Shown here: positions 1-9,801 of the stretch, piece by piece
Layout: each line of letters opens with the position of its first letter
How positions within the stretch are numbered: position 1 is the stretch's first letter
From: Bacteroidales bacterium
GTDB taxonomy: Bacteria; Bacteroidota; Bacteroidia; Bacteroidales; UBA932
Assembly: GCA_017538685.1 (NCBI GenBank)
Contig: JAFYIK010000264.1
Span: forward strand, 1-9,801
Direction of reading: 5' to 3'
DNA length: 9,801 nt
The notes under the pieces: model-generated
Seen by the model: the letters and a program-made list of their open reading frames with translations, nothing else
What the model was told of the DNA's origin: nothing
Database searches by the model: none
Translations under genes and position numbers: made by a program

Positions 1-768
1 ATCGAAGTGGACCAGGCGCCGATCGGGCACAGCCCGCGGTCGAATCCCGCGACCTTCACCGGCGTCTTCGGCGATATCCGCGCGCTCTTCGAGCAGACGC
101 CGGACGCCAAGGTCCGCGGATTCAAGGCGGGCCGCTTCTCCTTCAATGTGGAAGGCGGACGCTGCGAGGCCTGCAAGGGCGCCGGAGTGAAGATAATCGA
201 GATGAACTTCCTCCCGCCCGTGGCCGTGGTCTGCGACGAATGCGCGGGAAAGCGTTATAAGGAAGACACTCTGGCCGTCAGGTATAAGGGCAAGAATATC
301 AACGACGTGCTGGAGATGCAGGTGAGCGAGGCGTATGAATTCTTTAAATCCAACCCGAAGATAGCGCCCAAGCTCAAGGCCTTGCTCGATGTGGGCCTCG
401 GGTACATACGCCTCGGCCAGTCGAGCCTCACCCTTTCGGGCGGCGAAAGCCAGAGAATGAAACTCGCGGCCGAACTTTACCGGAAGAGCACGGGCAACAC
501 CCTTTATGTTCTCGACGAGCCCACCACCGGTCTTCATTCGGAAGACATCAAGACCTTGATGGGAGTGATGCACAAACTGGTGGACCAGGGCAATACCGTG
601 ATAATAATCGAACACAACCTGGACGTGCTGAAGAGCGTGGACTGGATAATAGATATGGGCCCCGAAGGCGGCCGCAGGGGAGGTGAGATAGTCGCTCAAG
701 GCACGCCCGAAGAACTGGCTGATGACCCGAAATCCGTCACTGGCCGCTACCTTAAGGAAGAATTATGA
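1..768 (+). CDS. uvrA: UvrA excinuclease ABC subunit A, C-terminal part (5' end outside window)
   Basis: DNA-damage recognition ATPase of nucleotide excision repair, which as a dimer loads UvrB at lesions in the cytoplasm. Only the last 255 residues are present; the reading frame is open from base 1, so the real start lies upstream. In fragment numbering, the C-terminal zinc finger is seen as Cys55-x2-Cys58, 19 residues, then Cys78-x2-Cys81, the spacing usual for UvrA. The second ATPase domain follows: ABC signature LSGGESQ (145-151), Walker [13 protein letters not shown] with Asp172 and Glu173, and the H-loop histidine His205 in IIEHN. The C-terminus ends in the usual [12 protein letters not shown] tail. 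The TGA stop overlaps the next start codon as ATGA, suggesting co-transcription with the DUF6377-type gene. Bacteroidetes may carry more than one UvrA-like protein, so a paralogue cannot be excluded from this portion; the UvrA family call itself is secure. Confidence 0.96.
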
Positions 769-2252
769 TAAAGACACTCATTATACTTGCCGCACTTGCG
801 GGCTTCGACATCCAGGCTGACCTTCAGCGGCTGGACGAAACCCTGGATAAAGCGGCCGAGTACGCAGCCGCGCACGAGCGCCGGATGCAGGCCGTCGAAC
901 ACGACCTTACTTCCGACCGCCCTCTGACGGACGAATTCCGTTACGAGGTCTATGGCCAGGTTTATGAGCTCGCTTATGCGTTCCAGTATGACCGCGCCCT
1001 CGAGGCTTTGGACAATCAGGAGCAGGTGGCCGTGAGGATGGGGCGCAAGGATCTTGTTATCGAGACCCGCCTTCGCAAGGCCCTGCTGCATTGCGTCGCC
1101 GGAAGGTATGCGGAAAGTATGGCGGTGGCGGAGACCATAGACACGACAAAGTTCACGTCGGACAGGCAACTCTTCCAGTGGTTCGAGTATCAGCAGCGCT
1201 TCTGCCGCGACTTCCGTGAATACAACCACCCCGGGGTGGGCGGCGAGCTGGACGAACGAGCCGGTTTCTACCGCGGACGGCTGATCGAGTATCTGCCAGA
1301 ATCGGACTTCCTGCGCCAGACTATGCTCCTTACGGAGCTTATCGAGAACGGCGACCATATCGGAGCCGGCGAGGTGGGCAATATGATGCTCTCGCGCTAT
1401 CCGGAAGACAGCCACGAATATGCAATCGCGGCCTACTATATGGGCGTGCTCTGCCGCGAGGACGGCGACCGCGAAGGCGAGGTGCACTGGTACATCAAGT
1501 CTGCTATAGCGGACCTTTGCAGCGCCACCAAAGACAACGCTTCGCTCTATTGCGTCGCGCTCAACATTATGGACAGGGACATTGCCCGCGCTTTCCGTTA
1601 CACGCAGGCCGCTCTGGACGATGCCCTCTTCTACAACTCCAAGCTTCGCCCCGGGCAGATTGCCCAGAACCTCCCCGCAATCGAGAAGGCCTACACGGAT
1701 ATGATCAGGAAGGAGTCTGACAGGCGCACGATGCTGATGCTCCTTATCTCCCTGCTGGTCGTGGTGCTGGTGTTCATCCTTCTGAGGATGATAAGCTACC
1801 ACCGCAGGTTGAGGGAGGCTATCGTCGCATTGTCGGAGGCCAACGCCGCAAAGGAGGAATTCCTCGCGTTGTTCTTGTCGATGAGTTCCGGTTATCTCGA
1901 CAAGCTTCGCAAGCATCTCGGCCGCGAGCAGATGGAGGATGAGCTGAATGCCTTCTACGCCGCGTTCGACAACGCCTTCCTCCAGCTCTATCCGGCGTTC
2001 GTCGAAGACTTCAACTCCCTGCTCGAGCCGGAGGCCCGCGTCGAACTCAAGAAGGGGGAGAAGCTGAACACGCAGCTTCGTATCTTTGCCCTCATCAGGC
2101 TCGGAGTGGATCAGTCGGCGCACATCGCTTCGCTGCTGCGTTACTCCGTGAACACCATATATAATTACAGGGCGCAGACCAAAGCCGCAGCCCTGAGCGG
2201 TAAAGAAGACTTCGAAGAGAGGGTGAAGACCATCGGAATTCGCCACAATTAG
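765..2252 (+). CDS. DUF6377-type membrane-bound predicted transcriptional regulator
   Basis: A 495-residue protein whose architecture matches the DUF6377 family of Bacteroidetes, usually annotated as regulators near SusC/SusD loci; this assignment is from recall of the family. It has a short hydrophobic N-terminus (residues 1-13, possible cleavage after Ala18), then a charged helix starting [15 protein letters not shown] that is typical of the family. A long alpha-helical, TPR-like region follows to about residue 320, then one transmembrane segment at 323-342 followed by a basic stretch (SYHRRLREA) and a helical, probably coiled-coil region. The C-terminal helix-turn-helix lies at about 434-476, with [14 protein letters not shown] and then [14 protein letters not shown] as recognition helix. 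Inferred topology is periplasmic sensor and cytoplasmic DNA-binding end. It overlaps uvrA by 4 bases, with AAGGAAG at 754-760 as a possible ribosome site, and ends 148 bases before susC in the same direction. No kinase or receiver domain is seen. The ligand and target promoter are not shown by sequence. Confidence 0.85.
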
Positions 2253-2286
2253 TCCACTTTTTACAAGAGCTAAATATCTGAAAGTC

Positions 2287-2318
2287 AGACGCTTGAATAT
2301 TCAGGCGTCTACTTTTTT
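2287..2318 (+). terminator. Rho-independent terminator after the DUF6377-type gene
   Basis: The stem starts AGACGC at 2287-2292 and closes with GCGTCT at 2305-2310. A T-G wobble and three more pairs (TGA/TCA) extend it inward to a 4-base ATAT loop, giving about 10 pairs with no mismatch. A run of six T residues follows at 2313-2318. It lies 34 bases after the DUF6377-type stop and ahead of the susC promoter, so it should separate the uvrA-regulator transcript from the PUL operon. Confidence 0.85.
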
Positions 2319-2363
2319 ACTCCCGCGCGTATTTACTATGGTCTGCGGCAATTTTTAATTACT

Positions 2364-2371
2364 TAATTTTG
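2364..2371 (+). promoter_or_regulatory. Probable Bacteroidetes sigma-ABfr -7 element for the susC operon
   Basis: TAATTTTG matches the Bacteroidetes -7 consensus TAnnTTTG exactly and lies in the AT-rich stretch between the terminator and susC. Transcription would start near 2377-2380, giving a leader of only about 20-25 bases that is A/T-rich and has no Shine-Dalgarno sequence. The matching -33 TTTG box is poor: the best candidate is TCTG at 2342-2345 with an 18-base spacer. A weak -33 box would fit a promoter that needs an activator, but that is inference. Confidence 0.55.
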
Positions 2372-2400
2372 CCACACAATATTTCGTAAATTTTTTAGAA

Positions 2401-5400
2401 ATGAAGAACCTGTTCAATCGAATCGCCCTTGTCTTTGCGGCACTGTTCCTGAGCGTGGCCCCGGCTTTCGCTCAGCAGGCGAAAGGCAAAGTACAGGACC
2501 GTGACGGTCTGCCGGTAATCGGCGCCGCCGTCGTGGTTCAGGGCACTTCAAACGGCACGACTACCGGCCTCGACGGCGAGTGGGAGCTTTCAGGCGTGAA
2601 AGCCGGCTCCATCCTCGTGATTTCCTCGATCGGTTATGTGACCAAGACTGTCAGCGCAGCCGACGCAGCCCTCGTCATCCTCGAAGAGGACACCATTATG
2701 CTTGAAGACGTGGTGGTCGTAGGTTACGGCGTGCAGAAGAAGAGCGTGGTGACGGCAGCCATCGCGAAAGTGGGATCGGACGAACTTGGCAAGACCGCTC
2801 CCGTCCGCGTGGACAACGCCCTTAAGGGCCTTGCCGCCGGCGTCAACGTCACTTCCTCCTCCGGCCAGCCTGGCGCAGCGGCCCGCATCAGGGTCCGCGG
2901 TACCGGCACCATCAACAACTCCGACCCTCTCTACATCGTGGACGGAATGCCTATCGAAGGCGGTATCGACTACCTCAACCCTTCGGACATCGAGTCCATC
3001 GAGGTGCTGAAGGACGCGGCTTCCGGAGCAGTCTATGGAGCCCGTGCGGCCAACGGCGTCATCCTCGTGACCACCAAGAGGGGCACGAAGGGCGAAGCGC
3101 GCGTGAACTATGATTTCTCCTACGGTCTCTCGAGCCCGTGGAAGAAACTGGACGTGCTGGACGCTTCGCAGTATGCGATGATGCTCAACGAAGGTATGAT
3201 GAATGCCGGAATGGCCCCGAAGTACTCTTTCGACTATGCCAGCTACGGCAAGGGTACTGATTGGCAGGATGAGATATTCTACTACAACGCTCCCCAGAGC
3301 CAGCACGAACTGAGCGTGAGCGGCGCTACCGACAAGGTGAACTACTACCTTTCGCTGGGCTACCTCAGCCAGGACGGTATCATCGGAGGTAACGTGGGCC
3401 GTTCGAACTACGACCGTCTGACCCTCCGCAGCAACACCACCTACGAGGTGATGGACAAGACTGCGGGAAGGAGCTTCCTGAACAAGTTCACGCTCGGCAG
3501 CAACCTCTCGTACGCGTACATTAAATCTACGGGCATCAGCACCAACAGCACCTGGGGCTCGCCCCTCGGTTCTGCCGTGGCCCTTTCGCCTATCCTGAAC
3601 GTGTATGCAGACGACACCGAGGCTGCGAAGCAGATCGGCAGCTACGGCGCGGCCGGAATGCTCTACGGCGAGAACGGCCAGATGTACACCGTCCCCGGTG
3701 GATCCTACAATGAAATGGTCAACCCCGTGGCGGCCCTTTCGCTGCCCGGCACCGTGGGCTGGAGCCATAAATTCGTGGGCGGCTTCAGCGGCGAGCTGCA
3801 GATAATCGAAGGCCTCAAGCTGCGCAGCGCCCTCGGCATCGACCTCTCCTTCTGGGGCGACGACGGCTATCAGGACGTCTACTACCTCAGCAGCAGCCAG
3901 CAGATCACCGAATCCTACGCTTCTTCGAACGCCTGCCACTCGATGGTCTGGCAGGTGGAGAACACCCTTACTTATTCCAAGACCTTCGGCGACCACAGCA
4001 TCACCGCCCTCCTCGGCCAGTCGGCCAAGGCTTCGGACGGCGCATATCTCGGCGCATCGTCGAAGTTCCTCAAGGACATCAACAAACCTTATATCGACTA
4101 CACCAACGGCCTTCAGGCCGACGGCGACCGCAACGGCTGGGGAGCTCCCTACGCACAGGCCAAGCTCGCTTCGTACTTCGCCCGTCTGAGCTACAACTAC
4201 GCAGAGCGCTATATGGCCGAGGTCACTGTCCGCCGTGACGGTTCTTCCCGCTTCGGCGCGAACAACCATTGGGCCACCTTCCCGTCCGTCTCCCTCGGAT
4301 GGAACCTCTTCAAGGAGGACTTTATGCAGGGCGTCATCCCTTCGCTCAGCAATGCGAAGGTCCGCGCTTCCTGGGGTCAGAACGGAAACGAGAACATCGG
4401 TAACTTCCGTTACACCGTCCTCACAGAGGGTAACAACAACTATATATTCGGGACAGACGAGTCCGAGGCGGTCGGCGTGAAGTCCGGCGGTCTCGCGAAC
4501 CAGAGCCTCCGCTGGGAAGCCAGCACCCAGACCGACATAGGTCTTGACCTCGGCTTCTTTGCAAACAAGTTCACCGTCACCGTGGACTACTACAACAAGC
4601 TCACCGACGGTATGCTTATGACTATGCCTATTCCTTCCTATGTGGGCGAGAGCAAGCCTGTCGGAAACGTAGGACGTATGAGCAACAGCGGTATCGAGTT
4701 CGAACTCGGTTACAAGTACACCGTGGGCGACTGGAACTTCAAGGTGAATGCAAACGCCACCTATCTGAAGAACCTCCTCATCGAGTACGGTAACGACACC
4801 GGCTGGGCAAACTACGACTCCTTCCAGGGAACGGGCACCATCTCCCGCGCGGAGAACGGCTATCCTTTCCCGTTCTTCTACGGTTACCGGACCGACGGCA
4901 TCTTCCAGAACGAAGGCGAGATAGCCGCCTACACCTGGACTGATCCCGAGACTGGCGTGACCAGCCCTATCCAGCCCAAGGCCAAGCCCGGCGACGTCCG
5001 CTTCAAGGATCTCAACAACAACGGCAAGATCGACGACGACGACCGCACCTACATAGGCAAGGGAACTCCGGACTGGACCTTCGGACTTAATTTCCAGGCG
5101 GCGTGGAAGAACTTCGACTTCTCTATGCTTGTCCAGGGTGTCGCTGGCGTGCAGGTGTTCGACTGCACCCGCCGTACGGACATTTCCTCGGTCAACCTTC
5201 CGTCCTATATGCTCGGCAGGTGGACGGGCGAGGGCACATCCGACAAATATCCCCGTTTCGTGCTGGGCGACAACTCGAACTGGCAGTCTTCCGACCTCTA
5301 TGTCTACGACGGTTCATACGTCCGCGTGAAGAACATCCAGCTGGGTTACACCCTGCCTGAATCGCTCGTACGCAAGGCTCTCATTTCCGACGTCCGCGTC

Positions 5401-5547
5401 TATGTGGCCGCAGAGAACCTCTTCACCCTCACTCCTTACCACGGATTCGATCCTGAAATCGCATCCGGCGGCACTTCCCTCGGAATCGACTACGGTGTTT
5501 ACCCTCAGGCACGCACCTTCACCGCAGGCGTAAGCGTTGCATTTTAA
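2401..5547 (+). CDS. susC: SusC/RagA-family TonB-linked outer membrane importer
   Basis: A 1,048-residue outer-membrane transporter that, capped by SusD, imports oligosaccharides into the periplasm using TonB/proton-motive energy. It shows a Sec signal peptide ending in APAFA (cleavage after about residue 25). An N-terminal carboxypeptidase-regulatory-like beta domain (about 27-95) follows, then the TonB-box-like EDVVVVGYG at 102-110. The plug domain includes PLYIVDGMP (176-184) and the highly characteristic VLKDAASGAVYGARAANGV (202-220). The rest is a beta-barrel with the family motif NGNENIGN (661-668), a calcium-loop-like DLNNNGKIDDDD (870-881), and a C-terminal Phe expected for BAM recognition. 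Length is normal for the family and I see no frameshift. It is the first gene of the operon, with susD 18 bases downstream. Substrate cannot be read from SusC itself; the GH16 gene suggests a beta-glucan. The symbol marks the family, not starch specificity. Confidence 0.97.
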   Translation: MKNLFNRIALVFAALFLSVAPAFAQQAKGKVQDRDGLPVIGAAVVVQGTSNGTTTGLDGEWELSGVKAGSILVISSIGYVTKTVSAADAALVILEEDTIMLEDVVVVGYGVQKKSVVTAAIAKVGSDELGKTAPVRVDNALKGLAAGVNVTSSSGQPGAAARIRVRGTGTINNSDPLYIVDGMPIEGGIDYLNPSDIESIEVLKDAASGAVYGARAANGVILVTTKRGTKGEARVNYDFSYGLSSPWKKLDVLDASQYAMMLNEGMMNAGMAPKYSFDYASYGKGTDWQDEIFYYNAPQSQHELSVSGATDKVNYYLSLGYLSQDGIIGGNVGRSNYDRLTLRSNTTYEVMDKTAGRSFLNKFTLGSNLSYAYIKSTGISTNSTWGSPLGSAVALSPILNVYADDTEAAKQIGSYGAAGMLYGENGQMYTVPGGSYNEMVNPVAALSLPGTVGWSHKFVGGFSGELQIIEGLKLRSALGIDLSFWGDDGYQDVYYLSSSQQITESYASSNACHSMVWQVENTLTYSKTFGDHSITALLGQSAKASDGAYLGASSKFLKDINKPYIDYTNGLQADGDRNGWGAPYAQAKLASYFARLSYNYAERYMAEVTVRRDGSSRFGANNHWATFPSVSLGWNLFKEDFMQGVIPSLSNAKVRASWGQNGNENIGNFRYTVLTEGNNNYIFGTDESEAVGVKSGGLANQSLRWEASTQTDIGLDLGFFANKFTVTVDYYNKLTDGMLMTMPIPSYVGESKPVGNVGRMSNSGIEFELGYKYTVGDWNFKVNANATYLKNLLIEYGNDTGWANYDSFQGTGTISRAENGYPFPFFYGYRTDGIFQNEGEIAAYTWTDPETGVTSPIQPKAKPGDVRFKDLNNNGKIDDDDRTYIGKGTPDWTFGLNFQAAWKNFDFSMLVQGVAGVQVFDCTRRTDISSVNLPSYMLGRWTGEGTSDKYPRFVLGDNSNWQSSDLYVYDGSYVRVKNIQLGYTLPESLVRKALISDVRVYVAAENLFTLTPYHGFDPEIASGGTSLGIDYGVYPQARTFTAGVSVAF

Positions 5548-5551
5548 TTAC

Positions 5552-5557
5552 GGGAGG
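5552..5557 (+). promoter_or_regulatory. Strong Shine-Dalgarno-like site before susD
   Basis: GGGAGG sits 8 bases ahead of the susD ATG at 5566, inside the 18-base gap after the susC stop. It is a near-perfect anti-16S match. The two other starts that follow an intergenic gap in this operon or its leader (susC and the binding protein) have AT-rich upstream sequence with no such site, as is common in Bacteroidetes. It supports the 5566 start for susD. Confidence 0.65.
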
Positions 5558-5565
5558 ACACAGTT

Positions 5566-7077
5566 ATGAAACACAGCAACATTCTTTCAATTATAGCTCT
5601 CGGTTCGGTTCTCTTCGCTTCCTGCGGAGACGACTTCCTCACGGTGGACAACCCCACCGCCCAGCCTATCGAAGAATACTTCACCACGGCGGACCATCTC
5701 GGCGAAGCCTTGGTGGCGGCCTATGCGCCTCTTCATTGGACGGACTGGTCGATGGGTCAGTACAACCCCATCCTTATAATGAGCGACATTATGGCGGACC
5801 AGATCTGGGTCGGCGGACAAGACCAGACCGACAATGCATTCTGGCACCTTATGATGAACTACTCCGCCCTTCCTACCAACTGTATGACTTCCATCTGGAC
5901 GGACGGCTATTCCGGAGTCAAGAGGTGCAACGACCTCATACTCTACACAGGCTGGACCAAGGCGGCGGGAGAGATCGACGACGCCGAAGAGGCCTGGTAT
6001 CTCGAGCAGGCCAAACTTCTCAGGGTTTACTACTACAGCTGGCTTTGGAAGTTCTGGGGCAACATAGTCTACTATGAGAAGAACCTCGAAGCCCCTTATA
6101 TCGGCACCCAGTACACTGCAGACGAAGTTTACGCGAAGATGATGGCAGACCTCGAGGGCGCCATCTCACTCGGCGTGCTTCCGATGAGGCAGCCTGATGC
6201 GAAGGCCGGTTATCTCACCACGGCGTTCGCCTATATGCTCTATGCCGAGCTGGTGATGTACCAGAAGGACGCATCCCGCTACGACACCGCCCTTGGATAT
6301 ATGAAGGAGATCATCAATGACGGCGGCTACGACCTCGTGGACGACTACGGCACCATCTTCCATCCCACTGGAGAGTGGAGCAAGGAATCCATCTTCGAAA
6401 TCACCCACAAAGCCGACGGCCAGGTCCGTTCCTACGACAACGTCCTCGCCGCTGGCGGCACCATCCTGCCGCAGCTTATCGGTCCCTACAATATGACCGA
6501 AGGCGCCGACGACCACAAAGCCGGCTGGGGCTTCGCTCCCGTGCGCGCTGAGACGTATGCTATGTACGACGCTTCCGACGCCCGCCGTGCAGCCACCTGC
6601 TACGACGCCACCGTCAACACCTACGAGCCCCGCTACCAGGACACCGGCTACTTCCTCGAGAAGTATCAGGGAAGCCAGGCCGAGTATGCCACGGGCGACG
6701 GAGCTCCGGATATGCGCTTCGGCAACAACCTGCGCATCTACCGCTTTTCCGAGACCCTTCTCAACGCGGCTGAACTCGCCCTCGCGAGCGACCCGACCAA
6801 CGCGAAGATCTGGCTCAACAAGGTGCACAACCGTGCCGGCCTTACCGACACGCTGGACGCAACTCTCGACAACATAAAGAACGAGCGCAAGCTCGAGTTC
6901 GTGGGCGAAGGCAAGCGCTACTGGGACCTCATCCGCTGGGGTGACGCACCCACCGTGCTCGTTCCGGATGCCTATGGCTACCGTACCAACACCTGGTCTG
7001 AGAGCAAGAAGTATCTCCCCATTCCCCAGAGCGAGATCGACGCGGCCCAGGGCACCCTTAAACAGAACAACTACTAA
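5566..7077 (+). CDS. susD: SusD/RagB-family surface glycan-binding lipoprotein
   Basis: A 503-residue alpha-helical lipoprotein that forms the hinged lid of the SusC barrel and binds glycan at the cell surface. A lipoprotein signal ends LFASC with Cys20 as the lipidated residue. Gly-Asp-Asp follows, fitting the acidic surface-export signal of Bacteroidetes lipoproteins. The SusD N-terminal region begins with FLTVDNP (24-30), and its helices carry many aromatics (for example YYYSWLWKFWG). The C-terminal hallmarks are the NERKLEFVGEGKRYWDLIRWG block (439-459) and YLPIPQSEID (483-492), followed by the usual Gln-Asn-rich end. Length is normal. It is the second gene of the operon, with a strong ribosome site before it and only 23 bases between its stop and the next start. 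The binding substrate is inferred from neighbours, not from residues visible here. Confidence 0.97.
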   Translation: MKHSNILSIIALGSVLFASCGDDFLTVDNPTAQPIEEYFTTADHLGEALVAAYAPLHWTDWSMGQYNPILIMSDIMADQIWVGGQDQTDNAFWHLMMNYSALPTNCMTSIWTDGYSGVKRCNDLILYTGWTKAAGEIDDAEEAWYLEQAKLLRVYYYSWLWKFWGNIVYYEKNLEAPYIGTQYTADEVYAKMMADLEGAISLGVLPMRQPDAKAGYLTTAFAYMLYAELVMYQKDASRYDTALGYMKEIINDGGYDLVDDYGTIFHPTGEWSKESIFEITHKADGQVRSYDNVLAAGGTILPQLIGPYNMTEGADDHKAGWGFAPVRAETYAMYDASDARRAATCYDATVNTYEPRYQDTGYFLEKYQGSQAEYATGDGAPDMRFGNNLRIYRFSETLLNAAELALASDPTNAKIWLNKVHNRAGLTDTLDATLDNIKNERKLEFVGEGKRYWDLIRWGDAPTVLVPDAYGYRTNTWSESKKYLPIPQSEIDAAQGTLKQNNY

Positions 7078-7100
7078 CAACTAATTTTTATAATCACACA

Positions 7101-8534
7101 ATGAAAAAGTTTTTTGCAATTCTGAGCATCGCAGCGCTTGTTTTTGCTGCTTGCGAGCCTAACAACAACACCGATGAGCCTCAGCTCCCTTCAGCAGCTG
7201 GTCTTACCCCTGTTGTGACTGTGGACGGCAATCTTGCCACCTTCTCTCTTCCTGAAGGCGCCACCGGACTCATTCCCATCTGGTACACCAACGAAAGCGG
7301 CGACTTCGTGTTCGCCGGCAACGGAAACAACTTCCAGAAGACTTTCTTCGAGGGCGGTACCTTCAAGGTACGTATGTATGTGAGCAACTCCAACGGCCAG
7401 TCGAAGGACTATGCCGAGGCTGAGTTCACGGTCGAAGGCCAGGAAGGCTGGAACGGCTACAACTACAACTCACAGTACAACATTTGGAAAGTCGGTGAGG
7501 ATGCAGGTATGGAAGGCAGCTACACTTGGTGCAGCCCGGGTTGGGCCGGCGAGGTCTCCGTACCTTTCACCACCAATCCTTACACCCTTACCGTCCCCGG
7601 CGCCTGCTCTGACCGCTGGCAGTGCCAGTTCCATCTCGTACCTGGCGCAAACGTGGCTCTTTCCGCAGACAAGCACTACGATTTCTCCTGCATTATCGAG
7701 CTGACCAAGTCCGCAGGTGTCACCGTCAAGATCACCGATGTGGCAAGCGATGACAACTTCCTCTTCGTCACCCTCGACGATATGCCTGCCGGAGAGAATG
7801 TGTATTGGATGAAGGATGTCGCCGGTATCGACGCTTCCGCAGTGAAGGTTGTCTTCGACTTCGGTTACAGCGAGGCCGGCAACGATGTCAAGATCACCCG
7901 CATCACCCTTAAGGACCACGCCAACGACGACGGCACCAACGCTCCGGACAAGGATACACCCGAACCGGAACCGCAGCCCGAGGTGACACAGCTTCCCGAA
8001 GGATATGTGTTCAACACCAACACTTCCGCAAACCTCTGGAAGGCAGTTGCCGATGCAAATGGCGAGAAGTACTTCTACTACTTCTGCAATGGCGGCGATT
8101 GGAACGGTACCGAGACTGAGACCACCGATGTTCCTTTCCTCGTAAAGAACGCCAACTCTTATCAGATCACTATCGAGAATGCGACTGCTTCACAGTGGCA
8201 GAACCAGTTCTTTATCTGGCCCAACGAGGGTAGCTTCATCGCTCTTAGCGACGCGAAGAAATATGCCCTCCAGGTCAAGCTTTCCGCAAGCGTGAACACT
8301 CCTGGCTTCTTCAAGATCGAGCAGTATGCGGCAGGCGGCCCCAAGCACGAGGGCGCTACCATCTGGGAGTACGGCGCATACACGATCACCGCAGGTGAGG
8401 ATCTGGTGCTCACTTCTCCTGTCATCTCCGGTGTCGCTTGCGACAACGTCAACCTCATCTTCGACTTCGGAGGAAATGCAGCAGGTGCAGTCGTCACCAT
8501 CAAGGACATCTGCCTCCAGGAGTTCACTGAGTAA
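7101..8534 (+). CDS. Surface glycan-binding lipoprotein (SGBP/SusE-F position) with tandem CBM-like domains
   Basis: A 477-residue lipoprotein without recognisable catalytic residues, in the position where PULs usually encode a SusE/F-like or SGBP protein. The signal peptide ends VFAAC with Cys18 lipidated, followed by Glu and Asn-rich sequence. Residues about 31-113 look like a PKD/Ig-like beta domain (for example FEGGTFKVRMYVSNSNG). Two similar beta-sandwich domains follow, about 116-272 and 300-476, joined by a Pro/Glu/Asp-rich linker (about 273-298). Matching landmarks are NIWK/NLWK (Trp129, Trp313), a Cys-x3/4-Trp pair (Cys144/Trp148, Cys329/Trp334), RWQCQF/QWQNQF (Trp173, Trp366), and VVFDFG/LIFDFG near the domain ends. 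The repeated Trp and aromatic residues suit carbohydrate binding, and the fold is probably CBM4/9-like, but the exact family is not settled. It starts 23 bases after susD and is followed 5 bases later by the GH16 gene. It is probably exposed at the outer surface and binds the GH16 substrate. Confidence 0.82.
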   Translation: MKKFFAILSIAALVFAACEPNNNTDEPQLPSAAGLTPVVTVDGNLATFSLPEGATGLIPIWYTNESGDFVFAGNGNNFQKTFFEGGTFKVRMYVSNSNGQSKDYAEAEFTVEGQEGWNGYNYNSQYNIWKVGEDAGMEGSYTWCSPGWAGEVSVPFTTNPYTLTVPGACSDRWQCQFHLVPGANVALSADKHYDFSCIIELTKSAGVTVKITDVASDDNFLFVTLDDMPAGENVYWMKDVAGIDASAVKVVFDFGYSEAGNDVKITRITLKDHANDDGTNAPDKDTPEPEPQPEVTQLPEGYVFNTNTSANLWKAVADANGEKYFYYFCNGGDWNGTETETTDVPFLVKNANSYQITIENATASQWQNQFFIWPNEGSFIALSDAKKYALQVKLSASVNTPGFFKIEQYAAGGPKHEGATIWEYGAYTITAGEDLVLTSPVISGVACDNVNLIFDFGGNAAGAVVTIKDICLQEFTE

Positions 8535-8539
8535 ACAAT

Positions 8540-9634
8540 ATGAAGATAATTCGGACTTTGTCTTTACTTCTGATCATACTTCTCACCGCCTTGTGCAATC
8601 CGGCCCCGGATCAGCCGGTCGAGAACAGTATTGCATTCACCCCCGACTCGCTCATCTTCGAGCAGCCGGGAGGTGAACTGCAGTTCTATGTGACGTCCTC
8701 GGCTCCCGGAATCGCGCTCTACAGCGACGATGACTGGGTGGTCAGTATCGAGCCTCCGTATTCGGCGATGACCGAGGGGACTTTCACCGTGAAGGTAAAG
8801 GCCAACAACACCACCAGGGAGCGAGTGGGCAAGGTAGGGATCAATGTCGGACAGACAAGGCGCTATCTGCCCATACGTCAGCCCGGTCTTGACCCGGTCG
8901 CGGCGGGTATCGACACCCCGGAGGGCTATACCCTCGTGTGGAACGACGAATTCGACTACGACGGACTGCCCGCGTCTGCCGAATGGAAGTACCAGACAGG
9001 CGACGGCGGCTGGGGTAACCACGAACTTCAGGACTATGTGTCCGGATCCTATAACGGCGTGAACATCGCCGACGTGTCCGACGGCACCCTGAAAGTGTGG
9101 GCGAAGAAGATCGACGGAAAGGTGCGTTCAGTGCGCCTCAACACCCGCAAGAGCTGGACCTACGGCTATATCGAAGCCTCCATCAAGCTCCCCGTGGGCA
9201 AGGGCACCTGGCCTGCTTTCTGGATGATGCCGTCCAACTTCACCGGCTGGCCTAAAGACGGCGAGATCGACATTATGGAGGAGGTGGGCTATCATCCCAA
9301 CTACTGCAGCGCCACCATCCATTGCAACCGCTACAACAACGGTGGTACGAGCATCGAGCACGCCGAGAAGTATATCGCCACCGGCCAGACCGATTTCCAT
9401 ATCTATGGAATGGAGTGGACGGCCGACTACATTACCTTCTATCAGGACAGGAAGGCTATCCTCACCTATAAGAACAGCGGTGCCGGTCACGATTCGTGGC
9501 CGTTCTACAAGCCGTTCTACATTATCCTCAACCTCGCCTGGGGAGGCGACTGGGGCGGCGCTCAGGGCGTCGACGAGTCGTGCTTGCCGACGGCGATGGA
9601 GGTGGATTGGGTGAGAGTGTTTCAGAAATTCTGA
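8540..9634 (+). CDS. BACON-GH16 lipoprotein, endo-beta-glucanase (laminarinase/lichenase-like)
   Basis: A 364-residue predicted endo-acting glycoside hydrolase, probably attached to the outer membrane. The lipoprotein signal ends LLTALC with Cys19. A BACON domain follows at about 31-116, with a central DDWV and FTVKVKANNTTRERVGKV as in the family. The GH16 catalytic domain spans about 130-364, starting LVWNDEFDYDG. The active-site motif EIDIMEE contains the expected nucleophile Glu242, Asp244 and acid/base Glu247. The spacing E-x-D-x-x-E is the beta-bulge form of laminarinases and bacterial lichenases, as opposed to the E-x-D-x-E form of XTH-type enzymes. Supporting motifs are WPAFWMMP (224-231), YGMEWTADYITFYQD and LNLAWGGDWGG, with the C-terminal VDWVRVFQKF typical of GH16_3. 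Substrate is therefore likely beta-1,3- or mixed beta-1,3/1,4-glucan; agarase or carrageenase use is less likely on these motifs. It is the last gene of the operon, 5 bases after the binding-protein gene, and its end overlaps a convergent gene. Confidence 0.93.
   Translation: MKIIRTLSLLLIILLTALCNPAPDQPVENSIAFTPDSLIFEQPGGELQFYVTSSAPGIALYSDDDWVVSIEPPYSAMTEGTFTVKVKANNTTRERVGKVGINVGQTRRYLPIRQPGLDPVAAGIDTPEGYTLVWNDEFDYDGLPASAEWKYQTGDGGWGNHELQDYVSGSYNGVNIADVSDGTLKVWAKKIDGKVRSVRLNTRKSWTYGYIEASIKLPVGKGTWPAFWMMPSNFTGWPKDGEIDIMEEVGYHPNYCSATIHCNRYNNGGTSIEHAEKYIATGQTDFHIYGMEWTADYITFYQDRKAILTYKNSGAGHDSWPFYKPFYIILNLAWGGDWGGAQGVDESCLPTAMEVDWVRVFQKF
9622..9634. repeat. 13-bp inverted repeat shared by two convergent stop codons
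   Basis: TCAGAAATTCTGA is a perfect inverted repeat (six-base arms around a central A). It is exactly the overlap between the GH16 gene, whose TGA is 9632-9634, and the minus-strand MBL gene, whose TGA is 9624-9622. Both proteins therefore end in near-identical codons, Gln-Lys-Phe and Gln-Asn-Phe. No T-run or longer stem is present, so I do not call it a terminator. Confidence 0.7.
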
Positions 9635-9801
9635 TCCTCGTTCTCCCAAGGCTCGTTGAAGGGCTGGAGAAAAGGATTGTTTGTCCGCTCATCCGAAATC
9701 GATGAGGCTGGGCCGTGACCGGGGTAAATCTCCACGTCGCCGTCCAGCCCCATTATTTTGTCCATTACGGAGACTATCAGGGAGTCGTAGTCCCCGCCGG
9801 G
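9622..9801 (-). CDS. Metallo-beta-lactamase-fold hydrolase, C-terminal fragment (glyoxalase II / YcbL-like)
   Basis: An open frame runs on the minus strand from the window edge to a TGA at 9624-9622, giving 59 residues with no start codon in view because the gene begins beyond base 9801. The fragment begins PGGDYDSL and contains IYPGHGPASSISDERTNNPF. The block PGHGP-x-(T/S)-x-I-x-x-E-(R)-x-x-NPF is the hallmark C-terminal region of single-domain MBL-fold hydrolases related to glyoxalase II (YcbL type). The His of GHG (codon 9717-9715) is a conserved metal ligand. Such proteins hydrolyse thioesters or related compounds in the cytoplasm; the substrate here is unknown. The tail after NPF (about 16 residues, ending ENEDQNF) is acidic. 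It is convergent with the GH16 gene and shares its last 13 bases, so it is not part of the PUL operon. Confidence 0.88.
   Translation of the reverse strand, partial: PGGDYDSLIVSVMDKIMGLDGDVEIYPGHGPASSISDERTNNPFLQPFNEPWENEDQNF

Follow-up and report, generated by a model that had tools for sequence, protein, structure and literature searches.

CATG is absent from a 9.8-kb contig of a Bacteroidales bacterium, probably through avoidance driven by Type II restriction

The tetranucleotide CATG is completely absent from the window, that is, the whole stretch of 9,801 nucleotides analysed here, and the absence most probably reflects avoidance imposed by a Type II restriction system with CATG specificity, whether still resident or already lost. 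Since CATG is palindromic, one absence covers both strands, and the exact count is 0 in 9801 bases. Dinucleotide shuffling of the window (200 shuffles) gave an expectation of 32.8 copies (sd 5.6), 1000 order-1 Markov simulations gave a mean of 33.1 and a minimum of 18, and the CAT × ATG / AT estimate was 31.1. When synonymous codons were shuffled within genes, 4.2, 2.5 and 24.8 copies were expected in the three codon phases (approximately 31 in total), while 0, 0 and 0 were observed. The 95% upper bound for the window lies at about 0.10 of expectation. Type II site avoidance is recognized as strong under-representation of a palindromic word whose expected count exceeds 15, and CATG, with 0 copies against 31–33, shows exactly this. 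The sequence-only reading, which had noticed the absence by eye among about 135 plus-strand ATGs and proposed a Markov-type comparison, proved accurate: the exact number is 136, preceded by A in 25, by G in 47, by T in 64 and by C in no case.

All six main genes of the window lie on the plus strand and are free of CATG. The 3′ part of an excinuclease gene, which we take to be UvrA-like from its sequence, occupies 7–768; it has only a sub-threshold ABC_tran match in Pfam and a longer homologue at 7218–9944 of the sister sequence L001. It is followed by genes for a DUF6377 protein, a SusR-like glycan-utilisation regulator (765–2252, sub-cutoff NCBIfam match), a SusC/RagA TonB-linked outer-membrane protein (2401–5547), a SusD-like outer-membrane lipoprotein (5566–7077), a 477-aa protein of the same locus (7101–8534), for which no Pfam or NCBIfam match was found at E 0.001, and a GH16-family glycoside hydrolase (8540–9634). 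Searching a phage collection with the SusC gene gave no match. No restriction gene was recognized in the window and none of the six main proteins has an ICEA domain (PF05315), in agreement with the earlier statement that no CATG-cutting gene is located here.

The avoidance has left its marks on codon choice, as the same reading had pointed out for Ile-Met and Tyr-Met pairs. Ile before Met is encoded by ATT, ATT, ATA, ATT and ATT, never by ATC (0/5), while ATC makes up 111 of the 158 Ile codons elsewhere, and Tyr before Met is TAT in 5/5 cases compared with 65/172 elsewhere. C stands before none of the 65 ATG codons, but before 408 of 772 other codons beginning with A. His before a codon starting with G is always CAC (10/10; elsewhere 16/29). 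Other palindromes are present, as had been claimed: GATC occurs 32, GGCC 66, CCGG 65, TCGA 81, GTAC 31 and AATT 20 times, GTAC being at a normal level (observed/expected ratio, O/E, 0.91). CTAG is likewise missing from the window, where only 6.4 copies are expected, and it is rare in the sister genome G001 as well (O/E 0.15).

The closest relative found with DNA is this sister, a yak-rumen MAG (L001/G001) showing 79% DNA identity over the window. Its CATG content is as expected (618 vs 613 in 140 kb; O/E 0.98–1.01). The aligned region of L001 contains 44 CATG sites, 43 of which fall in aligned codons, and the window reads CATG at 0/44 of them, whereas tetranucleotides with more than 10 sites show a median conservation of 39%. 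The emptiness probably arose after the split from this relative. Nearer relatives, at 88% identity, were met as proteins (P0002 and P0003). In a matched codon control, third-position C before ATG was kept at 0/19 positions, compared with 205/274 before other A-codons (P = 2.7e-11). This control and the synonymous shuffle indicate that the absence is explained neither by composition nor by codon usage. In favour of chance, or of an artefact arising from base composition, codon usage or assembly, one can cite the small size of the window (9.8 kb), which apparently represents one entire contig; we regard such an origin as practically negligible given the shuffles, the simulation minimum and the codon control, and because the genes are uninterrupted and follow the same order as in L001 and the pattern recurs in other assemblies of relatives.

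The ways in which the sister sites are changed in the window depend on the codon phase (a dot marks the codon boundary). In the NNC·ATG phase, 24 of 32 sister sites became TATG or AATG, in the CAT·G phase 3 of 7 became CACG, and in the NCA·TG phase CGTG, CCTG, CTTG and TGTT were found once each. As the escape route differs by codon phase, selection against the word itself is suggested rather than one mutation bias. A mutational origin, where cytosine methylation in CATG followed by C to T deamination erased the sites, would fit the 20 of 44 sister sites that read TATG in the window and the one that reads CATA, as well as the enrichment of T among the changed third-position Cs before ATG (16/19 vs 31/69 in controls, P = 0.0035 in a test not stratified by amino acid). 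Nevertheless, it is very unlikely, since CATG is missing from the CAT·G and NCA·TG phases just as it is from NNC·ATG, and 8 of the 11 outcomes in these two phases (CACG three times, CACA, CCTG, CTTG, CGTG and TGTT) involve a change of A or T, or 9 of 11 if GGCC is counted. At some sites, moreover, C is replaced by A (AATG 4) or by G (GATG 1). The losses are therefore not confined to the C to T and G to A changes of an m5C hotspot, but follow phase-specific routes.

Comparison with related genomes, which the sequence-only reading had proposed, gave a divided result: the sister is at the expected level, while 13 of 24 readable relatives have CATG O/E ≤0.07 in sampled stretches, these relatives having mostly been picked for low GCATGC. 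Eleven of the 13 stay at O/E ≤0.07 once restriction-gene stretches are added. In some purged genomes such stretches are richer in CATG: with them, observed/expected counts move from 0/52 to 39/227 (0.17) in G517 and from 1/50 to 8/77 (0.10) in G695. In G616, which has a 2.18-Mb contig and a CATG O/E of 0.017–0.07, the near-emptiness spans a long chromosome stretch, with 17 copies vs 989 expected over 420 kb (about 2% of expectation). The purge is lineage-specific, as other relatives have lost other words: GGCC in G530 and G535 (O/E 0.02–0.03) and GATC in G555 (O/E 0.07). GCATGC is an imperfect proxy for CATG, and the 22 genomes classed as depleted by it include false members. Direct counts in G209 and G311 (47/53, 46/64 and 48/64) were only mildly low, so it is the hexamer itself that is rare there; G571 showed no depletion (52/48) and G741 a partial one (O/E 0.56).

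The obvious candidate for the enzyme was the NlaIII/IceA-type family (PF05315), whose specificity we take to be CATG. Among 393 order-level genomes, one carrier, G431, scored above the cutoff and two more, G253 and G312, gave sub-cutoff matches. The gene of G431 sits between a 259-aa methyltransferase and a 334-aa D12 methyltransferase, and by our reading of the table this genome has both the lowest GCATGC count (10, against 275 for the control) and the lowest ratio. A search of 42 genomes likewise found one carrier, with no match in the sister G001, in any of 14 control genomes or in 10 of the 11 searched relatives with CATG O/E ≤0.07. The match in G431 indicates that the search works in spite of the 0/14 controls, and NlaIII as the general cause in the relatives is unsupported. 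Methyltransferases were no more uniform: none of PF02086, PF01555, PF07669, PF00145 and PF02384 is common to the purged genomes (38–42 genomes searched). G616 has no above-cutoff D12, N6_N4 or C5 methyltransferase, and its Eco57I and N6_Mtase matches come down to PrmC, as judged from L139, and to a weakly matching 915-aa protein of an island. The weak Eco57I match of G695 is PrmC by reading, that of G741 looks like a tRNA/rRNA-type methyltransferase, and G702 has none of the six families searched.

With NlaIII mostly missing and no methyltransferase family in common, loss, assembly gaps, recent gene arrival or an unrecognized enzyme must be invoked. Loss is a special case of the restriction reading, in which the empty landscape would be the fading trace of a system already gone. 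The rarity of NlaIII and of any shared methyltransferase family in the purged relatives is consistent with it, as are the intermediate O/E values in the family (G514 and G084 0.16; G540 and G575 0.45), which decay would give, and traces of lost systems are described in PMC4687349. With exactly 0 copies in the window, however, any loss must be recent, and we consider this version quite possible rather than probable. Alternatively, the taboo in this bacterial family may be enforced by a restriction or defence enzyme that is specific for CATG and belongs neither to the NlaIII family nor to the common methyltransferase families. Repeated near-zero CATG in members without an NlaIII match or a common methyltransferase family points this way, and a precedent is UpaP162 of Ureaplasma, a CATG cutter that its authors matched to no known enzyme (PMC6191088), but no candidate gene was found. 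We rate this alternative as possible but somewhat unlikely; mobile islands may drop out of fragmented assemblies. A three-gene system comprising an MmeI-like methyltransferase, an Eco57I methyltransferase and a GIY-YIG/ResIII helicase protein (L182, L185, L186) is present in the purged G517, G657 and G461 and has matches in 22 of 249 genomes in a family-wide search. It is probably not the enforcer, as long matches also occur in several genomes that are unpurged by GCATGC count, among them G074, G043, G686 and G727. That this gut Bacteroidales family has an unrecognized CATG enzyme, beyond NlaIII and the usual methyltransferase families, which time and again drove the word to near zero over long parts of the chromosome, and marks self largely by absence of the word rather than by methylation, seems rather improbable.

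The restriction reading put forward from the sequence alone is therefore retained in part. Long-term selection is borne out by the phases and the codon control, and a CATG cutter is its best cause, because the sole above-cutoff NlaIII carrier is lowest in GCATGC and because avoidance of other Type II words is seen among relatives; the expected NlaIII was met in only 1/11 purged relatives. According to the preferred explanation, an orthodox Type II restriction-modification system cutting CATG would have been long resident in the lineage and may still be present or have disappeared recently. Wherever methylation of CATG was incomplete, the host's own DNA would occasionally have been cut, each site thereby becoming slightly harmful, and synonymous changes that removed sites would have been favoured until these genes retained none. 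The purging of a word from coding DNA preserves a record of the restriction enzymes with which a lineage lived, even if the organism is uncultured and represented by a single contig. In the present case this record is close to complete and recurs in relatives where the matching enzyme is mostly unseen, which offers a definite target in the search for CATG systems and a favourable case for measuring the speed at which a taboo word disappears. A further prediction is that CATG-bearing phages and plasmids would be restricted by these hosts, except where the systems have already been lost.

The effect belongs to a known kind but is unusually complete in this case. It resembles the NlaIII/IceA type in the would-be specificity and in the extreme GCATGC depletion of the one above-cutoff carrier (1/393), and differs in that PF05315 was seen neither in the window nor in 10/11 searched relatives with O/E ≤0.07. 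Among the matches listed from the open-licence literature, none dealt with avoidance of CATG in this group of bacteria, which is not proof of absence. Type II site avoidance in host genomes was treated by Gelfand and Koonin (1997, cited in PMC7560954), and Rusinov et al. (2015; PMC4687349) describe that orthodox Type II systems cause site avoidance, which can persist after their loss. Our case is similar in that a 4-bp palindrome was purged by selection in a lineage-specific manner, sometimes without a matching system, but O/E values of 0 in the window and ≤0.07 in 13 sampled relatives lie far under their under-representation cut-off of 0.78, although the measures differ. A further parallel is the avoidance of GTAC in Helicobacter and Campylobacter, accompanied by PabI-family base-excision restriction enzymes (PMC10273834), where the long-term purge of one 4-bp palindrome is ascribed to a toxic resident restriction enzyme; there, both the word and the enzyme class are different, and GTAC itself is normal in the window.

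An exact count confirmed that CATG is wholly absent from the window, as the sequence-only reading had claimed: none was found in the 9801 bases, while 32.8 ± 5.6 were expected from dinucleotide shuffles, 33.1 (minimum 18) from 1000 order-1 Markov simulations and 31.1 from the CAT × ATG / AT estimate. Shuffling the synonymous codons within the window genes gave about 31 expected sites, divided among the three codon phases (hyphen, codon boundary) as 24.8 NNC-ATG, 4.2 CAT-G and 2.5 NCA-TG. The absence is real and strong, and the codon traces described for Ile and Tyr were recovered as well: ATC was used before Met in 0 of 5 cases versus 111/158 elsewhere in the window, and TAT in 5 of 5 versus 65/172. 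C preceded none of the 65 ATG codons versus 408 of the 772 other A-codons, and His before a G-codon was CAC in 10/10 cases versus 16/29 elsewhere. The window itself is an ordinary polysaccharide-utilisation locus, which opens with the 3′-end of a gene that we take to be UvrA-like and continues with genes for a DUF6377/SusR-like regulator, SusC, SusD, a 477-aa protein and a GH16 enzyme. The 477-aa protein (7101–8534, between SusD and GH16) gave no Pfam or NCBIfam match; a 484-aa ORF occupies the same position in L001, a stretch of the yak-rumen Bacteroidales MAG G001. The 495-aa protein of the window shows 88% identity to matches named Bacteroidales MAGs and 48% to Candidatus Cryptobacteroides matches.

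G001 is the closest relative for which DNA was found, and L001 could be aligned across the entire window at 78.6–78.8% identity (82% protein identity in the six window genes, 2586/3138). Codons were identical at 440 of 899 conserved A, G, P, T or V residues, thus synonymous sites have largely turned over between the two. CATG is at its normal level in L001 (90 vs. 92 expected) and in 140 kb of G001 (618 vs. 613), and none of the 44 sites in the aligned L001 stretch is CATG in the window, where the median conservation of tetranucleotides having more than 10 sites was 39%. Where the amino acid is conserved and A follows, third-position C was kept in 0/19 cases before ATG but in 205/274 where a different codon follows (P = 2.7e-11). 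Because CATG is as frequent as expected in the sister, this two-genome comparison would place the loss on the branch of the window.

Escape routes were scored for the 43 of these 44 sites that lie in aligned codons. The 32 NNC-ATG sites became TATG (20), AATG (4) or GATG (1), or carried several changes (7); the seven CAT-G sites became CACG (3), CACA, CATC, CATA and GGCC, and the four NCA-TG sites CCTG, TGTT, CTTG and CGTG. As every codon phase has its own escape route, the pattern points to selection against CATG, rather than mutation, as the probable cause of the loss. Deamination of methylated C would yield C→T or G→A alone and would spare the sites where such a change alters the protein, while the observed escapes vary by codon phase, and this explanation is therefore disfavoured. 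The changed third-position Cs before ATG are enriched for T, as deamination would have it (16/19 vs. 31/69, P = 0.0035, unstratified by amino acid), but the excess may be explicable by the twofold C/T amino acids.

The comparison across related genomes that the earlier reading had proposed was carried out with GCATGC as a proxy, counted in 393 genomes of the order and 249 of the family, and then by direct counting of CATG in stretches of 4–200 kb. The observed/expected ratio (O/E) was ≤0.07 in 13 of 24 readable relatives, most of them chosen for low GCATGC (G664, G702, G461, G657, G695, G714, G733, G557, G680, G616, G517, G713 and G431; G733 on the basis of 4.3 kb only). In G616, 17 CATG were counted versus 989 expected across 420 kb, and another region was richer (10 vs. 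57 and 14 vs. 47 in two stretches overlapping by 3 kb). Emptiness is not uniform, since O/E rose up to 0.17 in G517 (39 vs. 227) and 0.10 in G695 (8 vs. 77) once stretches with restriction genes were included. GCATGC proved an imperfect proxy, as G209, G311 and G571 were not strongly depleted of CATG on direct count. An evenly spaced family sample (20 genomes, 18 scorable) had a median O/E of 0.78 (range 0.16–1.39) with none at ≤0.07, thus purging of CATG is a minority state. CTAG is likewise missing from the window (0 vs. 6.4 expected), and it is scarce elsewhere too, with an O/E of 0.15 for G001 and a median of 0.17 across the family sample; its absence is not specific to the CATG finding. 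In about 25 kb of G664 (L193, L194, L222), CATG was found once versus 65 expected, with an O/E of 0.73 for CTAG; avoidance of one word thus need not entail avoidance of the other.

Which 4-bp palindrome is emptied varies from relative to relative, a pattern that fits restriction: GGCC in G530 (L245) and G535 (L246; O/E 0.02–0.03), GATC in G555 (L250) and G605 (L260; 0.07–0.11), CCGG in G122 (L231; 0.09), ACGT in G585 (L256; 0.14) and AGCT in G431 (L053; 0.14). G713 and G657 (GATC O/E 0.33–0.37) both have methyltransferases adjoining a 285-aa protein, presumably a DpnII-like pair; GATC is low across much of the family (median 0.41), thus their depletion lends weak support to restriction.

The NlaIII/IceA family (PF05315) was above cut-off in one of the 393 order-level genomes, G431, with two further matches below it. 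G431 stands lowest in the order-level table by both GCATGC count and ratio (10 vs. control 275), and its PF05315 gene (Pfam ICEA 1e-114) is flanked by two methyltransferases, one of them a D12 match (1e-52). NlaIII was missing from the other 10 of the 11 purged genomes searched (the 13 named above less G733 and G557). G461 (0 CATG vs. 80 expected in one stretch, 10 vs. 142 with a second) carries a D12 methyltransferase 29% identical to that of G431 and adjoining a Dam-like one. No methyltransferase family was common to the purged genomes among PF02086, PF01555, PF07669 and PF00145 (42 genomes each) and PF02384 (38 genomes). A three-gene Eco57I/GIY-YIG system present in three purged genomes (L182 7783–12887, L185 2872–7777, L186 7758–12638) is probably not the enforcer, being found also in genomes unpurged by GCATGC count. 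It comprises an MmeI-like methyltransferase part (213–220 aa), an Eco57I methyltransferase (501–510 aa; in L185 the frame is disrupted) and a GIY-YIG/ResIII protein (855–971 aa) with Type IIG similarity. G209 (L187 8153–10287, L188 8949–10753), in which GCATGC is rare and CATG just mildly low, has a 470-aa Eco57I-type methyltransferase adjoining a 235-aa protein without Pfam or PADLOC match, and it also encodes an endonuclease of Tsp45I type (PF06300) together with an N6/N4 methyltransferase. With NlaIII missing from most purged relatives, no methyltransferase family shared and the three-gene system an improbable enforcer, the putative enzyme of most purged relatives and of the window's organism would be lost, missed through incomplete assemblies or unrecognised.

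Type II restriction avoidance is the most likely mechanism. The proposed selection by a CATG-cutting system is thus supported in part; of the 11 purged relatives searched, one carries NlaIII. The points of interest are the completeness of the absence, the contrast with a sequenced relative and the recurrence mostly without NlaIII; the kind of avoidance is already known. The excerpt of PMC7560954 names CATG as one of the words plausibly taboo in a single strain of Helicobacter pylori, and that of PMC6191088 reports a CATG cutter that its authors matched to no known enzyme. As a general finding, the excerpt of PMC4687349 describes avoidance without a matching system, often the trace of a lost one, and the purged relatives here likewise show avoidance without a system.
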